A DNA stretch of 64,000 nucleotides from Demequina litoralis. GTDB taxonomy: Bacteria > Actinomycetota > Actinomycetes > Actinomycetales > Demequinaceae. Made by a program: the position numbers and the translations under genes. The DNA is taken from contig NZ_JAUHPW010000001.1 of assembly GCF_030418455.1 (NCBI RefSeq), positions 186,001 to 250,000 on the forward strand, given 5' to 3'. Of the stretch, positions 1 through 64,000 are shown piece after piece. The notes under the pieces are model-generated. The model had not been told where the DNA came from. It ran no database searches and saw nothing but the letters and a program-made list of their open reading frames with translations. Position 1 is the stretch's first letter; each line of letters begins with the position of its first letter.

Positions 1-646
1 GCACGAGCGGCCAGTTCCCCCGCACGGAGATCACGCCACGGGACGGCGTGTACGCGCAGAGCGCGTTGTGGGACGCGGGCCCGCGGCCGCTCGACCAGGT
101 CTCCTCGCCGAGGCCGAAGGCGCACAGGCTCGCCGCGGTCGCCGTGCCGGATCCGTTCGACGAGCCCGAGGCGAACGGGGCGGTGAGGAAGTCGGCGTGG
201 TAGGGGCTCTCGGCGCGGCCGTACACGCCGCGCTGCATCCCGCCGTTCGCCATGGGCGGCATGTTCGTGAGGCCCAGGCAGATCGCGCCGGCCGCGCGCA
301 GGCGCGCGATCGTGAACGCGTCGTGCTGTGCCACCAGGTCCTTGAAGGCCGCGCTGCCGGCGGCCGCGGTGAGGCCCTCGACCAGGTACGAGTCCTTGGC
401 GGTGTAGGGGATCCCGTCGAGCGGGCCCCGAGCGGCGCCGGCGGCCCGGCGTGCGTCGGAGGCCTCGGCCTCGGCGAGCGCGTCGGGGTTGGTCACGACG
501 ATGGCGTTGAGTGCGGTCGCCGTGCCCGGCGCGTCGTACGCCGCCGCGCGCGCGGCGTATGCCCGGACGAGCTCGACCGCGGTGGTCCGTCCCGACTCGA
601 GCGCGGCACGCAGCTCGGCGATGGTGGCCTCGACGACGTCGATCAC
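1..646 (-). CDS. Amidase signature-family hydrolase (C-terminus cut off by window edge)
   Basis: About 215 N-terminal residues of an amidase signature (AS) enzyme, which hydrolyses carboxamides with a Ser-cisSer-Lys triad. Visible landmarks are GIPYTAKDSYLVEG around residue 80 (the AS lysine region) and a glycine/serine-rich stretch ASGSSNGSGTA near residue 165, followed by EETWSSGRGPA, which matches the position of the nucleophile segment. The GTG at 646-644 gives the first plausible start (VIDVVEATIAELRAAL). The gene runs off the left edge, so roughly half of a normal 450-550 residue amidase is missing here by window truncation, not mutation. It is transcribed away from the TetR gene at 729, with a perfect palindrome between them, so it is probably the regulator's target. 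Substrate unknown. Confidence 0.85.
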   Translation of the reverse strand, partial: MIDVVEATIAELRAALESGRTTAVELVRAYAARAAAYDAPGTATALNAIVVTNPDALAEAEASDARRAAGAARGPLDGIPYTAKDSYLVEGLTAAAGSAAFKDLVAQHDAFTIARLRAAGAICLGLTNMPPMANGGMQRGVYGRAESPYHADFLTAPFASGSSNGSGTATAASLCAFGLGEETWSSGRGPASHNALCAYTPSRGVISVRGNWPLV

Positions 647-682
647 GGGCGCTCCCGTCCCCGCGGGTGGCCCCGCGACCGC

Positions 683-702
683 AGTTGATCGGTTGATCAA
701 CT
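683..702. promoter_or_regulatory. TetR operator palindrome between amidase and regulator
   Basis: Perfect inverted repeat with 8-bp arms and a 4-bp spacer: AGTTGATC, GGTT, GATCAACT. It lies in the 82-bp divergent gap between the amidase start (646) and the TetR start (729), the usual place for an operator controlling both promoters. That it binds this TetR is inference from position. Confidence 0.75.
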
Positions 703-728
703 GGGCCCGAACCTACAGAATCGTCCCC

Positions 729-1304
729 ATGCCGTCAACGACCCCCGCAGCCGCGCAGCGCCTCGCCGGACCCGAGCGACGCGCCGCGATCCTCACCGCC
801 GCCACCGAGCTCGCGCTCTCCGAGGGCCTCGCCGCGCTTACGCTGCGCCGCGTGGGGGAGCGCGCCGGCGTCGCGTCGGGCCTGGTCGCCCACTACGTGG
901 ATGGCATGGACGCGCTGGTGGCCGAGGTGTTCGCCCGCATCTCCGGGGAGGAGCGCGCCGAGGTGGCCCGGGTGGAAGGCGTCGCGGCGGTGGTGCGCAC
1001 CCTCACCGACGGCAGCCGCGACGCGGTCACCCTCGTGTGGGTGCAGGCCTGGGCGGCGGCGCCCGGCAATGCGGAGCTCGCGCGCGCCGTGCGCGCGGAG
1101 ATGGACGCCTGGCAGGGGCTGCTCGAGGAGCGGCTCCGTGAGGCCGGAGCCCCCGACCCTGCCCCTGTCGCGCGGGTCCTGCTGGGCATGATCGACGGCG
1201 TCAACGCCCATGGCCTCGCCGACTGGCGAGATCGCGCCGACCACGCGCCCCTGCTGATGCGGGCCCTCGAGTCGATGCTGGGCCTCCCCCTCGACTCCCC
1301 ATGA
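729..1304 (+). CDS. TetR-family transcriptional regulator
   Basis: A 191-residue TetR-type repressor with an N-terminal helix-turn-helix (RRAAILTAATELALSEG, then LRRVGERAGVASGLVAHYV, about residues 18-58) and a ligand-binding C-terminal domain of the BetI-like kind. The ATG at 729 is chosen over upstream in-frame starts because it puts the HTH at the usual distance from the N-terminus. It has no Shine-Dalgarno but a CAGAAT -10-like hexamer at 716-721, seven bases upstream, so the mRNA may be leaderless. It is divergent from the amidase and probably represses it and itself through the 683-702 palindrome. Confidence 0.88.
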   Translation: MPSTTPAAAQRLAGPERRAAILTAATELALSEGLAALTLRRVGERAGVASGLVAHYVDGMDALVAEVFARISGEERAEVARVEGVAAVVRTLTDGSRDAVTLVWVQAWAAAPGNAELARAVRAEMDAWQGLLEERLREAGAPDPAPVARVLLGMIDGVNAHGLADWRDRADHAPLLMRALESMLGLPLDSP

Positions 1305-1373
1305 CAAAGGTGACAGGAGTGACTGCCGACACCTGAAGTCACCTGCGCCACATGCGTCACCTTCTTCATGGGG
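1297..1373. repeat. 9-bp-phased GTGAC inverted repeat, copy A
   Basis: A 77-bp imperfect palindrome with perfect ends CCCCATGA (1297-1304) and TCATGGGG (1366-1373). The left arm has ATGAC/GTGAC units starting at 1301, 1310 and 1319; the right arm has complementary units at 1338, 1347 (GCCAC), 1356 and 1365 (TTCAT). All are spaced exactly 9 bp. It fills the gap between convergent TetR and glutaminase genes and overlaps the TetR stop codon. A related copy lies at 60849-60934. It may fold as a terminator or bind a protein; function unknown. Confidence 0.7.
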
Positions 1374-1375
1374 AA

Positions 1376-2287
1376 TCAGGAGAGCAGCGCTGGGGCAAGG
1401 GTCCTCGCGATCCTTTGCGCGCGCAGGGGGTTGCCGGTCGGGTCGAGGCCGGGGGAGTAGGCGGCGAGGGCGCCCGCGCCCGGCGCGACCATCACGAGCC
1501 CGCCGGCGATGCCGCTCTTGGCCGGCAGACCGACCTCCGCCCTCCAGGACGCGGTCGCCTCGTACAGCCCGGCGAGCGCCATCGCCTCGAGCGCGATCGC
1601 GGCCGCCTCCTCGGACACGACCCGCGCGCCGGAGACGGGGTCGAGCCCGCCGTGGGCGAGCACGGCGCCCATGCGCGCGAGCTCCCGCACCGTGAGGCCC
1701 AGGCACGACTGGTACGTGTACAGGTGAAGCGCGTCCTCGAGGTCGCAGCCGAGCAGGGAGTGCTCGGCGAGCAGGCCCGCGAGCACCCGGTTGCGCTCGT
1801 TGGTGGCGTGGATCGCATCGACCATCACCGCGTCCGCGGCGAGCGCACGACCCGCGAAGGCCGATAGCCCTTCCCGGATCGCGGCCTCGCCCGCGCGCAC
1901 GTCGCCGCCCCCGAGCAGGCTCGACGCCGTGATCGCGCCCGGGTTGACCATGGGGTTGGTCCTGCCGTCGGGCGCGTCGGTGATGGCGGCCGGGTCGTTG
2001 AACGCGCGTCCCGTCTCCCGCATCCCGGTGAGCGCCAGCACCCGCTCGGCCCCCAGCGCGTCGACCGCGAGCGCCAGCACGAAGGGCTTCGCCACCGACA
2101 TGAGGATGAACCTCGCGTCGGCGTGGCCGGCAGCCGTCGGCGCCCCTGCGACGGGACGCACGGCGGCGGCCAGCAACGCGGGATCGACCGCTGCCAGGGC
2201 CGGGTAGACCGCGGTGACGCGGCCGGCCGGCCCGCGTCGCGCATCGTCCACCGCCGAGGCGAGGAGTGCGGAGGCGGGCGCGGTCAC
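1376..2287 (-). CDS. glsA: Glutaminase A
   Basis: A 303-residue glutaminase of the serine-dependent beta-lactamase-like fold, converting L-glutamine to glutamate and ammonia. Family motifs are FILMSVAKPFVLALAV (Ser64 and Lys67 of the SxxK active site), NPMVNPGAI and KSGIAGGL near the C-terminus. Length matches bacterial GlsA (about 300-310). The start is a GTG at 2287. It follows fadD by only 25 bp on the same strand, so it is probably the last gene of the fatty-acid operon or is read through from it. The 3' end abuts repeat copy A, which could terminate it. Confidence 0.92.
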   Translation of the reverse strand: MTAPASALLASAVDDARRGPAGRVTAVYPALAAVDPALLAAAVRPVAGAPTAAGHADARFILMSVAKPFVLALAVDALGAERVLALTGMRETGRAFNDPAAITDAPDGRTNPMVNPGAITASSLLGGGDVRAGEAAIREGLSAFAGRALAADAVMVDAIHATNERNRVLAGLLAEHSLLGCDLEDALHLYTYQSCLGLTVRELARMGAVLAHGGLDPVSGARVVSEEAAAIALEAMALAGLYEATASWRAEVGLPAKSGIAGGLVMVAPGAGALAAYSPGLDPTGNPLRAQRIARTLAPALLS

Positions 2288-2312
2288 GCCAGCGATGCTC
2301 CCACGGATGGGC

Positions 2313-4052
2313 TCACTCGGCGCGCGAGGCCTCGAGCTCGCGCAGCTCGCGGCGCAGCACCTTGCCCACGTTGTTCTTGGGCAGCGCGTCGATGAACTCG
2401 ATCTCGCGCGGACGCTTGTAGCCCGTGAGGCGCTCCTTGAGGAACACGCGGAGGTCGTGCTCGGTCAGCGACTCGTCGCGACGCACCACGAAGAGCTTGG
2501 GCACCTCGCCCGAGTGCTCGTTCGGGATCGGGATCGCGCCCGCCTCGACCACGCCGGGGTGCAGCATCGCCGCGTCCTCGATCTCGCCGGGGTACACGTT
2601 GAAGCCGCCGCAGACGATGATCTCCTTCTTGCGGTCGACGATGCGGAAGAAGCCGTCCTCGTCCTCGATCGCGACGTCGCCGGTGAGCAGCCAGCCGTCC
2701 TCGGTCAGCACGCGACGCGTCTCGTCCTCGTTCTTCCAGTAGCCGCGCATGACCTGCGGGCCGCGGACGGCGAGCTCGCCGCGCTCGCCCAGCGGCAGCG
2801 GCTTGGCCTCGTCGTCGACGATGCGCACGTCCGTGCTCGGCAGCGGCACGCCGATGGTGCCGATGCGCGGGGGCACGTGCGTGGGGTTGACGCTCACCAC
2901 GGGCGAGGCCTCGGTGAGCCCGTAGCCCTCGGTGATGTCGTGGCCCGTGACGGCCTTCCAGCGGTCCGAGACCGACGAGCGCACGGCCATGCCGCCGCCG
3001 ACCGTGAGCTTGAGGCGGTCGAAGTCGATGTCCGCGAAGCCCTCGGCGTCGAGCAGCGCGCCGGCGAGGGTGCTCACGAGGATGAGACCGTCCGGCTGGG
3101 ACGCGTCGAGCGTCTTGACGAAGCCGCCGAGGTCGCGCGGGTTGGTGATGAGCACGTTGTGCGCGCCGAAGCGGAAGAACCCGATGCAGTTCACCGTAAG
3201 GGAGAACACGTGGTACAGCGGCAGCGCGGCGATGATCACCGACTGGCGCTCCTCGCCGAGCGTGTTGCGGATCTGCGCCATGAACTGGTCCTGGTTGGCC
3301 AGGAGGTTGCCGTGCGTGAGGACCGCGGCCTTCGCCCCGCCGCCGGTGGTGCCGCCGGTGTACTGGAGGAACGCGACGTCGTCGTGCGTGAGGCCCGGGT
3401 CGGCGAGACGCTCGTGCGCGCCGGCCGCCATCGCCTTGGTGAAGGGGATCGCCCGGGGCAGGTCGTACGCGGGCACCATCTTCTTCACCTTGGCGGCGAC
3501 GAAGTTGACGATCGCGCGCTTGGGCTGGGGCAGCATGTCCGCCACCTGCGTGACGATCACGTGCTCGATGGTCGTGTCGGCGAGGATCTCCGCGACCTTG
3601 TCCGCGAAGTTAGCGAGGACCACGATGGCCTTCGGCTCGGCGTCGCGGAACACGCCCTCCATCTCCCGCGCGGTGTAGAGCGGGTTCGCGTTGACCACGA
3701 TGAGGCCCGCGCGCAGGGCGCCGTACAGGGCGACCGGGTACTGGAGCAGGTTCGGCATCTGGATGACGATGCGGTCGCCCTTGACCAGGCCGAGGTCGTG
3801 CTGGAGGAAGGCCGCGAAGCGCGTCGCGAGACGGTCCACGTCGCGGAACGAGAGGGTGCCGCCGAGGTTGGAGAACGCGACCCGGTCGCCGTGGTTGCGG
3901 GCCGCCTCCGCGACCATCTCGCCGAGCGAGCCCTCGGGAGCGGGGTCGATCGCGTGGGGGACGCCCGGGCCGTAGTAGCGGTACCAGGGACGCTCGTCGC
4001 CGTTGACGGGGTCGTAGGCCGGGGGGATCTCAGATGGCATGGGGGAGGTCAT
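2313..4052 (-). CDS. fadD: Long-chain acyl-CoA synthetase (AMP-binding enzyme)
   Basis: An adenylate-forming ligase that activates fatty acids with ATP and CoA. It shows the P-loop YTGGTTGG about residue 230, the A5 motif YGLTEASP, the A7/A8 region WLLTGDVA followed by DRKKEIIVCGGFNVYP, and the C-terminal catalytic lysine region LPKNNVGKVLRREL. From the ATG at 4052 the protein is 579 residues; an internal ATG at 4040 (MPSEIPPAY) is an alternative, and neither has an ideal Shine-Dalgarno. It sits 62 bp downstream of the MaoC hydratase on the same strand, supplying acyl-CoA to the beta-oxidation enzymes encoded upstream. Confidence 0.93.
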   Translation of the reverse strand: MTSPMPSEIPPAYDPVNGDERPWYRYYGPGVPHAIDPAPEGSLGEMVAEAARNHGDRVAFSNLGGTLSFRDVDRLATRFAAFLQHDLGLVKGDRIVIQMPNLLQYPVALYGALRAGLIVVNANPLYTAREMEGVFRDAEPKAIVVLANFADKVAEILADTTIEHVIVTQVADMLPQPKRAIVNFVAAKVKKMVPAYDLPRAIPFTKAMAAGAHERLADPGLTHDDVAFLQYTGGTTGGGAKAAVLTHGNLLANQDQFMAQIRNTLGEERQSVIIAALPLYHVFSLTVNCIGFFRFGAHNVLITNPRDLGGFVKTLDASQPDGLILVSTLAGALLDAEGFADIDFDRLKLTVGGGMAVRSSVSDRWKAVTGHDITEGYGLTEASPVVSVNPTHVPPRIGTIGVPLPSTDVRIVDDEAKPLPLGERGELAVRGPQVMRGYWKNEDETRRVLTEDGWLLTGDVAIEDEDGFFRIVDRKKEIIVCGGFNVYPGEIEDAAMLHPGVVEAGAIPIPNEHSGEVPKLFVVRRDESLTEHDLRVFLKERLTGYKRPREIEFIDALPKNNVGKVLRRELRELEASRAE

Positions 4053-4114
4053 CCTCGTCGATGGGTGGATAGGGCTGGGCTGCATTGTGGTGCCTGGAGC
4101 TGCGCCCGCGCCAA

Positions 4115-4972
4115 TCAGCGCGCAGCACCGACATCCAGCAATACGTGGGGTTTCGCACCGTCCTTGGTGGTCACCGCCAAGCGGAGGCCCTCAACGTTGG
4201 GGGATACCGCAAGGCCCACGGTAGCGGGCAGGAGGATGGGCTTGAGGAAGGCGGCCTCGGCGCGGTGCGCCTCCGGCAGCCGTCCCTCCACCGCCGCGAG
4301 CGCCCGCGCGTGCGTCCACATGCCGTGGATGATGGGGCGCGCGAAGCCGAAGGCGCGCGCCGCGACCCGGCTCGTGTGGATGAGGTTGGGGTCCTGCGAC
4401 ACGCGCCGGTAGCTGCGCCCCAGGTCCGCGGGGAGCCGCCAGCGGGCGATGGGGGCGACGGGCTCCCACGGGTCCCGCTCGACGGGGGCGGGCTCCCCGG
4501 GCGCCGTCATGCCGGTCGCGAGGTACGTGCTCACTCCCTCCCACACCGTCTCGCCGTCGACCTTGGCGCGCCCGACGAGGTCGAGCATCGCGCCGCGCGC
4601 GTGCGGGCGCAGGTGGTCGGCATGGACCTGCAGCGCGAGGCGTGCGCCGGCGTCCACCGCACGGTGCATGGTCATGGTGTTCGTGGCGTGGACCGCACCC
4701 ACGAGGCGCACGGACGAGCGACGGTCGCCCAGCAGCGCGACGTGCAGCGGGAAGGTGAGGACGTGGATCCACGTCGCCGGCACGGAGTCGCGGAGCGTGA
4801 AGCCGCACACGCGCGAGTAGGCGGCGAGGCGGTCGCGGTCCTGCACCACGCCGTCGACGCGCACCGCGTGCGCCGGGATCCTCGCCTCGGTCGAGCGGCT
4901 CGGCACGAGCGCCCGCGCGAATGCGGCCCCCATCGCGGGCAGCGCCTCGAGGGTCTCGACGTCGCGGCCCAT
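4115..4972 (-). CDS. MaoC-like (R)-specific enoyl-CoA hydratase, HtdX-like
   Basis: A 285-residue double-hotdog dehydratase/hydratase that adds or removes water at the 2,3 position of enoyl/3-hydroxyacyl thioesters. The C-terminal half has the hydratase-2 signature DPNLIHTSRVAARAFGF followed by PIIHGM. Size and gene order match mycobacterial HtdX, which sits beside FabG4 and FadA2. The ATG overlaps the upstream FabG stop in the sequence TGATG (4974-4970), implying translational coupling. It acts between acyl-CoA oxidation and 3-hydroxyacyl dehydrogenation. Confidence 0.88.
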   Translation of the reverse strand: MGRDVETLEALPAMGAAFARALVPSRSTEARIPAHAVRVDGVVQDRDRLAAYSRVCGFTLRDSVPATWIHVLTFPLHVALLGDRRSSVRLVGAVHATNTMTMHRAVDAGARLALQVHADHLRPHARGAMLDLVGRAKVDGETVWEGVSTYLATGMTAPGEPAPVERDPWEPVAPIARWRLPADLGRSYRRVSQDPNLIHTSRVAARAFGFARPIIHGMWTHARALAAVEGRLPEAHRAEAAFLKPILLPATVGLAVSPNVEGLRLAVTTKDGAKPHVLLDVGAAR

Positions 4973-6321
4973 CAGGCGCCCACCATGTTCTGGCCGCACA
5001 CCCGCACCACCTGGCCGGTCACGCCCTGGGACGCGGGGTCGACGAGGTAGCCGATGGTCTCGGCGACGTCGACGGGTTGCCCGCCCTGGTTGAGGCTGTT
5101 GACGCGGCGGAAGATCTCGCGCTGCACGAAGGGGATGCGCGCGGTCATCTCGGTCTCGATGAAGCCGGGGGCGACCGCGTTGGCGGTGATGCCGCGATCG
5201 GCGAGGTCGGGGGCCATCGCCGCGACCAGCCCCGCGACGCCGGCCTTGGACGCGGCGTAGTTGGTCTGGCCCTTGTTGCCGGCGAGGCCCGAGGTGGAGG
5301 CCACGCCGACGATGCGGCCGTCGTCGGCCATGCCGCCGTCCGTGGCGGGGTCGAGGAGCACCGCGTTGATCCGCATCTCCGCGGCGAGGTTGACATCGAG
5401 CACGGAGGCCCAGCGGGCGGCGTCCGTGTTGACGAGCATCTTGTCGCGCGTGATGCCCGCGTTGTGGACCATCGCGTGGATGCGGGTGCCGCGCGCGGCG
5501 ACGTGCTCGGCGATCCGTGCGCCCGCATCGTCCGCGGTGATGTCGAGCTGGAGCGCGGTGCCGCCGATCTCGTTGGCGACCGCCGCGAGCGACTCGCCGG
5601 CCGCAGGGATGTCGACCGCGACCACGGAGGCGCCGTCCCGGGCGAGCGTCCGCGCGATCGCCGCGCCGATGCCGCGCGCCGCACCGGTGACCACGCAGAC
5701 GCGGCCCTCGAGCGGGCGCTCCTCCAGGCGCGTAGTGGCGGCGCCGGCGGGGCGCACGTGCCACGTCTGCCCGTCGACGAAGGCCGAGCGGCCCTGGAGC
5801 ACGAAGCCGAGCGTCGAGACGAGATCGCCCGCCTCGACGCCCTCGTGCGCGTAGATCAGGGTCGCGGTCGCGCCGCCCCTGAGCTCCTTCGCGACCGTGC
5901 GGTTGATGCCGTCGAGGGCGCGGGCGACGGCATCGGCCTCCCAGTCCTGGCCGGTGGCGGGACGCGTGACGACGACGATGCGCCCCGAGCGTTCGATGCC
6001 GCGCACGGCGGGCCTGAGCACGGCGCGCAGCGGCTCGAGCTCGGCGACGGTGCGCACGTCGGTGGCGTCGACCACGAGGGCGCCGATGCGGTCGCCGTAT
6101 CCCGGTGCGTCGTCGCCCGTGTCGATCACGGGCGCCTCGTGCGGGCGCCCGAGGAGGCTCAGCACATCAGCGACGAGCGTCGACGGGCCGAGCGCGGCGA
6201 GCACCAGGGGTCCGTGGGGGAACTCGCGGCCCCGGCGCAGGCGCGGCGGCTCGGCGAGGCCCGCCTTGGCGGCGACCCTGCGACCGACGGGGGAGTAGTA
6301 GGCCTTCTCGAGCGCGCTCAT
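4972..6321 (-). CDS. High-molecular-weight 3-oxoacyl reductase, FabG4-like
   Basis: A 449-residue short-chain dehydrogenase with an extra N-terminal domain (about residues 1-195) resembling the flavodoxin-like domain of mycobacterial FabG4, then a classic SDR domain: TGAARGIG at 212-219, HNAG at 286-289, catalytic Ser in ASTSG about 343, and YAASK with Tyr355/Lys359. It interconverts 3-oxoacyl- and 3-hydroxyacyl-CoA with NAD(H). The ATG at 6321 overlaps the thiolase stop (TGATG) and its own stop overlaps the MaoC start in the same way. An ordinary FabG is only about 250 residues. Confidence 0.9.
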   Translation of the reverse strand: MSALEKAYYSPVGRRVAAKAGLAEPPRLRRGREFPHGPLVLAALGPSTLVADVLSLLGRPHEAPVIDTGDDAPGYGDRIGALVVDATDVRTVAELEPLRAVLRPAVRGIERSGRIVVVTRPATGQDWEADAVARALDGINRTVAKELRGGATATLIYAHEGVEAGDLVSTLGFVLQGRSAFVDGQTWHVRPAGAATTRLEERPLEGRVCVVTGAARGIGAAIARTLARDGASVVAVDIPAAGESLAAVANEIGGTALQLDITADDAGARIAEHVAARGTRIHAMVHNAGITRDKMLVNTDAARWASVLDVNLAAEMRINAVLLDPATDGGMADDGRIVGVASTSGLAGNKGQTNYAASKAGVAGLVAAMAPDLADRGITANAVAPGFIETEMTARIPFVQREIFRRVNSLNQGGQPVDVAETIGYLVDPASQGVTGQVVRVCGQNMVGA

Positions 6322-7589
6322 CACACCGCCTCCAGGATCGCGACGACGCCCTGGCCGCCGGCGGCGCAGACCGAGATGAGGCCGCGCGTGCCCGGGCCGC
6401 GCTCGTGCAGGAGCTTCGCGAGCGTGGGTACGATGCGGGCGCCGGTGGCGGCGAACGGGTGGCCCGCCGCAAGCGACGAGCCGGCGATGTTGAGGCGGTC
6501 GCGGTCGATCGCGCCGATGGGCCCGTCGAGCCCGAGCGACCGGCAGTAGTCCTCGTCCTGCCACGCCTTGAGCGTCGCCAGCACGGTCGACGCGAAGGCC
6601 TCGTGGATCTCGAAGAGGTCGATGTCGTCCACGGTGAGGCCCTGGCGGGCGAGCAGCCGCCCGGTGGCGCCGACGGGCGCGAGCAGCAGGTCGGCTCCGC
6701 CCGGGTGGTCGACGGCGGCGACCTCGGCATCGACGATGCGCGCCCACGGTGTGAGATGGTGCGCGACGGCCCACTCCTCGGTCGCCAGCAGCACCGCGGC
6801 GGCGCCGTCCGACAGCGGCGTCGAGTTGCCGGCCGTCATCGTGCCGTCGGGTCCGCCGAACGCGGGCCTGAGCGTGCCGAGCCGCTCGACGCTGGTGTCG
6901 GGGCGCAGCACCGCGTCACGGGTGACGCCCTGGTACGGCGTGACGAGGTCGTCGAAGAAGCCGCGCTCCCAGGCCTCCGCGAGGCGGTGGTGGCTGGCAG
7001 CGGCGAGCTCGTCCTGCGCCTGGCGATCGATCTCCCAGCGGATGGTCGTGACGGCCTGGTGCTCGCCCATCGACAGCCCGGTCCGCGGTTCCGCGACGCG
7101 GGGGGCGGCGGGGGCGAGGTGGCCGGGGCGCACCTTGGCGAAGGCGGCGAGGCGCTCCTTCGCGGAGCGGGCGCGGGAGGCCTGGAGCAGGATGCGTCGC
7201 AGCGGGTCGCTCACGCTGATCGGCGCGTCCGAGGCGGAGTCGACGCCCGCGGCGATGCCGTGGGTGAGCTGGCCGAGGGCGATCTTGTTCGCGATGTACA
7301 TCGTGGTCTCGAGGCCCGTGGCGCAGGCCTGCTGGAGGTCGCATGCCGGCGTCTCGGGCGCGAGCGCCGAGCTCAGCACGGCCTCGCGCGTGAGGTTGAA
7401 GTCGTTCGGGTGCTTGAGGACCGCACCTCCCGCGACCTCCCCGATGCGCTCGCCCGCGAGGCCGGTCCGGGCCACGAGCCCGTCCAGCGCCGCCGTGAGC
7501 ATGTCATGGTTGGACGCCCGCGCGTACGGGCCTCCCGCCTTCGCGAACGGGATCCTGTTCCCACCGACGACCACGACCTTGTGGTGCAT
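6321..7589 (-). CDS. Acetyl-CoA acyltransferase (thiolase), FadA2/FadI-like
   Basis: A 422-residue thiolase that cleaves 3-oxoacyl-CoA with CoA. Catalytic features are Cys89 in QQACATG, His in the FEIHEAFA motif, GHPFAATGA and the C-terminal CAAGGQG. The ATG at 7589 has a strong GGAGGA upstream. It is the first gene of a tightly coupled operon (thiolase, FabG4-like, MaoC, then FadD) divergent from a TetR regulator. The order FadA2/FabG4/HtdX is conserved in mycobacteria, supporting a role in long-chain or unusual fatty-acid degradation. Confidence 0.93.
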   Translation of the reverse strand: MHHKVVVVGGNRIPFAKAGGPYARASNHDMLTAALDGLVARTGLAGERIGEVAGGAVLKHPNDFNLTREAVLSSALAPETPACDLQQACATGLETTMYIANKIALGQLTHGIAAGVDSASDAPISVSDPLRRILLQASRARSAKERLAAFAKVRPGHLAPAAPRVAEPRTGLSMGEHQAVTTIRWEIDRQAQDELAAASHHRLAEAWERGFFDDLVTPYQGVTRDAVLRPDTSVERLGTLRPAFGGPDGTMTAGNSTPLSDGAAAVLLATEEWAVAHHLTPWARIVDAEVAAVDHPGGADLLLAPVGATGRLLARQGLTVDDIDLFEIHEAFASTVLATLKAWQDEDYCRSLGLDGPIGAIDRDRLNIAGSSLAAGHPFAATGARIVPTLAKLLHERGPGTRGLISVCAAGGQGVVAILEAV

Positions 7590-7621
7590 AGCTCCTCCGA
7601 TGCCTCTCGGTGACTAACCGA

Positions 7622-7632
7622 TACCGACGGTA
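7622..7632. promoter_or_regulatory. Short palindrome in divergent thiolase/TetR promoter
   Basis: TACCG-A-CGGTA, a perfect 11-bp palindrome in the 76-bp gap between the thiolase start (7589) and the TetR start (7666). Flanking TAACC (7615-7619) and GGTTA (7651-7655) form a wider inverted pair. Position suggests an operator of the adjacent TetR; binding is inferred. Confidence 0.45.
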
Positions 7633-7665
7633 GCAGATACCGCGAGTACTGGTTATGGTGGGGTC

Positions 7666-8289
7666 ATGGCCACCGATGGCAGGGACACCCGCTGGGAGCA
7701 GCATCGCGTCGACAGGCGCCGCGAGCTGGTCTCCCACGCCCTGCGCGCCATCCGCGTGCACGGCCCCGGCGTCGCGATGGAGGACATCGCCGCGCGGGCC
7801 GGGACGTCGAAGACCGTGATCTACCGGCACTTCGGCGACCGCGCGGGCCTCTACGCGGCGATCGTGGAGGCGGTGCACGACTACATCCACTCGGGCCTCA
7901 TGGCGGCGCTCGAGGTGACCGATGCGGCCGACCTCGGCCGGATGGCCGGCGACCTCGCGGACGCGTACCTGGGCCTCGTCGAGCACGACCCCCACATCTA
8001 CCGCTTCGTGCTCGCAGCCCCCGCCGCACAAGGCTCGCCGGACTCGGATCCCGCCGGTGCGCTGCCGGACATCATGGGCCGGCATGTCTCGGCCGCGATC
8101 GCCGAGCGTCTGGTGCTGTCGGGGCTCGACGCCTCGTCCGCCCCGATCTGGGGCCACGGCCTGGTGGGCTTCATCCGTGCCGCCGCCGACCAGTGGATGC
8201 TCACCGAGCCGCGGCCGCCGCGCGCCGAGGTCGTCACGCACATCACCGCAGTCTTCACGCCCGGATTCAAGGGCGCGATCGCCACCTGA
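7666..8289 (+). CDS. TetR-family regulator of the fatty-acid genes
   Basis: A 207-residue TetR protein with HTH segment VAMEDIAARAGTSKTVIYRHFGDRAGLYAAI at about residues 37-67 and a helical effector domain containing a WGHGLVGFIRAAADQW stretch typical of actinobacterial TetR proteins found with acyl-CoA genes. The ATG at 7666 follows a GGTGGGG Shine-Dalgarno. It is divergent from the thiolase operon and 26 bp upstream of the acyl-CoA oxidase, so it likely represses both, with acyl-CoA or a fatty acid as a plausible inducer (inference). Confidence 0.88.
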   Translation: MATDGRDTRWEQHRVDRRRELVSHALRAIRVHGPGVAMEDIAARAGTSKTVIYRHFGDRAGLYAAIVEAVHDYIHSGLMAALEVTDAADLGRMAGDLADAYLGLVEHDPHIYRFVLAAPAAQGSPDSDPAGALPDIMGRHVSAAIAERLVLSGLDASSAPIWGHGLVGFIRAAADQWMLTEPRPPRAEVVTHITAVFTPGFKGAIAT

Positions 8290-8315
8290 CCCACCCCGAC
8301 CCGTAAGGAGCAACA

Positions 8316-10265
8316 ATGACGTTGACCGACGAGACCCCGGCCCCGCTCGCGCACGAGCGCCTCACGACGCTGGGCGCCGCGCTGCGCACCGCGCTCGACG
8401 GGCCCTACGCCGCCGAGCGCGCGGTCAACCGCGCGACGTACCCGGCGGAGGGGTCGCTGCGGCCCGTCGGGCTGGGAGTCGAGGAGTCCCGGGACTGGAC
8501 GCTCGCGCGGCTGCGGGCGCTGGACGAGGCGGGCTTCGGCTCGGCCGGGGTCCCGGAGCGCGCGGGCGGGCACGCCGACCCGCTCGAGGCCGTGCTCACG
8601 TTCGAGACCCTCGCGAAGACGGACCTGTCGGTCACCATCAAGTCGGGCGTGCAGTTCGGCCTCTTCGGGGGCGCGATCGCGAACCTCGGCACCGCGTGGC
8701 ACCACGACACGTTCCTGCCCGGCGTCACGTCGATGGAGCTGCTGGGGTGCTTCGCCATGACCGAGCTGGGCCACGGCTCGGACGTCGCGAGCCTCGAGAC
8801 GACCCTGACGTACGTACCGGCGACGGACGAGCTCGAGGTGCACTCTCCCACGGCCGCATCGACGAAGGCCTACATCGGCAACGCCGCCCGCGACGGGCGC
8901 ATGGCGGCGGTCTTCGGCCAGCTCGTCGTGGCGGGGGAGAGTCACGGCGTCCACACCGTCCTCGTGCCGATCCGCGACGAGGCCGGGCGCGTGCTGCCGG
9001 GGGTCACCGTGGGCGACCACGGGCACAAGGGCGGCCTGCTCGGCATCGACAACGGCACGCTGCGCTTCGACCGCGTGCGCGTGCCGCGGCGCATGCTGCT
9101 CGACCGCTACGGCGGCGTGGGCGAGGACGGGGCGTACCGCTCCGCGATCGCGGACCCCAACCGGCGCTTCTTCACGATGCTCGGCACGCTGGTGCGGGGC
9201 CGGGTGTGCGTCGGCGGGGGCGGCTCCATGGCCGCACGACGCGCCCTGTCCATCGCGACCCGGCACGCGCTGCGCCGCCGGCAGTTCCCCGCGCCCGGCC
9301 GCCCCGACGGCGTGCTGCTGCTCGACTACGTGGTGCATCAGCGGCGCCTGCTGCCGCTGGTCGCCCGCGCGTACGCCTTCGGCGCCGCGCAGAACGAGCT
9401 CATCGGCGCGCTCGTGCACGTCCAGGGCGAGGACGAGAGCACCGAGCGCGACCAGCGCGAGCTCGAGACCTTCGCCGCCGGCATGAAGGCCATGCAGACG
9501 TGGTTCGCCAACCGCGCGGTGCAGGAGGCGCGCGAGGCGTGCGGCGGCGCCGGCTACCTCAGCGAGAACGAGCTCACCGCGCTGCGAGGCGACGTCGACA
9601 TCTTCGCCACGTTCGAGGGCGACAACACCGTGCTCATGCAGCTCGTCGCGAAGGCGCTGCTCACCGACTACCGGCACGCGTGGAGCGCGCTCGACCGCTC
9701 GGGCGTGGTGCAGGCCACCACGCGCGCCGTGGGGGAGATGGTGATGGAGCGCACGGCGGCGGGGCTCATGCTCGACCGTCTCGCCTCGACCGCGCGGCGC
9801 CGGCCCGAGGAGACCACCCTCGTGGACCGCGGCTGGCACGCGATGATGTTCGAGGACCGCGAGCGCCACTCGCTGGAGTCGCTCGCGCGCCGCATGCGCG
9901 CCGCCTCCAAGTCCGGCGGCGACCAGTTCGAGGCCTTCAACCGGCTCGGACCCCACGTGCAGTTCGTCGCGCGGGCGCACATGGAGCGCGTCACGCTGGC
10001 GGCGCTGGTGAAGCTGGTCGACGCGTGCGAGGACGCCGAGGCGCGCGAGGTGCTCGAGCGGGTGTGCAGCCTCTACGCGCTGTCGAGCATCGCGGGCGAC
10101 CGCGCCTGGTTCCTCGAGCACAACCGGGTCACCGCTGCCCGGTCCAAGGCGATCGGCGACCAGATCGACGCGCTGTGCCGTGAGCTGCGGCCGCACGCGC
10201 TGGCGCTGGTCGAGGGGCTCGGCATCCCGCGTGGCTGGCTGGCGGCGGCTCTCCTCGAGGACTGA
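8316..10265 (+). CDS. Acyl-CoA oxidase/dehydrogenase (ACOX-type)
   Basis: A 649-residue flavoprotein of the acyl-CoA oxidase group, introducing the 2,3 double bond into acyl-CoA. Features are FAMTELGHGSDVASLETT (FAD/substrate loop shared with ACOX) about residue 150, the EACGGAGYLSENEL segment and DIFATFEGDNTVLMQ around residue 440, where ACOX enzymes carry the catalytic Glu. Length matches ACOX (about 650), not the 380-residue ACADs. The ATG at 8316 has a good AAGGAG. It is co-transcribed with the upstream TetR and supplies the first oxidation step for the divergent operon. Confidence 0.92.
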   Translation: MTLTDETPAPLAHERLTTLGAALRTALDGPYAAERAVNRATYPAEGSLRPVGLGVEESRDWTLARLRALDEAGFGSAGVPERAGGHADPLEAVLTFETLAKTDLSVTIKSGVQFGLFGGAIANLGTAWHHDTFLPGVTSMELLGCFAMTELGHGSDVASLETTLTYVPATDELEVHSPTAASTKAYIGNAARDGRMAAVFGQLVVAGESHGVHTVLVPIRDEAGRVLPGVTVGDHGHKGGLLGIDNGTLRFDRVRVPRRMLLDRYGGVGEDGAYRSAIADPNRRFFTMLGTLVRGRVCVGGGGSMAARRALSIATRHALRRRQFPAPGRPDGVLLLDYVVHQRRLLPLVARAYAFGAAQNELIGALVHVQGEDESTERDQRELETFAAGMKAMQTWFANRAVQEAREACGGAGYLSENELTALRGDVDIFATFEGDNTVLMQLVAKALLTDYRHAWSALDRSGVVQATTRAVGEMVMERTAAGLMLDRLASTARRRPEETTLVDRGWHAMMFEDRERHSLESLARRMRAASKSGGDQFEAFNRLGPHVQFVARAHMERVTLAALVKLVDACEDAEAREVLERVCSLYALSSIAGDRAWFLEHNRVTAARSKAIGDQIDALCRELRPHALALVEGLGIPRGWLAAALLED

Positions 10266-10366
10266 CGCCCCCGGATCCAGGGAATCGCGGCGGGGGCCGC
10301 GTGGTTGACTGAGGACCGCGCGCTCGACGACGAGCGGAACCACCCTCGTCACAGATCGGCGCCTTC

Positions 10367-11626
10367 ATGACCTCGCTCAGCCCCGCGCGCACGCGCCTGG
10401 CCCTCCTCGCGCTCGCGCTCGGCGGCTTCGGCATCGGCACCACCGAGTTCGTCGCGATGGGCCTCCTGCCGGACATCGCGCGCGACCTGCTGCCGAGCCT
10501 CTACGCGCAGGACCCGGACGCCGCGATCGCTCGCGCCGGCATCGTCATCTCCGCCTATGCGATCGGCGTCGTCGTGGGCGCGCCGACGATCGCGGCGGTG
10601 GCCGCCCGCTTCCCCCGCAAGGCGCTGCTGACGGCGCTCGCCGCGGCCTTCACGCTCGGCACGGTCGCCTCCGCGCTCGCGCCCACCTTCGAGACGGTGG
10701 TCGCGGCGCGCGTGCTCGCGGGCCTGCCGCATGGCGCGTACTTCGGCGTCGCCGCGCTCGCCGCAGCCGACCTCATGGGGCCCGGCAGGCGGGGCCGCGC
10801 GGTCGCCTTCGTGCTCTCCGGGCTCACGATCGCGAACGTCGTGGGCGTGCCCGCCATCACGTGGGTGGGCCAGCAGTCCGGGTGGCGCGTCGCCTACCTC
10901 GGGGTCGCCGCGATCTTCGCGCTCACCACGGCCGCGATCGCGGTGCTCGTGCCCGGCGCGCCCGGCGACCCGCGCGCGACCATGCGCCGCGAGCTGTCGG
11001 CCTTCGCCCGGCCCGCGGTCTGGTTCGCCCTCGCGACGGGCGCGCTCGGCTTCGGCGGCTTCTTCGCCGTGTACTCCTACGTTTCCCCGCTCGCGACGGA
11101 GGTCACCGGGACGGGGGAGGGCTTCGTGCCGCTCGCGCTCATCGTGCTCGGCCTTGGCATGACGGTCGGCAACGTCGTCGGCGGGCGCATGGCCGACCGC
11201 GGCGCGATGCGGTCCGTCTTCCAGCTCTTCGCCGCGTTCGCGGCATCGCTGCTGGCGCTCGCGCTCGGCGCCGGCACGGTGCCCGGGCTCCTGGTCGGGC
11301 TGTTCGCCGTGGGCGCCTCGGCCGCCGCGATCTCGCCCGCGATCCAGACGCGGCTGATGGACGTGGCCGGCGACAGCCAGACCATCGCCGCGGCCGTCAA
11401 CCACTCCGCTCTCAACCTCGGCAACAGCCTCGGCGCCTTCCTCGGCGGCGCCGTCATCGCCGCCGGCTGGGGCTATCTCGCCCCCACCTGGGTGGGGCTC
11501 GCGCTGTGCGTGCCCGGCGTGCTCGCGGCGGTGGCGGGCTGGGCGGTCACCCGGGTCCCGGCGGACGATGCGATACCCTCCTTGGCGGCCGACGACGACC
11601 GGGTCGCGGCGCGTCCCGGCGCCTGA
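10367..11626 (+). CDS. MFS transporter, AraJ/DHA1-type efflux permease
   Basis: A 419-residue 12-TM major facilitator. The N-terminus ALALGGFGIGTTEFVAMGLL is characteristic of the AraJ/sugar-efflux/chloramphenicol-resistance DHA1 branch, and the loop 2-3 motif appears as AARFPRKALLTAL. Such proteins export drugs or sugars by proton antiport; the substrate cannot be read here. There is no regulator directly beside it. The upstream 100-bp gap contains a TTGACT (10305-10310) but no convincing -10. Confidence 0.85.
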   Translation: MTSLSPARTRLALLALALGGFGIGTTEFVAMGLLPDIARDLLPSLYAQDPDAAIARAGIVISAYAIGVVVGAPTIAAVAARFPRKALLTALAAAFTLGTVASALAPTFETVVAARVLAGLPHGAYFGVAALAAADLMGPGRRGRAVAFVLSGLTIANVVGVPAITWVGQQSGWRVAYLGVAAIFALTTAAIAVLVPGAPGDPRATMRRELSAFARPAVWFALATGALGFGGFFAVYSYVSPLATEVTGTGEGFVPLALIVLGLGMTVGNVVGGRMADRGAMRSVFQLFAAFAASLLALALGAGTVPGLLVGLFAVGASAAAISPAIQTRLMDVAGDSQTIAAAVNHSALNLGNSLGAFLGGAVIAAGWGYLAPTWVGLALCVPGVLAAVAGWAVTRVPADDAIPSLAADDDRVAARPGA

Positions 11627-11689
11627 TCCCGGCCGCAGCACGCCCCCACCGGGGCGACACGCACGCCCGCGCATCACCGGAGGACCCCC

Positions 11690-12307
11690 GTGACCGTCAT
11701 CGAGCCGCCCGTCGAGATCAAGAAGCACGCCCTCTGGGAGGACGCGCTCGCGCTGCTCATCGGCTCGTTCCTCATGTCCTGGGGCATGTACCTGCTCAAC
11801 GCCATCGACGGCGTCACCGGCGGCCTCGCGGGCGTCGCGTTCCTCACGAGCTACGTGTCCGGCTGGCAGCTCGGCCTCGTGTACTTCCTCGTCAACGTGC
11901 CGTTCTACTGGCTCGCCGTGCGGCGCATGGGCTGGGCCTTCACCGCGAAGACCCTCACGGCCGTCGCGCTCATCTCGGTCGGCGTGGGCCTCCACCCGGA
12001 GTTCATCGACGTGACCTCGCTCGACCCCATGTACGCCGCGATCTTCGCGGGCCTCGCGGTCGGCACCGGCATGATCGTGCTGTTCCGCCACGGAGCGAGC
12101 GCGGGCGGCTTCGGCATCCTCGCGCAGTACCTCCAGAAGTCCCGCGGCTGGCGGGCGGGCTACGTCCAGCTCGCGCTCGACCTGTGCGTCATCGCCGCCT
12201 CGGTCGCCCTGGTCGAGCCGTGGATCCTGCTGTGCTCGATCGTCGGCGGCGTGCTCCTCAACCTCGTGGTGGCGATCAACCACCGGCCGGGCCGCTACTT
12301 CGGCTGA
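11690..12307 (+). CDS. YitT-family membrane protein
   Basis: A 205-residue polytopic membrane protein of the YitT family (function unproven in general). Diagnostic segments are GSFLMSWGMYLLNAIDGVTGGLAG near residue 25 and RHGASAGGFGILAQYLQ near residue 130, the two internal glycine-rich repeats of the family. About five TM helices. It lacks the DUF2179 C-terminal domain of longer YitT proteins. GTG start at 11690 preceded by CGGAGGA. Its last 13 bp overlap the convergent glutathione peroxidase gene. Confidence 0.85.
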   Translation: MTVIEPPVEIKKHALWEDALALLIGSFLMSWGMYLLNAIDGVTGGLAGVAFLTSYVSGWQLGLVYFLVNVPFYWLAVRRMGWAFTAKTLTAVALISVGVGLHPEFIDVTSLDPMYAAIFAGLAVGTGMIVLFRHGASAGGFGILAQYLQKSRGWRAGYVQLALDLCVIAASVALVEPWILLCSIVGGVLLNLVVAINHRPGRYFG

Positions 12308-12795
12308 GCCGGCAGGGCGGCCAGCGCCGCCCGGATGTCCGCCGCGATGGCGGACGGCTCCGTCGTGGGCGCGTAGCGCCGGACCACCCGGCCGTCCGCA
12401 CCCACGAGGAACTTGGTGAAGTTCCACTTGATGCGCCCGCCGGTGAGGCCCCGCGTCTCCCGCGTGAGCCACCGGTACAGCGGGTGCGCGGCGCGCCCGT
12501 TGACGTCGATCCGCGCGAACATCGGGAACGACACCCCGTAGCTCGCGCGGCAGAACGCGCCGATCTCCTCCGACGTGCCCGGCTCCTGCCGCGCGAACTG
12601 GTTGCAGGGGAACCCGAGGATGACGAGTCCGTCCCCGCCGAGCTCGCGGTGGAGCGCCTCGAGACCCTCGAGCTGCGGAGTGAGGCCGCAGCGCGACGCG
12701 GTGTTGACGACGAGCACGACCCGGCCCGCGTAGTCGGCGAGGTCCCGCTCGGTCCCGTCGAGGGCGATCGCGGAGAAGTCGTGAAGCGTGGTCAT
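12295..12795 (-). CDS. Glutathione peroxidase family (thiol peroxidase)
   Basis: A 166-residue peroxidase. The peroxidatic residue is Cys36 in NTASRCGLTPQ, encoded by a normal Cys codon and not by a selenocysteine TGA. GFPCNQFARQEPG supplies the resolving-Cys/Gln region and KWNFTKFLV the Trp-Asn of the catalytic tetrad. Actinobacterial homologues normally use thioredoxin or mycothiol/mycoredoxin, since glutathione is absent. The ATG at 12795 has no Shine-Dalgarno but a CAGAAT hexamer six bases upstream. Convergent with yitT, overlapping by 13 bp. Confidence 0.93.
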   Translation of the reverse strand: MTTLHDFSAIALDGTERDLADYAGRVVLVVNTASRCGLTPQLEGLEALHRELGGDGLVILGFPCNQFARQEPGTSEEIGAFCRASYGVSFPMFARIDVNGRAAHPLYRWLTRETRGLTGGRIKWNFTKFLVGADGRVVRRYAPTTEPSAIAADIRAALAALPAQPK

Positions 12796-12876
12796 CCGTT
12801 CATTCTGGCACCGGCGCGTGGGGCGGTGGAAGCGCCCCGGGCCAGGCAGGATGGAGGCGACACGGAGGGAGGGGCC

Positions 12877-14130
12877 ATGGACGCGAGCGGGTGGCGCCTG
12901 GCCTTCGTGCGTCTCACGCGGCGCCTGTGGTTCCGGCTCGCGGCCTTCGCGGTCGGCGCGGTGGCGGTCGCGCTGCTCGCGGGAGCGGCCGGTTCGTGGC
13001 CCACGTCGGTGGTGCCCGTGGATCTCGGGCAGGGCTCCGTGCAGACGCTGCTGCAGATCCTCGCGACCTCGATGCTCGCGGTCACCACGTTCTCGCTCAC
13101 CGTGATGGTGTCCGTCTACGCGTCCGCCGCCTCCGTGTCGACGCCGCGCGCGACCCAGCTGCTCGTCGAGGATCAGACCTCGCAGCATGCGCTCGCCACG
13201 TTCCTCGGCGCGTTCGTGTACTCGATCGTGGGCATCGCCGCGCTGTCGACCGGCTACTACGGCGAGGACGGGCGCATCGTTCTCTACGCGGGCACGCTCG
13301 TGGTGATCGCGCTCGTGGTGATCACGCTGCTGCGCTGGATCCAGCATCTCGTGGGCTTCGGGCGCATGGCCGACGTCCTCGACCGGGTCGAGCGCGCCGC
13401 GTGCGACGCCGCGACCGAGGCGGCCCGGCGCCCGCACCTCGGCGGGCTGCCGCCCGTACCGGTGCCCGCGACCGCGTGGGCGGTCGAGGCGGCGGTCGCG
13501 GGCGTCGTGACGCGCATCGACCTGCAGGCCCTCTCGACGGTGGCCGAGCGCTGCGGCGGGCGCGTCCACGTCCTGGTGCGGGCCGGCGCGGCGGTCGCGC
13601 GCGGCGAGGCGCTCGCCCGCGTCGAGCGCGGCGGCGAGGACGAGCACGGCGGCGCGGTGCGACGGGCGTTCCTCGTCGAACGTCACCGCACGTACGACCA
13701 GGACCCCCGGCTGGGCATGGTCGCGCTCGGCGAGATCGGCAGCCGCGCGCTGTCGCCGTCGACCAACGACCCGGGCACCGCGATCGAGGCGCTCAACGCC
13801 ATCCAGCGGGTCCTCACCGCGGCCCTCACCACCGCGCCGGACGGCGAGACCGCGCATGCTCGCGTCCACGTGCCCTCGGTCGCGCTCGCCGACCTGGTCG
13901 AGGACGGCGTGCGGCCCATCGCGAGGGACGGCGCCGCGCTCGTCGAGGTGGGGCTGCGGGTCCAACGCGTCCTGGGCGGGCTGCTCCACGTCGCCGGTGA
14001 CGAGGACGCCGCCGTGCTGCGGGAGGCGTCCCGCCGCGCGGAGCGCCGCGCCGCCGCGGGGCTCTCGGACCCGGGCGACGTCGCGCTGGTCGGGCAGGCG
14101 GCGGCGCGCGCACGGGGCGAGGCGGCATGA
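12877..14130 (+). CDS. DUF2254-family membrane protein
   Basis: A 417-residue protein with about four N-terminal TM helices (residues about 17-37, 58-80, 103-123, 130-152) and a large soluble domain. The segment LGEIGSRALSPSTNDPGTAIEAL about residue 285 is the hallmark of DUF2254 proteins; function unknown. The ATG at 12877 has an excellent GGAGGGAGGGG. Its stop overlaps the start of the Nudix gene (ATGA at 14127-14130), so the two are translationally coupled. Confidence 0.85.
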   Translation: MDASGWRLAFVRLTRRLWFRLAAFAVGAVAVALLAGAAGSWPTSVVPVDLGQGSVQTLLQILATSMLAVTTFSLTVMVSVYASAASVSTPRATQLLVEDQTSQHALATFLGAFVYSIVGIAALSTGYYGEDGRIVLYAGTLVVIALVVITLLRWIQHLVGFGRMADVLDRVERAACDAATEAARRPHLGGLPPVPVPATAWAVEAAVAGVVTRIDLQALSTVAERCGGRVHVLVRAGAAVARGEALARVERGGEDEHGGAVRRAFLVERHRTYDQDPRLGMVALGEIGSRALSPSTNDPGTAIEALNAIQRVLTAALTTAPDGETAHARVHVPSVALADLVEDGVRPIARDGAALVEVGLRVQRVLGGLLHVAGDEDAAVLREASRRAERRAAAGLSDPGDVALVGQAAARARGEAA

Positions 14131-15020
14131 GCCGGCCCCCGCGTCTCCGCGCCGACCGCGACCCGGGCGACAACTGGGCGGTCGCGCCCGACGGCACGCG
14201 GTACTGGGGCGCGTTCGGCGCGGCCGGGCTGCTCGCTCACGACGTCGAGCGGGGCATCCTGCTCCAGCACCGCGCGGAGTGGAGCCACCACGGGGGCACG
14301 TGGGGCATCCCCGGCGGGGCCCGCCACCAGGGCGAGGGGCCGCTGTCGGCGGCGCTGCGCGAGGCCTCCGAGGAGGCGGGGGCGCCCTCCGGTCGGCTGA
14401 GGCCCCGCGCGCTGCACGTCCTCGACCGCGAGGTGTGGACCTACACGACCGTGGTGGCCGAGGTGACCGAGCCGTTCGAGCCCGTCGCCGGCGACGAGGA
14501 GAGCCTCGAGCTCGCGTGGGTCGCGCTGGACGAGGTGGCCGGACGCGAGCTGCACCCCGGCTTCGCCGCCTCCTGGCCCGTGCTCCGGGAGGCGCTCGCG
14601 CATCGTCCCGCGCTCGTCGTGGACGCGGCCAACGTGGTCGGCGCGGTGCCCGACGGCTGGTGGCGCGACCGGGCGGGCGCGGCCGCGCGCCTCGTCGGAC
14701 GTCTCGAGGAACTCGCCCAGGCAGGCATGGACGCGGGGGAGTGGGACCTGCCGCTGCAGCGGTGGTTCCCACGCATCGTCGCCGTGGTCGAGGGACGGGC
14801 CCGCGGCACCGCGCCCGGCACGGGCGTCGAGGTCGTCGACGCGCCCGGCTCGGGGGACGATGCGATCGTCGCGCAGACGCACGCGCTCGCCGCGGCGGGG
14901 CACGCGGTCACGGTGGCGACGTCCGACCGCGGGCTGCGCGCGCGCGTCGAGCCGGTGGCCGCCACCCGCGGCGCGGGCTGGCTGATCGACGCCCTCGACG
15001 CCGCCCGTCAGCGCGGGTGA
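14127..15020 (+). CDS. Nudix hydrolase with C-terminal NYN/PIN-like domain
   Basis: A 297-residue two-domain protein. The Nudix box is perfect (G-x5-E-x7-REAxEExGA, residues 64-86), as in enzymes cleaving nucleoside diphosphates linked to X. From about residue 160 a second domain begins with PALVVDAANVVGA (Asp166, Asn169) and carries GSGDDAIVAQ (Asp244/245) and TVATSDRGLRARV (Asp267), the acidic arrangement of NYN/YacP-like nucleases. The fusion suggests nucleotide or RNA-end processing; the coupling to DUF2254 gives no further clue. The 3' end overlaps the convergent methyltransferase gene by 13 bp. Confidence 0.82.
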   Translation: MSRPPRLRADRDPGDNWAVAPDGTRYWGAFGAAGLLAHDVERGILLQHRAEWSHHGGTWGIPGGARHQGEGPLSAALREASEEAGAPSGRLRPRALHVLDREVWTYTTVVAEVTEPFEPVAGDEESLELAWVALDEVAGRELHPGFAASWPVLREALAHRPALVVDAANVVGAVPDGWWRDRAGAAARLVGRLEELAQAGMDAGEWDLPLQRWFPRIVAVVEGRARGTAPGTGVEVVDAPGSGDDAIVAQTHALAAAGHAVTVATSDRGLRARVEPVAATRGAGWLIDALDAARQRG

Positions 15021-16084
15021 TGGAGCCGGTAGAACCGGAAGAAGGCGAAGTCCTCGATCGGCAGGACCGTGACGTCGGCGAAGCCCGCGTCGGCCGCGTA
15101 GCCGCGCAGCACCGCGGGGCGCATCACCGTACCCGTGGCGGCGCTCGGCGTCGCGGACATGCTGTCGGGCAGGCACACGAGGATGCTGTAGCCGTACATG
15201 AGGCGCTCGACGTCGTCGCCCGGCCCCGCCGGCTGCTCCGCGACCGCCTCGTCCATCACCACGACGGCGCCGTCCTCGCGCACCGCGCCCCGGATCGCCT
15301 CGAGCACCTCGACCGGCTGCGGCATGTCGTGCAAGGCCTCGAGCACGAAGGCCGCGTCGTACGGCCCCTCGAGGCTCCCGGCGTCCTCATGGAGGAACTC
15401 GACCCGGTCGGCGAGCCCCGCCGCCGCGGCGTTGGAGCGCGCCTGCGCGATGGAGGGCTCATCGACGTCGACCCCCGTGACCCGCGCCTCCGGGTACGCC
15501 CGCGCGAGCGCCAGCGCGGACCAGCCCGCGCCGCAGGCGATGTCGGCGATCCTGGCGCCCGGCCGGGACAGGATGGCGTCGAGCTCGGGCACGGCCGCGA
15601 GCGCGGGCGCGAGCATGGTGTCGAACCACGGCCGGTTGACCTCGGCCTGCGCCCAGCGGGCGTCGTCGCCCAGGTCCGCCCAGCTCACCCCGCCGCCGTC
15701 GCGGTACGCCTCGAGCAGCGCCGGCATCTGGGTCGCGGCGGCGGCGACCATGCGCGCGATCGGCGCCGCGTACGCCAGGGAGCTGCCGTCGGTGAGCGCC
15801 TCGGCCGCGCCCGGCGGCAGCGCGAAGCGACGGATGCCTGCGTCGTCGGTGGCCGTCACCATGCCCGCGGCGGCCTGGTGCTCGAGCCACTCGCGGGCGT
15901 ACCGCTCGTTCGTGCCGGTGGCCGTGGCGAGCGACGCGGGGGTGTGGGGTCCCGACTCGGCAAGCGCGCGGTACCACCCGAGCCGGTCGCCCAGGTGGAT
16001 CGCCAGCGTCTCCATCGCCGCCATCGCCGAGCCGACCACGTGATCGGCCCACTCGTCCGCCGGTGCGTGCGCGTGCGGTGACAT
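15008..16084 (-). CDS. Class I SAM-dependent methyltransferase with N-terminal winged helix
   Basis: A 358-residue protein like mycobacterial Rv2258c: an N-terminal wHTH-like region (TPASLATATGTNERYAREWL, residues about 48-67) and a Rossmann methyltransferase domain with motif I ADIACGAGWSALALA, the post-I acidic residue in GVDVDEPSIAQA, and FVLEALHDMPQP as the motif III area. The substrate is unknown; the architecture resembles O-methyltransferases of secondary metabolites. ATG at 16084. Same strand as, and 66 bp downstream of, the esterase gene. Confidence 0.88.
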   Translation of the reverse strand: MSPHAHAPADEWADHVVGSAMAAMETLAIHLGDRLGWYRALAESGPHTPASLATATGTNERYAREWLEHQAAAGMVTATDDAGIRRFALPPGAAEALTDGSSLAYAAPIARMVAAAATQMPALLEAYRDGGGVSWADLGDDARWAQAEVNRPWFDTMLAPALAAVPELDAILSRPGARIADIACGAGWSALALARAYPEARVTGVDVDEPSIAQARSNAAAAGLADRVEFLHEDAGSLEGPYDAAFVLEALHDMPQPVEVLEAIRGAVREDGAVVVMDEAVAEQPAGPGDDVERLMYGYSILVCLPDSMSATPSAATGTVMRPAVLRGYAADAGFADVTVLPIEDFAFFRFYRLHHPR

Positions 16085-16150
16085 GGCCGCTCCTCCCCGT
16101 CGCCCTGCGGGCGCCCGTCCCCTCCATCGGAACCCAGGCGGGGGCGCGCG

Positions 16151-16777
16151 TCAACCGGGGAGGCGCGCCTCCAGGAAGGCGCGGACGTCCTCCATCTCCT
16201 CCTCGCAGATCGAGTGGCCGAGCCCCGGATAGACGTGGGCGTCGACCGTCGCATGCCGGGCGAGGAACTCGCGGGTACGGGCGACCGCGTCGGGCCAGAT
16301 CACCGGATCCGCGTCGCCGCGTCCCCAGAACACCGCCGGGCGCGAGGCCGCGAGGGCGTCGTCCGCGGGCTGCGGGTCGACGGGGACGAAGCCCGCGAGC
16401 ACCACCGGCGCCAGCACGCGCTCGGGGCGCGTGCGCAGCAGCTGGAGCGCCATCAGCCCGCCCTGGGAGAAGCCGACCGGGACGATGCGCGCGTCGTCCG
16501 CGACGTGCGCGTCGACCCACGCCCACACGGCGTCGGTCGCCTCGTCGATCGCCGCCTGGTCCATGCCGCCGTCGGGCGACAGCGGGAACCATGCGGCGCC
16601 GCCGTAGCCCATGTCGAGCGGGGCCCGCAGCGAGGCCCAGGGCAGGCCCGTCGGCAGCCATCGGGCGAGGCCGGGCAGGTCACGCTCGTGCGAGCCGAAG
16701 CCGTGCAGCAGGAGCGCGACGGCGGGCGAGGACGCGTCGGGGAGGACGGGGGAGAGGACGGAGCGCAGGTGGGCCAC
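16151..16777 (-). CDS. Carboxylesterase / phospholipase-like alpha/beta hydrolase
   Basis: A 208-residue alpha/beta hydrolase of the YpfH/carboxylesterase type: HGFGSHERDL oxyanion segment near residue 25, nucleophile elbow GFSQGGLMAL (Ser about 113) and terminal His in GLGHSI. The GTG at 16777 is supported by GATACT at 16790-16785, seven bases upstream, a -10 element consistent with a leaderless mRNA; no Shine-Dalgarno is present. Divergent from the small gene at 16835. Substrate unknown; probably short-chain esters. Confidence 0.85.
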   Translation of the reverse strand: MAHLRSVLSPVLPDASSPAVALLLHGFGSHERDLPGLARWLPTGLPWASLRAPLDMGYGGAAWFPLSPDGGMDQAAIDEATDAVWAWVDAHVADDARIVPVGFSQGGLMALQLLRTRPERVLAPVVLAGFVPVDPQPADDALAASRPAVFWGRGDADPVIWPDAVARTREFLARHATVDAHVYPGLGHSICEEEMEDVRAFLEARLPG

Positions 16778-16834
16778 GCGCCCCAGTATCCCCGTCCCGC
16801 CCCGGATGGACGCCCACGCGTACGATGCGGAGCC

Positions 16835-17047
16835 ATGAGCGAGCACACCGGCGGCGTCGACGAGGGCCGCGAGATCGAGCGCGCGCGCATCGTCGCGTAC
16901 CTGGCCTTCCACGAGCACAGCGCGCGGACGAAGTCCACGGCGGCGCAGTCGGACGAGTCGCGCATCTACCAGACCACGATCGCCAACGCGATGCAGGCCA
17001 TGCGCGAGGCGATCGAGGGCGGCTTCCACTGGAAGGCCGATCTCTAG
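16835..17047 (+). CDS. Small hypothetical protein (70 aa)
   Basis: A 70-residue soluble, mostly helical protein with no family I recognise (MSEHTGGVDEGREIERARI..., ending GGFHWKADL). High third-position G/C supports coding. The ATG at 16835 lies eight bases after TACGAT (16821-16826), so the promoter may be leaderless; GGAG at 16829-16832 is too close for a good Shine-Dalgarno. It is divergent from the esterase across a 57-bp gap. Confidence 0.7.
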   Translation: MSEHTGGVDEGREIERARIVAYLAFHEHSARTKSTAAQSDESRIYQTTIANAMQAMREAIEGGFHWKADL

Positions 17048-17066
17048 CCCGCACCGTCGGGTCCCG

Positions 17067-17095
17067 TTGCGCCGCCCCGGTCGCGCGCCTAGGGT
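17067..17095 (+). promoter_or_regulatory. Sigma70-type promoter for PfkB kinase
   Basis: TTGCGC (17067-17072), a 17-bp spacer and TAGGGT (17090-17095) upstream of the GTG at 17153. The predicted start near 17102 leaves a roughly 50-nt leader ending in ACAGGAGG. Confidence 0.5.
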
Positions 17096-17152
17096 CCTCA
17101 TGACGGCTGCCCCGGGCGCGCAACGGCGCGCGATCCCACGACAGGAGGCCCA

Positions 17153-18064
17153 GTGCACCGCGAAGTGACCGTCTTCGGCAGCGCGAACGCGGACCTGCGG
17201 GTGCTCGTCGACGCGCCGCCGCTGCGCGGCGAGGTGAAGGTCGCTCACGACCTCGAGATGGGGCCCGGCGGCAAGGGTCTCAACCAGGCCGTCGCGGCCG
17301 CGCGGATGGGAGCACGGACCACCTTCGTCGGCGCGGTGGGCAACGACGACCACGGCGCGATGCTGCTGCGATGCCTCGCCGAGTCGGGCGTCGAGGCCTG
17401 CGTCGACGAGGTCGAGGGGCGGGCGACCGGCGCGGCCCTCATCGCGGTCGACGACGACGGCGACATCACCGTGATCGAGCTGCCCGGGGCGAACGCGACG
17501 CTGGACGTGCTCTCCGACCGCGCCGACCACGTCGTGAGCCACACCGGGGTGCTGCTGCTGCAGCTCGAGAGCCCCGTCATGGGGTCCGCGCAGGCGGCGT
17601 CCCTCGCACGCGAGGAGGGGGGCACCGTGGTCCTCAACGCGGGGCCCCGTGGCGCCTCGGCGGCCGGCATGCTGCACCTGGTCGACGTGCTGGTCGCCGA
17701 CGAGGAGGAGGCGGCGGCCCTCGCGGGGATGGAGGATGCGAGCCCCGAGGAGCTCGCGGCGGCGCTTGCCGCCAAGGTGCCGGCGGTCATCGTCTTCGGC
17801 GGCCTCCGAGGATCCGTCCTCGCGGACGCGGACGGCGTGCGTGCCCTGCCGCGCTACGTCGCCCACGCGCTGGACGCGTCGGCGGTCACCGACACCTTCT
17901 GCGGGGCGCTCGCCGCGGGTCTGGCGAGGCGGATGACCGTGGAGGAGGCGGCGCGCCGCGCGGTCGCCGCGGCCGCCCTCGCGGTGCAGCGGCCCGGGTC
18001 GGCGGACTCGATCCCGACCGCGGACGACGTCGACGACTTCCTCGCGCTCCAGCAGACGGGCTGA
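17153..18064 (+). CDS. PfkB/ribokinase-family sugar kinase with altered catalytic motif
   Basis: A 303-residue ribokinase-like protein. PfkB motif 1 is intact (GPGGKGLNQAVAAARMGA, about residues 38-55). Motif 2 normally reads A-G-D-T-F-x-G around the catalytic Asp; here it is SAVTDTFCGALAAGL, keeping the Asp but replacing the anion-hole glycine with Thr, so activity may be altered. GTG start at 17153 after ACAGGAGG. It is 35 bp upstream of deoD; a ribokinase/purine nucleoside phosphorylase pair would fit nucleoside and ribose salvage. Confidence 0.85.
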   Translation: MHREVTVFGSANADLRVLVDAPPLRGEVKVAHDLEMGPGGKGLNQAVAAARMGARTTFVGAVGNDDHGAMLLRCLAESGVEACVDEVEGRATGAALIAVDDDGDITVIELPGANATLDVLSDRADHVVSHTGVLLLQLESPVMGSAQAASLAREEGGTVVLNAGPRGASAAGMLHLVDVLVADEEEAAALAGMEDASPEELAAALAAKVPAVIVFGGLRGSVLADADGVRALPRYVAHALDASAVTDTFCGALAAGLARRMTVEEAARRAVAAAALAVQRPGSADSIPTADDVDDFLALQQTG

Positions 18065-18099
18065 GCCGTCCCCCACGCACCCCATGAGAGGGTGGCCGC

Positions 18100-18804
18100 A
18101 TGCCTACCCCTCACATCCGCGCCGAGCGCGGGCAGATCGCGGACCGCGTCATCATGCCGGGCGACCCCCGTCGCGCCGAGCGCATCGCCACCGACTACCT
18201 CGAGGACGCGGAGCTCGTCACGGACGTGCGGGGCATCCTCGGCTTCACCGGGACGTGGGAGGGGCGGCGGGTCACCGCGATGGCCTCCGGCATGGGCGCG
18301 CCGTCGATCACCATCTACGCGACCGAGCTCGCGCGCGAGTACGGTGTGCGGCAGATCGTGCGCGTGGGCACCTGCGGCGGCATGAGCACCGACGTCGCGG
18401 TGCGCGACGTCATCATCGCCACCGGGGCCCACACCGACTCGACCATGACGGCGAGCCGGATCCCGGGCGTCCAGTTCAGCCACCTCGCCGACTTCTCCCT
18501 CGCGCGCGCCGCGGTCGAGCAGGCCGAGCGCATGGGCGGCGACGCCGCGATCCACGCGGGTGCCGTGTTCACCTCCGACCACTTCTACCTCGACCGCCCC
18601 GCGCTCACCGAGGCGCTCACGGCGCACGGCACCCTCGCGGTCGAGATGGAGGCGGCCGCGCTCTACGCCGTCGGAGCGGCGGAGAAGGTGCGCACGCTCG
18701 CCGTCGTCACGGTGTCGGACCACCTGGTCACGGGGGAGAGCATGACCGCGGACGAGCGCGAGACCCAGTTCGACGCGGCCGCGAGGATCGCGCTCGCCCT
18801 CTAG
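18100..18804 (+). CDS. deoD: Purine-nucleoside phosphorylase, DeoD type
   Basis: A 234-residue hexameric-type nucleoside phosphorylase that splits purine nucleosides to base and ribose-1-phosphate. Signature features are IMPGDPRRAERIA (phosphate loop), RVGTCGGMS, VEMEAAALYAVG (ribose-binding Glu) and VSDHLVTGE carrying the catalytic Asp. Length matches E. coli DeoD (about 239). It follows the PfkB kinase gene by 35 bp and converges with the next gene 6 bp away. Confidence 0.95.
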   Translation: MPTPHIRAERGQIADRVIMPGDPRRAERIATDYLEDAELVTDVRGILGFTGTWEGRRVTAMASGMGAPSITIYATELAREYGVRQIVRVGTCGGMSTDVAVRDVIIATGAHTDSTMTASRIPGVQFSHLADFSLARAAVEQAERMGGDAAIHAGAVFTSDHFYLDRPALTEALTAHGTLAVEMEAAALYAVGAAEKVRTLAVVTVSDHLVTGESMTADERETQFDAAARIALAL

Positions 18805-18810
18805 CGGCGG

Positions 18811-19524
18811 TCACCGGGCGACGCGCACCCGCGCTGCGGCGACGAACGCGTCCCACACGGCGGAGGGCTCGTCGTGCTCGGGGTGCCACTGCAGCGCGAG
18901 GCAGAACGCCTGATCCGGGTCCTCGACGGCCTCCACGAGGCCGTGCACGGAGCGGGCGGACACCACGAGGCCGTCGCCGAGGCGGTCGATGGCCTGATGG
19001 TGGTACATCGGCACGTCGCGCTCGAGCGGGTGCAGGCTCGCGAGCAGGGTGTCGGGCAGCACGCTGACGCCGAGCTCGCGGAAGATCGCGTCGCCCTTCT
19101 GGTAGTCGTCGTGGCCCACCACGTCGGGGACGTGCTGATGCAGGGTCCCGCCGCGCGCGACGTTGAGCACCTGGGCGCCGCGGCACACCCCGAGGATGGG
19201 CATGCCCAGCGCGTGCGCCTCGCGGACGAGAGCGATCTCCCACGCGTCCCGGCCGGCGCGGGGCGCGTCGCTGCGGAGGTGGGCGTCCGCGCCGTACGCG
19301 GCCGGGTCGACGTCGTAGCCGCCCGTGAGGTACAGCGCATCGACGCGGGCGAGGGCGTCCGCCGCGAGGGCCGGGTCCTGCTCGGGGAGCACCGCGATGA
19401 CCGCGCCGGCACGCCGCACGGGCGCGATGTAGGCATCGGGCAGCCACACGGCCTCCGTGTCGTGCCAGATGCCGGTGCTCGACTGCTCGACGTACGACGT
19501 GACGCCGATGACCGGTGCTCCCAT
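18811..19524 (-). CDS. Gamma-glutamyl-gamma-aminobutyrate hydrolase family (class I GATase-like)
   Basis: A 237-residue glutamine-amidotransferase-fold hydrolase of the PuuD/peptidase C26 family. The nucleophile Cys is in LGVCRGAQVLNV and the catalytic His/Glu in LQWHPEHDEP; N-terminal GVTSYVEQ and LTGGYDVDPAAYG are typical. In E. coli PuuD releases GABA from gamma-Glu-GABA during putrescine use. No other Puu genes are seen nearby, so the true gamma-glutamyl substrate is open. The ATG at 19524 has GGGGGGA upstream. Confidence 0.88.
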   Translation of the reverse strand: MGAPVIGVTSYVEQSSTGIWHDTEAVWLPDAYIAPVRRAGAVIAVLPEQDPALAADALARVDALYLTGGYDVDPAAYGADAHLRSDAPRAGRDAWEIALVREAHALGMPILGVCRGAQVLNVARGGTLHQHVPDVVGHDDYQKGDAIFRELGVSVLPDTLLASLHPLERDVPMYHHQAIDRLGDGLVVSARSVHGLVEAVEDPDQAFCLALQWHPEHDEPSAVWDAFVAAARVRVAR

Positions 19525-19658
19525 GGTTCCCCCCGAACGGTGGGGCGCCCGCGCCCCTTGGTGGAGGAATCTACTGGTCCTCAAGGACCCCGATGACCAC
19601 CTTGCCCCGGTTCGGCCCCCGCCGCGGGGGCCCGCGCCGACCGTGCATCGTCCGCGGC

Positions 19659-19664
19659 TAGGCT
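19659..19664 (+). promoter_or_regulatory. -10 element TAGGCT for HAD phosphatase
   Basis: TAGGCT, about 29 bases before the ATG at 19693, with CCAGGAG as Shine-Dalgarno. The same TAGGCT or TAGGCTGGA form recurs before the genes at 30721 and 45133. No clear -35. Confidence 0.45.
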
Positions 19665-19692
19665 GGAGGCCGCCGACAGACCAGGAGTGACG

Positions 19693-20541
19693 ATGACCTA
19701 CCCCGACGCGTTCCACGTGCCGGACGGACCCCACGACATCCGGCTCGTCGTGTGCGACATGGACGGCACCCTGCTCGACGCCGCCAAGCGGATCCCCGAC
19801 GCGCTGTGGCCGCTCGTCGACCGGATGCACGAGCGCGGGATCCTGTTCGCGCCGGCCTCGGGTCGCCAGCACGCGACTCTCGCACGGCAGTTCTCACGGC
19901 TGGGCGACGGGCTGGTCGTGATCGCGGAGAACGGCTCCTACGTGCGGCGGGGCGACGAGGAGATCTCGTCCTCGCCCATCCCGACGGCGACGGTGCCCGA
20001 GATCGTGGCCGCGGTGCGCGCGCACGCGGCCGCGGGCTACGACGTCGGCGCGGTGCTCTGCGGCAAGCGGTCGGCGTACGTCGAGCGCACGGACGAGGCG
20101 TTCCTGTCGCGCTCGCAGCCCTACTACGCCGCGCTCGAGCTCGTCGACGACCTCACCGCGGTCGAGGACGACTTCCTCAAGGTCGCGGTCTACGACTTCG
20201 GCGACGCGGCGCACGACACGGCGCCGGTGCTCGCGCGCTTCGACGGCGAGCTCAAGGTCGTGGTGTCGGACCGCCACTGGATCGACATCATGGGCGCCGG
20301 TGTCGACAAGGGGGTCGCGGTCCGCCGCCTCCAGGAGGCGCTGGGCATCACGCCGGGCCAGACGGTGGTCTTCGGCGACTACCTCAACGACCTCGAGATG
20401 ATGGACGCCTCGGAGCTGTCGTTCGCGATGGCGAACGCCCACCCCGACGTGGCCGCGCGGGCTCGCTACACCGCGCCGTCGAACGAGGACGCGGGAGTGA
20501 TCACCACGCTGAGGCGCCTCCTCGACCACCCCGTCGCCTGA
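19693..20541 (+). CDS. Cof-type HAD hydrolase
   Basis: A 282-residue HAD phosphatase of the Cof/IIB subfamily: motif I CDMDGTLLDA (about residues 22-31), motif II PASGR, the conserved KGVAVRRLQEALG segment with motif III Lys, and motif IV GDYLNDLEMM. Such enzymes dephosphorylate sugar phosphates, FMN or PLP. Start ATG 19693 preferred over GTG 19687 because CCAGGAG lies at proper spacing. The stop codon touches the CsoR-type palindrome of the next gene. Confidence 0.9.
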   Translation: MTYPDAFHVPDGPHDIRLVVCDMDGTLLDAAKRIPDALWPLVDRMHERGILFAPASGRQHATLARQFSRLGDGLVVIAENGSYVRRGDEEISSSPIPTATVPEIVAAVRAHAAAGYDVGAVLCGKRSAYVERTDEAFLSRSQPYYAALELVDDLTAVEDDFLKVAVYDFGDAAHDTAPVLARFDGELKVVVSDRHWIDIMGAGVDKGVAVRRLQEALGITPGQTVVFGDYLNDLEMMDASELSFAMANAHPDVAARARYTAPSNEDAGVITTLRRLLDHPVA

Positions 20542-20559
20542 TACCCCCTGGGGTATAGT
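20541..20559 (+). promoter_or_regulatory. CsoR-type palindrome overlapping a leaderless -10
   Basis: ATACCCC-CT-GGGGTAT (20541-20556) is a perfect palindrome of the type bound by CsoR-family copper (or sulfur-sensing CstR) repressors. It overlaps TATAGT (20554-20559), a near-consensus -10 exactly six bases before the GTG at 20566. Repressor binding would block the polymerase directly. No csoR gene is in the window. Confidence 0.7.
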
Positions 20560-20565
20560 TCCCGC

Positions 20566-21039
20566 GTGGACGTCCTCATCTCCCTGCGCCGCTGGCCGGC
20601 TCGTCGGTGGCTCGTCGCGCTCGGCACCGCCGTCGCGACCTACCTGTTCATCGCCCTGCCGACGGACCTCGTGCCCAACCCCGTGTTCGGACGCGAGATC
20701 CCGCCGACCGCGTGGTCGTACTGGGCCCTCGCCGTGTCGGCGATCCTGTCGGGGCTGCTCGCCGCGACCTACGTCGCGACGCCGGAGGAGGCGAAGGCGC
20801 AGCGCGACGGCAAGCTCGGGATGGCGGGCGCGTTCGTGACGTTCTTCGCCGTCGGCTGCCCGGTGTGCAACAAGCTCGTGCTCCTCGCGCTCGGCTACAC
20901 GGGGGCGATCCAGTTCTTCGAGCCGATCCAGCCCTACCTTGCGGTCGGCGCGATCGTCCTGCTCGGCTGGGCGCTCGTGTCCCGCGTGCGGAACGAGTAC
21001 GCGTGCACGCTGCCGAGGCGCGAGCGCGTCGACGCCTGA
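20566..21039 (+). CDS. Four-TM membrane protein with CPVC motif
   Basis: A 157-residue integral membrane protein with about four helices (residues about 14-36, 47-70, 86-108, 123-142). The third helix contains AVGCPVCNKLVLLALG, a CxxC pair of the kind seen in metal-handling or thiol-disulfide proteins, and the tail has another Cys (NEYACTLP). The family is conserved in actinobacteria but has no name I can give. The CsoR-type operator suggests induction by Cu(I) or reactive sulfur. The GTG start directly follows the -10, so the mRNA is likely leaderless. OsmC follows 100 bp downstream. Confidence 0.75.
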   Translation: MDVLISLRRWPARRWLVALGTAVATYLFIALPTDLVPNPVFGREIPPTAWSYWALAVSAILSGLLAATYVATPEEAKAQRDGKLGMAGAFVTFFAVGCPVCNKLVLLALGYTGAIQFFEPIQPYLAVGAIVLLGWALVSRVRNEYACTLPRRERVDA

Positions 21040-21140
21040 AGCAGGCGCCGGACGTCGACTGGGCCCTAACGTGGGACGTGGGGGAACCCGCGCCCGCCGG
21101 CGACCGCCGGCGGACCCGCAACCAGGCGAAGGAGCACGTG

Positions 21141-21578
21141 ATGACGGTCTCGAGCAAGGCGATGACGAAGTGGTACAGCGGGCTGACGACGGGTCAGGGC
21201 AAGACGACCCTGGCGTCCGGCAACGGCGAGTTCGAGGTCGACTGGCAGGCCCGCTCCGAGGGCCGTGAGAAGGCGACCACCCCCGAGGAGCTGCTCGCGG
21301 CCGCGCACGCCTCGTGCTACTCGATGGCGCTGTCCTTCGCGCTCGAGCAGAACGGGACCCCGCCGCACTGGGTGCAGGTCGAGGCCGAGGTCAAGTTCGA
21401 GGCCGGCGTGGGGGTGAAGTCGAGCATGCTCACGGTCCACGCGAAGGTGTCGGGCATCGACCAGCTCGAGTTCTCGCGCTTCGCCGAGGACGCGAAGGAC
21501 AACTGCCCGGTCTCGAAGGCGCTGGCGGGCGTCGACATCTCGCTGGAGAGCGCGACGCTCGAGGAGTCGGTCGTCTAG
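21141..21578 (+). CDS. OsmC/Ohr-family peroxiredoxin
   Basis: A 145-residue OsmC-type hydroperoxide reductase. The two redox cysteines appear as AAAHASCYSMALS (about residue 59) and KDNCPVSKAL (about residue 125). Such proteins reduce organic hydroperoxides with lipoyl or thiol donors. ATG at 21141 after GAAGGAG. The upstream 101-bp gap holds a TAACGT (21067-21072), a possible own -10. Together with the CxxC membrane protein it may form a redox or metal stress pair. Confidence 0.92.
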   Translation: MTVSSKAMTKWYSGLTTGQGKTTLASGNGEFEVDWQARSEGREKATTPEELLAAAHASCYSMALSFALEQNGTPPHWVQVEAEVKFEAGVGVKSSMLTVHAKVSGIDQLEFSRFAEDAKDNCPVSKALAGVDISLESATLEESVV

Positions 21579-21592
21579 GGCGCCACCCTAGA
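21574..21592. terminator. Hairpin containing both convergent stop codons
   Basis: TCTAGGG, loop CGCCA, CCCTAGA: a perfect 7-bp stem. The osmC stop (TAG, 21576-21578) is in the left arm and the amidohydrolase stop (TAG, 21590-21588) in the right arm. It probably terminates both convergent genes, although there is no U tract. Confidence 0.5.
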
Positions 21593-23000
21593 GGGCCGCG
21601 TGCGTGACGCGGCCCGCCACGAGGGTGAGGCCCACGGGCAGCGCGCGCAGCGCGTCGCCCGTGGCGGCCCACGGGTCGCCGTCGAGCACGGCGAGGTCCG
21701 CGGGCTGCCCCGGCTCGACCGTGCCGCGCGTGCTCGCGGTCAGCGCCTCGTCCACCGTGACGGCCTGCTCCGCGTGCCACGCAGGCCGGTCGCCGCGCGT
21801 GCGCCGGACCGCCGCGGCGATCCCGATCCACGGGTCGAGCGGGGCGACGGGTGCGTCCGAGCCCAGCGCCACCCGGGCGCCCGCGTCGAGCAGCGCGCGC
21901 AGCGGGAACGCGCGGCGCGTGCGGCCGGCCCACAGCTCGTCGGCGACGTCGCGATCGTCGAGCGCGTGCTCGGGCTGCATGCTCGCGACCACGCCCATCC
22001 GCGCGAAGCGCGCGAGGTCGGCATCGGCCACGAGCTGCGCATGCTCGATGCTGCCGCGGGCGCGCGTCGCCTCGAACGCGTCGAGCGCGATCGCGTTGGC
22101 CGCGTCGCCGATCGCGTGGATCGCGCACGCGAGGCCCGCACCCGTCGCGCGCATCATCAGCTCGCCCAGGGCCGGGGCATCGACGTTCTGCATGCCGACG
22201 CCGCCGTCCGGGTACGGGTCGGCGCAGTGCGCGGTGCGCGTGTTGAGAGAGCCGTCGGCGATCACCTTGAGCGGGCCGTGACGCACGAGGCCGCGTGTGC
22301 CCGCCACCGGGTCGCCCGTGCCCGCGCCGGCGGCGATCCGGTCCTCGAGCAGGTCGGCGTAGAAGCCCGCGTCGACCCGGAGCCCCGTGATGCCGGCGGC
22401 GATGCGCGCGGCCCATGCGGCCGCCGTGTCGGCGAGCTCGAGGTCGACGATGCCGACCACGCCCCGGGACGATGCGGCGCGCACGGCCTCCGCGACGGCG
22501 GCCGGCGGCGGGGGAGCGGCGTCGAGCGCGACCTGCGCGGCGAAGGCCTCGTCCTCGCGCAGCAGGCCGGGACGGCAGCCGAGCGCGAGCGCCGCGGCGG
22601 TGTTGACCCAGGCGGTGTGGAGGTCGCCCGACAGGAGCACGGTGGGGGCGGGGCGGGCGGCGTCGAGCGCCGCCGCGGTCGGCGGCTCCGCCCAGGTGGC
22701 CCAGCGGAACCCGAAGCCGACCAGCAGCCCGTCGGCCGGAGCGTGAGCGACCGCGGCGCACGCCTCCGCCGCCGATGCCGCGCCGGACACGTCGAGCCGG
22801 CCGCGGGTGCGGACCCACTGGCCGAAGTGCACGTGCGCGTCCCACAGGCCCGGCACCACGAGGCGGCCGTCGACGGGGAGCTCCTCGCGGCCGCGTCCGA
22901 GGTCCGGACCGATCGCCGCGATGACGCCGCCGTCGACGGCGATGTCGAGCGGGCCTTCGTGGCCGCGCAGCCGGGCGGCGCGCAGGACGAGGTCGTGCAT
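21588..23000 (-). CDS. Amidohydrolase, YtcJ-like
   Basis: A 470-residue metal-dependent amidohydrolase of the YtcJ/amidohydrolase-3 group. It shows LWDAHVHFGQW (metal-binding HxH, about residues 53-63), IAHAPADG, AIHAIGDAANAIALDAF (metal His) and LGSDAPVAPLDPWIGI with the catalytic Asp. Substrates of this group are varied amides and carbamates and are mostly unknown. The ATG at 23000 follows AGGAGCACCC. Divergent from the EI24 gene at 23090. Confidence 0.87.
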   Translation of the reverse strand: MHDLVLRAARLRGHEGPLDIAVDGGVIAAIGPDLGRGREELPVDGRLVVPGLWDAHVHFGQWVRTRGRLDVSGAASAAEACAAVAHAPADGLLVGFGFRWATWAEPPTAAALDAARPAPTVLLSGDLHTAWVNTAAALALGCRPGLLREDEAFAAQVALDAAPPPPAAVAEAVRAASSRGVVGIVDLELADTAAAWAARIAAGITGLRVDAGFYADLLEDRIAAGAGTGDPVAGTRGLVRHGPLKVIADGSLNTRTAHCADPYPDGGVGMQNVDAPALGELMMRATGAGLACAIHAIGDAANAIALDAFEATRARGSIEHAQLVADADLARFARMGVVASMQPEHALDDRDVADELWAGRTRRAFPLRALLDAGARVALGSDAPVAPLDPWIGIAAAVRRTRGDRPAWHAEQAVTVDEALTASTRGTVEPGQPADLAVLDGDPWAATGDALRALPVGLTLVAGRVTHAAL

Positions 23001-23077
23001 GGGTGCTCCTCGCGGCGGCGGAGGCGCCTCTGTCGGGCGCGATGCGCGTCACTGTAGCCCGCCGGGGGAGGCGCCGT

Positions 23078-23083
23078 TAGCAT
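23078..23083 (+). promoter_or_regulatory. Leaderless-type -10 TAGCAT
   Basis: TAGCAT six bases before the ATG at 23090, with no Shine-Dalgarno between them. This is the spacing of leaderless actinobacterial mRNAs. Confidence 0.5.
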
Positions 23084-23089
23084 CGGCGC

Positions 23090-23905
23090 ATGCCGAACGC
23101 CCGCGCCGTCCCCGCCCGTGCGCGCGAGGTCGCCGTCGGCGTCCGCACCGTGGCCGCCGGGCTGCGCGCGTGGGCCCGCGCGCCACGGCTGCTCGGCCTC
23201 GGCGTGCTGCCCGGGCTGCTCGTGGGGGCGGTGCTCGGGATCGGGCTCGGTGTGCTCGCCGTCAATGTCGGCGCCGTCGGACGGGGGCTGGCGGGAGCGC
23301 TCGGGCTCGACGACGGGTGGCTCGGGGACGTCGCCGCCGTGACGGCCTCGGTGGCGGTCCTGGCCGCATCGTCCCTCGTGGCGGTGGCGCTGTTCGCCAC
23401 CCTCACGCTGACGGTCGGGCAGCCGTTCTTCGAGGCGGTCTCGCGTCGCGTCGACGCCCGCCTCGACGCGGAGCCCGAGGGCGAGCCGTGGTGGCCCGCG
23501 CTGCTGCGGGGGATCGGCGAGGGCATCGTCACGCTCGCCATCTCGATCGGGGTGTCGCTGCTGCTCCTCGGGATCGGGCTGCTGCCCGTGGTGGGCTCGG
23601 TGACCGCGTTCACCATCGGCGTGCTCGTGGGCGGACGGCTCCTCGCGATCGAGCTGACGGCCTACCCGATGGCCCGGCGCGGGATCGTGGCGCGGCGCGA
23701 CCGGGTCCGGGCGCTGCGGCCGTACCGGCTGCGCCTGGTCGCCTTCGGCGCCGCGGTCTTCCTCATCTTCCTGCTGCCGCTCGGCGCCGTGCTCGCGATG
23801 CCCGCGGCGGTCGCGGGAGCGACCCTGCTGGTGCGCGACCTCCCCCTCGCCCCACCCACCCCGTCCGACGGTGCGCACGGAACGGGTCCCGACACGCCGG
23901 CCTGA
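23090..23905 (+). CDS. EI24/CysZ-like membrane protein
   Basis: A 271-residue membrane protein with about four long hydrophobic segments (residues about 38-66, 80-108, 150-180, 212-240) and the EI24/CysZ features TLTLTVGQPFFEAVSRRVD and ITLTAYPMARRGI-like spacing (ELTAYPMARRGIVARR). CysZ of proteobacteria imports sulfate; the actinobacterial relatives are uncharacterised and no sulfate genes are nearby. The disordered C-terminal tail is rich in Pro and Gly. Probably leaderless (TAGCAT, 23078-23083). Confidence 0.8.
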   Translation: MPNARAVPARAREVAVGVRTVAAGLRAWARAPRLLGLGVLPGLLVGAVLGIGLGVLAVNVGAVGRGLAGALGLDDGWLGDVAAVTASVAVLAASSLVAVALFATLTLTVGQPFFEAVSRRVDARLDAEPEGEPWWPALLRGIGEGIVTLAISIGVSLLLLGIGLLPVVGSVTAFTIGVLVGGRLLAIELTAYPMARRGIVARRDRVRALRPYRLRLVAFGAAVFLIFLLPLGAVLAMPAAVAGATLLVRDLPLAPPTPSDGAHGTGPDTPA

Positions 23906-23925
23906 ACGACCCGCCCGGTCCCCGG

Positions 23926-24807
23926 TCAGGTGGCCGACGCCTCGAGGGCCGCACGCACCGCCTCGACCGCCGGGTCGCGCCGCGAGGTCGCGCGCATCGC
24001 GGTGAAGACGGTGCGCCGCGGGCCGCCCGCGAGCGGCAGCACCCGCGCGTCGATCCCCGCGTACGACACCATGAGCCCCGGCAGGATCGCGACGGCCAGG
24101 CCCTTCTGCACCAGCTGCACGTGGGCCTGCAGGTCCGAGCTCTCGAAGCGCACGTCGGGCTCGAAGCCCGCGACCCGGCAGGTCTGCTCGGCGAAGTGGC
24201 GCGTCGCGGTGCCCGCGGGCTCCATCACCCACGCGGCGTCGGCGAGCTCCGCGACGGACGAGGCGCCCGCCCACTCGCCGCCGACCGCGAGGAGCAGCTC
24301 GTCGCGGACCAGCGGCCGGCGCACGACACCCGGGTAGTGCGGCGCCGAGTGGTGGGGGTACTCCTCGGCGACCACGAGGTCGTACTCGCGCGCCCACGTG
24401 TCCGCGAACGCCTCCTCGGGCTCGGTCTGGGTCACCTTGACGCGGATCCCGGGGTGGCTCTCGCGCAGCCGCAGCAGCGCGCCGGTGACGATCGTGAGCG
24501 CCGCGGACTGGAAGACCGCGAGCCGCACGGTGCCGGTGACGCGCCCCGAGCCGGCGCTGAGCTCGGCCTCCGCCAGCTCCATGGTGTCGAGCAGCTCGTG
24601 CGTCCGGGCGACCAGCCGCTCGCCGGCGGGCGTGAGGATGACGCGTCGTCCCGAACGGATCGTGAGCGGCACCCCGGCCTCGCGTTCGAGCGTCGCGAGC
24701 TGCTGGGACACGGCGGACGCGGTGTAGCCGAGCGCGTCCGCGGCGGCCGCGATCGTGCCGCGCAGGGCGAGCTCCCGGAGGGCGACGAGACGGACGAGGT
24801 CGAGCAC
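23926..24807 (-). CDS. LysR-family regulator, likely of putA
   Basis: A 293-residue LysR regulator: winged HTH at residues about 5-62 (LRELALRGTIAAAADALGYTASAVSQQLATLE split over the two helices) and a periplasmic-binding-like effector domain. The GTG at 24807 is supported by TATGCT (24819-24814) six bases upstream, implying a leaderless mRNA. It is divergent from putA and a perfect palindrome (24828-24843) lies between them. Proline or its oxidation products are plausible effectors (inference). Confidence 0.88.
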   Translation of the reverse strand: MLDLVRLVALRELALRGTIAAAADALGYTASAVSQQLATLEREAGVPLTIRSGRRVILTPAGERLVARTHELLDTMELAEAELSAGSGRVTGTVRLAVFQSAALTIVTGALLRLRESHPGIRVKVTQTEPEEAFADTWAREYDLVVAEEYPHHSAPHYPGVVRRPLVRDELLLAVGGEWAGASSVAELADAAWVMEPAGTATRHFAEQTCRVAGFEPDVRFESSDLQAHVQLVQKGLAVAILPGLMVSYAGIDARVLPLAGGPRRTVFTAMRATSRRDPAVEAVRAALEASAT

Positions 24808-24827
24808 CCCCGAAGCATAAGCATTCC

Positions 24828-24843
24828 TTACGAATATTCGTAA
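24828..24843. promoter_or_regulatory. LysR operator palindrome in lysR-putA gap
   Basis: TTACGAAT-ATTCGTAA, a perfect 16-bp palindrome containing the T-N11-A LysR core. It overlaps the -35 region of the divergent lysR promoter and lies 65 bp upstream of putA. It is a locally AT-rich patch in a GC-rich background. Confidence 0.75.
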
Positions 24844-24907
24844 GTCGGGGTCGCTGGTGCTGTGGGGTTGCACGGCCCGACACTGATGCCCTGAGAGAAG
24901 GAGCACC

Positions 24908-27900
24908 ATGACCATGTCCCCGCTGGCTCCCGAGCGCCTCCACACCGCCGACGACACCGTCGCGCAGGTGCGGACGTGGCTCGAGGCCTCCCGGTCCCAC
25001 CGCATCGACGGCTCCGCGCGCCTGCTCGCGCGCATGCTGCGCGACCCGCAGGGGCTGCCGTTCCTCACGGACTTCGTGGACGGCATCGTCCGGCCCGAGG
25101 ACACGGACGTGGCCGCCGCGAGCCTGCGACGCCTGGTGCGACGCGGCCACGCTTTCCTCCCCGGCTACCAGCGGGTCGCTCTCCGGGCCGGCGCGCTCGC
25201 CTCGTACGTCGCTCCCGGGCTCGTGGTCGGGGTCTGCCGCCGCGTCGTGCGGGAGATGGTCGGCCACCTCATCGTCGACGCCTCCGAGGACCGCCTCGGC
25301 CGGGTGCTCGCCCGCCTGCGCTCCCGCGGCAGCCGGCTCAACCTCAACCTGCTCGGCGAGGCGGTGCTCGGCGCCGCCGAGGCCGACCGCCGCCTCGAGC
25401 GCACCCTCGCGCTGCTCGAGCGCCCCGACGTCGACTACGTGTCGCTCAAGGTCTCCGCGGCGGTCGCGCCCCACTCGCCGTGGGCCTTCGACGCCACCGT
25501 CGACGCGGTGGTCGAGCGGCTCGCGCCGCTGTACGAGCTCGCGGCGCGCAAGGACGGCGCCTTCGTCAACCTCGACATGGAGGAGTACCGCGACCTCGAC
25601 CTCACCGTGGCCGTGTTCACCCGCCTGCTCGAGCGTCCCGGCCTCGAGGGCCTCACCGCGGGCATCGTCCTGCAGGCCTACCTGCCCGACTCGCTCGGCG
25701 CGATGCGCCGCCTCCAGGACTGGGCCGCCCAGCGCGTCGCGCGCGGCGGCGCCCCCATCAAGGTGCGCCTGGTCAAGGGCGCCAACCTCTCGATGGAGCG
25801 CGTCGACGCGGAGCAGCACGGGTGGCCGCTCGCGACGTGGGGCTCCAAGGAGGAGTCCGACGCCCACTACAAGCGCCTCCTCGACCTGGCGCTCACCCCC
25901 GAGTCCCTCGCGCACGTGCGTCTCGGCGTCGCCGGCCACAACCTGTTCGACATCGCGCACGCCCTGCTGACCGCGCGCGAGCGGGGGATCACCGCCGGCC
26001 TCGACTTCGAGATGCTGCTCGGCATGGGCGAGCACGTCGCCGCCGCGGTGGCCGAGGACGCCGGGCCGCTCCGCCTCTACACGCCCGTGGTGCACCCCGG
26101 CGAGTTCGACGTCGCGCTCGCGTACCTGGTGCGCCGCCTCGAGGAGGTCGCGAGCCCCGAGAACTTCATGTCCGCGCTCTTCGACCTCGACGACGACGCC
26201 ACCTTCGCCCGCGAGGAGGCCCGCTTCCGCGCGTCCCTCGCGCGCGCCGAGGAGCCGGCGCCCGCGTCCCACCGTGACGCCGGACGCGCCCCGGCGCCGG
26301 CGGCGGGCTTCGTCAACGCCGCCGACACCGACCCGTCGCTCCCCGCCAGCCGCACCTGGGCCCGCGCCATCCACGCCGGCAGCCGGTCCTCGCAGGCGGG
26401 CCTGGCCACGCTTGGCGCCGCCCGCGTGGAGGACGATGCGGCGGTCGCCGCCCAGGTCGCGGCCGCCAAGGCCGGTGCCTCGGCCTGGCAGGCGCTCGCC
26501 CCCGAGGACCGTGCGGCGATCCTGCACGCGGCGGGTCGCGCGCTCGAGGCCCGTCGGGGCGACCTGGTCGCCGTGATGATGGCCGAGGCGGGCAAGACCA
26601 TCGACCAGGCCGACCCCGAGGTCTCCGAGGCCGTCGACTTCGCCCACTACTACGCCGAGCGCTCGCTCGACCTCCACCGCCTCGACGGCGCCCGCCCGGT
26701 GCCGCGCGACGTCACGGTGGTGACGCCGCCGTGGAACTTCCCGGTCGCGATTCCCGCGGGGTCGACCCTCGCGGCCCTCGCCGCCGCCTCGGCCGTCGTG
26801 CTCAAGCCCGCGGAGCAGTCCGCACGCTGCGGCGCCCTGCTCGCCGAGATCCTGTGGGAGGCGGGCGTCCCGCGCGACGCGCTGCGCCTCGTGGACATCT
26901 CCGCCGCCGGCATCGACGCCGGGCTGGGCGACGCGCTGCTGGGTCACGCCGACGTCGACCAGGTGATCCTCACCGGCGCGTACGAGACCGGCGCCCTGTT
27001 CCACCGCGTCGCGCCGGGCCTGCGGCTCTTCGCGGAGACCTCCGGGAAGAACGCGATCGTGGTGACCCCGAGCGCGGACCTCGACCTCGCGGCCCGCGAC
27101 GTCGTGCAGTCCGCCTTCGGCCACGCCGGCCAGAAGTGCTCAGCCGCGTCGCTCGTCATCCTCGTCGGCTCGGTCGCCACCTCCCGTCGCTTCCTCACGC
27201 AGCTCGAGGACGCCGTCCGCTCGCTGCACGTGGGTCCCGCCGACGACCCGACCACGCAGATGGGCCCCGTCATCGAGCCCGCCCGCGGCAAGCTGCTGCG
27301 CGCGCTCACCACGCTCGAGCCGGGGGAGCGGTGGCTCGTCGAGCCCCGTCGTCTCGACGACGAGGGGAGGACCTGGACGCCCGGCGTCCGCACCGGCGTG
27401 ACGCCCGGCTCGTGGTTCCACCTGACCGAATGCTTCGGCCCCGTCCTGGGCATCATGACCGCGGCGACGCTCGACGAGGCGATCGCGCTCCAGAACGGCG
27501 TCGACTACGGCCTGACCGCGGGCCTGCACTCGCTCGAGGGCGACGAGATCTCGCGCTGGCTCGGCGCCGTCGAGGCGGGCAACGTCTACGTCAACCGCGG
27601 CATCACCGGCGCGATCGTGCAGCGCCAGCCGTTCGGCGGCTGGAAGCGCTCGGTCGTGGGCCCGACCGCCAAGGCGGGCGGCCCGTCCTACCTGGTGCAG
27701 CTGACCGGGTGGGAGCGGACCGAGCCCTCGACGCCGTCCGCGGCCGCGCGGCTCCCGCTGCTCGCGGACGCGCCGGGATGGGTGAGCGCCGCCGCCGAGG
27801 CCGATGCGCGCGCCTGGGACCGCACGTTCGGCACCGCGGTCGACCGCAGCCGCCTCGGGTCCGAGCGCAACGCGCTGCGCTACGCGCCCGCGGCCACGGA

Positions 27901-28279
27901 GATCCGCTGGGACGGCGCCGACGAGGCCGCGCTGCAGCGCGTGTGCGCGGCCAGGATCCTGGCCGGCGGCACGGGCGGGTTGTCGAGCGCGGTCGAGCCG
28001 GCGCCGCGCCTGCGCGCGCTGGTCGAGGAGGCCGGGCTCGCGGTGACCATCGAGACCGAGGAGGAGCTCGTCGCGCGCGTCGCCGGGGACGGCGCGCGGG
28101 TGCGGGCCGTGGGCGCCGCGCCCCGGCAGCGCATCGACCTCGCCGTCTACGACGCCCCGGTGACCGGCGCACCCGAGGTCGAGCTGCTGCCGTTCCTGCG
28201 CGAGCAGGCCGTCGCCGTGACGATGCACCGCTTCGGCACCGCCTGGCCCGTGGCCGATGCGGTGGTGGCCGAGCTGTAG
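24908..28279 (+). CDS. putA: Bifunctional proline dehydrogenase / glutamate-semialdehyde dehydrogenase
   Basis: A 1123-residue PutA that oxidises proline to P5C with FAD and then glutamate semialdehyde to glutamate with NAD+. The PRODH barrel occupies about residues 70-450 (YVSLKVSAAVAP, KVRLVKGANLSMER, GVAGHNLFDIAHAL). The aldehyde dehydrogenase domain spans about 500-1000: VTPPWNFPVAIPAG, catalytic Glu710 in FAETSGKN and Cys744 in GHAGQKCSAA. A C-terminal extension of about 120 residues follows. There is no N-terminal RHH DNA-binding domain, so regulation must be external, fitting the divergent LysR. ATG at 24908 with GAAGGAG. Confidence 0.95.
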   Translation: MTMSPLAPERLHTADDTVAQVRTWLEASRSHRIDGSARLLARMLRDPQGLPFLTDFVDGIVRPEDTDVAAASLRRLVRRGHAFLPGYQRVALRAGALASYVAPGLVVGVCRRVVREMVGHLIVDASEDRLGRVLARLRSRGSRLNLNLLGEAVLGAAEADRRLERTLALLERPDVDYVSLKVSAAVAPHSPWAFDATVDAVVERLAPLYELAARKDGAFVNLDMEEYRDLDLTVAVFTRLLERPGLEGLTAGIVLQAYLPDSLGAMRRLQDWAAQRVARGGAPIKVRLVKGANLSMERVDAEQHGWPLATWGSKEESDAHYKRLLDLALTPESLAHVRLGVAGHNLFDIAHALLTARERGITAGLDFEMLLGMGEHVAAAVAEDAGPLRLYTPVVHPGEFDVALAYLVRRLEEVASPENFMSALFDLDDDATFAREEARFRASLARAEEPAPASHRDAGRAPAPAAGFVNAADTDPSLPASRTWARAIHAGSRSSQAGLATLGAARVEDDAAVAAQVAAAKAGASAWQALAPEDRAAILHAAGRALEARRGDLVAVMMAEAGKTIDQADPEVSEAVDFAHYYAERSLDLHRLDGARPVPRDVTVVTPPWNFPVAIPAGSTLAALAAASAVVLKPAEQSARCGALLAEILWEAGVPRDALRLVDISAAGIDAGLGDALLGHADVDQVILTGAYETGALFHRVAPGLRLFAETSGKNAIVVTPSADLDLAARDVVQSAFGHAGQKCSAASLVILVGSVATSRRFLTQLEDAVRSLHVGPADDPTTQMGPVIEPARGKLLRALTTLEPGERWLVEPRRLDDEGRTWTPGVRTGVTPGSWFHLTECFGPVLGIMTAATLDEAIALQNGVDYGLTAGLHSLEGDEISRWLGAVEAGNVYVNRGITGAIVQRQPFGGWKRSVVGPTAKAGGPSYLVQLTGWERTEPSTPSAAARLPLLADAPGWVSAAAEADARAWDRTFGTAVDRSRLGSERNALRYAPAATEIRWDGADEAALQRVCAARILAGGTGGLSSAVEPAPRLRALVEEAGLAVTIETEEELVARVAGDGARVRAVGAAPRQRIDLAVYDAPVTGAPEVELLPFLREQAVAVTMHRFGTAWPVADAVVAEL

Positions 28280-28301
28280 AGGTCGCACCCGGGCACGGGG
28301 C

Positions 28302-28307
28302 TAGCCT
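28302..28307 (+). promoter_or_regulatory. -10 element TAGCCT
   Basis: TAGCCT 27 bases before the ATG at 28335, followed by a GGGGGAGGG Shine-Dalgarno; likely the promoter of the DHFR-like gene. No clear -35. Confidence 0.4.
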
Positions 28308-28334
28308 GGAGGAACCCGAGGCGGGGGAGGGCCC

Positions 28335-28925
28335 ATGGGCCAGGTGGTCATGTACGGCTCGGTGTCCGTCGACGGGTTCATCGCCGACGACGGGGACCGG
28401 CCCGGGCCGCTGTTCGACTGGCTGGTCGGCGGCGACGTGCCGTTGGACGACGGCGGTGTGCTACGGGTCTCGCGCGCGTCCTACGACTACACGCGGCCGT
28501 ACTGGGACCGGATCGGCGCGACCGTCGTCGGGCGCCGGTCCTTCGACCTCGCGGACGGCTTCGACGGGACGCCGCCGAGCGGCGTCGAGCACGTCGTGGT
28601 GGTCTCGCATCGGGGACCGCCCGAGGGGTGGGACCCCGCGGCGCCGTTCCACTTCATCGACGGGGTCGAGGGGGCCGTGGCCGCGGCGCGGGTGCTCGCG
28701 GGGCGCCGTGTCGTCGAGGTCTCCGCCGGCGACATCGGCGGTCAGGCGCTCGACGCGGGACTGGTCGACGAGGTGCGCATGGACGTCGTGCCGGTGGTGC
28801 TCGGGTCCGGCCGGCGCTTCTTCGGCGCGGTCCACGCCCCGCACCTGCTGGAGGACCCCGACGAGGTGATCGAAGGGGACCGGGTGATGCACGTGCGGTA
28901 CCGGGTGCGGCGGCCGTCGGCCTGA
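28335..28925 (+). CDS. Dihydrofolate-reductase-like (RibD C-terminal) protein
   Basis: A 196-residue protein of the RibD C-terminal/DHFR fold. The N-terminus VVMYGSVSVDGFIADDGDRPG and the middle VVGRRSFD plus VVEVSAGDIGGQALDAGLVDEV are typical of stand-alone actinobacterial 'dihydrofolate reductase family' proteins. These bind NADPH but their substrates are mostly unknown, and this is unlikely to be the housekeeping FolA. ATG at 28335. Convergent with the monooxygenase gene. Confidence 0.88.
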   Translation: MGQVVMYGSVSVDGFIADDGDRPGPLFDWLVGGDVPLDDGGVLRVSRASYDYTRPYWDRIGATVVGRRSFDLADGFDGTPPSGVEHVVVVSHRGPPEGWDPAAPFHFIDGVEGAVAAARVLAGRRVVEVSAGDIGGQALDAGLVDEVRMDVVPVVLGSGRRFFGAVHAPHLLEDPDEVIEGDRVMHVRYRVRRPSA

Positions 28926-28938
28926 CCGACCCGAGGCG

Positions 28939-30036
28939 TCAGCGGCCGAGGACCTCCGCGATCGCCTTCGCCGTCACGCGGGCCGCACGGTTCGACGAGA
29001 TGGTGCTGGCCTGGGGGCCGTAGCCCGCGAGGAAGAGCCCCGGCTCGCCGGGCACCCGGCCGTCCTCGACCACGATGCCACCCGCATCGTTCACGACGCC
29101 AAGCGGACGCAGGTGCGCGATCTCCGGGCGGAAGCCCGTGGCCCAGATCACCGCGTCGAGCGGGATCTCCACGTCCTCGCGGGTGATCACGCCGGTCAGG
29201 GTCATCTCCGCGAACATGGGGCGCCGCTCGAGCCGGCCCGCGGCCTCGAGGCGCCGCACGAGGGGCGAGCGCGGCAGCCCGGTTACCGACACGATCGACG
29301 GCAGGGGCCGGCCGGCGCGCGCCGCCTCGTCCTGGATGGCGACGGCGACCCGTCCGCGCTCCGCGGACAGCTCGACCTCCTCGTCGTGGAAGGTCGGGTT
29401 CCGGCGCGTGAACCACAGCACCTCCGAGGCCACGTCGCCCACCTCGTCGAGGAAGGTGAGGGCCGAGGTGCCGCCCCCGACCACGCCCACCCGCAGGCCC
29501 GCGAAGGGCGCGGCTCCCGTGTACGCGGCGGTGGTGACCTGGAGGCCGCGGTAGAGGTCGCGGCCCGGCATGAACGGCGTGCGGGGGCTGGTCCACGTGC
29601 CCGTCGCGGACACGACGACGCGGGCCTCGACGGACGAGACCGCGGAACCGGTCGCCGCGAGCACCCGGTAGCGGTCGCCGGCACGCTCGACGCGCGCCAC
29701 CGTGACGGGACGGATCACGTCGATCCCGTGCCGCTCCTCGTAGCTGCCGTAGTACTCGGCGACCACGTCGCGGGCGGGGCGGTCGCCCGGCGCGGACGAG
29801 AAGGACAGCCCCGTGTCGGCCATGCCCGGCAGGTCATGGAGGTGGTGCGTGCCGCCCAGGGTGAGCGACGACCAGCGGTGCTGCCACGCCCCGCCGGGAC
29901 CCGGGCCGCGGTCCAGGACGAGCACGTCGCGGCCGCTTTCCAGACCCCTGCGTGCCAGGTGGTAGGCGACGGCGAGGCCTGCCTGACCCGCCCCGATGAT
30001 GACGACGTCGGCGGTGCGGTGCGTCGGCTCGGGCAT
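28939..30036 (-). CDS. FAD-dependent oxidoreductase / flavin monooxygenase-like
   Basis: A 365-residue class B-type flavoprotein. FAD Rossmann motif VIIGAGQAGLAVAYHLA (residues about 12-26), second dinucleotide motif VGVVGGGTSAL (about residue 180) and the ATG-like motif VIWATGFRPEIAHL near the C-terminus. Shorter than typical FMOs (about 450) and without a clear FxGxxxHxxxY/F. It probably oxidises N or S in a small molecule. The ATG at 30036 is 49 bp downstream of the MarR gene on the same strand, so an operon is likely. Confidence 0.85.
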   Translation of the reverse strand: MPEPTHRTADVVIIGAGQAGLAVAYHLARRGLESGRDVLVLDRGPGPGGAWQHRWSSLTLGGTHHLHDLPGMADTGLSFSSAPGDRPARDVVAEYYGSYEERHGIDVIRPVTVARVERAGDRYRVLAATGSAVSSVEARVVVSATGTWTSPRTPFMPGRDLYRGLQVTTAAYTGAAPFAGLRVGVVGGGTSALTFLDEVGDVASEVLWFTRRNPTFHDEEVELSAERGRVAVAIQDEAARAGRPLPSIVSVTGLPRSPLVRRLEAAGRLERRPMFAEMTLTGVITREDVEIPLDAVIWATGFRPEIAHLRPLGVVNDAGGIVVEDGRVPGEPGLFLAGYGPQASTISSNRAARVTAKAIAEVLGR

Positions 30037-30085
30037 GGCTCAACACTACGGGTTCAGCGAAGGGACGACGGCAGGCGCACGGGCG

Positions 30086-30604
30086 TCAGGAGGGGGTGCC
30101 GGCGCGGAGGCCCAGCTCGACTCCGAGCCGGTCGATCTCCGCCTGGCAGCTCGTCGCGGGGGACGCGTCCAGCACCCTGAGCGCGACCCGTCCGATCACC
30201 TCGGCCTCGTCCGCGGGCACCACGTCGACCAGGCCGTGCTTGAGGTGCGCGGCGAAGACGGGGAGCGCCGCGGTGAGCGCCGAGCCTCCCGCATCGTCCA
30301 GCTCCACCCACGTGCCGCGGTGGTCCTCGACGCACGTCACGCGCTTGACGAGCCCGCGGGCCTCCATGCGCGACACGTGGTGCGAGATCCGCGACTTCTC
30401 CCACCCGAGCATCTCACCGAGCGAGCCCGCACGCAGGCGGCCGTCGGGCGCCGCGTCGAGCGCCATGAGGATGTCGAGGTCGGGGACGGAGATGCCCACC
30501 TCCGCCTGCAGCCGCTGCTCGAGGCCCGCCACGAGACGGCGTCCCATGAGCGCGATCGCGCGCCACAGCGCCCAATCGCGCGGCTCGAGGGAGGGGGAGG
30601 TCAC
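30086..30604 (-). CDS. MarR-family regulator
   Basis: A 172-residue MarR repressor with winged HTH: LRAGSLGEMLGWEKSRISHHVSRMEARGLVKRV (recognition helix KSRISHHVSRM, about residues 70-80) and wing EDHRGTWVELDDAG. The GTG at 30604 is six bases after TAGCAT (30616-30611), with GTGACA at 30639-30634 as -35 and a 17-bp spacer, so the mRNA may be leaderless. It likely controls itself and the downstream flavoprotein. Confidence 0.88.
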   Translation of the reverse strand: MTSPSLEPRDWALWRAIALMGRRLVAGLEQRLQAEVGISVPDLDILMALDAAPDGRLRAGSLGEMLGWEKSRISHHVSRMEARGLVKRVTCVEDHRGTWVELDDAGGSALTAALPVFAAHLKHGLVDVVPADEAEVIGRVALRVLDASPATSCQAEIDRLGVELGLRAGTPS

Positions 30605-30610
30605 GCCTCC

Positions 30611-30639
30611 ATGCTAGGGGCGCGCCGGTGACGTGTCAC
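30611..30639 (-). promoter_or_regulatory. marR promoter with overlapping operator-like palindrome
   Basis: -35 GTGACA (30639-30634), a 17-bp spacer, -10 TAGCAT (30616-30611). GTGAC-GT-GTCAC (30628-30639) is an inverted repeat covering the -35, suitable as an autoregulatory MarR site. Confidence 0.5.
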
Positions 30640-30679
30640 GGAGGCCGCGCCCGCCCTCGCGCGACCCGCGCGCCCGTCC

Positions 30680-30685
30680 TAGGCT
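30680..30685 (+). promoter_or_regulatory. -10 element TAGGCT
   Basis: TAGGCT followed by GGAGAC, about 36 bases upstream of the ATG at 30721. It matches the recurrent TAGGCTGGA form seen at 19659. No clear -35. Confidence 0.4.
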
Positions 30686-30720
30686 GGAGACGTCCCCAGG
30701 ACCAGCGACGGAGGTGGATC

Positions 30721-30870
30721 ATGAGCGACGACAAGGTCCTCGACACGCGGCACTACAAGTTCGAGCAGATCAAGGCGAAGGAGCTCGCGCGCGGCGCGAG
30801 CGAGGACGAGGCCACCCGCATCGCGGCCGCGACCGTCGACAAGGTGATGGAGCAGGAGTCCTCCTCCTGA
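30721..30870 (+). CDS. Small charged conserved protein (49 aa)
   Basis: A 49-residue, highly charged helical protein (KFEQIKAKELARGASEDEA and AAATVDKVMEQ). Such small proteins are common in actinobacteria, sometimes labelled plasmid-stabilisation or Rho-N-like, but I cannot assign a function. ATG at 30721 with GGAGGTGG upstream. It lies directly before the phosphatidyltransferase gene, which has its own promoter. Confidence 0.72.
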   Translation: MSDDKVLDTRHYKFEQIKAKELARGASEDEATRIAAATVDKVMEQESSS

Positions 30871-30878
30871 CATCCCTC

Positions 30879-30884
30879 TAGACT
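30879..30884 (+). promoter_or_regulatory. Leaderless-type -10 TAGACT
   Basis: TAGACT seven bases before the GTG at 30892 in the 21-bp gap between genes. There is no Shine-Dalgarno between it and the start. Confidence 0.5.
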
Positions 30885-30891
30885 GTGCGGC

Positions 30892-31536
30892 GTGGAAGCC
30901 GTCGAGCACCCCCGACCCGGGCACGTCCATCCGGTCCCGTCGACCGCGGTGTGGACGATCCCCAACGCGATCAGCGCCGTCCGTCTGGTCCTGATCGCGG
31001 TCTTCGGCGCGCTCCTCAGCGCCGACCGTGACACCTGGGCGATCGTCGCGCTGGCGGCGGCCGGCATCAGCGACTTCCTGGACGGCTACCTCGCGCGCCG
31101 GTGGGGCCAGGTCACCCGGCTGGGCCGTCTGCTCGATCCCGCCGCGGACCGGCTGCTCACCGTCGCGGTCGTGCTCGGTCTCGCCTTCCGCGACATCATC
31201 CCGTGGTGGCTCGTCGCGGTGCTGCTCGCCCGCGACGTCATGGTCGGCACGGTGCTGCTCATCGCGCACCGCCACCACGTCGCGTCGCCGCAGGTGACCT
31301 TCGTGGGCAAGCTCGCCACCGCGCTGCTCTACCTCTTCCTGCCGATGGCGTACCTCGTCACCGTGGCCTTCCCCGACTGGGGGCCGCTCCACGCGGTCGC
31401 GATCGCGGGGGCATCCGTGGCGGCCGTCTTCTACTGGTACTCCGGCGTGGGCTACGTCCGCGATCTGCGTGCGCGAATGGCCTCGCACGCCGGGCGTGGC
31501 GAGGTGTCGCCGGAGGGCCCCGCGGGCCTAGGATGA
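30892..31536 (+). CDS. CDP-alcohol phosphatidyltransferase (PgsA-like)
   Basis: A 214-residue membrane enzyme that transfers a phosphatidyl group from CDP-diacylglycerol to an alcohol. The complete family motif D-G-x2-A-R-x8-G-x3-D-x3-D is present (DGYLAR, then G, D, D through DPAADR, about residues 63-86). Five to six TM helices. The sequence IPNAISAVRLVLIAVFG at the N-terminus resembles PgsA/cardiolipin synthase-type members, but the alcohol acceptor cannot be fixed. GTG start, leaderless candidate. Confidence 0.88.
   Translation: MEAVEHPRPGHVHPVPSTAVWTIPNAISAVRLVLIAVFGALLSADRDTWAIVALAAAGISDFLDGYLARRWGQVTRLGRLLDPAADRLLTVAVVLGLAFRDIIPWWLVAVLLARDVMVGTVLLIAHRHHVASPQVTFVGKLATALLYLFLPMAYLVTVAFPDWGPLHAVAIAGASVAAVFYWYSGVGYVRDLRARMASHAGRGEVSPEGPAGLG
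31529..31534 (+). promoter_or_regulatory. -10 element TAGGAT upstream of garA
   Basis: TAGGAT overlapping the last codons of the phosphatidyltransferase gene, with a GAAGGAGG Shine-Dalgarno before the ATG at 31567. Confidence 0.4.
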
Positions 31537-31566
31537 GCAGCGAACGGTCGAGCTGAAGGAGGCGTC

Positions 31567-31989
31567 ATGACCTATGACGAGAGCCCCGTCGAGCGCACGA
31601 TGTCGCTCGACTCCGCAGCCCCCGTGGACGAGGCGGTGCAGCACCGCCTGAGCTCGCAGGACCAGGCCGCCGTCGAGGCGCTCGGTCCCGATCACGCGCT
31701 GCTCATCGTCCACCACGGCCCCAACCTGGGCGCGCGCTTCCTGCTCGACGTCGACGTCACGACGGCCGGGCGGTCCGTCAAGTCCGACATCTTCCTCGAC
31801 GACGTCACGGTGAGCCGCGAGCACGCGCAGTTCATCCGCGACGGCCACGCGTTCTTCGTGCGCGACCAGGGGTCGCTCAACGGCACGTACGTCAACCGGG
31901 AGAACGTCTCCGAGCGCAGGCTCGAGGCGGGCGACGAGGTCCAGATCGGCAAGTACCGCCTGACCTTCCACCCCGGTTCGCAGGCCTGA
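31567..31989 (+). CDS. garA: FHA-domain protein, GarA/OdhI type
   Basis: A 140-residue FHA protein. The FHA domain (about residues 50-125) has the phosphothreonine-binding loops GRSVKSDIFLDD, VSREHAQF and GSLNGTYVN. The N-terminus carries a candidate phospho-acceptor (ERTMSL, Thr11) in place of the ETTS motif of GarA/OdhI. In actinobacteria this protein, when unphosphorylated, inhibits 2-oxoglutarate dehydrogenase and adjusts glutamate metabolism under Ser/Thr kinase control. It forms an operon with FtsR 3 bp downstream. Confidence 0.88.
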   Translation: MTYDESPVERTMSLDSAAPVDEAVQHRLSSQDQAAVEALGPDHALLIVHHGPNLGARFLLDVDVTTAGRSVKSDIFLDDVTVSREHAQFIRDGHAFFVRDQGSLNGTYVNRENVSERRLEAGDEVQIGKYRLTFHPGSQA

Positions 31990-31992
31990 CGG

Positions 31993-32730
31993 ATGGCGCA
32001 GGCCGCACGCCCCCAGGCGGCGCCCGCGCCCCGGGAGACCGAGGGCGCTTCGCCGCAGCCGTTGGTCGGCACATGGCCGCACGCGCTCTCGCATGAGCCG
32101 ATGCTGCGCGTGAGCGACGTGCTCGGTCTGGTCCAGCCGCAGTTCCCCACGCTCACGACGTCGAAGCTGCGCTTCCTCGACTCGAACGGCCTCGTGACAC
32201 CGCAGCGCACGTCGGCGGGCTACCGCCAGTACTCGCCCGCGGACGTCGAGCGGCTGCGCTTCGTGCTGCGCCAGCAGCGCGACCACTACCGGCCGCTCAC
32301 CGTCATCCGGGAGCAGCTCGACGCCCTCGACTCGGGGCTGCTGCACGAGCCTGTGACGCTGACCGAGATCGGCGAGGCCCCCGACGACTACCTCACCGCG
32401 GCGGCGGTCGCGGAGCGCGGGGGAGTGACGCTCGAGACGCTGCGGGAGCTCGAGGACGCCGGCATCGTGGGCGCCTCCACGCCCGGCGGCTACGAGCCGG
32501 GCGTGCTGACCGTCGTGGTGGCCGCCGCCGCGTACCTCAACGCCGGCGGGGACGTGCGCTCCCTGCGGACGCTCGTGCTGGCGGCCCGCCGCGAGGCGGA
32601 CCGCGCCGAGGCCCACGCCGCACCCCTGCGCCGTCGCGCCGGGGGAGAGGCCGAGGCCGCCGCCGCCGAGTTCGGGGAGGCCGCGATCGCCGCGTTCTCC
32701 GCCGTCGTGCGGCACCAGGTGGGAGGATAG
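31993..32730 (+). CDS. ftsR: MerR-family regulator, FtsR type
   Basis: A 245-residue MerR-like protein with HTH at about residues 38-105 (MLRVSDVLGLVQPQFPTLTTSKLRFLDSNGL, then RTSAGYRQYSPADVERL). The order GarA, FtsR, second MerR is conserved in actinobacteria; in Corynebacterium FtsR activates ftsZ. The Ala/Arg/Glu-rich C-terminal helix suggests dimerisation. ATG at 31993, 3 bp after garA, so probably co-translated. Confidence 0.85.
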   Translation: MAQAARPQAAPAPRETEGASPQPLVGTWPHALSHEPMLRVSDVLGLVQPQFPTLTTSKLRFLDSNGLVTPQRTSAGYRQYSPADVERLRFVLRQQRDHYRPLTVIREQLDALDSGLLHEPVTLTEIGEAPDDYLTAAAVAERGGVTLETLRELEDAGIVGASTPGGYEPGVLTVVVAAAAYLNAGGDVRSLRTLVLAARREADRAEAHAAPLRRRAGGEAEAAAAEFGEAAIAAFSAVVRHQVGG

Positions 32731-32762
32731 GGACGGGGCCGCGCGACACGTGCGCGCGGTCG

Positions 32763-32810
32763 TTGACCCGGTGGGCCCGCAGCCCTAACGTTTGAGTCAA
32801 GGTTGAACCT
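32763..32810 (+). promoter_or_regulatory. Promoter with two tandem dyads before second MerR gene
   Basis: -35 TTGACC (32763-32768), a 17-bp spacer, -10 TAACGT (32786-32791). Directly downstream lie two perfect palindromes sharing one base: TTGA-G-TCAA (32792-32800) and AGGTT-G-AACCT (32800-32810). They cover the predicted transcription start, so binding would repress; either MerR protein nearby could be the ligand. Confidence 0.6.
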
Positions 32811-32820
32811 AGGAGGACAG

Positions 32821-33393
32821 ATGACCGACGGACCCGGCCACCGCACGCCTCCCCGGCTCGATCAGGGGGTCCTCTTCGACGACGGTCTTCCGCCGCTCGA
32901 CGAGAACGCGGGCTACCGCGGTCCCACCGCGTGCAAGGCCGCCGGCATCACCTACCGCCAGCTCGACTACTGGGCCCGCACGGGCCTCGTCGAGCCCACC
33001 GTGCGCTCCGCGACCGGCTCGGGCACGCAGCGCCTCTACGGCTTCCGCGACATCCTGGTGCTGCGGGTGGTCAAGCGGCTGCTCGACTCGGGGGTGTCCC
33101 TCCAGCAGATCCGCAGCGCCGTCGAGCACCTGCGCGAGCGCGGCGTCGAGGACCTGTCCCGCATCACCCTGATGTCCGACGGCGCCTCGGTCTACGAGTG
33201 CACGTCCGACGACGAGGTCATCGACCTCGTCCAGGGCGGTCAGGGCGTGTTCGGCATCGCGCTGGGCAAGGTGTGGCGCGAGCTCGAGGGCTCGCTGTCC
33301 TCGCTGCCCGCCGACCGCGCCGACGACCCGGCCCGCGTGGCCGCCGTAGACGAGCTCGCGGAGCGCCGCGCCCGGCGCAGCCAGGCCGGCTGA
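32821..33393 (+). CDS. MerR-family regulator (second of the GarA cluster)
   Basis: A 190-residue MerR-like regulator with HTH YRGPTACKAAGITYRQLDYWARTGLV (two segments, about residues 33-60) and the wing/helix region QRLYGFRDILVLRVVKRLLDSGVSLQQIR. This matches the conserved actinobacterial second MerR beside FtsR (Rv1830-like). ATG 32821 is preferred over the upstream TTG (32803) because TAGGAGG lies between them. It has its own strong promoter with operator dyads. Confidence 0.87.
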   Translation: MTDGPGHRTPPRLDQGVLFDDGLPPLDENAGYRGPTACKAAGITYRQLDYWARTGLVEPTVRSATGSGTQRLYGFRDILVLRVVKRLLDSGVSLQQIRSAVEHLRERGVEDLSRITLMSDGASVYECTSDDEVIDLVQGGQGVFGIALGKVWRELEGSLSSLPADRADDPARVAAVDELAERRARRSQAG

Positions 33394-33417
33394 CCCCACC
33401 CTTCCCGTCGTCCTCGG

Positions 33418-33451
33418 GGACGATGCGCGCCCTCCTGCCCGCGCATCGTCC
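33418..33451. terminator. Hairpin terminator after MerR gene
   Basis: Perfect 12-bp stem GGACGATGCGCG / CGCGCATCGTCC with a 10-base loop, 25 bp after the MerR stop. There is no U tract, as is common in high-GC genomes. The rest of the 183-bp gap to pyc shows nothing else clear. Confidence 0.65.
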
Positions 33452-33576
33452 TGCCGTCGTGACCGCCCCGCGGCGAGGCCACGCGCAGTGCCCGCGCGGC
33501 CCGTCTCACCTGGTGGACGGCGGCTGACTGGCGTCCCGAAACCTGGCAGGATGTCCCCATCGACGAAGGGAAGCAG

Positions 33577-36984
<3,408 letters not shown>

Positions 36985-36998
36985 ACACGTGGTCGGGG

Positions 36999-37041
36999 AC
37001 CATCGTCCCGTCGGCGTGACGCCGCGTCACGGGACGATGGT
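36999..37041. terminator. Long nested hairpin after pyc
   Basis: A 13-bp perfect outer stem (ACCATCGTCCCGT at 36999-37011 with its complement at 37029-37041) enclosing a smaller palindrome GGCGT-G-ACGCC (37013-37023). An alternative pairing CGTGAC / GTCACG competes with the inner stem. It is either the pyc terminator or a leader structure of the flavodoxin gene starting 25 bp later. Confidence 0.6.
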
Positions 37042-37066
37042 GCCGTTCACCCCGGAGGAGGTCACC

Positions 37067-37564
37067 ATGAAGGTGCTGGTAGCGGTCGGATCGAAGTACG
37101 GAGCGACGCGCGAGGTCGCGGAGCGGATCGCGGAGGAGATCCGCGCGCACGGCTTCGAGGTCGACCTTCAGGACGCGTGCGACGTGCAGGGCATCCACTA
37201 CTACGAGGCCGTGGTGCTCGGCTCGGCCGTGTACGGCGGGCTGTGGCGTCGCGACGCCTCGGGCCTGGTGCGGGAGCACCGCGACGAGCTGCGCGACAAG
37301 GACGTGTGGATGTTCTCGGTCGGCATGGAGACGGTGGTCCAGCCGGGCCAGCCGCTCGACGAGGCCGACGGCTTCGCCGAGGAGATCCAGGCCCACGACC
37401 ACGCCCGCTTCCCGGGCGCGCTCAACTGGGACAGGCTCAACGTCGGGGAGAAGGCGCTCATCCGTGCGCTCAACCCGCCCAAGGGCGACTTCCGCGACTT
37501 CACCGCGGTCCGCGAGTGGGCCTCCGGCGTCGCGACCCAGCTGGAGTCCATCGCCGCCGCCTGA
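37067..37564 (+). CDS. Flavodoxin-domain protein
   Basis: A 165-residue flavodoxin-fold protein (flavodoxin_5/HemG-like). The FMN phosphate loop is VGSKYGATREVAERIAEEI (about residues 7-25), with ALVLGSAVYGGLWRRD-type isoalloxazine loop VVLGSAVYGG. HemG-type members act as menaquinone-dependent protoporphyrinogen oxidases in enterics, but actinobacterial relatives are unproven. ATG at 37067 after CGGAGGAGG. A strong terminator follows. Confidence 0.85.
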   Translation: MKVLVAVGSKYGATREVAERIAEEIRAHGFEVDLQDACDVQGIHYYEAVVLGSAVYGGLWRRDASGLVREHRDELRDKDVWMFSVGMETVVQPGQPLDEADGFAEEIQAHDHARFPGALNWDRLNVGEKALIRALNPPKGDFRDFTAVREWASGVATQLESIAAA

Positions 37565-37571
37565 CGCGCTC

Positions 37572-37609
37572 CGAGAGGCCCGCTCCCATCGCCGGGAGCG
37601 GGCCTCTCG
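37572..37609 (+). terminator. Strong intrinsic-type hairpin after flavodoxin gene
   Basis: Perfect 16-bp stem CGAGAGGCCCGCTCCC / GGGAGCGGGCCTCTCG with loop ATCGCC, starting 8 bp after the stop codon. It is the strongest hairpin in the window. No U tract follows (CGTCTCC). Confidence 0.85.
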
Positions 37610-37683
37610 CGTCTCCCCGAGGGCCGTGCCGCGGGACGATGCGACACCCGGGCACGACGGCCGACGGCGGCCTCGCCCGGCAC

Positions 37684-37741
37684 TACGCTGGGATCAGGTC
37701 CCCGCCTGGAAGCGAGGCCGGTGCGATCCATCGGGCCTCGC
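37684..37741 (+). promoter_or_regulatory. Promoter and leader hairpin of small membrane protein
   Basis: TACGCT (37684-37689) as -10, then a leader with GCGAGGCC (37712-37719) pairing perfectly with GGCCTCGC (37734-37741) around a 14-base loop, ahead of the ACGGAGAG Shine-Dalgarno and the ATG at 37764. No known riboswitch recognised. Confidence 0.4.
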
Positions 37742-37763
37742 GGAACGACTCAACGGAGAGTTC

Positions 37764-37922
37764 ATGTTCACCGCAACCGCGGCGGCCGCCACCCTGAGCG
37801 CCGCCACCACGCCCACCACCTCGTTCGCGCCGGGGTTCTACCTCATGATCGCGCTGTTCGCCGCGGGCATCGCCGGCACGCTTGCCGTGGGGTGGCACAA
37901 CCACCACCGTCGGCACCGTTGA
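37764..37922 (+). CDS. Small single-TM protein (52 aa)
   Basis: A 52-residue protein with one hydrophobic helix (FYLMIALFAAGIAGTLAVGW, about residues 25-44) and a His/Arg-rich tail HNHHRRHR that would stay cytoplasmic or bind metal. ATG at 37764 with ACGGAGAG. It ends exactly one base before the convergent flavoprotein stop. No family recognised; being next to an arsenic-type locus, a stress-related membrane role is possible but unproven. Confidence 0.65.
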   Translation: MFTATAAAATLSAATTPTTSFAPGFYLMIALFAAGIAGTLAVGWHNHHRRHR

Positions 37923-39227
37923 TCAGCAGCAGCCGCCGTCGTCGGTCGAGCACACGCCCGTCGCGGGCAGCACCAGCTCGATCGCCTGGGCAGCGGCGAC
38001 GTCTCCCGCGATCCACGCGACCACCGAGCGCACCTGCTCGTAGCCCGTCTTGAGCAGGAAGGTCGGGGCGCGGCCGTACGCCTTCATGCCCACGATGAAG
38101 ACCCCCTGCTCCGGGTGGGCGAGCTCGCGGTAGCCGTGAGGCTCGACCGTGCCGCACGAGTGCTCGTTGGGATCGATGAGCGGCGCGAGCCGCCGGGGAG
38201 CCTCGACCACCTCGTCGACGTCGAGCCGGATCTCGCGGTAGGGGGACAGGTCCGGGCGGAAGCCGGTCGCGTTGACCACGAGGTCGGTGCGGTGGGCGAC
38301 CACGTCGCCGCCCCGTCGCCCGACCAGCTCGACCGCGTCGCCGTCCCGGCGCGCGCCCACGGTCTCGAAGCCGTCGAGCAGCGTGACGCGCCCGTCGGCG
38401 ACGGCGCGGCGCGCCCGGGCGCCGAGCGAGGCCCGACCGGGCAGCCCATCCTCGTCCGAGGCGGTGACACGGTCCGGCGTCGCGGTGCGGATCGCCCAGG
38501 TCACGCGCGTGCCGGGCACGTCGCGTGCGAGCGCGGCGAGCGCGAGCACCGTGTTGGCGGCGGAGTGGCCCGCGCCCACCACGGTGGTGTGGCGACCGGC
38601 GAACGTGTCGCGGTCGCGGCCGAGCACGTCGGGCAGCGCGGGCAGCACCCGGTCCGCGACGTCCGCGAGCCCGGGCAGCGTGAGGCCGTTCGACGCGAGG
38701 GAGTTGGGGGTGAGGTAGGTGCCCGAGGCGTCGACGACCGCGCGGTAGGTCGCGTCGGCGACCTCGCCGGACGCGTCGCGGGTGCGCACGACGAAGGGTG
38801 CGCCCGCGCGGCCGCGGGTCCGGGTCCGGTCCATGCCGTCGCGGGCCACGTCCGACACCGCCACGCCGAGACGCAGGCGCGCGGCGATGCCCGGCACGGC
38901 GGCCAACGGCTCGAGGTACCCCTCGACGAGCTCGGCGCCCGTGGGTGCCCGGTCGGGCCTCTCGAGCGTCCATCCGCGCTCCTCGAGGAGCGCCTGGGCG
39001 ACGGGGTCGACGAGATGGCGCCAGGGCGAGAACAGGCGGGTGTGACCCCACGACCGGACGGCCGCGCCCACGGTGTCGCCGGCCTCGAGCACGACGAAGT
39101 CGATGCCGCGGCGCAGCAGGTGGGCGGCGGCGGCGAGCCCGACCGGGCCCGCACCGATGATCGCCACCGGCAGGTGGTCGTTGGCGGGGCGTGCCGCGGG
39201 GCGCGGGGTGAGGTCGAGCAGTGTCAT
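37923..39227 (-). CDS. FAD/NAD(P)-binding oxidoreductase of the arsenic locus (ArsO-like), Cys-rich tail
   Basis: A 434-residue flavoprotein divergent from arsR. FAD motif VAIIGAGPVGLAAAAHLL (residues about 21-38), LFSPWRHLVDP, second nucleotide motif TTVVGAGHSAANTVLAL and NATGFRPDLSPYRE. The C-terminus ends CSTDDGGCC, three cysteines in the last nine residues, unusual for this family and suited to As(III) or metal binding. ArsO-type monooxygenases are known in ars operons, but their chemistry is uncertain. ATG 39227 is chosen over GTG 39230 for spacing to CCAGGAG. Confidence 0.82.
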   Translation of the reverse strand: MTLLDLTPRPAARPANDHLPVAIIGAGPVGLAAAAHLLRRGIDFVVLEAGDTVGAAVRSWGHTRLFSPWRHLVDPVAQALLEERGWTLERPDRAPTGAELVEGYLEPLAAVPGIAARLRLGVAVSDVARDGMDRTRTRGRAGAPFVVRTRDASGEVADATYRAVVDASGTYLTPNSLASNGLTLPGLADVADRVLPALPDVLGRDRDTFAGRHTTVVGAGHSAANTVLALAALARDVPGTRVTWAIRTATPDRVTASDEDGLPGRASLGARARRAVADGRVTLLDGFETVGARRDGDAVELVGRRGGDVVAHRTDLVVNATGFRPDLSPYREIRLDVDEVVEAPRRLAPLIDPNEHSCGTVEPHGYRELAHPEQGVFIVGMKAYGRAPTFLLKTGYEQVRSVVAWIAGDVAAAQAIELVLPATGVCSTDDGGCC

Positions 39228-39268
39228 CACATCTCCTGGGGCGGGATCGGGCGTCGAGTCTGCCTGCC

Positions 39269-39305
39269 TCTATCGATACTTGTCAATATAGACTATCGTC
39301 AATGT
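39269..39305. promoter_or_regulatory. AT-rich ArsR operator/divergent promoter
   Basis: A 37-bp AT-rich patch in the 79-bp gap between the flavoprotein and arsR. It contains the palindrome TATCGATA (39271-39278), TTGACA/TTGACG boxes on the minus strand (39286-39281 and 39302-39297) and TAGACT (39289-39294) on the plus strand about 12 bases before arsR. Placement and TTGAC/TATCG repeats fit an ArsR site controlling both directions. Confidence 0.6.
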
Positions 39306-39306
39306 C

Positions 39307-39651
39307 ATGACAGAGATCGAGATCACGGATGTGACCGCCGCGTGCGCGACGTCGCTGGTCGGCGAGCCCCTCAGCGAGGCGGCCGCCGCGGAGCTGGCCC
39401 ACACCATGAAGGCGCTGGCGGACCCCGCGCGGCTGCGCCTCCTCTCCATCGTGGCGGCCTCCGGCGGGGGAGAGGCGTGCGTGTGCGACCTCACCGGCCC
39501 CGTCGGCCTCAGCCAGCCGACCGTGTCGCACCACCTCAAGGTGCTGACGGAGGCCGGCTTCCTCAGCCGCACCAAGCGGGGCACCTGGGCGTACTACGCG
39601 CTCGTGCCCGGCGCCCTCGACCGCGTCTCGCGCGCCCTGGGCGCCGCATGA
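39307..39651 (+). CDS. arsR: ArsR-family arsenic-responsive repressor
   Basis: A 114-residue ArsR/SmtB regulator. The winged HTH contains ACVCDLTGPVGLSQPTVSHHLKVL; the CVC pair (about residues 58-60) at the start of the recognition region is the classic As(III)/Sb(III) ligand site, and an N-terminal Cys13 (TAACATS) could be the third ligand. Start ATG 39307 with no Shine-Dalgarno, close behind TAGACT, so a very short leader is likely. Its stop overlaps the aquaporin start (ATGA). Confidence 0.9.
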   Translation: MTEIEITDVTAACATSLVGEPLSEAAAAELAHTMKALADPARLRLLSIVAASGGGEACVCDLTGPVGLSQPTVSHHLKVLTEAGFLSRTKRGTWAYYALVPGALDRVSRALGAA

Positions 39652-40379
39652 GCGCGCTTCGCTGGCGGGCCCTGCTCGCCGAGCTGCTCGGGACCGCGCT
39701 GCTCGTCACGGTCGTCGTCGGCTCCGGCATCGCGGCCTCCCAGCTGTCGCCGGACGACGTGGGCCTGCAGCTGCTCGAGAACGCGATCGCGACCGCGCTC
39801 GGCCTCACGGTGCTCATCCTCATGTTCGGCCCGGTCTCCGGCGCGCACTTCAACCCGGTGGTGTCGCTCGCGGACTGGTTCCTCGGCCGCCGTAGCGGCC
39901 ACGGCCTGTCCCTGCCCGAGGTGGGCGCCTACACGGTCGCGCAGGTCGCCGGCGGCATCGGCGGCGCGGTCCTGGCGAACCTCATGTTCGACGTCGAGAC
40001 GCTGCTGTCGACCAAGGACCGCGCCACGGGGCCGCACCTGCTCGCCGAGGTGGTCGCGACGGCCGGCCTCGTGCTCATCATCTTCGCCCTGGCGCGCTCC
40101 GGGCGCGGTGCGCTGGCCGCACCGGCCGTGGGCGCCTACATCGGCGCGGCGTACTGGTTCACCAGCTCGACGTCGTTCGCGAACCCCGCGGTGACCATCG
40201 GCCGCGTGTTCTCGGACACGTTCGCCGGCATCGCGCCGGGCTCCGTCGCGCCGTTCATCGGGGCGCAGCTCGTCGGCCTCGCGGTCGCGCTGGGCCTCGT
40301 GCTCGCGCTCTACCCCGACGCGGGCGAGGCGGCGGACGACGTCGTGGTGCCGCACGACGAGCCCTCCGCGCGGGCCTGA
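39648..40379 (+). CDS. MIP-family aquaporin, AqpS-like
   Basis: A 243-residue six-TM channel with two half-helix motifs: HFNPVVS (NPV in place of the first NPA) and FANPAVT (canonical second NPA). This pairing and the overlap with arsR (ATGA, 39648-39651) match AqpS-type channels of ars operons, which let As(III) (as As(OH)3) leave the cell down its gradient. No ArsB, ACR3 or ArsC gene is next to it, so arsenate reduction would have to come from elsewhere in the genome. Convergent with the ATPase gene. Confidence 0.88.
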   Translation: MSALRWRALLAELLGTALLVTVVVGSGIAASQLSPDDVGLQLLENAIATALGLTVLILMFGPVSGAHFNPVVSLADWFLGRRSGHGLSLPEVGAYTVAQVAGGIGGAVLANLMFDVETLLSTKDRATGPHLLAEVVATAGLVLIIFALARSGRGALAAPAVGAYIGAAYWFTSSTSFANPAVTIGRVFSDTFAGIAPGSVAPFIGAQLVGLAVALGLVLALYPDAGEAADDVVVPHDEPSARA

Positions 40380-40407
40380 CGCCACCCGCGCATCGTCCCG
40401 TCGCGCG

Positions 40408-41502
40408 TCACATCCGCGCGCGTAGATGCTCCCGCAGGTAGGGGAGCGCGAAGTCCACCTGCCCGCGGCCCGCCTGCACGATCACGCCCGCGTCGAGCAG
40501 GCGCCGGCGGTAGGTGTCGGCGTTCTGGCGGGCCATCCCGGTGCGTGCGGCCAGGTCCACCATGCGCGACGGGCCGTCGTCGGCCGCCATCGCGCGCAGC
40601 ACGTCGAGGTCCCTGGGGGAGAGGTCGGCCAGGGCCGTCTCGGTGACGAGCGTGCCGAGCCGCTCGCGCGCCGCGTCCACGCCCGCGGCGACGTCCGCGC
40701 GCGTGATCCGATCGCCCGCGGCGGCGCGCCACACGTGGAAGCCGACGAGCTGGATGAGGAACGGGTAGCCATGGGTCGCCTCGGCGGCCGCGCGGGCGGC
40801 GTCCTCGTCGATGGTGCGGCCGTTGTCCGTGACGGTCTGCACGAGCGCGTCGTGGACCTCGTCGACCTCGACGTCGGCGAGCACGTGCTTGTCGGCGCGC
40901 CGGAGGAACGTGAGCACGCGCCCCTGGGCGTCGCTGCGCAGCAGGTCCGACACGGCCGACGGCAGCCCCGCCATCACGATCGCGAACTCCCGGTCCTCGC
41001 GCACGAGGTGCTGGGTGATGAGGGCGAGCTCACGGAGGTCGTCGGAGCGCGCGTGCACCTCGTCCACGGTGACGAGCAGCCCGGTGCCGTCCTTCTCGAG
41101 CGTGTCGAGCAGGCGGCCGATGCGGTGGCGCACGCCCTCCGCGAGGCGCGGCGTGAGCTCCGTCTCGACCGAGCCGACCCCGCCGATCGACATGCCGGTG
41201 ATGCGGCGCCGCGCCCGGGGGTTGACGCCGTCGAGCAGCCGGTCGACGGCCTCCCCGATGCGCGCCAGCATGCCGGGGGAGGCGGACTCGTCGATGACGA
41301 GCCAGCCGTGCGCCATCGCGCGGTCGCCCGCCTCAGTGAGCATGACTGTCTTGCCGGTTCCGCGCGCGCCCGTGAAGATGGTGATCCGCGCGGGGTGGCC
41401 GGCACCGGCCCGGATCCCCTCGTCGACCTCCGCCAGCAGCGCATCGCGGCCCACGAGCAGGGGAGGGACCGCACCCGCCGTGGGCTTGAAGGGGTTGGCC
41501 AT
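40408..41502 (-). CDS. P-loop ATPase with C-terminal winged helix
   Basis: A 364-residue AAA/STAND-type ATPase. Walker A GARGTGKT (residues 45-52), Walker B LLVTVDEVHA (about 142-151), sensor-like IVMAGLPSAV, and a C-terminal winged-helix region (RMVDLAARTGMARQNADTYRRRLLDAGVI). The architecture resembles Orc1/Cdc6-like and ExeA-like ATPases common as orphans in actinobacteria; role unknown. ATG 41502 after CAGGAGG. The promoter region (41516-41545) is strikingly AT-rich with CTTTG direct repeats. Confidence 0.8.
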   Translation of the reverse strand: MANPFKPTAGAVPPLLVGRDALLAEVDEGIRAGAGHPARITIFTGARGTGKTVMLTEAGDRAMAHGWLVIDESASPGMLARIGEAVDRLLDGVNPRARRRITGMSIGGVGSVETELTPRLAEGVRHRIGRLLDTLEKDGTGLLVTVDEVHARSDDLRELALITQHLVREDREFAIVMAGLPSAVSDLLRSDAQGRVLTFLRRADKHVLADVEVDEVHDALVQTVTDNGRTIDEDAARAAAEATHGYPFLIQLVGFHVWRAAAGDRITRADVAAGVDAARERLGTLVTETALADLSPRDLDVLRAMAADDGPSRMVDLAARTGMARQNADTYRRRLLDAGVIVQAGRGQVDFALPYLREHLRARM

Positions 41503-41580
41503 CCTCGCCTCCTGGTGACGCTTTGTTACATCTTGGTACTTTGCCACAGGGGTCCGACAGCGGAACGATGCGCCGCGCGT

Positions 41581-41600
41581 AGGGCGCCCGACAGCGCCCT
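41581..41600 (-). terminator. Hairpin after lipoprotein gene
   Basis: AGGGCGC, loop CCGACA, GCGCCCT: a perfect 7-bp stem 9 bp downstream of the lipoprotein stop (minus strand), likely ending the YigZ-lipoprotein transcript before the ATPase promoter. Confidence 0.5.
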
Positions 41601-41609
41601 CACCAGGGG

Positions 41610-42179
41610 TTACGCGTCGCAGCTCTCGTAGGCCGCGCGTGTCACGTCGACGTGCAGCTGCGCGTGGCTCGCGTACTCGAGCGCCGTGTCGAGGTCGTCG
41701 GTGGCCAGCGTGAGGGTCGCCCACCCCACCACGCGCTGCGGATGCGACGCGAGCGACGGGAAGGTGTTGTTGGTCTCGGTCCAGGCGCCGATCGCGTCGA
41801 TCACCTCGGCCCAGCGGCTGTGCGGGCGCTCCCAGGTGCCGCCCAGGACATCGCTCTCGACGCACGGGTTGACGGCGGGGTCGTGGACGAGGCCGGGCTC
41901 GCCCGCGTCGCCCGGCAGCAGGCCCATCTCGGACGCGCCGGCGATCTCGCCGTCGCCGTCGGCGTCGCCGTAGAGCGGACCGTCGGGACCCATGATGAGG
42001 TTCCGGGACGCCTCGGCTGCCGCGTGGGCCTCCTCGATCGTCCCCGCCTCGGACCATTCCACGACGGCGTCCTCGAGCTGGGCGAACTGCGCGGCCACCT
42101 CGTCGGGCATGTCCGTCGGGGTGCTGGGCGTGCACGCCGCGATGGCGAGCAGAGGGACCACCATGAGCACACGTCGCAT
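41610..42179 (-). CDS. Predicted lipoprotein
   Basis: A 189-residue secreted lipoprotein: signal peptide MRRVLMVVPLLAIAACTP with lipobox AIAAC (Cys16). The mature part is acidic and contains GDADGDGEIAG, a calcium-binding-like loop, and two further cysteines (NPCVES, YESCDA) that may form a disulfide. No family recognised. It lies 10 bp downstream of yigZ on the same strand. Confidence 0.78.
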   Translation of the reverse strand: MRRVLMVVPLLAIAACTPSTPTDMPDEVAAQFAQLEDAVVEWSEAGTIEEAHAAAEASRNLIMGPDGPLYGDADGDGEIAGASEMGLLPGDAGEPGLVHDPAVNPCVESDVLGGTWERPHSRWAEVIDAIGAWTETNNTFPSLASHPQRVVGWATLTLATDDLDTALEYASHAQLHVDVTRAAYESCDA

Positions 42180-42189
42180 GCCGCTCACC

Positions 42190-42843
42190 CTATCGAGCGG
42201 GGAGGTCCACCACCCGGATCTCGCCGGCATGCGTGGCGACGGCACCGCCGGTGAGCGCCGCCAGGTCGGCGTCCAGCGTCGGGACCTGATCCGCGGGCAC
42301 CCACAGGGACAGGACCGCCGCCTGGCCGTACGTGGGCGGGTCCAGGACCGCATCGTGCCCGCCCACCCACTGGTGGAGGAAGGCAAGCACCCGGCCCGCG
42401 TCCGCGTGGGGGACCTCCATCGAGACCTGGGTGCGCAGCGCGCGGCCCACGACGTCGGCATCGTCCAGCGCCGACGCGACGGCGTTGCCGTAGGCCCGCA
42501 CGAGGCCGCCCGCGCCGAGCAGGACGCCGCCGAACCAGCGGCTCACCACCGCGACGACGTCGGTGACCTCGCGGCGCCGCAGCACCTCGAGCATGGGCAC
42601 GCCGGCGGTGCCGGCGGGCTCGCCGTCGTCGTTGCTGCGCTGCCGGTCCGCGCGGGTGCCGACCACGAGAGCGGTGCAGTGGTGGCGGGCGTCCCAGCGG
42701 AGCTTGCGGACCGCGGCGATCACGGCGTCGGCCTCCTCGACCGAGGCGACGGGCGCGAGGTGCGTGAGGAACACGGACCTCTTGATCTCGAGCGTGTGCT
42801 CGACGGGCGCCGCGATGGTGCTGGGGAGCCGGCCGGTGGTCAC
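42190..42843 (-). CDS. YigZ/IMPACT-family protein
   Basis: A 217-residue YigZ-type protein: N-terminal IMPACT (UPF0029) domain with EIKRSVFLTHLAPV, AVVSRWFGGVLLGAGGLVRAYG and a C-terminal DUF1949-like ferredoxin-fold domain. Related to the translation-linked IMPACT proteins; the bacterial role is unclear. The GTG at 42843 lies six bases after TACCCT (42855-42850) with no Shine-Dalgarno, so likely leaderless. Normal family length (about 205-220). Confidence 0.9.
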   Translation of the reverse strand: MTTGRLPSTIAAPVEHTLEIKRSVFLTHLAPVASVEEADAVIAAVRKLRWDARHHCTALVVGTRADRQRSNDDGEPAGTAGVPMLEVLRRREVTDVVAVVSRWFGGVLLGAGGLVRAYGNAVASALDDADVVGRALRTQVSMEVPHADAGRVLAFLHQWVGGHDAVLDPPTYGQAAVLSLWVPADQVPTLDADLAALTGGAVATHAGEIRVVDLPAR

Positions 42844-42876
42844 CCGGGCAGGGTAGCGCGGCGTCCCGGCCTCAGT

Positions 42877-43290
42877 TCACGCCGTGACGGTGCCGGCGAG
42901 CCGGCGCTCGAGCGCTGCGGTGGCGACCGACCGCACCAGCGCCGAGGCGTCGGCGGTGAGCCTCTCGAGGGTGGTCAGGTCCATCCGCGGATGCCGCGCG
43001 ACGGCGGTGCGGACCTCGGCCGCGACGTGCGACGCCAGGAGCCGGATCACCGCCGCCGGCACCTCGGGGTTGGAGCCGAGGATCTCGCAGGTCGAGGCGT
43101 CGCCGGTGCGGGCCGTGTCGAGCATGGCGCGCGGCGGCAGCGCCGGGTGGAGGACCGCCGCGTACCGCACCCGCGGGACCAGGTCGCGCGCCAGGACCGC
43201 AAGGAGGGCGGGGGAGGCGCCGACCTCCCCGGCCGCGAGGGCGCGAAGCGCAGGGTCGGCAGGAGGCTGGGGCGCGGGGTCGGAGTCCAT
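42877..43290 (-). CDS. HEAT/variant-leucine-repeat protein (137 aa)
   Basis: A 137-residue helical-repeat protein. Units of about 24 residues recur: PALLAVLARDLVPRVRYAAVLHP, PAAVIRLLASHVAAEVRTAVARHP and TTLERLTADASALVRSVATAA, each ending in VR-x-AVARHP-like motifs typical of variant leucine-rich/HEAT repeats used for protein contacts. ATG 43290 has no Shine-Dalgarno; TGTAAT (43305-43300) nine bases upstream could be a leaderless -10. Function unknown. Confidence 0.7.
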   Translation of the reverse strand: MDSDPAPQPPADPALRALAAGEVGASPALLAVLARDLVPRVRYAAVLHPALPPRAMLDTARTGDASTCEILGSNPEVPAAVIRLLASHVAAEVRTAVARHPRMDLTTLERLTADASALVRSVATAALERRLAGTVTA

Positions 43291-43428
43291 GGAGGGAACA
43301 TTACAAATGTCCGGAACGTCCCGCCAGGGACCTTGGCACCGGATGCCTGTTGCTATACAAGTGTCGACGTAGAAGCGGCATTTCGTGCCGCAACGGAGAC
43401 GGCCGGCGGCCGAGGGCGTGGGCCGTGC

Positions 43429-44127
43429 TCAGGCCGCGTCGCGGAGCCTCTCCTCGACGGCCGTGAGCGCGCGCGACAGGGCGGTCGCGCCGGGCGCGGC
43501 GGCGTCGTCGTGAGGGCTGCGCCAGCGGGCGGCCACCTCGATCTGGAGGCCGCCGAGGCCCAGGTGGCGTTGCGCAAGGCTCGTGACCGTGTAGTGCGGG
43601 CGAGCGTCGAACGGCGCGTCCACCGCGACCTCGAAGCCCGCGAGCTCGGACCGGAGGACCTCGACGGCGAGCCGCTCGAGCGGGCCCGGCCGAGGGCCCG
43701 TACCGAGGCAGAAGTCGGGTCCATGGTGGTCGCCCATGCCGTGGATGTCGATCACCATGCGCGCGTGGTCGGGGAGCTCGCGGAGGTGGCGGGCGAACTC
43801 GTCGTCCCGCTCGTCCCAGGTCTCCCAGGCCGTGCGTGCGCCCGCCGAGACGACCGTCGATACCTGGGCGACCTCGCCGGCGAGCAGCGTGAGCGAGCCG
43901 GTGTGAAGGTCCGCGGCCTTCATCGCACCGGCACGGTAGTGCTTCGTGCCGTGGGGCGCCGTGAGGACTACGGCGCTGCTGCGGTCCTCACGGAGGGCCG
44001 TGTCGTCGTCGCCCGCTCCGGCGCGGGCCCGCTTGAAGCGGGCGTCGAGCTCGCGCCAGCGGCTCGAGATGTCGATCACGTCGGCGCCGCCTGGGGCGCC
44101 GCTCGGGTTCGCGTCGAATGGGGTCAT
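43429..44127 (-). CDS. N-formylglutamate amidohydrolase-like protein
   Basis: A 232-residue member of the N-formylglutamate amidohydrolase/zinc carboxypeptidase-like group. Likely metal and catalytic motifs are VLTAPHGTKHYR, MVIDIHGMGDHHGPDF and GGLQIEVAARWR (Glu). Classical HutG has the same three motif order but is longer, and no hut genes are nearby, so the substrate is uncertain. ATG 44127 after GGAGGATC. The 138-bp gap to the next gene at 43290 holds only a possible promoter. Confidence 0.75.
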   Translation of the reverse strand: MTPFDANPSGAPGGADVIDISSRWRELDARFKRARAGAGDDDTALREDRSSAVVLTAPHGTKHYRAGAMKAADLHTGSLTLLAGEVAQVSTVVSAGARTAWETWDERDDEFARHLRELPDHARMVIDIHGMGDHHGPDFCLGTGPRPGPLERLAVEVLRSELAGFEVAVDAPFDARPHYTVTSLAQRHLGLGGLQIEVAARWRSPHDDAAAPGATALSRALTAVEERLRDAA

Positions 44128-44265
44128 GCGCCAGATCCTCCAGCCTTCTCAGGGTGGTCCGCACGGATGCGCCGGTGGCCCGAGGATACCTGGGGAGTTG
44201 CCGAACGGCCCGGATCCCGGCGCGGGCTTGCTGACGGGCCGCGCGTCGTGGGGCATCCTTGGGCC

Positions 44266-44631
44266 ATGACCAGGGGAGTCGCGATACGTGTGGGCGTCGG
44301 CGTGCTCGCCGCGCTTGCCGTCGTGGCACTGGCGGTGCTGGGTCCCTGGTGGTCGCGCGACCTGCCCGTGATGGAGGCGACGGTCGGCGACGCCGACCGC
44401 GAGCTCACCGTCCTGCTCGGCGACGCCTGCGGGCTCGACCCGTCCCGCACGGTCGTGGAGACCGACACCGAGGTGCGCGTACGGGCGTTCGCGAAGGCCC
44501 CGCTCATCGAGCTGTGGAGCACCGACTGCCAGGTCGCGCTCACGGTCGGTTTCGCCGCGCCGCTGGGCGACCGGGCGCTCGTGGACGAGGCGACGGGGGA
44601 GCAGGTCGAGGTGACAGGCAGGGGAGCGTGA
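44266..44631 (+). CDS. Membrane-anchored hypothetical protein (121 aa)
   Basis: A 121-residue protein with an N-terminal hydrophobic helix (VGVGVLAALAVVALAVLGPW, residues about 9-28) that acts as signal anchor, and an exported domain with two cysteines (DACGLD, TDCQVA) likely forming a disulfide. No family recognised. Its stop overlaps the GTG of the next gene (GTGA), so the pair is coupled. Confidence 0.7.
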   Translation: MTRGVAIRVGVGVLAALAVVALAVLGPWWSRDLPVMEATVGDADRELTVLLGDACGLDPSRTVVETDTEVRVRAFAKAPLIELWSTDCQVALTVGFAAPLGDRALVDEATGEQVEVTGRGA

Positions 44632-44861
44632 GCCGGGCGAGGTGGGGCTGGCTGCTGGTGGCCGCGGGGATCGCGCTGGCCGGCTGGGTGGCATTCGCGC
44701 TGGCGTCGGTGCGCTCATGCGCCTCGGGCGATGCGTCCTGTACAGGCGACGGGGCCGTGGATCTCGTCCAGGCGGTCGTCATCGTCGCGGCGACGGTGGC
44801 CGGGTCGGGATGGGCGCTCCGGAGGGCGTTCGGGCGCGAGCCTCTGGATCCGCCTCGCTAG
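44628..44861 (+). CDS. Two-TM hypothetical membrane protein (77 aa)
   Basis: A 77-residue protein with two hydrophobic helices (GWLLVAAGIALAGWVAFALA and VQAVVIVAATVAGSGWAL) separated by a short loop holding two cysteines (RSCASGDASC). GTG start at 44628 within the preceding stop codon, with GCAGGGGAG upstream. Probably works with the preceding anchored protein; function unknown. The 271-bp stretch that follows (44862-45132) has no gene, only the acyltransferase promoter and leader hairpin. Confidence 0.68.
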   Translation: MSRARWGWLLVAAGIALAGWVAFALASVRSCASGDASCTGDGAVDLVQAVVIVAATVAGSGWALRRAFGREPLDPPR

Positions 44862-45077
44862 GTGGGCGACTTGCCGCAGCGCGCCTACCTGGCGCGATAC
44901 CGGCGAGCCCCATGGCGCACGGCGGGACCGGCCACCACGATGGGCGCATGGTCATGCAGCGATCTGCCGCGGCGCGTCGCGGCGGGGTGCTCGCGACGGA
45001 CCGCAGTGCGACCGGGGCGTTCCGGCGCGCGACGGTGCCGTGGCCCGGGGTGCACCGGGAGCACCCGAACGCTGGGG

Positions 45078-45112
45078 TAGGCTCCTGCCGCGGCAGCGCG
45101 GCGCTGCCGCGG
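45078..45112 (+). promoter_or_regulatory. -10 element and 5'-terminal hairpin of acyltransferase mRNA
   Basis: TAGGCT (45078-45083) followed, at the predicted start site, by a near-perfect 25-base palindrome: arms CCGCGGCAGCGC (45088-45099) and GCGCTGCCGCGG (45101-45112) around one G. The transcript would begin with a very stable stem ending 20 bases before the ATG, which could protect the 5' end or control translation. Confidence 0.55.
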
Positions 45113-45132
45113 ATGCAGGGGGCCTCCAGCGC

Positions 45133-47271
45133 ATGACCGTTGACGTCTCGGCGACCAGCGCGGCGCCCGACTCCACCGCCAACCGGACGACCAGGCGCGG
45201 CGGGATGCGCCCGGAGATCCAGGGACTACGCGCCCTCGCCGTGGCACTGGTGGTGCTGTACCACGTGTGGCCGGACCGCCTCACGGGCGGCTTCGTCGGT
45301 GTGGACGTCTTCTTCGTCATCTCGGGCTTCCTCATCACCGCGCACCTGGCGAAGGAGGTCGCTGCCACCGGGTCCGTGCGCATCGGGCAGTTCTGGGCGC
45401 GACGCATCCGCCGCCTGCTGCCGGCCTCGCTGCTCGTGCTCCTCGTGTCGGCGATCGCGGTGCTGACGCTCGTGTCGCAGGCGTACTGGCTGCAGTACCT
45501 GCGTGAGATCGTCGCGTCCACGCTGTACGTGCAGAACTGGGAGCTCGCGTCGAGCGCGGTCGACTACCTCGCGGCGGAGAACACCGCGTCACCTGTGCAG
45601 CACTTCTGGTCGCTGTCGACGGAGGAGCAGTTCTACCTCGTCTGGCCGGTGCTGATCGTCGGGGCGGTGTGGCTCGCGAACCGTACGGGCCGTGTGAGCG
45701 CACGCCTCGCGATGCGGGTGGTGCTCGGCGTCATCCTCGCGGCCTCCCTCGTGTGGAGCATCGCTCAGGTGGCGAGCGACCCGGCGGTGGCGTACTTCTC
45801 GACGTTCGTGCGGGCGTGGGAGTTCGCCGCGGGCGGCCTGCTCGGCCTCTTCACCGCGCCGGTCTGGCGCAGCGTCGGCTGGCAGCGGGCGGCGTCGTGG
45901 GCGGGATTCGCGATGATCCTCGTCACCGCCTTCACGTACACCTCGGCGACGCCGTTCCCGGGTGCGTCCGCAGTGCTCCCGGTCGCCGGCACCGTGCTGG
46001 TGATCGCCGCCGGACACGCCGACGGTGCGCTCGGCACCGCCCACCTGTACCGGTGGCGGCCCGTGCAGTACGTCGGCGACATCTCGTACTCGGTGTACCT
46101 GTGGCACTGGCCGCTCATCGTCCTGCTTCCCCTCGTGCTGGACCGCGAGCTGACCGGGGCCGACAAGCTCGCGCTGCTCGCGGCCACGCTCGTGCTGGCG
46201 TCGCTGACGAAGCACCTGGTGGAGGACCGCCTGCGCCTCAACAAGCTGACGAGCCGCCGCTCGGTCGCGGTGACGTTCGCCGCCACGGTGGTCGGCATGG
46301 GCGCGGTGATCGCGCCGGCGGCGTACGGGATCTCCACCATGAACTCGCAGGTCGCCGAGCTCGAGGCCGAGAGGGCCGCCGTGGAGGCATCGATCGAGGA
46401 CGCCGCGCAGACGGGTGCCGAGTCGGAGACATGCGTCGGTGCCCAGGCGCTGGACGGCGACGCGACGTGCGTCACCGATCAGCAGAGGGAGCTCATCCCT
46501 GCGCCTGCGGTGGCCAGCGAGGACATCCCAGAGCTCTACACGGACGAGTGCCGCACCGACATGCCCGAGGTCACGATCAAGCCGTGTCGGTTCGGCGACC
46601 CCGACGGCTCCGTCACGGCGGTGCTGATCGGCGACTCCCACTCCGCCTCGTGGTTCCCCGCCGTCAAACTCGTCGCAGAGAAGCGCGGCTGGGACCTGAC
46701 CGTGTACTTCAAGGCGGGCTGCGCCTGGAACGCCGCGTCGCAGGAATGGGACGAGACGGTTCAGCGCACCAGCTGTGCGCAGTGGAACGAGGACGTCACG
46801 GACCGTCTGCTCGCCGATCCGCCCCAGCTCATCGTCACGTCCGCGCTCTTCGACGATCAGTGGGGCGACGGCGCCGTGGCGGCGCAGATCGCCATCGACG
46901 GCTTCGCGACCTCGTGGAGCGCGCTCGCCGAGGCGGGCTCGACTGTGCTGCCCATCGTGGACACCCCCCAGACCTCCGTGGAGGCCCAGGAGTGCCTCCT
47001 GGCGGGCCAGCCAGGGGCGCTCGACTGCGGCACCCCGCGCGCGACCGCGCTGGACCGTCCGGACGTCATGAGCCTCGCGGCCGCAGAGGTCCCGGGGGTC
47101 GAGGCGGTCGATCTCAACGACTACTTCTGCACCGCCGACTTCTGCCCCTCCGCCATCGGATCGATCACGGTGTACCGCGATCGCGGCCATCTCACCCAGA
47201 CCTACGCGACCACTCTCGCCCCGTACCTCGACGAGCGCATCACCGACACGCTCGGCGCATCGGTGCGTTAG
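45133..47271 (+). CDS. OafA/YrhL-type acyltransferase with SGNH domain
   Basis: A 712-residue membrane O-acyltransferase. The acyltransferase-3 domain (about residues 25-370, ten or so TM helices) has the catalytic His motif RALAVALVVLYHVWP and FVGVDVFFVISGFLI, plus the Glu region QHFWSLSTEEQFYLVWP. A last TM (VAVTFAATVVGMGAVIAP) leads to an extracellular SGNH domain with Ser502 in IGDSHSASW and His686 in DRGHLT. Such proteins acetylate cell-wall or surface polysaccharides. ATG 45133 with a weak GGGGG. A truncated paralogue follows at 47372. Confidence 0.92.
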   Translation: MTVDVSATSAAPDSTANRTTRRGGMRPEIQGLRALAVALVVLYHVWPDRLTGGFVGVDVFFVISGFLITAHLAKEVAATGSVRIGQFWARRIRRLLPASLLVLLVSAIAVLTLVSQAYWLQYLREIVASTLYVQNWELASSAVDYLAAENTASPVQHFWSLSTEEQFYLVWPVLIVGAVWLANRTGRVSARLAMRVVLGVILAASLVWSIAQVASDPAVAYFSTFVRAWEFAAGGLLGLFTAPVWRSVGWQRAASWAGFAMILVTAFTYTSATPFPGASAVLPVAGTVLVIAAGHADGALGTAHLYRWRPVQYVGDISYSVYLWHWPLIVLLPLVLDRELTGADKLALLAATLVLASLTKHLVEDRLRLNKLTSRRSVAVTFAATVVGMGAVIAPAAYGISTMNSQVAELEAERAAVEASIEDAAQTGAESETCVGAQALDGDATCVTDQQRELIPAPAVASEDIPELYTDECRTDMPEVTIKPCRFGDPDGSVTAVLIGDSHSASWFPAVKLVAEKRGWDLTVYFKAGCAWNAASQEWDETVQRTSCAQWNEDVTDRLLADPPQLIVTSALFDDQWGDGAVAAQIAIDGFATSWSALAEAGSTVLPIVDTPQTSVEAQECLLAGQPGALDCGTPRATALDRPDVMSLAAAEVPGVEAVDLNDYFCTADFCPSAIGSITVYRDRGHLTQTYATTLAPYLDERITDTLGASVR

Positions 47272-47371
47272 CGGCTCGCGGCCCGAACCCCACCACCTGA
47301 CCCGATCCACCCGCCCTGCCCGACGGTGCACCCGCCCCGCCGTACCTGACCCTCACCTCACGGAGGAACGC

Positions 47372-48394
47372 TTGCGTCTCACGAAGCTCACGAGCCGGCC
47401 GTCGCTCGTCATCACGTTCGCTGCCGCGCTCGTCGGCATGACCGCGTCGCTCGCGCCGGCCTCAGGTGCGGCAGCGGGCCCAGCGGCCTCCACGACCAGC
47501 ACGGCAGCGACCGCGATCACGACCCTCGCCACCGCCACGACGGCGCGCATCTGCTTCGGTGCGAAGGCGATGGCGCACAACTCGACCTGCGTCACCGACA
47601 CGAGCAAGGCGCTCTCTCCGAGACCGTCCGTCGCCAGCGAGGACGTTCCGGAGATCTACAGCGAGGAGTGCCGCAGCTCGCCCCAGGAGCCCGAGGTCAA
47701 GCCCTGCAGCTTCGGGAAGGCGACCGGCCGGGTGAAGGTCGCGCTGATCGGCGACTCGCACGCCGCGAACTGGTTCCCTGCGGTGAAGTTCGTGGCGGAG
47801 AAGCACGGCTGGGACCTCACGGTCTACTTCAAGGCGTCGTGCCCGTGGAACGCCACCGCGCAGACGTGGGGCGATTCGACGTCGCGCGAGAGCTGCGCGC
47901 AGTGGAACACGGACGTCACGGCGACGCTGCTCGCCGCTCCGCCGGACCTCATCATCACCTCGGCGCTGTTCGGACGCCAGTGGGAGTCGGGCGACGCCGG
48001 GGTCCAGGCCGCGGTCGACGGCTACACGGCCTCGTGGCAGCAGCTGACGGACGCGGGTTCCACGGTGCTGCCCATCGTCGACACCCCGCAGATGTCGGGC
48101 AGGGCTCAGCGCTGCATCCTGAAGAGCAGTCCTCAGACCCGGAACTGTGGCACGCCGAAGACGACCGCGCTGAACGACCCGCCGGTCATCGGCCTCGCGG
48201 CAAGGCGCGTCGAGGGAGTCAGCCCCGTCAAGCTCAACCGGTTCTTCTGCACGAGCACGTTCTGCCCCTACGCGATCGGCTCGGTCACCGTGTACCGCGA
48301 CCGCGGCCATCTGACGGCGACCTACATGCGGACTGTCGGACCGTACCTCAACAAGCGCATCCCGAAGGAGTTCTACGCGCCGAGGTTCCGCTGA
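47372..48394 (+). CDS. Secreted SGNH-domain protein, partial tandem duplicate of the acyltransferase
   Basis: A 340-residue protein matching the C-terminal half of the upstream acyltransferase: RLTKLTSRPSLVITFAAAL against RLNKLTSRRSVAVTFAATV, then IGDSHAANWFPAVKFVAEK with Ser129, CAQWN, VLPIVDTPQ and VYRDRGHLT with His313. The acyltransferase-3 domain is absent. The former last TM now forms an N-terminal signal peptide or anchor. The start is TTG 47372 with GGAGGA at 47362-47367; both lie in sequence homologous to codons of the parent gene at 46221-46233. A free SGNH esterase/transferase is likely. Confidence 0.85.
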   Translation: MRLTKLTSRPSLVITFAAALVGMTASLAPASGAAAGPAASTTSTAATAITTLATATTARICFGAKAMAHNSTCVTDTSKALSPRPSVASEDVPEIYSEECRSSPQEPEVKPCSFGKATGRVKVALIGDSHAANWFPAVKFVAEKHGWDLTVYFKASCPWNATAQTWGDSTSRESCAQWNTDVTATLLAAPPDLIITSALFGRQWESGDAGVQAAVDGYTASWQQLTDAGSTVLPIVDTPQMSGRAQRCILKSSPQTRNCGTPKTTALNDPPVIGLAARRVEGVSPVKLNRFFCTSTFCPYAIGSVTVYRDRGHLTATYMRTVGPYLNKRIPKEFYAPRFR

Positions 48395-48494
48395 CACACG
48401 GGAGCCCCGGGGGAGCGGCACCGGGCATTCCCGGGGGCATGACCAGGGGAGAAGCGGTGAATCAGGGCGCCGGCTCTGGCTGGGCGCTGCAACC

Positions 48495-49763
48495 TCAGAG
48501 GCTCATGCTGCTCTCCACGAAGAGTGCCAGGTCCTCCACCAGCGTCCAGTCCGACTCGGAGGCGGCCTCGGGGGAGATGCCGTCACGCCGCACGTCGATC
48601 ACCCATGCGTCGCCACCTCCCGATGTCACCACCGTCACCACGCCGAACCCGTCCGCGCCCTCCGCGCTGTACCGTGACAGGGCCAGCGTGAGGTAGCGCG
48701 TCGCGCCCACCACGGGCGACCCTTCGCTCGGGTCATCGAGCAACGTGAAGGCCGGATCCGCTCCCCACACCGCGGTCACGGCGTCGTCGAAGGCGAGGTG
48801 GGCGGCCCACGCCGCGTCCTCGAGGCCGATCCCGTAGAGCGCGACGCTCAGATCATCGAAGTGCGACGACGCCGCGATCGCATAGGTGGCGCCGTCGTCG
48901 CGCAGCCCGTGCTCGTCCACCTCCAGGGTGGGCGGGAGCACGACGTCGTAGGTGCCGAGGTCGACGGTGACGGGGGGTTGTTCCGCCGCTGCGTAGGCGT
49001 CGCAGAGGTCCTCGTTCTCGGAGAGGAGGCCGGCGGACCAGGCGGCCGCCCGCTGCCTGGCGCTGCCGCGCGCGGCAGCATCGAACCAGGCGGAGTCTCC
49101 CACCGTCTCGTCGTTGATCACGTACATCATCTTCGCGCCCAACCAGCCGTCGGTGGCGGGATCGAGCTTGACCGGATACTCCTCCGAGGCGAGCGCGGAG
49201 AAGAACATCCCGGTGCGGCAGTCCGCCTGCAGCGAGGCGCCCAGCTCGGTTACGGCCTCCGTGCCCCGCACCGCGGCGACGTGCCGCGCATACTCGTGCG
49301 CGACCACCCAGGCGACCGCCTCATCGCCGCCGAGCGTGGTCGGATCGATGACGGGCTCCGTGCTCGTGGGGACCTCCTCCTCGTACCCCGCGTCGCGCAC
49401 GAGGAACAGCCACCGCAAGTTCAGCAGCACCTGCGCGTCCGCGGCGCAGTAGAAGGACGTGTCGAAGTAGTCCTCGGCGGACTCGGCGCACGACGAGCCA
49501 GGGAGTTCGTCGTCGTCCTCGTCGTAGACCTGGACGCCGGGGGAGGAGAACCCCGGGATGCGCTCCGCCCAGTACTGATCGAGCGACCTCACCGTCCGAT
49601 CGACGAGCTCGGCAGGCCCGATCTCCTCGGTGACTCCGGGCTGGACGCTCGCGAACGCGTTCGGGACCGACGGCAGGCTCGTGGGACCGGCGTCGGACCC
49701 TCCCGAACAGCCGGCTGCTGCTAGTGCGCCCGCGGCCAGCGCCGCCCAGAGCCCCCTGCGCAT
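48495..49763 (-). CDS. Lipoprotein with degenerate neutral zinc metallopeptidase domain
   Basis: A 422-residue lipoprotein (lipobox LAAAGC, Cys19). Residues about 50-250 resemble the YpfJ/neutral zinc metallopeptidase family, but the zinc site HExxH is altered to HEYARH (156-161: the second His is shifted by one and replaced by Arg160), and the downstream ELQADC is SLQADC (177-182), losing the glutamate ligand. It is therefore probably non-catalytic. The C-terminal 170 residues are of unknown fold. Convergent with the SGNH duplicate. ATG at 49763. Confidence 0.78.
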   Translation of the reverse strand: MRRGLWAALAAGALAAAGCSGGSDAGPTSLPSVPNAFASVQPGVTEEIGPAELVDRTVRSLDQYWAERIPGFSSPGVQVYDEDDDELPGSSCAESAEDYFDTSFYCAADAQVLLNLRWLFLVRDAGYEEEVPTSTEPVIDPTTLGGDEAVAWVVAHEYARHVAAVRGTEAVTELGASLQADCRTGMFFSALASEEYPVKLDPATDGWLGAKMMYVINDETVGDSAWFDAAARGSARQRAAAWSAGLLSENEDLCDAYAAAEQPPVTVDLGTYDVVLPPTLEVDEHGLRDDGATYAIAASSHFDDLSVALYGIGLEDAAWAAHLAFDDAVTAVWGADPAFTLLDDPSEGSPVVGATRYLTLALSRYSAEGADGFGVVTVVTSGGGDAWVIDVRRDGISPEAASESDWTLVEDLALFVESSMSL

Positions 49764-49871
49764 GACCCCACAGTAGCGTCCGAATTGTCCGGATGGCTGG
49801 CGGCGTGGATGCTCATCGTCCGGATGCGCTCAGGGGAGACCCCTTCCGGCACCCTCCTAGCGTGACTTGAC

Positions 49872-49885
49872 ATAATGCGCATTAT
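49872..49885. promoter_or_regulatory. Orphan palindrome behind a TTGACA box
   Basis: ATAATGC-GCATTAT, a perfect 14-bp palindrome overlapping TTGACA (49867-49872). It lies in the 165-bp gap upstream of the metallopeptidase-like gene and downstream of the toxin gene. No -10 or gene on the plus strand explains the box. Possibly a binding site for the lipoprotein gene or a remnant of lost DNA. Confidence 0.4.
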
Positions 49886-49928
49886 CGGCGCTACGCGGGA
49901 GCGGGACGAGGCCCGCATCTGGACGGCC

Positions 49929-50351
49929 TCAGCGCGCGGCCCACGGGTTCAACAGGTCCACGCCCAACTCCTCGAAGTCGGCGATGTTGCGTGTCACCAG
50001 CGTCAGCCCATGCGTCGCGGCCGTCGCCGCGATGAGCGTGTCGACGTATGGCCTCGGATTGGGCACGTGAAGTCTCGCCGCGTACGTGGCGACCTCGTCG
50101 GACACCGCAAGGATCCGGCCGGCGAACGCCGTACGCACACGCGTGTCGAGCCACGCGCGCAGCACGGCCCCTTGGCGCGGGTCCTTCCTTTCGCGCTGCA
50201 GCACGCCGCGTTCGAGCTCGAAGAGGCACATCGCGGACGTGTGCAAGAGTTCGAGCGCTACAGAGTCCGCCCACGCGAACACACGTGCATCCACCGCATC
50301 GTGCTTCTTGCGCAACTCGGAGATGACGTTGGTGTCGACCAGGTACGTCAC
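49929..50351 (-). CDS. PIN-domain toxin (VapC/FitB-like)
   Basis: A 140-residue PIN RNase. Acidic active-site residues appear in VDTNVISELR (Asp6), the middle CLFELERG (Glu), PYVDTLIAATA (Asp) and VTRNIADFEELG (Asp). The GTG at 50351 overlaps the antitoxin stop (GTGA), the usual toxin-antitoxin coupling. FitB/VapC toxins cleave tRNA or rRNA. Third-position bias is somewhat weaker than in neighbours, consistent with acquisition by transfer. Confidence 0.9.
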   Translation of the reverse strand: MTYLVDTNVISELRKKHDAVDARVFAWADSVALELLHTSAMCLFELERGVLQRERKDPRQGAVLRAWLDTRVRTAFAGRILAVSDEVATYAARLHVPNPRPYVDTLIAATAATHGLTLVTRNIADFEELGVDLLNPWAAR

Positions 50352-50581
50352 AGCTCGACCTCGCGCTCCACGGGCGCGGTCCGTTCGGGTGCGAAGTCGA
50401 TGTCGTCGTCCGCGGCCAGCTGGCGCGCCAACGAGCGGCCATGCACGGCGAAGGACTCGTATGGGACCAGCACGTACGCGGCGCGGCCTCGATGGGTGAT
50501 GACCACGGGTCCGTCCGTGTCGGCGGCGCGCATCGCCGCCGAGGGATTCTGATTGAACTCGCGTGCGCTGATGGCAGTCAC
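50348..50581 (-). CDS. Phd/YefM-type antitoxin
   Basis: A 77-residue antitoxin. The N-terminal Phd/YefM DNA-binding fold is seen as TAISAREFNQNPSAAMRAAD, PVVITHRGRAAYVLVPYESF; the C-terminal acidic tail (DDDIDFAPERTAPVEREVEL) would wrap the toxin. Start GTG 50581. It neutralises the PIN toxin and, with it, represses the operon via the palindrome just upstream. Confidence 0.88.
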   Translation of the reverse strand: MTAISAREFNQNPSAAMRAADTDGPVVITHRGRAAYVLVPYESFAVHGRSLARQLAADDDIDFAPERTAPVEREVEL

Positions 50582-50598
50582 GGCGTCCTCCCACGAAA

Positions 50599-50616
50599 TG
50601 TAGTGACCTCACTACA
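50599..50616. promoter_or_regulatory. Antitoxin operator palindrome
   Basis: TGTAGTGA-CC-TCACTACA, a perfect palindrome 18 bp upstream of the antitoxin start, in a locally AT-rich promoter. Typical for autoregulated Phd/YefM modules, which use TGTA-type half sites. Confidence 0.7.
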
Positions 50617-50749
50617 ATAACGCGGCGACGCCCGTTGCACATCCCATCCCCAACGGTGCTTCCATGGAAAGGCGCGTTTCGACCTGGAGACCACCGCGAC
50701 ACCCGCGCAGGCGCTCAGAGCGCCCTCACGGACTTAACCGTCCACGACG

Positions 50750-50977
50750 GTGCGCTGGCTGGTGGCCGAATGCAGCCACGGGGGCGGTGGCGCCGGTTTC
50801 GCCCGCATCTCCCCCGGCATCAACGGCGCCCACCGCATGCACGTCGAGTGGACGCTCGACGACCCCACGCGCCAGAAGGCAGTGCTGTTCGTCTACCGCC
50901 ACGCACCCATGCGCCCGCTCATCCGCCGGTTCTGGGTATCCGCTCTCGACCGGCACGCGGCGGAGAATGCCGCCTGA
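50750..50977 (+). CDS. Possible small protein (75 aa), orphan
   Basis: A 75-codon frame with strong third-position G/C, starting GTG 50750 (MRWLVAECSHGGGGAG...; HVEWTLDDPTRQKAVLFVYR). No Shine-Dalgarno and no family recognised; an internal ATG (MHVEWTLDD) is an alternative start. It could be a gene fragment left beside the toxin module. The 168-bp region before it and the 177-bp region after it contain only the TA operator and the rbpA promoter. Confidence 0.4.
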   Translation: MRWLVAECSHGGGGAGFARISPGINGAHRMHVEWTLDDPTRQKAVLFVYRHAPMRPLIRRFWVSALDRHAAENAA

Positions 50978-51086
50978 CCGGGTGTCGGCGCGTACGGGAG
51001 CCGACCCGCGCATCGTCCACAGCCGGCAGACGCGCCGGAGGCCCGCGAAAGCGTGCCGGTGAACGCACGGTTCCCGCGTGGAACCA

Positions 51087-51112
51087 GGAACAACTCAGGC
51101 GCTACGCTCGTT
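51087..51112 (+). promoter_or_regulatory. SigR/SigH-type promoter of rbpA
   Basis: GGAAC (51087-51091), exactly 18 bases, then GTT (51110-51112): the consensus of SigR/SigH/SigE-type ECF promoters (GGAAY-N18-GTT). rbpA in Streptomyces is a known SigR target. A second GGAAC (51080-51084) sits seven bases upstream. A TACGCT (51103-51108) may be a housekeeping -10 in addition. Confidence 0.75.
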
Positions 51113-51154
51113 ATGTCCGCGTGCAGGCGCCCGCCTGCCGGAAGGAGGACGCCC

Positions 51155-51487
51155 ATGGCCGACCGCGCGCTTCGAGGAATGCGACTGGGCACCCAGTCGA
51201 TGGAATCGATCCACAACGCCGAGCTCGCCGAGCGCGTCGAGGTGCACTACGACTGCCCCAACGGTCACGTGCTCGCGATGCCGTTCTCGGTCGAGGCCGA
51301 CGTCCCCCTCTCGTGGGAATGCCACTGCGGAGCGCTCGCGCTCCTGCGGGACGGCGACCGACCCGAGCCCAAGGACGTCAAGCCGCAGCGTACCCACTGG
51401 GACATGCTGCTCGAGCGTCGCACGATCCCTGAGCTGGAGGAGCTGCTGGAGGAGCGTCTCGAGCTGCTCCGCGCCAGCCGCCGCTAA
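51155..51487 (+). CDS. rbpA: RNA polymerase-binding protein RbpA
   Basis: A 110-residue RbpA that binds the housekeeping sigma factor and stabilises open complexes. The zinc-ribbon-like core shows YDCPNGHVLAMPFSVEADVP and WECHCGALAL (Cys/His ligands), the basic linker ends in KPQRTHWDMLLERRT, and the C-terminal sigma-interaction helix is PELEELLEERLELLR. Normal length. ATG 51155 after GAAGGAGG. Stress-inducible via the ECF-type promoter upstream; followed by a strong terminator. Confidence 0.96.
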   Translation: MADRALRGMRLGTQSMESIHNAELAERVEVHYDCPNGHVLAMPFSVEADVPLSWECHCGALALLRDGDRPEPKDVKPQRTHWDMLLERRTIPELEELLEERLELLRASRR

Positions 51488-51497
51488 GACTCGAATC

Positions 51498-51527
51498 GAA
51501 GGGACCCTCGCCTCGGCGGGGGTCCCT
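51498..51527. terminator. Bidirectional terminator between rbpA and GH3
   Basis: AAGGGACCC (51498-51506) pairs with GGGTCCCTT (51519-51527), continued by an imperfect CGCC/GGCG stem, followed by CCTC. It sits between convergent rbpA and the glycosidase gene and ends 4 bp before the latter's stop. Confidence 0.8.
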
Positions 51528-51530
51528 TCC

Positions 51531-53837
51531 TCATGCCCCGGGGTCGAGACGGACCTCGATCGCGGCACCCAGGTCGCCCCGCGAGAGCCCGACGCGCACG
51601 TCGTACTGGCCCGACGGCGGGACCAGCGCCGAACCGTCCCACGTGGCGAGCGCCCCGCGGTCCACCGCGACCTCGACCGTGCGCCGCTCCCCCGCCGCGA
51701 GCCGCACCGCCTCGAAGCCGACGAGCTTGAGGGTCTCCCCCGGCGCCTGCCGGGCGTAGAGCTGCACGACGGCCTTGCCGCCGCGGTCGGGCCCGCACGC
51801 GAGCACCGCCGCGACCGCGCCGTCGGCAGGACGAGCCTCGACGATCCGGGTGTCCGCGTAGCCGAGCCCGTGGCCGAACCAGTACGCGGGCGTCAGGCCG
51901 GTGCGCTCGTAGCCGCGGTAGCCGACGTCGACGCCCTCCGCGTAGACGACGCGTTCCTTCTCCTCCCACGGCTGAGGCGCGAGGGCGGGCGTGCCGTCGG
52001 GCCAGGTGAGGGGCAGCCGGCCGCCCGGCTCGGACGCGCCCGTGAGCATCCGGGCGAGCGCCTCGGGCAGGCGCTCGCCGCCGTAGCCGGTGTGCAGGAT
52101 CGCGGCGACGCGCGCCCGCCAGGGCATGTCGATCGGTCCGGAGCCGTGCGTGACCACGGCCACCGGCGTGCCGGTCGCGGCGACCGCCTCGACGAGCTCG
52201 GCCTGACCGGCGGGTAGGGCCAGGTCCTCGGCGTCCATGCCGCCGCCGGTCGGTCGCCCGACCACGACGACCGCGACATCCGCCGTCGCCGCCGCCTCCG
52301 CGGCGCTCTCGATCGCATCGTCCAGCGGCACCAGGCCGAGGGACAGGTGGGGCTCCAGGCCGACGGTCGGCGTGATGAAGGCCGAGCCTGTGCGGTACCG
52401 CACGGTGAGCGTGCGGGCGCGGTCGGCGGCGGGCAGCACGGCGGACAGCACGTAGTGCGGGCCGCCGAGCAGCGGGGACGCGTCACGGAAGCCGCGTCCG
52501 AACGGCTCGCCGTCCAGGAGCAGCTCGACCTCGCCCGCGAACTCGACCGCCACGACCGCGCGGGCGTCGGACGGCGGCAGGGTCGCGGTGAGCGTCGCCT
52601 CCCAGGGGGCGGCGGCGTCGGCCGCGTCGGCCGGCAGCACGGCCTCGTCGAGGCTCATGGCACGCGCACCCGCGGAATCGACGAGCTCGCAGCGGAGGGT
52701 GACGCCCTCGCCCGCGCGCAGCGGGGGCGCCGGCAGCGAGGGGAGCCCGTCGGCCGCTGCGACGACGGGTAGCCCGACCGCCTCGAGCGCATGCCCCAGG
52801 GTCGCCATGCGGTCGGGGCTGAGCATGACGCTCGCGGCGCCGCCCATGACGATGCGGGATGCCAGCTCCTCGCCGCCCACGAGCGCGATCCGCGCGCCGG
52901 CGGGCAGGGGCAGGGTGCCGTCGTTGCGCAGCAGCACCGTGCTCTCGATGGCGAGCCGCTCGGCGAGCTCGAGGTGCGCGGCAGCGCCGATGAGCGTCGC
53001 ATCCAGAGCCGCGTCGGGCGCCGCGGGCCCCACGGCCGCGATCGCCGCACGCACGTGGTCGCCGATGGCGGCCAGGGTCGCATCGGGGGCCGCGTCGACC
53101 ATCGCCGGCGTGCGCGGGGCGTACGGGGCGAGCTCCTCGGGCGCCTCGATCAGCAGGTGCGGCAGGTCGAGGCCCGCCTCGAGCGCGGCGCGCGCGTCGC
53201 GCACCGCGAACACGAGGTCCGGCACGGTGAATCCCTGGAAGCCCCACAGCCGGCGCGGGATCTCCTGCAGCGTGCGCGACTGGGACGGGTACTCGCCGTT
53301 GACGCGGTTGTAGTTGCACAGCATCCCGCCCGCCCCGGCCGACACCGCGCGCCGGAACGGCTCGAGGTAGACCTCGTGCAGGGTCCGCTCGTCGACCACC
53401 GCATCGCGGGCCTCCGTGCGGAGCGCCTTGGGCCCCTCCCCCGTGCGGTGCCGCTCCCCCTGGTAGGCGGGGTAGTGCTTGAGGACCGACACGACGCCGC
53501 AGCCCTGGACCGCCCGCGTGATGCGGCCGCCCAGCGTCCCGGCGAGCAGCGGGTCCTCGCCGAGCGCCTCCCCGAGCCTCCCCGCCCACGGGGACCGCGC
53601 GATGTCGAGGCCCGGCGCCAGCAGCACGTTGCGGCCCGCCGCGCGGGACTCGGTGCCGAGGAGCGTCCCGTAGGCCTCCGCGAGGTCTGCGTCGAACGTC
53701 GCCGCGAGGTTGAGGGAGCTGGGCACCACCGTCGCGCCCGGCTGCGCGGTGACGCCGCAGGGCCCGTCCCCGAAGTGCAGCGGCACCGCGTCCGCGGTGT
53801 CGCCCAGCGCGATCCTGGCGTCCTCATGCCTGCCCAT
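51531..53837 (-). CDS. Glycoside hydrolase family 3 beta-glycosidase
   Basis: A 768-residue GH3 enzyme (beta-glucosidase/xylosidase type). Domain 1: LLAPGLDIARSPWAGR, LKHYPAYQGERHR, LCNYNRVNGEYP, and the nucleophile segment GFQGFTVPDLVFAV where the usual SDW is PDL (Asp kept). Domain 2: VAVVVVGRPTGG..., then a PA14-like insertion (PPSDARAVVAVEFAGEVELLLDGEPFGRG) and the fibronectin-III-like C-terminus. No signal peptide, so intracellular. ATG 53837 with GGGAG. Lies between rbpA and ppm. Confidence 0.92.
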   Translation of the reverse strand: MGRHEDARIALGDTADAVPLHFGDGPCGVTAQPGATVVPSSLNLAATFDADLAEAYGTLLGTESRAAGRNVLLAPGLDIARSPWAGRLGEALGEDPLLAGTLGGRITRAVQGCGVVSVLKHYPAYQGERHRTGEGPKALRTEARDAVVDERTLHEVYLEPFRRAVSAGAGGMLCNYNRVNGEYPSQSRTLQEIPRRLWGFQGFTVPDLVFAVRDARAALEAGLDLPHLLIEAPEELAPYAPRTPAMVDAAPDATLAAIGDHVRAAIAAVGPAAPDAALDATLIGAAAHLELAERLAIESTVLLRNDGTLPLPAGARIALVGGEELASRIVMGGAASVMLSPDRMATLGHALEAVGLPVVAAADGLPSLPAPPLRAGEGVTLRCELVDSAGARAMSLDEAVLPADAADAAAPWEATLTATLPPSDARAVVAVEFAGEVELLLDGEPFGRGFRDASPLLGGPHYVLSAVLPAADRARTLTVRYRTGSAFITPTVGLEPHLSLGLVPLDDAIESAAEAAATADVAVVVVGRPTGGGMDAEDLALPAGQAELVEAVAATGTPVAVVTHGSGPIDMPWRARVAAILHTGYGGERLPEALARMLTGASEPGGRLPLTWPDGTPALAPQPWEEKERVVYAEGVDVGYRGYERTGLTPAYWFGHGLGYADTRIVEARPADGAVAAVLACGPDRGGKAVVQLYARQAPGETLKLVGFEAVRLAAGERRTVEVAVDRGALATWDGSALVPPSGQYDVRVGLSRGDLGAAIEVRLDPGA

Positions 53838-53896
53838 GGCGGCTCCCGTCGTCGCTGAGGGGTCAGCGCCAGGCTAGGAGGGACGATGCGGCGCGG

Positions 53897-54655
53897 TCAA
53901 TCGCTCCCGGCGGTGCGCGACCGCCCGGGCAGCAGGCCGGCGAGCTGGTGCACGCGGTGCGCGAGGCCCCAGGCCGTGACCTTGACGAGCGCCTCGCGGA
54001 TGATCGCGCCGCTCATCTTGGAGTCGCCGGCCTCGCGCTCGACGAACGTGATGGGCACCTCCGCGACGGAGCCGCCGGCGCGCACCACGCGCCACGCCAT
54101 GTCGACCTGGAAGCAGTACCCCTGCGACTCGACGTCGTCCAGCTCGAGCCGGCGCAGCATGGAGGCGCGGTAGACGCGGAACCCGGCCGTCGCATCGTGC
54201 ACCCCGAGGCCCAGCGCGAGGCGCACGTACGTGTTCGCGCCGGTCGACAGCAGCAGGCGGTGGCGGGGCCAGTTGACCACCTCTCCCCCCGGCACCCAGC
54301 GGGAGCCGATGACGAGGTCGGCGGACGATGCGCGGGCCAGCAGCGCGGGCAGGTCGACGCCGCGGTGGGAGCCGTCGGCATCCATCTCGCACAGGAGGTC
54401 GTAGCCGCGGTCGAGCCCCCACGCGAAGCCGGCCAGGTAGGCCGCGCCCAGGCCGTTCTTCGCGGTGCGGCGCAGGACGTGGACCCGCGCATCGTCCCGC
54501 GCGTGCTCCTCCGCCCAGTCGCCGGTGCCGTCGGGCGAGCCGTCGTCGACGACGAGCACGTCGACCTCGGGCGCAGCGGCGTGGACCGCCTCGAGCTGGC
54601 GCGGCAGCGACTCCCGCTCGTCGTACGTGGGGATGATGACGAGGGTGCGGGTCAC
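53897..54655 (-). CDS. Polyprenol monophosphomannose synthase
   Basis: A 252-residue GT2 dolichyl/polyprenyl-phosphate mannosyltransferase. GT-A motifs: [53 protein letters not shown] (DxD) and [17 protein letters not shown]. It makes polyprenol-P-mannose for lipoglycan and protein mannosylation. It overlaps lnt by 4 bp (GTGA), the two-gene version of the mycobacterial Lnt-Ppm1 fusion (Rv2051c). GTG start at 54655. Confidence 0.94.
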
Positions 54656-56184
54656 CAGTCGTACCTCTCGGCGACGCGGCGGCGGACCGCGAGCAGCACG
54701 ATCACGGTCGGGACGATCACGATGCCCCAGCCGATGAACCAGCCGAGCCGCACCGCGGGCGTGAGGTCGCTGCGCAGGCCCACCCGCTCGACGAGCTGGT
54801 CGGCGGTGAACAGCTCGGTGTCGGAGACGACGCGGCCGCTCGGGTCGACGACGGCGCTCACGCCGACGGTCGAGATCTGGATCGCCCACCGCCCCGTCTC
54901 GATCGCGCGCATGCGCGTCATCTGGAGCTGCTGCGTGCTCTCGGCGGTGTGGCCGAAGGACGCGTTGTTGGTGGGCACGATGAGCAGCTCCGCGCCCTTG
55001 GCGACGGCCTCGCGCACGATCCCGTCGTAGGCGACCTCGAAGCAGATGGGCGTGGCGATCGCGACCGTGCGGTCGAGCGACGCGACGGGCACCTCCATGA
55101 CGGCCGCGCCGGTGCCGGCGAGCATGTCCGTGACGCGGTCGACCTCCGGGGTGACCTGGCGCGCGATGCTGCGCAGCGGCACGTACTCCGCGAACGGCGC
55201 GGGCCGCTGCTTCGAGTACGTGTCGAGGATGACGCCGTCGCCGCCGAACAGGAGCATGGTGTTGTAACGGCCGTCGACCGGCGTGTAGTCCACCGTGCCG
55301 AGCAGCAGCGGCGCGCCCGTGGCCTCCTGGGCCTGCTCGACGGCGGCGAGGGTCCGCTCGTCGACGCGCGGGTCGAAGTCCGCGGCGTTCTCGGGCCACA
55401 CGACCAGGTCGACGGGGTTGTCGGCGGTCTCCTCCGCCAGCTCGAGCGTGCCCGCGAGATGGTTCTCGGTGACGAGCCGGGCCTGCGAGAAGGCCTCGAG
55501 CCCGAGGTCGGGGACGTTGCCCTGGACTGCGCCGACGCGCATCGTCCCCTCCTGCGCACGGTTGTCGAGCGGCACCAGGTAGCCGGTTCCGAGCACGGCG
55601 ATCGCGAGCACCGGGGCGAGGGCGGCCGTGATGCCGCGCCGCAGGCGCGCGGACTCCCACGCGAGGCCCAGCAGCGCACCCGCGAGCACCACCGCGAACG
55701 ACACGAGCGGCACGCCGCCTGCCCACGCGATCCGCGCGACGGGCGCGTCGACGAAGGCGTAGCCGACGCGCCCCCACGGGAAGCCGCCGAAGGGCATCAT
55801 GCTGCGCAGCTGCTCGGCGGCGACCCAGATGGCCGCGAACGTGACGGTCTCGGCCCACCGGTGCGCCTCGAGGATGTTCGAGCGGCGCACGTGCGCCCAC
55901 GCGGCGCCGACGACGCCCCACGCGAGGCCCTCGGCGACGCTCAGCGCGATCCACGGCACGAGACCGACGGCGACGTTCGCCCACCACACATGCGGCAGCA
56001 TGAACGCGATGCCGAACGCCCAGCCGAGGAGGAACCCTCCCCATGCGTTCGCACGCTCGAGGGCCCACCACAGCACCGCGATCGACACGGGCGCGAGGTA
56101 CCACCAACCCGTGTCCGGGAAGGCGAGGTTGAGACCGGCTCCCGCGGCGACCGCCAGCAGGAGGTTCCTCAGTCCGGTCAGCAC
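54652..56184 (-). CDS. lnt: Apolipoprotein N-acyltransferase
   Basis: A 510-residue Lnt with about seven N-terminal TM helices and a nitrilase-like domain. The catalytic triad is visible as [10 protein letters not shown] (Glu), [13 protein letters not shown] (Lys) and [11 protein letters not shown] (Cys). It adds the third acyl chain to bacterial lipoproteins, several of which are encoded nearby. GTG 56184 lies six bases after TACGCT (56196-56191) with no Shine-Dalgarno: leaderless candidate. It has its own promoter even though GH2 lies upstream on the same strand. Confidence 0.94.
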
Positions 56185-56233
56185 CCGCCAAGCGTATGGG
56201 AGCCGGGCGGGTGCGCCGTGCAGGCGCGACGGG

Positions 56234-58717
56234 TCAGGCGCGCGAGGCCGCCTCGAGCGCGAGGTCGACGGGCTCGAGCCCCTGGACAGTGAGCGGGACG
56301 TCGTCGCACCCCGCGTCCACGACCGTGAGGTCGATGACCACCGGCGCGAACCCCTCGGCCGTGACCGTCACCGTGGCGGCCCCGGTGCCCGCGGGCCGCA
56401 CCACGGCGAGCGCGCGCCCGTCGAAGGTGCGCCACGTCGACGCGTCGAAGTGCTCGACGGTGCTGGGGTTCGCGCTGCACATGCCGGCGAGCACCGCGGC
56501 ACCGGTCACCTCGACGGTGACCTCGCGGTCCGCATCGGTCACCAGCGCGCCGGCGGCGTCGCGCAGCTCGATCGCGACGTACGACAGCGCGTCGTCGTCG
56601 TCGACGAGCCGCGTGGCGTCGGCCGATGCGGTGAGGAGGGCCTCCCCCGCCGTGGCGAGGGACGTACGGCCGGTCTCGGCGCCGTCGCGGTACGCGATCG
56701 CGACGAGGGTGCCGGGGCGGTAGGTGGTCTCGAGGACCGCGAGCATGGGCTTGTCGGTGCCGACCGCCGCACGGGCGATCTCGGTGCCGTCGAGCTCGAG
56801 CGCGACCTCGTCCGCGTCGGCGTAGACCTCGACCGTCGCGGGCCTGCCCTCGTAGCCGTGCCAGGTCCACGACGACACGGAGTCGCTCCAGGCCCACATG
56901 GACGGGTTGAGGATCTCCACGCCGTGGAACTCGGGGCGGCGCACGGCGATGTAGGGCTCGGTGCGCAGGCCGAAGACGATCTCGCGGTAGTACGAGAGCG
57001 GGCGGCGGTGGCCCGTGAGGTCGATGTCGGCGCACCAGGCGGTGAGGTACGGGAACTCGCGCTCGAGCTTGCCCGAGGCCTTGTCGTCGCCCTGGTACAT
57101 GGTCGAGCCGATGCCGACCTCGCCCAGGTAGTCCCAGCCGGTCCACGTGAAGTCGCCGATGACGTTCGGGCTGTCCTTGACCATCGGCCACAGGCGGCCG
57201 ATCTCCGGCCCGAAGGTCTCCGAGCCGACGAGCACGCGGTGCGGGAAGGCCTGACGGTCCTGCGCGTAGCGCTTCTCGGCGTAGTTGAGTCCGAGCACGT
57301 CGACGGCCGCGGACGACTCCTCGATACGCGCGGTCGCGGTGTCGGTGGCGCCGACGGTCGCCATGGCGTTCTTGTCCGCCATGAGCGCGTTGAGGCCGCC
57401 GAGCTCCTCGACGATGCGCGGCATCTCGTCGATCACGGCGAGCAGCGCGTTCACGCCGTTGGTGACGGGACGCGTCGGGTCGAGGGCACGGACCTTGTCG
57501 GCGAGGCGGCGGGCCCAGCGGGCGCCGTGCGGGGTGCCGACCTCGACGATCTCGTTGCCGATGGAGTACATGATGACCGACGGGTGGTTGCGGTCCTTGG
57601 CGACGAGGGCCTCGAGGTCCGCCTCCCACCAGGTCGGGAAGTCCGCCGCGTAGTCGTAGGGCGTCTTGAAGCGGGTCCACATGTCGAAGGCCTCGTCCAT
57701 GACGAGCATGCCGAGGCGGTCGCATGCGTCGAGCATCGCGGGCGACAGCGGGTTGTGGGCGGCGCGGATCGCGTTGAAGCCGGCCTCCTTGAGCAGCTCG
57801 ATGCGGCGCTCCTCGGCACGGCCGATCGCGGCGCCGCCGAGCGGGCCGTTGTCGTGGTGGATGCAGGCGCCGCGCATCAGCACCTCCTCGCCGTTGATCC
57901 GCAGGCCCTTGCGGGGGTCGACGGTCACGGTGCGGATGCCGAAGGACGTGAGGACCGGCTCCTCGTCGTCCAACGCGACGGCCGCGGTGTAGAGCGCGGG
58001 GCTGTCCGGGCCCCAGAGCGCGGGATCGGCGATGTAGAGGACCTGGCGTGCGTCGGCCTGCTCGCCGGGCGCGAGGGTGAGGGGCGTCGACTCCTGCTCG
58101 ACGGGGATGCCCGAGGCGTCCGCCACGCCGGTGTGGACGCGGACGGTGCGCGTGGCGCGGGTCTCGTTGACCACCGAGGTGACGACCGAGACGACCGCCT
58201 GGTCGTCCTCGATCCGCTCGGTGACGATGCGGACGCCGTCGGCGACGATGCGCACGGGCTCGTCGACGTGGAGGATCACCGGGCGGTGCAGCCCCGCGCC
58301 GGAGTACCAGCGCGAGTCCTCGCCCGAGCGCACCTCGATGCGGAGGTCGTTCGCGGTCCCGTACCGGAGGAACGGCGTGAGGTCGACGAAGAAGCGGGTG
58401 TAGCCGTCGGCGCGGACGCCGGCCAGCTCGTCGTTGAGGAACACCTGGGCGCGGCGGTACGCGCCCTGGACCTCGAGCTGGACCGTCCTGCCCTCCCACG
58501 CCTCGGGCACGTCGAGGGTGCGGGTGTAAGTGTAGGCGGCCGACGGGTAGTAGGCCCCCGCACCCCGCGCCGGGGCATCGGGCGTGCGCTCCTCGTCACG
58601 AAGAGCGTCGTGGGGCAGACGCGCCGTGCCGAGCACCTCTGGTCCGCCGTCGAAGGCGGCGAAGGGGCCGGACGGACGTCGGTACGTCCACTCGTCGTTG
58701 ATGGGGATGATGCTCAC
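56234..58717 (-). CDS. Glycoside hydrolase family 2 (beta-galactosidase/glucuronidase-like)
   Basis: An 827-residue GH2 enzyme. Sugar-binding jelly-roll (TYTRTLDVPEAWEGR, VQLEVQGAYRRAQVFLND) in residues about 50-190, Ig-like domain, then the TIM barrel with HNPLSPAMLDACDRLG, acid/base Glu in MYSIGNEIVEVG and nucleophile Glu in VLVGSETFGPE, followed by extra C-terminal beta domains (DUF4982-like, ending VVDAG...). No signal peptide. GTG start 58717. Downstream of the sugar transporter, so it hydrolyses an imported oligosaccharide; the exact sugar is open. Confidence 0.92.
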   Translation of the reverse strand: MSIIPINDEWTYRRPSGPFAAFDGGPEVLGTARLPHDALRDEERTPDAPARGAGAYYPSAAYTYTRTLDVPEAWEGRTVQLEVQGAYRRAQVFLNDELAGVRADGYTRFFVDLTPFLRYGTANDLRIEVRSGEDSRWYSGAGLHRPVILHVDEPVRIVADGVRIVTERIEDDQAVVSVVTSVVNETRATRTVRVHTGVADASGIPVEQESTPLTLAPGEQADARQVLYIADPALWGPDSPALYTAAVALDDEEPVLTSFGIRTVTVDPRKGLRINGEEVLMRGACIHHDNGPLGGAAIGRAEERRIELLKEAGFNAIRAAHNPLSPAMLDACDRLGMLVMDEAFDMWTRFKTPYDYAADFPTWWEADLEALVAKDRNHPSVIMYSIGNEIVEVGTPHGARWARRLADKVRALDPTRPVTNGVNALLAVIDEMPRIVEELGGLNALMADKNAMATVGATDTATARIEESSAAVDVLGLNYAEKRYAQDRQAFPHRVLVGSETFGPEIGRLWPMVKDSPNVIGDFTWTGWDYLGEVGIGSTMYQGDDKASGKLEREFPYLTAWCADIDLTGHRRPLSYYREIVFGLRTEPYIAVRRPEFHGVEILNPSMWAWSDSVSSWTWHGYEGRPATVEVYADADEVALELDGTEIARAAVGTDKPMLAVLETTYRPGTLVAIAYRDGAETGRTSLATAGEALLTASADATRLVDDDDALSYVAIELRDAAGALVTDADREVTVEVTGAAVLAGMCSANPSTVEHFDASTWRTFDGRALAVVRPAGTGAATVTVTAEGFAPVVIDLTVVDAGCDDVPLTVQGLEPVDLALEAASRA

Positions 58718-58754
58718 GGTCGATGCCTTCCGGGCGCGGGATGCGGGTGGGTGG

Positions 58755-60038
58755 TTACTTGACAGTCTTGATGGCGCCGAGCGTCACGGCCGCCGCGATG
58801 AGCAGCAGGATCGCGGCGCCGAAGCCGAGGGCGTAGCCGCCGGTGACGGTCACGACGATGGACATGATGACCGGGCCGAGGATCTGGCCGCCGGAGTTCG
58901 CGACGTTGAGGATGCCGAGGTCCTTGGCGGCCGAGTCGGCGTCCGGGAGGACGTCGATGTTGAGCGCCTGGTCGACGGAGTTGAACGTGCCCTGGCCGAC
59001 GCCGAGGAAGACCGCGTAGGCGACCATCGCCCAGGCCGCGGGCATCGCGAGCGGGAAGGCCATGCCGATCGCGACCACGAGCGCCGAGACGATGACGAAC
59101 GGCTTGCGGCGGCCGAACTTGTCGGAGATCGGCCCCGAGATGAAGCCGAACACGAGGCCCGTGACGAGCGCGATCATGCCGTTGATCGCGATGATCTTGG
59201 CGGCGCCGTCCTCCTCGAGCTTGATGTAGTCGGTGAGGATGTAGAGCTGGTAGTTCGACACCGCGTAGGTGCCGGCGACCAGGAAGAACTTGCCGAACAG
59301 CGCCAGGTAGAAGTCGCGGGCGCCCTTGGTCGGCGGGCGGAACGAGCGCACGATCTGCTTGCCGCTGAGCTTCTCCCGCGCCACGCCGAGGTTCGAGGTG
59401 CGCGGCGCGATCGCGACGAACACGACGGCCGACAGGATGGTGAGGAACGCGAACATCGAGATGCCGGTGCCGGGGTTGGAGACGAAGAACGCGCCGACGA
59501 CGGTCGAGGCGGTCGCGCCGATGAGCATGCCGACGCCGTAGATGGCGGACACGGTGCCGCGTCGCTCGGTGGGCACGCGGTCGGAGATCTCCGCGACCAT
59601 CGGCGCGATGATCGCGTTGAGGGCGGTCATGTAGACGCACCACCAGATGACGAGCTCGGGGACGCTGCCCGAGCCGCCGAACATGAACAGCGAGGCGGCC
59701 GCGACGGCCGCACCGCCGACGATCCACGGCACGCGCGCGCCGTAGCGGGAACGGGTCACGTCGGACAGGGCGCCGAAGATGATGTTCGACACGAGCGACA
59801 GCGCGGCGCCCGCGATGCCGAGGACGCCCACGAGGGCGACCTTCTGGTCGGGGGCGATGTCCTCGACGAGCGCCGGCATGAGGACGGCGATGCTGCCGAC
59901 GTAGGGGGCGATCCACAGGATGCCGCCCAGGAACAGCGCGATGGCGAGCCGCCACTTGAACTCGGGCATCGCGGGCTTGGTGCCGGAGCCGGCGGGCGCT
60001 GCGCCCGAGGGCTCGGGCAGGGTGTCGAGCGAGGTCAT
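58755..60038 (-). CDS. MFS sugar transporter, GPH-like
   Basis: A 427-residue 12-TM permease of the glycoside-pentoside-hexuronide/MelB-like or related MFS group. Helix-loop features are GALSDVTRSRYGARVPWIVGG (loop 2-3), RRGTVSAIYGVG and FISGPISDKFGRRKPFVIV (loop 8-9). It probably imports a glycoside for the adjacent GH2 enzyme. ATG 60038 with AGAAGGA. It is 42 bp downstream of the TetR gene and 38 bp upstream of GH2: a three-gene operon. Confidence 0.88.
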   Translation of the reverse strand: MTSLDTLPEPSGAAPAGSGTKPAMPEFKWRLAIALFLGGILWIAPYVGSIAVLMPALVEDIAPDQKVALVGVLGIAGAALSLVSNIIFGALSDVTRSRYGARVPWIVGGAAVAAASLFMFGGSGSVPELVIWWCVYMTALNAIIAPMVAEISDRVPTERRGTVSAIYGVGMLIGATASTVVGAFFVSNPGTGISMFAFLTILSAVVFVAIAPRTSNLGVAREKLSGKQIVRSFRPPTKGARDFYLALFGKFFLVAGTYAVSNYQLYILTDYIKLEEDGAAKIIAINGMIALVTGLVFGFISGPISDKFGRRKPFVIVSALVVAIGMAFPLAMPAAWAMVAYAVFLGVGQGTFNSVDQALNIDVLPDADSAAKDLGILNVANSGGQILGPVIMSIVVTVTGGYALGFGAAILLLIAAAVTLGAIKTVK

Positions 60039-60080
60039 CGTCGTCCTTCTGGTGTGAGGTGGGAGAGGTGGGGGTGGGGA

Positions 60081-60743
60081 CTAGATCGCGTCCTGGCGCA
60101 GGATCAGGCGCAGGAAGTCTTCGAGGACCGCGACGACGTCGACGCCGTCGCGGTCGATGAGCCAGTGGAGCTGGACGCCCTCCCAGAGGGCGAAGAAGGC
60201 GGTGGCGGCGAAGGCGGGGGTGACGCCCTCCCGCACCATGCCGGCCTCGGCGGCGCCCGTGAACCAGTCCTCGAAGGCGCGGCGCACGCGGACGGTGCGC
60301 TCGGCGAAGAACTCCTCGAGGGGGTGGTCCTCGGTCACGGACTCCGCCGCGAGCACCGAGTACAGCGCGATGATGTGCGGCTGCTGCGTGTTCTGCCGAG
60401 CGAGGCGCAGCAGCGCCGCGGGCACGCCGTCGACGTCCTCCCCCGGGTCCATCCCGATGATCTCGTCGGCGCGCGTGTCGCGGTCGTGCATGAGCGCGAG
60501 CAGCAGGGCCGGCTTGTTCGGGAAGTGGTGGAGGACGGTCGACTGGTCGATGCCGCAGCGACGGGCGATCTCGCGCATCGAGCCCGCGCGGGAGCCCTGC
60601 TCGACGAAGACCTCGGTCGCGGCGGCGAGGATCGCGGCCCGGGTGCGGGCGGACTTCTTGTAGGGGCCGCGGGTGCCGGTCGCACGGCCGGTGGAGGGCG
60701 CGTCGGCGAGAGCCGTCGCCTGCCGGGAGTCGCCGTCGACCAT
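60081..60743 (-). CDS. TetR-family regulator of the glycoside operon
   Basis: A 220-residue TetR repressor: HTH RAAILAAATEVFVEQGSRAGSM then REIARRCGIDQSTVLHHFPNKPALLLAL (residues about 37-85), with a basic N-terminal arm (RGPYKKSARTR). It is the first gene of the operon, followed by transporter and GH2, and likely responds to the sugar or its hydrolysis product. ATG 60743 with GAAGGAG. Confidence 0.9.
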   Translation of the reverse strand: MVDGDSRQATALADAPSTGRATGTRGPYKKSARTRAAILAAATEVFVEQGSRAGSMREIARRCGIDQSTVLHHFPNKPALLLALMHDRDTRADEIIGMDPGEDVDGVPAALLRLARQNTQQPHIIALYSVLAAESVTEDHPLEEFFAERTVRVRRAFEDWFTGAAEAGMVREGVTPAFAATAFFALWEGVQLHWLIDRDGVDVVAVLEDFLRLILRQDAI

Positions 60744-60770
60744 GGCCCCGCTCCTTCTCGCATCCGAATT

Positions 60771-60821
60771 TCCATCACCTGATGGAGTTTCCATGATGGG
60801 ATATGTCGTGACACATGTCAA
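60771..60821 (-). promoter_or_regulatory. Promoter and operators of the glycoside operon
   Basis: Minus strand: -35 TTGACA (60821-60816), a 17-bp spacer, -10 CATCAT (60798-60793). CCAT-G-ATGG (60791-60799) covers the -10, and TCCATCA-CC-TGATGGA (60771-60786) lies just downstream, both perfect palindromes sharing CCATSA half sites. This fits autorepression by the TetR. Confidence 0.72.
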
Positions 60822-60831
60822 ATAGCCTGGA

Positions 60832-60847
60832 AGTCGGCGCGCCGACT
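60832..60847. repeat. 16-bp GC palindrome beside repeat copy B
   Basis: AGTCGGCG-CGCCGACT, a perfect palindrome 1 bp from the left edge of the GTGAC repeat copy B and 10 bp upstream of the glycoside promoter's -35. It may be a terminator-like element for helY transcription. Confidence 0.5.
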
Positions 60848-60848
60848 C

Positions 60849-60934
60849 CCAATGACACTTGTGACGCATGACTTCTCGCGTGACAGAAGTGACTGGCCGC
60901 GCACCCCAGTCACATGCGTCACGCATGTCATTGG
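60849..60934. repeat. 9-bp-phased GTGAC inverted repeat, copy B
   Basis: An 86-bp imperfect palindrome with perfect ends CCAATGAC (60849-60856) and GTCATTGG (60927-60934). Right-arm units GTCAC/GTCAC/GTCAT start at 60909, 60918 and 60927, exactly 9 bp apart; left-arm ATGAC/GTGAC units start at 60852 and 60861, then 60880 and 60889. The outer 22 bases of both arms pair with few mismatches. Related to copy A at 1297-1373 (shared GTGACGCATG core). Lies between the helY stop and the glycoside promoter. Confidence 0.7.
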
Positions 60935-60952
60935 CAATCGGGCAGGAGCCCG

Positions 60953-63688
60953 CTAGTAGGCCACCACTCCCCTGCGCATGCCGGTGATCGCGTGCAGCGC
61001 GGCCGCGCGGACCGAGGCGCTCGGCGCGACCTCGGCGATCTGGTCGAGCGCGTCGATCACCTGCTTGCACCAGCGGACCATGTCGCCGGGCGCGATCTCG
61101 GCGTCCTTGAGGACCACGTCGAGGCCCTTGCCCTGCGCCCAGCCATGGATGGGGCCGACGATCCCCCAGTGCGGGGCCGGCAGGTCGGGGAGGCCGCGCT
61201 CGCGCTGCATGTCGTCGACCTTCGACCACAGCCGCAGCGTGTCCTTGAGGGCGCCTCCGAGCACGCCGCCGGGGCCGCCCGGCACCCGCGGCGGGCGCGA
61301 CTCGTCGTCGCGTCGCCCCTGGTAGAGCAGCGTCGAGACCGCGGCGGCGAGGGCCGGCGGGTGGAGCTTGTCCCACGCGCCGGTGCGCAGCGCCTCGGCG
61401 ATGACGATGTCGTTCTCCGCGTACAGGCGCCGCATCATGAGGCCGGCGCGGGTGAGCTCGGGCTCGCCGTCGACCATGTCGAGGTAGCCGAGCGCGTCGA
61501 GGATCTGGAGCCGCTTGTCGAACACGCGCGCGATCGACCCGGTGGCGCGCTGGATCTCGCCGACGACGCGGTCCTTGTCGCGCAGCGTGCGGTGGTAGCG
61601 CTCGGCCCAGCGGGCGTGCGCCTCGCGGTCGGGGCACTGGTGGCACGGGTGCTCGCGCATGAGGCGGCGCACCTCGAGCTCCTGGGCGGCGCCCTCGTCG
61701 GCGGCGGGCGTGCGCCGCTTGGAGCGGGCGAGGTCGAAGTGACCACGTGAGTCGACGATGACCTGGGCCACCTCTCGACGCGAGCGGGCGTTGCGGGAGT
61801 CGAACCGCCGCGGCAGCTTGACGGTCCCCACCTTCTCGAGGCCGTGGTGGAGCTCGGAGATCGCGAGGCGGTGCACCCGCGCGTGCTCGGTCACGACCAC
61901 GGGGCGGGGCGCGACGGGGTTGTCGTCGGGCTCGACGACGGCGGCCAGGCCGGCCCGGCGGCCCCCGCCCACGCGGACGACGTCGCCGCGGCGCAGCGCC
62001 GCCAGGGTCGACGCGGTGGCCTCCTGGCGCGCGCGCGTCGCCTGCTTCGAGGCCTGCTTCTGGAGGCGCCCCAGCCGCTCCCGCAGCGCGGCGTACTCCA
62101 TGAAGTCGCCCTTGTCGCACGCGGCCGCTTCGGCGTAGCCCTTGAGCGTCGAGTCGAGCTCGCGGGCCCGGCGGGCCTTGCCCACCACCGACTGGTCGGC
62201 CTGGTACTGCGCGAAGGACATCTCGAGCACCTCGCGCGCCCGCCCGGCGCCCAGCTGTGCCACGAGGTTGACCGCCATGTTGTACGACGGCTGGAACGAG
62301 CTGATGAGCGGGTACGTGCGCCGCGACGCGAGGCGGCCCAGCTGGGGCGCGTCGAAGCCGGGGTGCTCGACCACGACCGCGTGGCCCTCGACGTCGATGC
62401 CGCGCCGTCCCGCGCGCCCGGTGAGCTGCGTGTACTCCCCCGCCGTGAGGTCCTTGTGGGCCTGCCCGTCCCACTTGACGAGCTTCTCGAGCACCACCGA
62501 CCGGGCCGGCATGTTGATCCCCAGCGCGAGGGTCTCGGTCGCGTAGACCACCTTGATGAGGCCGGCCGCGAACAGCTCCTCGACCACCTCCTTGAACAGC
62601 GGGATCATGCCCGCGTGGTGGGCGGCGATGCCCGCCTCGAGGTGGTCGCGCCAGCGGTGGTAGCCGAGCGCGCCCAGGTCGGCGGAGGGGACGCCCTCGC
62701 ATCGTTCCTCGATGATGCGGGCGATCTCGTGCCGCTCGGCCTCGGTGGTGAGCACCATGCCGGAGGCCCGCACCTGGTCGACGGCGTCCTCGCAGCCCGC
62801 GCGCGAGAACACGAACACGATCGCGGGCAGCAGGCCCTGCTGGTCGAGCACGTCGACCACCGCGAAGCGCGGCGGGGCGCGCCTGGCGGCGGGGCGCCGT
62901 CCGCCCCGGGTGGGGCGTCCGCCGCCGCGGCCGTCGTCATGGCGGGCGCGCTTGGTGATGGCCTCGAGCTCGGGGTTGAGGCGCGGGGTCGGGCCGGGGT
63001 CCTGGGGGTCGACGCCGGGCGCGTAGAGGTCGAAGATGCCCTCGCGGAGCAGGGCGTGGGGCCACAGCGGGACGGGACGATGCTCGGACACCACCACGCG
63101 GGTGTCGCCGCGGACCTCGCCCAGCCAGGCGCCGAACTCCTCGGCGTTCGAGACTGTGGCGGACAGCGACACGATCGAGGTGCGCTCGGAGAGGTGGATG
63201 ATGACCTCCTCCCACACCGAGCCGCGGAAGCGGTCCGCGAGGTAGTGAACCTCGTCGAGGATCACCACACCCAGGCTGTCGAGCGTGTCGGAGCCCGCGT
63301 AGATCATGTTGCGCAGCACCTCGGTGGTCATCACGATGATGTCCGCCTCGTGGTTGAGCGTGGTGTCGCCCGTGAGCAGGCCCACGTTCTCGGGCCCGTA
63401 GACCTTGGCGAGGTCGTGGAACTTCTGGTTCGACAGCGCCTTGATCGGGGTCGTGTAGAACGCCTTCTCGCCCTTGCGGTAGGCGTGCCGCACCGCGTAC
63501 TCGCCCACGAGCGTCTTGCCCGCGCCGGTGGGCGCCGCGACCAGCACGCTATGGCCCTCGGCGACCGCCTCGCAGGCCTCCCGCTGGAACGGGTCGAGCG
63601 GGAAGGACAGCTCGGCCTCGAACTCGGCGAGGTCGGCGTGGCGGGCACGCGCGCGCGAGGCCGTGTACCGCTCGGCGGGGCTGGTCAT
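60953..63688 (-). CDS. helY: Ski2-like DEAD/DEAH helicase (HelY)
   Basis: A 911-residue superfamily 2 helicase. Motif I AAPTGAGKTLVGEYA (about residues 53-67), Ia TTPIKALSNQKF, II ILDEVHYLADRFRGSVWEE, III SLSATVSNAEE, V VVYATETLALGINMPARSVV and VI QLTGRAGRRGID. A low-complexity RGG-like insert (about 260-285) and the C-terminal DSHCT domain (RRLYAENDIVIAEAL onward) match mycobacterial HelY. Likely RNA-processing helicase. ATG 63688 lies six bases after TAGCCT (63700-63695), which overlaps the stop of the upstream gene; leaderless candidate. Confidence 0.94.
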   Translation of the reverse strand: MTSPAERYTASRARARHADLAEFEAELSFPLDPFQREACEAVAEGHSVLVAAPTGAGKTLVGEYAVRHAYRKGEKAFYTTPIKALSNQKFHDLAKVYGPENVGLLTGDTTLNHEADIIVMTTEVLRNMIYAGSDTLDSLGVVILDEVHYLADRFRGSVWEEVIIHLSERTSIVSLSATVSNAEEFGAWLGEVRGDTRVVVSEHRPVPLWPHALLREGIFDLYAPGVDPQDPGPTPRLNPELEAITKRARHDDGRGGGRPTRGGRRPAARRAPPRFAVVDVLDQQGLLPAIVFVFSRAGCEDAVDQVRASGMVLTTEAERHEIARIIEERCEGVPSADLGALGYHRWRDHLEAGIAAHHAGMIPLFKEVVEELFAAGLIKVVYATETLALGINMPARSVVLEKLVKWDGQAHKDLTAGEYTQLTGRAGRRGIDVEGHAVVVEHPGFDAPQLGRLASRRTYPLISSFQPSYNMAVNLVAQLGAGRAREVLEMSFAQYQADQSVVGKARRARELDSTLKGYAEAAACDKGDFMEYAALRERLGRLQKQASKQATRARQEATASTLAALRRGDVVRVGGGRRAGLAAVVEPDDNPVAPRPVVVTEHARVHRLAISELHHGLEKVGTVKLPRRFDSRNARSRREVAQVIVDSRGHFDLARSKRRTPAADEGAAQELEVRRLMREHPCHQCPDREAHARWAERYHRTLRDKDRVVGEIQRATGSIARVFDKRLQILDALGYLDMVDGEPELTRAGLMMRRLYAENDIVIAEALRTGAWDKLHPPALAAAVSTLLYQGRRDDESRPPRVPGGPGGVLGGALKDTLRLWSKVDDMQRERGLPDLPAPHWGIVGPIHGWAQGKGLDVVLKDAEIAPGDMVRWCKQVIDALDQIAEVAPSASVRAAALHAITGMRRGVVAY

Positions 63689-63697
63689 GCCGCCAGG

Positions 63698-64000
63698 CTA
63701 CTTGCCTCCCAGGACGGTGAGGGCGCGCGGCGCGACGGTGACGGTGAGCGGCGTGGCGCCCACGAGCTCGCCGTCCGCGAAGGCGGGCGGGAGGGCCGCG
63801 CCGAGCGACCCGTCCGGCACGATCGTCACGGACTCGACCTGCTCGATGCGCACGAGCGGGTCCGTGACGTGGCTGCCGTCCCGCAGCTTCGCGAACAGCC
63901 GCACGATGTCCCGCTTCGACATGCCGTCGGCGGTCACCAGCTCGAGCCGGCCGTCGGTGACCGAGGACTCCGGGGAGATCACCAGCCCCCCGCCGAAGAC
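63698..64000 (-). CDS. Diacylglycerol kinase/YegS-type lipid kinase (N-terminus outside window)
   Basis: The last roughly 100 residues of a diacylglycerol kinase-family protein: VFGGGLVISPESSVTDGRLELVTADG, then a beta-rich C-terminal domain ending in VTVAPRALTVLGGK. The GGGLxIxPxAxxxDGxL motif is typical of DgkB/YegS lipid kinases and lies in their C-terminal lobe. The catalytic N-terminal half lies beyond the right edge. Its stop codon is embedded in the helY -10 element. Neighbourhood with helY is conserved in related actinobacteria. Confidence 0.85.
   Translation of the reverse strand, partial: VFGGGLVISPESSVTDGRLELVTADGMSKRDIVRLFAKLRDGSHVTDPLVRIEQVESVTIVPDGSLGAALPPAFADGELVGATPLTVTVAPRALTVLGGK

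Follow-up and report, generated by a model that had tools for sequence, protein, structure and literature searches.

A short SGNH gene next to an AT3-SGNH acyltransferase gene in Demequina, a probable partial tandem duplicate with start signals drawn from parental codons

New genes are known to arise when a partial duplication sets a single domain free. In the window analyzed here, a 64,000-nt stretch of a Demequina genome, a gene for a full-length acyltransferase (P) is followed by a short gene (S) related to its 3' portion, raising the question of where the short gene came from and how it obtained a translation start. As described below, the start signals of S can be followed back in two species to codons of the parent, and the old coding sequence ahead of the new start appears to be caught midway in its decay into a leader. 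A search of the open-access literature returned no report of this case of origin.

Two homologous genes at one locus

P occupies 45133..47271 on the + strand and encodes 712 residues from an ATG at 45133; the range given in the earlier note begins at 46201, an internal point of P. Its translation and Pfam domains identify it as an AT3-SGNH acyltransferase, with Acyl_transf_3 (PF01757) at residues 28-339 (E 9.9e-28) and an SGNH domain (PF19040) at residues 473-699 (E 3.9e-29). It is a large membrane enzyme that probably decorates surface sugars. S (47372..48394, + strand) encodes a stand-alone SGNH protein of 340 residues and starts with TTG. PF19040 matches its residues 100-326 with E 7.4e-27 and 95.1 bits against a Pfam gathering cut-off of 27, and two short proteins of D. 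phytophila (S1 and S2) and one of another species (G023_S) also exceed the gathering score. The Pfam search gives no PF01757 match in S at E 0.1, whereas P has both domains. S is an AT3-SGNH derivative that lacks the AT3 domain and hence falls outside the AT3-SGNH class, consistent with the free-standing SGNH domain recognized previously.

At the nucleotide level, three blocks shared by P and S measure 107, 124 and 153 nt (70-76%) and lie at near-constant offsets of 1141, 1120 and 1120, and the proteins are 55% identical across 337 residues. These alignments support the proposal of the earlier note that part of the AT3-SGNH gene P was duplicated in tandem to give S. A duplicate of the 3' flank of P is not detectable behind S, its comparisons being equaled by 345 and 351 of 500 shuffles, which counts against the duplication. 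At the gene level, P and S bear no trace of recent gene conversion, the P and S1 orthologues each grouping with a bootstrap of 100.

The 100-nt leader between the two genes (47272..47371, + strand) is homologous to that of D. phytophila, with an alignment score of 60 that none of 500 shuffles reaches. A consensus scan of 46900-48600 detects no promoter and no terminator, against 0.1 and 0.2 expected, and is therefore uninformative on co-transcription of P and S in either direction.

The P-S1 block of D. phytophila is collinear with the window (80.7% over 3358 nt), the P and S1 orthologues of both species sitting in collinear loci; in five further relatives examined, the syntenic site of S is empty. 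The duplication is thus older than the split from D. phytophila, and S is not the young gene implied by its earlier description as new. The pN/pS ratios against D. phytophila are 0.297 for S (against S1) and 0.319 for P, indicating similar purifying selection. A purifying signal is missing from codons 1-24 of S, where pN/pS is 1.28, a value derived from few sites in a stretch with uncertain gap placement. S is old and has been retained by selection.

Start codon and leader of the short gene

TTG 47372 is the first ATG, GTG or TTG past the upstream in-frame stop, and a Shine-Dalgarno GGAGG (47362..47366, + strand) lies 5 nt ahead of it, the region reading GGAGGAACGCTTG (47362-47374). The parental counterpart is GGAGGACCGCCTG (46221..46233, + strand) in a Glu-Asp-Arg-Leu context, which is the sole occurrence in the P gene of GGAGG followed after 4-8 nt by CTG, and it is in frame. 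Both 13-mers are as first reported, and so is the location of the Shine-Dalgarno and start of S in sequence inherited from parental codons. The TTG, the GGAGG and the 5-nt spacing are all conserved between S and S1; at the aligned codon, S2, the second short copy of D. phytophila, has ATG with GGAGG, and the lone short gene of G023 has GTG. We infer that translation of S initiates at TTG 47372. A start at ATG 47438 instead, giving a cytoplasmic protein, would have in its favor that TTG is usually the weaker of these two start codons. However, D. phytophila has Thr at that position while TTG, Shine-Dalgarno and spacing are kept, and the shorter product lacks a hydrophobic segment for export, its best 14-mer reaching 1.11 against 2.19, so that we find this start hardly credible.

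The step from CTG to TTG as a single change, which the earlier note had also proposed, is unprovable, because the codon aligned to the start of S varies among relatives. The window parent and the full-length relative G005 have CTG, the parent of D. phytophila has CTC, and both full-length genes of G042 have TTC.

S had been thought to begin exactly where homology to the parent begins. The homology, however, is strong for 18 nt upstream of the start and then, decayed and short of one nucleotide, extends to about -57. The parental codons concerned (46174..46230, + strand) encode a hydrophobic segment ahead of TM11 and then H-L-V-E-D-R; the leader stretch assigned to them by the registers (47316..47371, + strand) is 1 nt shorter and decayed beyond -18. 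Over -18..-1, the parental codons are matched at 14 of 18 positions by the window copy and at 15 of 18 by that of D. phytophila. The parental 18-mer is matched equally well at 9 of 63982 window positions on the + strand, counting itself and the copy. The 18 nt upstream of G023_S match at 7 of 18 and show no resemblance.

For the sequence beyond -18, we used a register test that sums four comparisons, non-independent because the two leaders are homologous to each other, and that includes the 1-nt gap present between the leaders of the window and D. phytophila. Since the limit at -57 was first taken from the D. phytophila profile, tests of -19..-57 are post hoc, and we therefore retested the leader in full, as far as the P stop codon (-19..-93, a length set by the locus), along with other lengths. 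Over -19..-93, the homologous register ranks 1 of 2001 (z 3.5) with the gap; the window copy without it ranks 1959 of 2001, so the match of that copy depends on the gap. The signal resides in -19..-57 (rank 1 of 2001, z 4.1), is weaker in shorter pieces (rank 11 for -19..-48, 19 for -19..-39 and 94 for -19..-30, of 2001), and is absent from -58..-93 (rank 601). Alignment thus does not place the breakpoint at the start codon. Homology that runs past the start to about -57 implies that the leader is mostly former coding sequence.

A second candidate match of the leader, to a 29-nt repeat at parental 46018-46051, was rejected. Among simple shuffles, 2 of 500 equal its gapped score, but 53 of 1000 Markov shuffles do so as well, and it is absent in D. 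phytophila.

Origin of the short gene

We consider it likely that S arose from P by partial tandem duplication, was retained, and takes its start signals from parental codons. The copied segment would have begun about 57-63 nt before today's start codon, within the coding sequence of the hydrophobic segment that precedes TM11 (TM10 in the numbering of the family), and would have run through the SGNH domain. Downstream of this junction, the parental Val-Glu-Asp-Arg-Leu codons would have supplied a correctly spaced GGAGG and thereby a translation start, at a codon that is TTG in S1 and ATG or GTG in the other short copies. TM11, which in AT3-SGNH proteins takes the SGNH domain to the outside, would have turned into the N-terminal export helix of S, and the codons upstream of the new start, untranslated since, would have decayed into the leader.

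Alternatively, the whole gene could have been duplicated in tandem and the AT3 part of the second copy deleted, leaving the junction as a deletion scar; the start and Shine-Dalgarno of S would still derive from parental codons. The two AT3-SGNH genes of G042, both full-length, lie in tandem, which demonstrates that whole-gene tandem copies exist in this family, and a deletion that extended into the 5' flank would, once decayed, look alike. Against this, the part of the leader that precedes -18, 82 nt long in the window and 75 nt in D. phytophila, has no significant resemblance to the 250 nt 5' of P, as 141 of 500 and 301 of 500 shuffles score equally well. Gapped comparisons with the P coding sequence upstream of the breakpoint are equaled by 53, 406, 555 and 292 of 1000 Markov shuffles, and the sole match of the leader upstream in P is the in-register stretch to -57. 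We regard the deletion route as quite improbable.

The trees bear on whether short SGNH genes are an older stand-alone lineage, or whether the SGNH part of P was later exchanged with a short copy; in either case P and S of this locus would share a deeper common ancestor. An older, separately inherited family had been named beforehand as grounds for rejecting the duplication, and the results divide on it. G023_S branches outside P, S1 and S2 in four of five trees (bootstrap 94, 84, 89 and 90), the fifth being undecided, and stand-alone PF19040 proteins are present in other families of the order. On the other hand, all four short genes as a single clade are not rejected (AU p 0.079 to 0.213), the nearest outgroups (the G042 pair and G005) are full-length AT3-SGNH proteins, and the in-register leader of S requires descent from a longer gene. 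A tree that unites P with G042 and sets the short genes elsewhere is rejected (AU p 0.009); the trees do not sort P, S1 and S2 among themselves. We judge this alternative improbable; the position of G023_S could reflect two births or a different history of P.

A more speculative idea, which we hold to be rather doubtful, is that AT3-SGNH genes are predisposed to release a free SGNH domain because GAG GAC/GAT, where it encodes Glu-Asp as the final AT3 residues, forms a ribosome-binding site immediately before the export-competent TM11. As raw counts, 11 of 38 full-length genes examined have GAGGA at the Glu-Asp site, and in 4 of 38 an ATG or GTG also follows in frame within six codons. If the idea is true, a break upstream of this site gives a ready secreted gene, some intact AT3-SGNH genes may already use the site as an internal start, and Demequina would have captured a latent signal, its short copies starting with TTG, TTG, ATG and GTG at the aligned codon.

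The product of S and comparison with known systems

S has the SGNH motifs G127-D128-S129-H130 and D310-R-G-H313, invariant in the five aligned proteins. By analogy with the SGNH family, we take Ser129 (47756..47758, + strand; GDSH) to be the catalytic nucleophile and Asp310 and His313 (48299..48310, + strand; DRGH) to be catalytic. The presumed export helix (47372..47476, + strand) aligns with parental TM11, in agreement with the reuse of the last parental helix suggested by the earlier note. The N-terminus is rich in R/K, with an n-charge of +3 and a 14-residue hydrophobic core (mean hydropathy 2.19) followed by small residues, which makes export of S plausible.

The AlphaFold model of S is weak (mean pLDDT 58.5, residues 1-91 below 50), and its best PDB matches, which include SGNH enzymes, have TM-scores of 0.33-0.37 by query. 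Three of them have E <= 0.001, among them PatB (7TLV), and the top match is the periplasmic SGNH domain of OafB (6SE1, E 1.1e-6). A phmmer search of S against PDB sequences yields nothing at E 1 or better. S is probably an exported SGNH enzyme with intact catalytic residues. Its substrate is most likely still acyl esters on the surface glycan that P also acts on, with S serving as a transferase that receives acyl groups from AT3 or as an esterase that takes them off. P and S, which share an origin, constitute a natural fused and free SGNH pair for asking whether a free SGNH domain accepts acyl groups from AT3.

Compared with the AT3-SGNH acyltransferases (OatA, OafA/OafB; PF01757 and PF19040), P shares both domains, whereas S shares the PF19040 domain, the parental TM11 segment and, in its model, the best structural match; having no AT3, it must act alone or partner with P or another AT3 protein. 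SucT, an AT3-SGNH protein (NCBIfam NF058601), is the top NCBIfam match of both P (344.3 bits) and S (116.6 bits), but both lie far under the curated cut-off of 1275 bits, and its function is therefore not transferred. In another family (f13; G273 and G209), short genes encoding a TM11-like helix and an SGNH domain likewise adjoin full-length relatives on the same strand. Their nearest relatives in the tree are these full-length neighbors (100/99), and their placement away from the Demequina clade points to an independent origin. Unlike S, they have ATG as the first in-frame start and a longer stretch ahead of the helix.

In passages of PMC9487903 and PMC6174289, PatA/PatB is described as a membrane acyltransferase with a separate exported SGNH transferase. 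S resembles PatB in being a predicted exported SGNH protein apart from a membrane acyl donor. PatA is an MBOAT rather than an AT3 protein, however, S matches PF19040, and Demequina retains the fused parent alongside.

The short gene and its start signals

The parent gene P (45133-47271, 712 aa) encodes an AT3 domain (PF01757) and an SGNH domain (PF19040), and the shorter gene S (47372-48394, 340 aa) encodes PF19040 alone, with 55% identity to P over 337 aa in an alignment that begins at residue 1 of S. As the earlier note had it, the parental codons read GGAGGACCGCCTG at 46221-46233 and the copy GGAGGAACGCTTG at 47362-47374; GGAGG separated by 4-8 nt from CTG occurs once in the entire parent gene, in frame, at the former site. 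The open frame of S extends 100 codons 5' of the TTG (440 aa frame), with no ATG, GTG or TTG before 47372, and initiation at the next in-frame ATG (47438), at whose place D. phytophila has a Thr codon, would drop the hydrophobic segment.

The sole related locus found in the search of the named genome collection lies on contig NZ_BBLW01000007 of Demequina phytophila NBRC 109391. Its orthologue of S, S1, also has a TTG start and GGAGG at a spacing of 5 nt, where the parent of that species reads GTCGAGGATCGCCTC. Behind S1 lies a second short copy, S2 (L032 7204-8160), with an ATG start and GGAGG at the aligned codon. This codon is CTG in the window P and in a G005 gene (row L007), CTC in the D. 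phytophila P and TTC in both full-length genes of genome G042, and the short genes have TTG (S and S1), ATG (S2) or GTG (G023_S, the lone short gene of genome G023). The single C-to-T change previously proposed to have made the TTG start is therefore overstated, since the aligned parental codon varies among CTG, CTC and TTC; such a change at the start codon of S is possible. In four full-length AT3-SGNH genes (L014, L017, L023, L025) the E-D or E-E codons contain GAGGA and an in-frame GTG or ATG lies downstream; these are candidate internal starts.

Leader, breakpoint and presumed export helix

Of the 18 nt 5' of the start, 14 in the window and 15 in D. phytophila are identical to the parental codons, and S and S1 agree at 15/18. 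A change-point fit places the break at 18 nt for both species pooled, and at 57, marginally ahead of 19, for D. phytophila alone. The leaders of the two species are themselves homologous (alignment score 60, reached by 0/500 shuffles), with a 1-nt gap at -19 in the window copy (counted upstream from the start codon); without this gap, the window leader has no match to the parents in the homologous register. With the gap applied, the stretch from -19 to -93, its length fixed by the P stop codon in D. phytophila, gives the homologous register as the best of 2001 against both parents (z 3.5) and ranks 7 and 4 of 2001 in the single species. The signal is carried by -19 to -57, a limit chosen from the data (sum 88; mean 48.6, sd 9.7; next best 80), and the observed value is reached by 9/20000 Markov shuffles for D. 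phytophila and 39/20000 for the window. It is gone from -58 to -93 (rank 601), and the short piece from -19 to -30 is not distinctive (rank 94).

Homology does not start exactly at the start codon, as had been claimed, because the leader matches parental codons in register to about -57. We conclude from these alignments that the copied segment probably starts about 57-63 nt 5' of the S start, with the breakpoint apparently within the codons of a hydrophobic segment (TM10 in the family numbering; the helix count here is approximate) that precedes TM11, the last membrane helix. The untranslated part of the copied codons would have decayed, and a gap between the two species breaks its frame; the 18 nt bearing the Shine-Dalgarno would have been kept. 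The claim that the start signals of S derive from parental coding sequence gains strength from this, as the leader is for the most part former coding sequence.

The last hydrophobic stretch of P spans residues 376-401, after E364-D365; the stretch of S aligned to it, the presumed export helix, has a mean hydropathy of 2.19 over 14 residues, with a net charge of +3 ahead of it. The linker GISTMN..VAELEAERA is similar in both parents; in its place the short genes have Ala/Thr/Ser-rich or shorter stretches. According to PMC9833829, an 11th helix described for OafA/OafB places the SGNH domain outside; for OatA an 11th helix was earlier predicted, and 9 helices plus a re-entrant loop are also proposed.

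Age, inheritance and number of births

The P-S1 block of the window is collinear with that of D. phytophila (80.7% over 3358 nt), and neighbouring blocks >500 nt show 79-89%. For S, pN/pS is 0.297, and for P it is 0.319. Since dN is 0.39 between the window S and P and 0.136 (S/S1) and 0.131 (P/P) between species, the duplication clearly predates the divergence of the two species, and calling the gene new was an overstatement.

In the rpoB tree (22 genomes) the window genome (G000, 3.02 Mb) is paired with G019, and D. phytophila (G018) with G023, both at 100/100. Of 11 genomes searched, 10 have a flanking gene. Five of the eight among these other than G000 and G018 were examined for synteny (G019, G023, G024, G042, G008); all five keep the flanks, and the interval between these gives no blastn match to P or S. 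Short-frame matches occur in 3/44 genus genomes including the window's own: G000, G018 (D. phytophila, two) and G023. This distribution implies repeated loss or between-species exchange of what would be an old gene pair, not recent birth. Next to S, 48495-49763 (-) encodes a protein of 422 aa for which Pfam gives no match at E 0.01 and which has only one, distant match among 10 other Demequina genomes searched (G009, 36%); 49929-50702 (-) encodes a PIN-domain protein (PF01850, E 2e-13), perhaps a candidate VapC-type toxin of a toxin-antitoxin pair.

SGNH domain trees were built with 51 rows, 18 rows and, three times, 8 rows. The G042 full-length pair branches outermost, then G023_S, then S2 with the S1 and P pairs. 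Support for the node that excludes G023_S is 94/89, 84/92, 89/94 and 90/95 in four of the trees; the 8-row protein tree does not resolve it. G023_S lies at a different locus, where its GTG overlaps the TGA that ends an open frame of 159 codons, and other matches in that genome have 30 and 37% identity. All four short genes as one clade are not rejected (AU p 0.213 with 18 rows; 0.079, 0.133 and 0.202 with 8 rows). One birth and two births of the short genes are both possible; the common start position favours one, although upstream of the G023_S start the 18 nt bear no resemblance to the parental codons (7/18). Neither S1 + S2 (AU p 0.126) nor S1 + P (p 0.386) is rejected and S2 + P reaches 62/49 (18-row tree), so more than one branching order among P, S1 and S2 fits; P grouped with G042 is rejected (p 0.009, 18-row tree). 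In the genus search, no full-length gene is closer to P and S than the two of G042 (L034 4957-7077 and ~7193-9304), which lie in direct tandem.

Recurrence and putative function

In the search of the order, which covered 396 genomes drawn from a larger set, 179 have a match at E 1e-20, several in short frames among the matches listed. In G273 and G209 (family f13; L045, L046) a short TM11-SGNH gene adjoins full-length relatives on the same strand. Judged by the tree, this is a case independent of Demequina, because its five short and full-length genes form their own clade (100/99). The 51-row tree requires a minimum of 6 short/full-length switches (11 short of 50 rows, L052 being excluded as cut by a contig end), which is not a rate, since rows were picked by similarity to S with short ones included deliberately. 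A cysteine follows the hydrophobic start in 5/11 short genes (G107, G146, G172, G302, G366), as in a lipobox, and these look like candidate lipoproteins. Three lipoprotein-like stand-alone SGNH genes (L049-L051, of G107, G146 and G172) have GDSK in place of GDSH, with PF19040 shown for L049.

Ser129, Asp310 and His313 of S are invariant across five aligned proteins. The AlphaFold model of S (mean 58.5) is poor except in the core and has three PDB matches at E <= 0.001: OafB SGNH (6SE1), a putative hydrolase (4H08) and PatB (7TLV). We take S to be a putative exported acyl-ester enzyme, about equally likely a transferase or an esterase, its substrate being predicted from the family only. Our verdict is that S is most probably an old, retained partial duplicate with start signals from parental coding sequence. 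Gene origin of this kind is already known, the unusual part being its traceability. According to PMC9487903, the SGNH domain of OatA is acetylated by its AT3 domain, and Gram-negative bacteria divide these roles between two separate proteins, PatA and PatB.
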